This document shows positions 1 through 8,681 of a DNA stretch of 8,681 nucleotides, in pieces. Position 1 is the first letter of the stretch. The number at the start of each line of letters is the position of its first letter. The translations under genes and the position numbers were made by a program. This DNA is from Armatimonadota bacterium (GTDB lineage Bacteria; Armatimonadota; Armatimonadia; Armatimonadales; Armatimonadaceae). Below the pieces are notes generated by a model. It was not told where the DNA came from, did no database searches, and saw nothing but the letters and a program-made list of their open reading frames with translations. The stretch covers positions 1 to 8,681 of the forward strand of contig JACMIS010000627.1 in NCBI GenBank assembly GCA_014381035.1. The letters are read 5' to 3'.

Positions 1-2
1 AA

Positions 3-539
3 ATGGTATTTTGTAGTACAGCCATGACCAGAGTAGAACTACAAAGCGTGATTGCGAAAGTCGAAATCAGGTCCAGTAACCTTGTTTCTGCATTTCATGG
101 ACCACAGCACTGGCGTTGCGTGTCGTTGATTGGCATTCAGATCGCTCGGCAGACAATGGGCGGCGATCCGCTGGTTGCGTTTTTGTTCGGACTTTTTCAC
201 GACGCCATGCGCGAGAACGAAGACGAGGACCCCGAACACGGCACGCGCGGCGCGGCACTGCTGCGCGAACTTGCCGCGGACGGTCTGATTCCTATCACAA
301 CGGAGCAACGCTACTTCGTTCTCCGCGCCTGCGAGACCCACACGACCGCCCCACCGACCACGACTGTTCCCATCGGAGTTTGCTACGACGCCGACCGCTT
401 GACCCTGTGGCGAGTCGGTACCACGCCCGACGAAAAGTATCTGTCCACGCTCACCGGCAAAGAAAAAGCCCGTTCCTGCGCGACAAAAGAGATGCACGGT
501 AAACCGCTCGAATGGAATGACGTGTTGAATGTACTTTGA
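3..539 (+). CDS. Small HD-domain metal-dependent phosphohydrolase-like protein
   Basis: Predicted cytoplasmic protein of up to 178 residues with an HD-superfamily pattern. Visible are a histidine pair in FHGPQHW (H32, H36), the HD doublet in LFGLFHDAMRENEDEDPEHG (H66, D67, with H79), a further histidine in ACETHT (H113) and an acidic YDADRLTLWRVG motif (D129, D131). These are the usual metal ligands of HD phosphohydrolases, which cleave phosphoester or nucleotide substrates; the substrate here cannot be told. There is no signal peptide or membrane segment. The ATG at 24 (residue 8) is an alternative start, and since only two bases lie upstream, the true start could be outside the window. The gene converges on ilvA with 14 bp between stop codons, so context says little about its role. 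HD fold is fairly sure; function is unknown. Confidence 0.75.
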   Translation: MVFCSTAMTRVELQSVIAKVEIRSSNLVSAFHGPQHWRCVSLIGIQIARQTMGGDPLVAFLFGLFHDAMRENEDEDPEHGTRGAALLRELAADGLIPITTEQRYFVLRACETHTTAPPTTTVPIGVCYDADRLTLWRVGTTPDEKYLSTLTGKEKARSCATKEMHGKPLEWNDVLNVL

Positions 540-553
540 TTCAGGCCCCCAAA

Positions 554-1813
554 CTAAAGCACAAACCGAAATAGAGCACTATCGCTGCCGATGATCTCGT
601 AGCGTAAGCCGATCCCGTCCATGCGAGTTAGGAGCGGGGTGAAATCTTCCTGGCGCGTTAGTTCGATGCCGACGAGAGCCGGACCGTACTCGCGGTTGCT
701 TTTCTTGATGTACTCGAAGAGGGTAATGTCGTCGTCGGGTCCTAACGCGTCGTCGAGGTAGCGGCGCAGTGCGCCCGGACGCTGGGAAAACTCGATCAGA
801 AAATAATGCTTCAAGCCCTGATCAATCAGACTACGCTCGATGATTTCCGGGTAGCGCGTGATGTCGTTGTTGCCCCCACTCAAAATGCAGACCACCGTCG
901 CCCCGCGCAAGCGTTCGGCAAGGAGTGATAGCGCGGCGACACTGAGTGCGCCCGCCGGTTCGGCGATAATGCCCTCGCTCTGGTACAGCGCGATCATCTC
1001 CGTGCAGATTTTGCCTTCCGCGACCGGCAAAATCTCCCGCACCAGGCGCTGACAGATGCGAAAATTGTGCAGTCCCGCCGTCTTCACCGCCGCACCATCG
1101 ACGAACGTATCAATCTGCGGCAACGTCACCGGATGTCCTGCCTGCAACGCGGCGAGCATACAGGCGGCGCGGGACGGTTCGGCACCGACCAGTGTCGTTT
1201 GCGGGAAGTAGCGTTCGCCGTAGACTGCCAAGCCGCTGATCAGTCCGCCCCCACCGACCGGCGCGATCAGAAAGTCGGGCGCGACCGGCAGTTGCTCCCG
1301 TAGTTCAATACCCACTGTGCCCTGTCCGGCGATAATACGCGGGTCGTCGAACGGGTGCACGAACACCTTTTCTGCCGACTGCGCATAATCGGCGGCGAGT
1401 CGGTACGTGTCGTCGAACGTATCGCCGACCAGTTCGATATGAATCCATGTCCCGCCCAGACGGCGCACGCGCTGGATTTTCTGACGCGGCGTGTTCTGCG
1501 GCATGTAGATATGCCCCTCGATCTCCAGACGGTGACAGGTGAACGCAACGCCTTGCGCATGGTTACCCGCACTGGCGCACACTATGCCCTGTTTCCGTTC
1601 ACCCTCGGTAAGGGTACTCATCAGATTGTACGCGCCGCGCAGTTTGTAGGACCGAACGATTTGCAGGTCTTCTCGCTTGAGGTAAATCTCCGCCCCGAAC
1701 TGCTCCGACAAACGTGCACTGCGCTGGAGCGGCGTCCGCGTCACGACCGGTTCAAGCCGCCGATACGCTTCCTCGATAGATCGCACGGAAACGTCGGGTG
1801 AGGGGATGGACAT
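554..1813 (-). CDS. ilvA: Threonine ammonia-lyase (threonine deaminase), short form with one ACT-like domain
   Basis: PLP enzyme converting L-threonine to 2-oxobutanoate and ammonia, the committed step of isoleucine synthesis. From this start it has 419 residues. The PLP lysine lies in VRSYKLRGAY (K57); SAGNHAQG at about 81-88 and the phosphate-binding glycine run in PVGGGGLISG at about 185-194 are present; SGGNND near 313-318 is typical of the fold-type II C-terminal side. Residues from about 334 (LKHYFLIEFSQRPGAL) form a single regulatory ACT-like domain. This matches the roughly 420-residue Bacillus-type IlvA rather than the two-ACT-domain E. coli form, and argues for a biosynthetic, feedback-regulated enzyme rather than a catabolic TdcB. 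An in-frame ATG at 1822 would add three residues, but it overlaps a TATAAT box, so 1813 is preferred. Neither start has a clear ribosome binding site. It appears monocistronic; no other branched-chain gene is adjacent. Confidence 0.95.
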   Translation of the reverse strand: MSIPSPDVSVRSIEEAYRRLEPVVTRTPLQRSARLSEQFGAEIYLKREDLQIVRSYKLRGAYNLMSTLTEGERKQGIVCASAGNHAQGVAFTCHRLEIEGHIYMPQNTPRQKIQRVRRLGGTWIHIELVGDTFDDTYRLAADYAQSAEKVFVHPFDDPRIIAGQGTVGIELREQLPVAPDFLIAPVGGGGLISGLAVYGERYFPQTTLVGAEPSRAACMLAALQAGHPVTLPQIDTFVDGAAVKTAGLHNFRICQRLVREILPVAEGKICTEMIALYQSEGIIAEPAGALSVAALSLLAERLRGATVVCILSGGNNDITRYPEIIERSLIDQGLKHYFLIEFSQRPGALRRYLDDALGPDDDITLFEYIKKSNREYGPALVGIELTRQEDFTPLLTRMDGIGLRYEIIGSDSALFRFVL

Positions 1814-1820
1814 ACCCAAC

Positions 1821-1826
1821 ATTATA
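1821..1826 (-). promoter_or_regulatory. Candidate -10 box of ilvA, possibly giving a leaderless mRNA
   Basis: On the minus strand a perfect TATAAT is followed by GTTGGGT and then the ATG at 1813. Normal spacing from a -10 box would start transcription at about 1814 or 1813, at or one base before that ATG. I find no good -35 at 16-19 bp (the hexamer at 17 bp is CAGAGG). A TTTACA at 1853-1858 is 26 bp away, too far. The lack of a Shine-Dalgarno sequence fits leaderless translation but does not prove it. Confidence 0.45.
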
Positions 1827-2078
1827 TCGTTTGGGCGCGTGCTCCTCTGTCTTGTAAATCGGGGCAGATTGTTCCGCCCCGAATAAATTTCGCATTAGCC
1901 GCGACGCTTTTTGTCGCTCCTATACGTCTACTTCATAGAATAGAAGTTGCGTAGTTACGCTTTCGAACGCCCCAGACTTCCCGTTCGGAGGATGTTAGGC
2001 GACTGCGTCGGCTTCAATCCTTGTAACAAACCGAGTAACGTTTATTGGGATAAAAATATGCGTCAGGAAACAGTAACG
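1827..2078. other. Divergent intergenic region between ilvA and the LmbE-family gene
   Basis: About 250 bp more AT-rich than the flanking genes. It holds a short hairpin (1859-1882), a second weak stem GCGAC/GTCGC (1901-1905 with 1913-1917) and a poor plus-strand promoter candidate: TTGTCG at 1911-1916, then TAGAAT at 1936-1941 with a 19-bp spacer. The plus-strand reading frame of the deacetylase is open back to 1947, but that extension (rich in Arg, Cys, Asn) precedes the conserved domain and looks non-coding. I see no riboswitch or T-box for ilvA. Confidence 0.5.
1859..1882. other. Small GC-rich inverted repeat upstream of ilvA
   Basis: TCGGGGC (1859-1865) and GCCCCGA (1876-1882) are perfect inverted arms of 7 bp around a 10-nt loop. 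An AT-rich stretch (ATAAATTT) follows on the plus strand. It lies upstream of the ilvA -10 box and could be an operator or a weak hairpin. There is no proper U-tract and no upstream plus-strand gene for it to terminate. Confidence 0.3.
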
Positions 2079-2912
2079 ATGACCACATCGGCATCGGTAG
2101 AACCGCGTCTGAGGGTGATGATGATCGGGGCACACCCCGACGACTGCGAGATCGGCAGTGGCGGTCTTGCCACTAAGTACCGGCAGCGCGGGGACGTGGT
2201 CAAATACGTATCCGCCACCAACGGCAACGCGGGGCATCATGAGATGGGGGGCGGTCCGTTGGCGAGGCGGCGGTTCGAGGAGACGCGGCGTGTGGCGGAG
2301 ACTGCGGACATCGAATACGAGGTTTTAGACATTCCCGATGGCTGCCTGGAAACCGATCTGGCGACGCGCGAGCGGTTCATCCGACTCATTCGCGAGTTCC
2401 AGCCCGATCTGCTGTTCACGCACCGGACGAACGATTATCATCCCGATCACCGCCATACCGGGATTCTGGTACAGGACGCCTCGTACCTGATCCGGGTGCC
2501 GAACATCTGCCCGCAGACCCCACACCTGATGTGCTCGCCCGTCATTTTGTATATGCAGGATGGCTTCCAAAAACCTAATGCGTTCACGCCCGACGTCGTC
2601 GTGGCGGTTGACGACGTTCTGGACGCCAAAGTGCGCATGCTTCATTGTCATACATCGCAGATGTACGAATGGTTGCCCTATGTCGGCGGCTATCCCGCGC
2701 CGCCGAGCGACGACGCGGCGCGGTTCGATTGGCTTTCCGCCCGATACGCACGACGCGGCGCGGTAGGGGATACAGGACCGACGCGGGAAGCACTCATCCG
2801 CCGCTACGGCGCGGATGAGGGGAACGCGATCCGCGCCGCAGAATCGTTCGAGATAAGCGAGTACGGTCGTGAACTGAACCCGGATGAGATAGACCGCTAC
2901 TTCCCCCGGTAA
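2079..2912 (+). CDS. LmbE/PIG-L family zinc-dependent deacetylase
   Basis: Predicted 277-residue cytoplasmic hydrolase of the LmbE/PIG-L family, which removes acetyl groups from N-acetylglucosaminyl compounds (as in MshB, BshB and PIG-L). The family metal motif AHPDD is at residues 18-22 (H19, D21, D22) after a beta-strand LRVMMIG; the second motif HPDH at 121-124 supplies the distal zinc histidine (H124). GGLATKYRQRGD and THRTNDYHPDHRHTG are typical family context. The C-terminal region (about 190-277) is specific to the subfamily. I chose the ATG at 2079 because AGGAAA (2065-2070) sits 8 nt upstream and the domain begins soon after; an ATG at 2058 (seven residues longer) and upstream in-frame starts are possible. 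It converges with the GH78 gene with 20 bp between stops. The exact substrate, a sugar conjugate or another N-acyl compound, cannot be told. Confidence 0.88.
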   Translation: MTTSASVEPRLRVMMIGAHPDDCEIGSGGLATKYRQRGDVVKYVSATNGNAGHHEMGGGPLARRRFEETRRVAETADIEYEVLDIPDGCLETDLATRERFIRLIREFQPDLLFTHRTNDYHPDHRHTGILVQDASYLIRVPNICPQTPHLMCSPVILYMQDGFQKPNAFTPDVVVAVDDVLDAKVRMLHCHTSQMYEWLPYVGGYPAPPSDDAARFDWLSARYARRGAVGDTGPTREALIRRYGADEGNAIRAAESFEISEYGRELNPDEIDRYFPR

Positions 2913-2932
2913 AGCAAAACCATCCATCCCGA

Positions 2933-5326
2933 CTAAAACACCACCGTCTGCTCCCCCGGCGATAGGTCACGGGACTCCCCACGCCAGGCAATCGTGCCGG
3001 TCGAACCGGCTCCCGTTTCGGGGAGCCAGACGCGGGCACGGAGCGTATCGCCATCGCGTGTGTAGGATACCGCGACAGTGCCGTCACCGTCGCCGGGAAT
3101 CGGTACCGAACCGTGTGCGACAGTCAGTGCCCCGAGGTGCGGCGTGATCTGCGTCGTTTCCCAACCGTTGCCGCCCGGATTGATCCCGAGCACGCCCGCG
3201 AAAAACTCGTAGTTCGGCGACGAACTCCACGCGTGACAGTCCGAACGCGTCGGTTCGGGCTTCTCCGCCCATGTCGTCAAGCCCAGTGCCAGCATGTCGC
3301 GCCACGGTTGCAAGTGATCGAGGTACTCATCGCCCGCGCCCGACGCCATCAGCGCACGACCGAGATAAAACCGGAAATAGAATGTCGCCTGCGTCAATGT
3401 CGGCGTATCCAGAGTCCGCGCCATCAGCAGTCGGGTTTCTGCTTCCGTTTCGCCCATCCCGGCGAGGATTGCGAGCAGGTTGCCGTGTTGCGAGAACGAC
3501 GTTTTACCCGGCGTGTCCGCGACCAGCATCGTGTCGCCGTCCAGGCACCGTTCGCGCACGGCGGCGCGTGTTTTTTGCGCCAGTTGCGCATAACCGTCCG
3601 CCGTATGCACATCCGAGGCAAACAGTTCCGCCGCCGCCTGTAGTGCGAGCACGAATTGCAGGGTGATGATCGAACCGCCGCCTTCGAGTGCGCCCGGAGG
3701 CACGCCCATCCGCCATTCATCGCACCAGTCCACGAAGTTCCAATCGGACAGCGGACCGAGCAAACCGTCGTCGCCCAAGCGGTCGGTGAACCATTCCAGC
3801 ACCGAGCGAACGCCCGGCAAAAGACTGCGCACAAATGCCGTCGAATCCGGCACGTGTCGCAGGTAGTCGTGCACCATACACACCCACCAGAGCGAGAACG
3901 GCGTGATGACCTGTGGCACTCGCGACGGGTGTCGACTCATGGTCAACCCGAACGATGCGCGGGAATCGTCGAACTGCATCAGGGCGTTTTTGAATAGGCG
4001 TGGGTCCCCGGTCTCGTACAGCGATGCGAGTGCCTGGATGCGCGTGTCCCCGGCATATTGCAACTGCTCGTAGTAGGGACAGTCCATAAACGTTTCGTGG
4101 CTACACAGTCGAAGCGTCTGCCAACCCACCTCACGGATCCGCGATAACTCCGGCATATCCGGGACCTCGAACAGTGCCTTACGTTCCCACGGATATCCGG
4201 TGTAAAAAACGGACGGAGGCTGGGAGAGTGTCAGGGGCGCGTCCGCAGTCGTTACAGTCAGTTCGGCGTAACGGAAGGTGCGCCACCAGAGTGTGTCGAG
4301 TGTTTGGGGTTCCTCCGCACCGTCCGGCTTCCACGTGTCCATATAGCCGAGTAGTCGTTTCCCCTCGATCTCGTCCCGGTTACCTTTCGCGAACGCGCCC
4401 GGCGTGATGTCGGTTTCCAGCAATGCTTCCGCGTAGCCGAGGGTGATCGTACTTCCCGCGCCACCCGATACACGGAGTTTCGGAAACCCGCACGTGTTCG
4501 CGCCGTGGTCGAACAGAAGCGTGATCGTGCTGTTTGCCGGAAAAGTGATCACGTCCTTTCCCCACCGCTTCTCGCGGATCGGTTGCGCATCGGGGGGATC
4601 GGAGACCTGGGAACGCATCGTGCCCAACCCGCGCCATGTTTCCTCCATGAGCGGCACCGTGCGCGGGACCAGCCACCAGTGCGTCTCGGCGTTCTCGGTC
4701 CCGAATGGTGCCGCCTGCTTCAACATTTTTGCTTCCACCCACCCGCTGTCGTCGAAATCGTTCCCGTTCCAGTTGCAGGGGTGCCGGGTAGCATCGAAAA
4801 TCTCGGACGGACCGACGACCGCGTAAGCCTGCAATCGGTGCGCGTGCTCCATCGTGAACGAATACGCCCCGTCCACGGCCACGCGCCAACCGTCCGGCGT
4901 GTTCGCTCCCGCTTCGGATTCCGTGTTTCCCTGCACCAGAAAGGCGGGAAACCCGGACGTAGCCTGCGCGACCGGGGCGTTCTCCCCCGCGAGAAAGTGT
5001 ACCCGTGCCGCAAGAATGTTTTCGCCCGGAGTGAGATACGGCGCAATATCAATCGTCTCGTACCGCCAGTGCATCAGGTCGCCGCGAGCCGGTCCGAATC
5101 CGACCGAGTTTCCGTTGATAAACAAGCGATACCGCTGGTCCGCAGAAATATGGATCACAAAACGTTCCGGTTTGGCGTCCAGTAAGAGTAGTTTACGAAA
5201 CAGGAACACCGCACCGGCACCGTTCAGCGCGGCTAACGCGTCGGGGTGAGCTGCCCATTTCGCGCTCCAGGTACGGCGGTGCAGTTCGGGCACGACAGAG
5301 GATAGGTCATAACGAGAAAAAGGCAT
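2933..5326 (-). CDS. GH78 alpha-L-rhamnosidase-like glycoside hydrolase
   Basis: A 797-residue protein built like family GH78 inverting alpha-L-rhamnosidases: N-terminal beta-sandwich domains (about 1-380; FVIHISADQRYRLFINGN at 56-73 and IDIAPYLTPGENILAARVHF at 92-111 are typical), an (alpha/alpha)6 barrel (about 395-710) and a C-terminal beta domain. The barrel motif DCPYYEQLQYAGD at 415-427 keeps acidic residues D415, E420 and D427 with the spacing of D567, E572 and D579 in Bacillus RhaB; E688 in LTTWAE fits the fourth acid, the proposed general base. LSDWNFVDW (527-535) is another barrel hallmark. The arginine usual in DCPxRxE is tyrosine (Y419) here, so substrate range may differ from classical rhamnosidases. 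No signal peptide is seen, which suggests cytoplasmic action on imported oligosaccharides or glycosides. The start is supported by AAGGA (5336-5340) 9 nt upstream. It appears monocistronic and could act on another deoxy-sugar. Confidence 0.88.
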   Translation of the reverse strand: MPFSRYDLSSVVPELHRRTWSAKWAAHPDALAALNGAGAVFLFRKLLLLDAKPERFVIHISADQRYRLFINGNSVGFGPARGDLMHWRYETIDIAPYLTPGENILAARVHFLAGENAPVAQATSGFPAFLVQGNTESEAGANTPDGWRVAVDGAYSFTMEHAHRLQAYAVVGPSEIFDATRHPCNWNGNDFDDSGWVEAKMLKQAAPFGTENAETHWWLVPRTVPLMEETWRGLGTMRSQVSDPPDAQPIREKRWGKDVITFPANSTITLLFDHGANTCGFPKLRVSGGAGSTITLGYAEALLETDITPGAFAKGNRDEIEGKRLLGYMDTWKPDGAEEPQTLDTLWWRTFRYAELTVTTADAPLTLSQPPSVFYTGYPWERKALFEVPDMPELSRIREVGWQTLRLCSHETFMDCPYYEQLQYAGDTRIQALASLYETGDPRLFKNALMQFDDSRASFGLTMSRHPSRVPQVITPFSLWWVCMVHDYLRHVPDSTAFVRSLLPGVRSVLEWFTDRLGDDGLLGPLSDWNFVDWCDEWRMGVPPGALEGGGSIITLQFVLALQAAAELFASDVHTADGYAQLAQKTRAAVRERCLDGDTMLVADTPGKTSFSQHGNLLAILAGMGETEAETRLLMARTLDTPTLTQATFYFRFYLGRALMASGAGDEYLDHLQPWRDMLALGLTTWAEKPEPTRSDCHAWSSSPNYEFFAGVLGINPGGNGWETTQITPHLGALTVAHGSVPIPGDGDGTVAVSYTRDGDTLRARVWLPETGAGSTGTIAWRGESRDLSPGEQTVVF

Positions 5327-5511
5327 CGACTATGGTCCTTATAGAAAGATCGTCAATTTATTGAAACGGAACCAATTCCGCAGTTGTCTTGTATTTATAC
5401 CCGCAAGCAAATGCTCGTGCCGTTCGACGCCGAACCGATTGCGACACTCTTGCGAGATTTTTGATAGAACGATTCGGCGAAAAGATGATAGAGACTTTTA
5501 ACAAGAAGAAT
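5327..5511. other. Intergenic stretch upstream of the GH78 gene
   Basis: Should contain the minus-strand promoter of the glycosidase gene, but I find no convincing pair of hexamers: TTGACG (minus strand, about 5349-5354) and a nearby TATAAG are not properly spaced. Open frames exist on both strands, but those here start with non-ATG codons or lack a ribosome binding site. No RNA gene or repeat is visible. Confidence 0.4.
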
Positions 5512-5688
5512 ATGGGTTTACGTGGTTCCGGCGCGTACAAGGCGACCGGCGATTTCGAGATAGCGCGACGTGTCGGCGGGGGCAAAGCCCTCGATCTGCG
5601 ATCCGAGCCGCAAACCGAAACGGACCGCGCCCTCACCCACTCCCGAGAGTTACTCGCACGACTACGGCGTATGGTGACCAATCCCTGA
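5512..5688 (+). CDS. Possible small protein of unknown function (58 residues)
   Basis: I do not recognise this product. It is short and basic, begins MGLRGSGAYKATGDFEIARR, has a Gly-rich centre (RVGGGKALDL) and ends in a likely helix (ETDRALTHSRELLARLRRM). About two thirds of its codons end in G or C, as expected for a coding frame here, and a purine-rich AAGAAG lies just upstream, though closer than ideal. The same frame is open upstream to an ATG at 5485 (67 residues) and a TTG at 5389 (99 residues). It sits between the divergent GH78 gene and the sensor operon. It could be a genuine small gene or a chance open frame; without homologues I cannot decide. Confidence 0.35.
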   Translation: MGLRGSGAYKATGDFEIARRVGGGKALDLRSEPQTETDRALTHSRELLARLRRMVTNP

Positions 5689-5764
5689 TTTAAGGGAGTA
5701 GGTGGATACCGGGAGTGATATGTTTCCGCTTACCCCTTCCGGAACGGTTCCCCTCTAAATAGTT

Positions 5765-5777
5765 CCCTGACCCCTGA
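5765..5777 (+). repeat. Short direct repeat CCCTGAC-CCCTGA over the candidate -35
   Basis: CCCTGA occurs at 5765-5770 and again at 5772-5777, a 7-bp tandem overlapping the putative -35 hexamer of the sensor operon. A third copy lies at the end of the small ORF (5683-5688). It could be a regulator half-site pair, or chance in a C-rich stretch. Confidence 0.25.
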
Positions 5778-5796
5778 ATTAACGGCGTGGTACAAT
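5767..5796 (+). promoter_or_regulatory. Candidate sigma-70-type promoter of the sensor-kinase operon
   Basis: An extended -10 element TGGTACAAT (5788-5796) matches TGnTAnAAT. A -35-like CTGACC (5767-5772, four of six to TTGACA) lies 18 bp upstream of TACAAT. The predicted transcript starts near 5803, leaving a leader of about 57 nt before the GTG start at 5860. Confidence 0.5.
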
Positions 5797-5859
5797 TCTT
5801 GCCGTTGGTAGTACTCGTCCGCGTTCGAAACATTCGGGATAGGTCGGGAAGGCGTCTTA

Positions 5860-6846
5860 GTGGACTTCTGGCAAGAACTATTTAATGGGGACGGCTTCAT
5901 GCCGCGCCGGCTATGCGGAAATTGGAGCGAGGGTCTGATATGGCTTCATGTCGTCTCGGATTCCGTTATCTTTCTCGCCTACCTGTGGATTCCTCTCACC
6001 ATGCTCGTGGCGTTCCGTGGTCAGGGCAAGAAACTGGTGATTCCGCGTGCGACATGGCTTTTGATATCGCTTTACATCACTTTCATCGCCGCCTGTGGCT
6101 TCACCCATTTTTTTGACGCGCTGATGTTCTGGGCTCCGGTCTATCGGGCCAACGGGGTTGTTCGGGCATTGACCGCTGTGGTTTCACTATTGACCGCAGT
6201 AAGCCTTTCGCGCCTTATCCCGGTGGCGATTACCGCCCCGATCGCGATGGACACCCAGCAACGACTTGTTACGCAACAACAAGCATGGTTGCGTGACATT
6301 CTCGATTCGGCGACCGGCGGCGTTCTGCGCCTGTGTGCCTCCGCCAAGGATTTACCGGAACCGATTTCGGACGCGCCGCAAGAGGTTTCCATCATGGGTG
6401 CCGGGGATCTGGGTGTGTTACGGCGGTTGCTCACCCGGCAGGCAACCGGGGCGGATTTCGATACGGGACGTAAAGACGCTTTGCTCACCGCGACGCACGA
6501 GGCGGCAATGAACGCGCTCCGGCATGCGGGCGGCGGCACGGTACGGGTTTTTCAGCACGGGGATGCCTTGCAAGTATGGATTGCAGACACCGGGCTGGGA
6601 ATTCCTCTCGATAAATTGCCTATCTCCACACTCAAGCAGGGTTATTCCTCCGCGGGGACGGCGGGACAGGGTTGGTTTCTGATGCTGTCCAGTGTCGACG
6701 CCGCTTATCTTTACACCGGGCAGACCGGAACCACGATTGTTTTACAGATGAACCGGACAGCTCCCGAGCCGATGATCCCGCTTTCCCAATGGACAGGCGG
6801 CGACGTTCCGACACCGGGTCCGTTCGGTGATGCCGCCCTCGCATGA
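5860..6846 (+). CDS. Ethylene-receptor-like membrane sensor fused to an RsbW-type HATPase
   Basis: A 328-residue inner-membrane sensor. Residues about 24-122 form three membrane helices closely resembling the ethylene-binding domain of plant ETR1 and cyanobacterial relatives: SDSVIFLAYLWIPL in helix 1, FIAACGFTHFFDA in helix 2 and LTAVVSLLTAVSLSRLIP in helix 3. The ETR1 residues D25, Y32, P36, I62, C65 and H69 correspond to D34, Y41, P45, I76, C79 and H83; the cysteine-histidine pair binds copper(I) in ETR1. A short helical linker (131-160) leads to a HATPase_c_2/RsbW-like ATPase (about 183-297) with an N-box (E214, N218 in THEAAMNALRHA), a G1 motif DTGLG (243-247) and a GQG glycine motif (269-271). 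I see no GAF, PAS or HisKA region and no receiver, so signalling is probably by protein-protein or anti-sigma-type action rather than His-Asp relay. The GTG start is backed by GGGAAGG (5846-5852) and by the N-terminal match to bacterial relatives; an ATG at 5899 also has a GGGGA upstream. The 3' end overlaps the next gene. Confidence 0.88.
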   Translation: MDFWQELFNGDGFMPRRLCGNWSEGLIWLHVVSDSVIFLAYLWIPLTMLVAFRGQGKKLVIPRATWLLISLYITFIAACGFTHFFDALMFWAPVYRANGVVRALTAVVSLLTAVSLSRLIPVAITAPIAMDTQQRLVTQQQAWLRDILDSATGGVLRLCASAKDLPEPISDAPQEVSIMGAGDLGVLRRLLTRQATGADFDTGRKDALLTATHEAAMNALRHAGGGTVRVFQHGDALQVWIADTGLGIPLDKLPISTLKQGYSSAGTAGQGWFLMLSSVDAAYLYTGQTGTTIVLQMNRTAPEPMIPLSQWTGGDVPTPGPFGDAALA

Positions 6847-7808
6847 ATGCCGACCGGTTGATACTGGGAATCGATCTGGGGGGTACGAAATCTGCCGCCA
6901 CGTTGCAAAGGCCCGGCGGCGTTGTGCGCTACCGGGTTGCCGCGCCCCCCCGGGCGCAGGTTGGCTCCGACGCGGTGATCGCCGCTTTGATCTCACTCGC
7001 TCGGAACGCGCAACAGGCGGCAATCGACTTCGAAACCGTCGTCGCCGGGTGCGGTATCTCTGCCGGGGCACCTGCGGATGCCGCCCGCGGTATCGTCTAC
7101 CCGGCACCGAACCTGCCGGGTTGGTCGCCGAACGGCACCCCGCTCGCCGAAATTGTCGGCGACGCGCTGCATCTGCCAACCTACCTGGAAAACGACGCGG
7201 ACGCGACCGCGCTTGCCGAATGGCGATTCGGGGCAGGGCGGGGAACCGGGACGATGGTGTTCCTGACACAGGGGACGGGTATCGGGGCGGGATTGGTGCT
7301 GGACGGCAGACTGCATCGCGGCGCGTTCGGGGCGGGCGGCGAGATCGGGCATGTCTGCGTGGACACTTCGGAGACGGCACGGGTTTGTAGTTGCGGCTTG
7401 CGCGGTTGCCTCGAAGCCTACGCATCCGGTCCGTCCGTGATGCGGATAGCACTGCAGAATGGCTATGCCGGGGAGCAGACTGGTGCCGCCGTCGCTGGTG
7501 CCGCGCGAAACGGAGACCCCGCCGCTATCGCCGCGTTCAGACTCGCCGCCGACAAACTGGGGCGCGGACTCGCGGTCCTCGCCATGCTCCTGAACCCCGA
7601 ACGAATCATTCTCGGAACCCTCGCCGTGCATGCGGGCGATCTGCTTCTCGCGGACACCCTGAAATCGCTGCATCGCCACGCCTGGAAACGGCTCACCGAG
7701 ACGGTGACCATCGCTCCCGCCGAACTCGGCGACCGGGCGCAAGATCTCGCCGCGCTCTGCGTCTACCTATCCCGCACCGACGAAAGCAATGGTACAATGT
7801 CCCGGTAA
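6843..7808 (+). CDS. ROK-family sugar kinase (glucokinase-like)
   Basis: A 321-residue cytoplasmic kinase expected to phosphorylate glucose or a related hexose with ATP. The N-terminal phosphate-binding loop ILGIDLGGTK is at 7-16; the sugar-binding END triad is at 116-118 (D118 the likely catalytic base); GTGIGAGLVLDG (144-155) is the second ATP loop; GEIGH (166-170) gives E167 and zinc-ligand H170; CSCGLRGCLE (182-191) is the ROK zinc motif with C182, C184 and C189. There is no N-terminal helix-turn-helix, so it is a kinase rather than a NagC/XylR-type repressor. The ATG at 6843 overlaps the sensor's TGA (ATGA) and no independent ribosome binding site is evident, so it is probably translationally coupled in a two-gene operon. 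Substrate could be glucose, mannose, allose, fructose or an amino sugar; sequence alone does not settle it. Confidence 0.93.
   Translation: MNADRLILGIDLGGTKSAATLQRPGGVVRYRVAAPPRAQVGSDAVIAALISLARNAQQAAIDFETVVAGCGISAGAPADAARGIVYPAPNLPGWSPNGTPLAEIVGDALHLPTYLENDADATALAEWRFGAGRGTGTMVFLTQGTGIGAGLVLDGRLHRGAFGAGGEIGHVCVDTSETARVCSCGLRGCLEAYASGPSVMRIALQNGYAGEQTGAAVAGAARNGDPAAIAAFRLAADKLGRGLAVLAMLLNPERIILGTLAVHAGDLLLADTLKSLHRHAWKRLTETVTIAPAELGDRAQDLAALCVYLSRTDESNGTMSR
7790..7798 (+). promoter_or_regulatory. Candidate extended -10 element upstream of ndk
   Basis: TGGTACAAT lies inside the last codons of the ROK gene and is identical to the nine bases at 5788-5796. No good -35 is seen at 16-18 bp (TCCCGC or ATCCCG). 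If used, the ndk mRNA would start near 7805 and carry a leader of over 200 nt containing the whole palindrome at 7861-8008. Confidence 0.35.
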
Positions 7809-7860
7809 CGCGGCGAAAGTTCAACTAACACCGTCCGTGCTTATACTAAAAGATTTAATG

Positions 7861-8008
7861 CGACCACAAAGGGCGCGAAGGTTAGGAAGGACACAAAGGT
7901 TTTAAGAGCGGGGCTTGCCGGGTCCGTTAAGCGGTATAGTTCAACAAACGGCGCGTAAAACCTTCAAACCCTTTGTGTTCTTCCCAACCTTCGCGCCCTT
8001 TGTGGTCG
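7861..8008. repeat. Large imperfect palindrome, copy 1, built of 9-nt units
   Basis: Left arm 7861-7904 and right arm 7956-8008 are inverted copies with two base differences and one extra 9-nt unit in the right arm. The left arm reads as consecutive 9-mers from 7864: CCACAAAGG, GCGCGAAGG, TTAGGAAGG, ACACAAAGG, TTTTAAGAG. The right arm, read on the minus strand from 8005, gives CCACAAAGG, GCGCGAAGG, TTGGGAAGA, ACACAAAGG, GTTTGAAGG, TTTTACGCG. The loop begins GCGGGGCTTGCCGG (7908-7921), shared with copy 2. It ends 18 bp before ndk. No transposase, obvious target-site duplication or coding content is seen, and no U-tract follows for a terminator. Most likely an interspersed palindromic element that also forms a strong hairpin in the ndk leader. 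Confidence 0.9.
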
Positions 8009-8026
8009 AAACAAGGACATTATTTT

Positions 8027-8440
8027 ATGGAACGAACTTATATTATGGTCAAGCCGGACGGCGTCGAGCGGCGATTATCGGGCGAGATCATCCGCCGCTT
8101 TGAGAACCGCGGATTGAAACTGGTCGGCTTGAAGATGGTCGTCCCGACCCGCGCAGTCGCCGAAAAGCACTACGCCGTTCATGCCGAGCGTCCGTTCTAT
8201 GGCGAGTTGGTCGACTTCGTCACCTCCGGTCCCGTGGTCGCGATGGTCTGGGAAGGCAAAGATGCGATCAAGATCTGCCGCTCGATGATCGGCGCGACCA
8301 AGCCGACCGACGCCGTCCCCGGCACCATTCGCGGCGACTACACGTCCGATATGATGAGCAACCTGATCCACGGCTCCGACGCACCCGAAACCGCCGCCGA
8401 AGAAATCGCCCTCTGGTTCAAGGCGGAAGAACTTCTTTAG
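8027..8440 (+). CDS. ndk: Nucleoside diphosphate kinase
   Basis: A 137-residue cytoplasmic enzyme that equalises NTP and dNTP pools by transferring the gamma-phosphate through a phosphohistidine. The N-terminal [10 protein letters not shown] (7-16) contains the conserved lysine (K9). The signature NLIHGSDA (112-119) contains the catalytic histidine (H115). Family motifs [30 protein letters not shown] and [16 protein letters not shown] are all intact, and length is normal for bacterial Ndk. The ATG at 8027 is chosen because AAGGA (8013-8017) is 9 nt upstream and [12 protein letters not shown] is the normal Ndk start; the frame is open farther up, but that part is the palindrome. Large inverted repeats lie immediately upstream and downstream, which may affect transcript stability or translation. 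Confidence 0.97.
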
Positions 8441-8453
8441 TTTGTGGGAACGG

Positions 8454-8570
8454 ATTCAACCACAAAGGACACAAAGGTTTTTAAGGGCGGGGCTTGCCGG
8501 TTTAGTTTCCCTACTCGGCATTGAGCGACGTGTAAAACCTTAAAAACCTTTGTGTCCTTTGTGGTTGAAT
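8454..8570. repeat. Large perfect palindrome, copy 2, same family
   Basis: Arms 8454-8486 and 8538-8570 are perfect 33-bp inverted repeats around a 51-nt loop. The left arm contains the 9-mers CCACAAAGG (8460-8468), ACACAAAGG (8469-8477) and TTTTTAAGG (8478-8486), followed by the family loop motif GCGGGGCTTGCCGG (8487-8500). The right side of the loop (GTGTAAAACCTT) also matches copy 1. Both copies have the same orientation by loop sequence and bracket ndk. There is no U-tract after the stem, so it is not a standard intrinsic terminator, though a stem this long could still stop or protect transcripts. Confidence 0.92.
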
Positions 8571-8600
8571 TCTGCCTGCATGTTGGCGGTTAGAAATCCG

Positions 8601-8681
8601 ATGCGATTAGAGCCTTACGATTATGAGTTGCCGCCGGAGCGGATCGCGCAGGAGCCGGTGTATCCGCGTGATTCGGCGCGG
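8601..8681 (+). CDS. queA: S-adenosylmethionine:tRNA ribosyltransferase-isomerase, N-terminal fragment
   Basis: Only the first 27 codons are inside the window. They read MRLEPYDYELPPERIAQEPV and end at PRDSAR, matching the characteristic QueA N-terminus (MRLSDFDYELPPELIAQ-type, followed by PRDxSR). QueA transfers and rearranges the ribosyl group of SAM onto 7-aminomethyl-7-deazaguanine in tRNA, making epoxyqueuosine in the queuosine pathway. The ATG at 8601 fits the family start; an in-frame ATG at 8580 would add seven residues without homology support. Neither has a strong ribosome binding site. The gene starts 30 bp after the second palindrome. Confidence 0.88.
   Translation, partial: MRLEPYDYELPPERIAQEPVYPRDSAR

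Follow-up and report, generated by a model that had tools for sequence, protein, structure and literature searches.

The question raised by this locus is what a bacterial cell might do with a protein in which the ethylene-binding type of membrane domain is followed by an ATPase of the anti-sigma kind. Such a protein is encoded in the window, that is, the whole stretch of DNA analysed (8,681 nucleotides of a contig from an Armatimonadota bacterium). How bacteria use ethylene-binding domains is to a large extent unsettled: a review describes wide variation in the outputs predicted for them (PMC7700396, in part), and the characterised receptors met in those parts of the literature examined are histidine kinases. 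AzoEtr1 from Azospirillum brasilense and SynEtr1 from Synechocystis, which resemble the window protein in their N-terminal three-helix domain and its seven site residues, continue into PAS or cyanobacteriochrome and histidine kinase domains (PMC11819568, section 6, and PMC6682694, both in part), whereas in the window sensor an RsbW/SpoIIAB-type ATPase follows and no HisKA domain is listed.

Table 1. Features of the sensor gene and its surroundings (window positions), and loci of the cassette found in related genomes.
Feature	Position	Strand	Remarks
Extended -10 promoter-like TGGTACAAT	5788..5796	+	recurs upstream of the gene in L001, L002
ETR1_N-HATPase_c_2 sensor kinase gene	5860..6846	+	open frame, GTG start, 328 aa
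ETR1_N ethylene/copper-binding-type transmembrane domain (predicted binding)	5935..6231	+	residues 26-124, Pfam PF25487, 88.3 bits
Helix 1 site residues D34, Y41, I44, P45	5959..5994	+	conservation in A3
Helix 2 site residues I76, C79, H83 (CGFTH)	6085..6108	+	conservation in A3
R102, equivalent of ETR1 Lys91, helix 3	6163..6165	+	R in 55/55 non-gap fusion rows
Coupler, helix 3 continuation and conserved leader QQQAWLRDILDSATGGVLRLC...DLP	6232..6399	+	residues 125-180, no conserved His
SpoIIAB/RsbW-fold ATPase	6367..6759	+	residues 170-300; profile and predicted fold
N-box HEAAMNALRH	6496..6525	+	E214, N218, each 57/57 (A3)
G1 box D243xG245xG247	6586..6603	+	57/57 each (A3)
G2-like lid GTAGQGW	6655..6675	+	residues 266-272; G269, G271 55/55 non-gap rows (A3)
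ROK-family (glucokinase-like) gene	6843..7808	+	overlaps sensor stop codon by 4 bases
STAS-RsbW-SigBFG cassette loci			G001:C749, G002:C302, G003:C92, G004:C46, G005:C433

The sensor half and its coupler

The frame of the sensor is genuine and belongs to a family with 56 further rows in alignment A3 (the window protein plus P0002-P0057, 57 rows in all, gaps being left out of the counts). In the Pfam scan, the ETR1_N match (cut-off 27 bits) has an E-value of 4.1e-25, and it is followed by HATPase_c_2 at residues 184-296 (38.1 bits, cut-off 27.4, E 1.8e-9) and HATPase_c at residues 205-280 (27.4 bits, E 4.9e-6). No further family is listed at a maximum E of 10, although in practice HMMER discards the majority of matches with E beyond ~0.1. 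The structure model places helices at residues 24-55, 63-87 and 92-151, with the first part of the last included in ETR1_N, and the hydropathy profile displays three peaks, so that the three transmembrane helices of ETR1_N proteins are predicted by both approaches.

The seven residues needed in AtETR1 for ethylene binding were reportedly defined by Wang et al. in 2006, and all of them, including the equivalents of the copper trio, are present in the window sensor, at a constant offset per helix from the AtETR1 numbering (+9 in helix 1 and +14 in helix 2). Among the non-gap rows of A3, D34, Y41 and P45 are kept in 50/50, I44 in 49/50, and I76, C79 and H83 in 53/53. Six of these positions (D34, Y41, P45, I76, C79 and H83) had been named in the preliminary description and are found as stated, whereas I44 completes the seven. 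The number of required residues, given without a list, agrees with a published account (PMC11819568, section 6, in part), the copper site of ETR1 is ascribed to Asp25/Cys65/His69 (PMC12643061, in part), and AzoEtr1 provides a functional bacterial example that binds ethylene through an ETR1-type domain (PMC11819568, section 6, in part). The ethylene-binding residues are as strictly kept in the fusions as in 61 sampled histidine-kinase-type domains. A difference was found at the equivalent of Lys91, which is Arg in all 55 non-gap fusion rows but Lys in 52 and Arg in 9 of these 61 domains; Lys91 of ETR1 is said to take part in receptor output (PMC11819568, in part). Judged by homology (the profile, the site residues and the three predicted helices), the N-terminal helices make up a copper site of the ethylene-receptor type, and the sensor may bind copper and ethylene.

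The preliminary description had the sensor joined to the ATPase by a short linker without a HisKA phosphoacceptor. The second part of this statement holds: Pfam lists no HisKA in the window protein at a maximum E of 10, and no conserved phospho-acceptor histidine is found at residues 120-212, where the best column has His in 16/57 rows of A3. A HisKA domain hidden in the linker was rejected on these grounds, and the protein thus lacks the HisKA helix and phospho-acceptor histidine of the canonical ethylene receptors. The linker is, however, not featureless, because helix 3 extends to about residue 151 in the structure model and several positions within residues ~133-166 are near-invariant in A3 (Q133, W143-L144, D149, T152, G154, L158-C159 and L165-P166). 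A similar leader precedes the ATPase in paralogues carrying PAS or GAF domains.

The ATPase half and the origin of the fusion

The C-terminal half is a HATPase_c_2 domain with the SpoIIAB/RsbW fold, in which the Glu and Asn of the ATP site, the DxGxG sequence and a glycine-rich lid are all present. In a profile alignment, the columns of E214 and N218 correspond to E46 and N50 of SpoIIAB (1til), whereas residues 260-269 of the lid are modelled with low confidence. Profile and fold comparison place the ATPase nearer to SpoIIAB/RsbW than to histidine kinases, and only these comparisons rank SpoIIAB and RsbW first: a single-sequence search with the window protein against PDB chains returned histidine kinases at the top (VraS, E 0.011; DevS, E 0.096) and no SpoIIAB or RsbW. 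The best NCBIfam match is RsbA_anti_sig (NF041045), which spans residues 162-297 with 42.5 bits, far below its curated cut-off of 210, and is followed by six histidine-kinase or response-regulator models with E-values of 0.009 or weaker. At E<=0.001, NF041045 is matched by 57/57 family rows; neither the SpoIIAB nor the RsbW model of NCBIfam matches the window protein at this threshold, and they match 17/57 (SpoIIAB) and 13/57 (RsbW, PRK04069) of the rows. Some family rows also match histidine-kinase models (ZraS 7/57, DcuS/MalK 5/57). By profile and predicted fold, then, the C-terminal side corresponds to an ATP-binding kinase domain of the RsbW/SpoIIAB type. The earlier claim of an RsbW/HATPase_c_2 module behind an ETR1-type domain is borne out by Pfam, conservation, predicted fold and the trees described below.

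The likeness to the anti-sigma Ser/Thr kinases RsbW and SpoIIAB extends to the fold, the Glu and Asn of the N-box and the DxGxG sequence. These proteins are soluble and about 140 residues long (PDB chain lengths), and are encoded together with a STAS partner and a sigma factor, whereas the window protein is predicted to be membrane-bound, is fused to a sensor and is an orphan. Its N-terminal ETR1_N domain also differs from the sensor of the RsbA family of anti-sigma regulators described by NF041045, which is presumably MEDS. The RsbU-RsbW fusions, such as Rv1364c (PDB 3ke6), include a phosphatase, in contrast to the window protein, which has no phosphatase domain. One paralogue of the window ATPase (G001:C800), however, shares a 1355-residue open frame with SpoIIE, an apparent phosphatase-kinase fusion.

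A protein search yielded 72 proteins at E<=1e-5. P0001-P0057 constitute the fusion family (P0001 being the window's own protein), with both domains listed in 52/57; five are only pieces, 209-244 residues long. In the remaining 15 (P0058-P0072), ETR1_N belongs to proteins of the histidine-kinase type; HisKA is listed in 14/15, and the HisKA match of P0061 falls just below the cut-off (24.5 vs 26.9 bits). In another ETR1_N search, all of the best 120 proteins listed were histidine kinases. The genome scan detected five copies of the fusion (genomes G001-G005). Every one comes from a record whose title names Armatimonadota, Armatimonadetes or Armatimonadaceae, and each genome has a single ETR1_N match. 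ETR1_N exceeded its cut-off in 11/291 genomes of the phylum; five of these carry the fusion, and in the other six the gene looks, on reading, like a histidine kinase. In a tree of ETR1_N domains, 50 from fusions and 61 of the histidine-kinase type (L021-L026, P0058-P0072 and 40 drawn from 119 new proteins listed), the two groups split with a support of 0.98, and the equivalent split had a support of 0.953 in a tree of module ATPases, 55 from fusions and 44 from other proteins. As the split is observed in both trees, the two halves appear, within these samples, to have travelled together from a single fusion. The automatic names of family members include 'ATP-binding protein' and 'anti-sigma regulatory factor'. 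P0003 and P0047 carry the ncbi labels Akkermansiaceae and Cytophagales and the nr label Armatimonadota, and probably come from mislabelled bins.

Partner genes and possible mechanism

A search with residues 134-312 listed 58 proteins at E<=1e-10. Six of these (P0073-P0078) had not been met before; they have a leader of this kind (FLRDVLxSVTEGRLRLC..DLPEP where it is best preserved) as well as the ATPase. N-terminal to this module, PAS and/or GAF domains are found in P0073-P0075, membrane helices in P0078 and a hydrophobic stretch with no Pfam match in P0077, while P0076 (197 residues) is barely more than the module. At E<=1e-15, the module occurs in 44/291 genomes in the phylum of G004. In the seven genomes searched for SpoIIE phosphatases there are 14-44 per genome, and 18/62 of the module matches listed lie at 3 kb or less from one. 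In G021, a single-contig genome, 5/12 modules are near SpoIIE, compared with a mean of 0.45 and a maximum of 4 in 5000 random placements. Three such pairs were covered by the Pfam scan and confirmed: in L071 a REC-SpoIIE gene adjoins a REC-module gene with 17 bases between them, in L076 a GAF-SpoIIE gene has a 4-base overlap with the gene for a module with a membrane sensor, and in L074 a PAS-SpoIIE gene adjoins a PAS-module gene. The pair of L071 (2301-4579, minus strand), which adjoins a protein with three receiver stretches, is likely a phosphatase and a kinase both under receiver control. No STAS match lies within 5 kb of any of the 38 module matches in the five genomes with STAS data, many of these matches being on short contigs.

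A second type of membrane sensor is found in the phylum (P0078; L027, which is also L076 3752-5035 on the minus strand; L029; L030), with the sequence C(G/A)(V/I)GH(F/L)LEG.SYW, similar to helix 2 of ETR1. Extra helices are inserted and, by eye, the Asp and Pro of helix 1 are not kept. It is joined to the same ATPase module in P0078, L027 and L029, its ETR1_N matches stay below threshold (17.9 bits for P0078, 22.8 bits for L027), and hhalign assigned it a probability of 88.6% against alignment A4 and 18% against A3. This sensor is possibly a distant cousin of the ethylene-binding domain.

The components of a partner-switching system are present in all five fusion genomes. Each has 6-11 STAS matches and, in 5/5, a STAS gene is followed by an RsbW-like gene and then by a SigBFG-type sigma gene. 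For the sigma gene, G001, G003 and G005 give a match above the SigBFG cut-off. In G002 and G004 the match stays below the cut-off: the G002 match continues beyond the contig stretch, and the G004 match spans only part of the model. STAS, HATPase_c_2 and sigma regions were confirmed by Pfam in the G001 cassette, the RsbW-like genes of the other four being assigned by reading. All five cassette STAS proteins contain DSTGLG, which we take to be an RsbV-like phospho-site. Co-occurring STAS or SpoIIE proteins, proposed for survey in the preliminary description, were not found beside the fusion gene, where neither the window frames scanned nor G001-G005 contain a STAS, SpoIIE or SigBFG gene; three of the five genome copies are on contigs of only 5-9 kb, too short for a judgement. 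The nearest SpoIIE lies at 16.5 kb in G005 and at 45 kb in G004. In Bacillus, SpoIIAA and RsbV lose their phosphate through the action of SpoIIE and RsbU; once unphosphorylated, they bind SpoIIAB and RsbW, so that the sigma factors are freed (PMC11418112, in part).

These observations could be integrated in a model that we regard as probable, if by a modest measure: that the protein is a membrane sensor in which an ETR1-type site gates an RsbW-type kinase acting on STAS proteins in trans. The model builds on the architecture, the intact sites, the predicted fold, the clades and the downstream components present in the relatives' genomes. Helix 3 would run on as a rod into the conserved coupler and then into the kinase domain; the state of the copper site with respect to its ligand, be it ethylene or a different small pi-ligand, would modify helix 3 in its register or its dimerisation, and this change would switch the kinase. 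The kinase would phosphorylate the conserved serine of at least one STAS antagonist and would oppose SpoIIE-type phosphatases; STAS phosphorylation would then set the amount of SigBFG-type sigma factor freed by its RsbW. The product of this orphan gene would act in trans, and a gas or copper input would be added to the partner-switching network. Kinase activity, the transmission from helix 3 to the coupler and the direction of control are steps that we infer. The output foreseen in the preliminary description, phosphorylation or sequestration of a partner such as a STAS factor, is backed indirectly, because the SpoIIAB/RsbW fold retains the catalytic-site residues, the paralogues adjoin SpoIIE genes and the cassette is found in 5/5 fusion genomes; it is this pairing, together with the cassette in the same genomes, that points to a STAS and sigma-factor output.

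The chief competing explanation that keeps this framework, which we consider unlikely, is that the ATPase is a ligand-gated binding partner, not a STAS kinase, that sequesters a sigma factor or, like RsbT, activates a SpoIIE/RsbU-type phosphatase. SpoIIAB and RsbW bind sigma factors too (PMC11418112, in part), RsbT binds and activates RsbU (PMC12143880, in part), and the paralogous modules are paired with SpoIIE genes with no adjoining STAS gene. However, the kinase-site residues E214, N218, D243, G245 and G247 are invariant in the 57 rows, and the separate sensors on SpoIIE and on the module (REC/REC in L071, PAS/PAS in L074) suit opposed enzymes at least equally. That the ATPase would form a split or unorthodox histidine kinase, phosphorylating a histidine or the response regulator of a partner protein, is decidedly improbable: no HisKA is listed, the linker has no conserved His, fold and profile are nearer to SpoIIAB/RsbW, and none of the eight window frames scanned matches a response regulator, even though GHKL ATPases are common to histidine kinases, HATPase_c and VraS were among the matches described above, the other ETR1_N proteins found are histidine kinases, and in L004 and L005 two-component genes were found by reading at ~3-8 kb from the sensor. 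That helices of some other origin, with a CxxxH by coincidence, stand next to an ordinary ATPase, or that the gene is decaying, is scarcely conceivable, and nothing was found in favour of this reading; it is refuted by the ETR1_N profile (E 4e-25), which also disposes of the possibility, raised earlier, that the helices belong to another family, by the presence of both domains in most of the family and by a mean column identity of 57% in alignment A1.

A further alternative concerns the input and is compatible with the proposed output half: the sensor may no longer respond to ethylene, its copper site serving instead to report copper, the redox state or an unsaturated gas such as CO. We hold this to be possible though rather doubtful. 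The Arg in place of Lys91 in the fusions would fit it, no window gene scanned is an ethylene enzyme by family name, and none of the papers searched mentions both 'ethylene receptor' and 'Armatimonadetes'; yet the strict conservation of the ethylene-binding residues argues against it, as does the fact that a bacterial domain of the ETR1_N type does bind ethylene (PMC11819568, section 6, in part). In its most specific form, which we put forward tentatively, the model with a gated kinase describes a receptor for ethylene or small alkenes that signals through Ser/Thr partner switching and not through a phosphorelay, in which gas at the copper site directly gates the RsbW-type kinase that sets SigB-type sigma activity in Armatimonadota. 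If true, the ethylene-binding domain would, on one occasion or more, have been put to use with an output whose chemistry is fundamentally different. The literature search found no paper joining an ethylene receptor to an RsbW-type output, although the combination may already be drawn in an earlier figure. The use of an RsbW/SpoIIAB-type kinase instead of a histidine kinase suggests a different bacterial route from a gas or copper signal to the stress response, and provides a concrete case, from a phylum that has received little attention, in which a connection from a diffusible gas to stress control by partner switching can be tested. In addition, a 328-residue receptor made of a copper domain, one rod and a known kinase fold represents a minimal test bed for signal transmission from ETR1_N.

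Surroundings of the sensor gene

No STAS, SpoIIE or SigBFG match was obtained by Pfam in the eight window frames scanned. A defence role was rejected, with no PADLOC match at E<=0.01, and so were RNA elements in the window, with no Rfam match at gathering scores. The sensor gene is followed by the ROK gene and then by NDK, an order also found in L002 and, up to the end of the contig, in L001. Among L001-L005, the ROK gene adjoins the sensor in L001 and L002 only, and L003-L005 have no ROK or NDK match, so that a conserved operon partner was rejected. The promoter-like sequence upstream of the gene is one of three such sites found, compared with 1.2 expected from shuffles, and is weak alone.

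Upstream of the sensor, a 67-residue open frame (5485-5688, plus strand) is kept in L001 (2641-2847) and L002 (1717-1914). Compared with L001, its differences by codon position are 8, 7 and 26 over 57 codons, mostly at third positions. It has no PADLOC match, and the longer frame at 5389-5688 has no match in Pfam or NCBIfam. A rhamnosidase-like gene (Bac_rhamnosid; 2933-5326, minus strand) is also retained in L001 and L002, again close to the sensor. Finally, a threonine dehydratase gene is located near the sensor in the window (554-1822, minus strand) and directly adjoins it in L005 (8531-9766, minus strand), the two enzymes being 61% identical.
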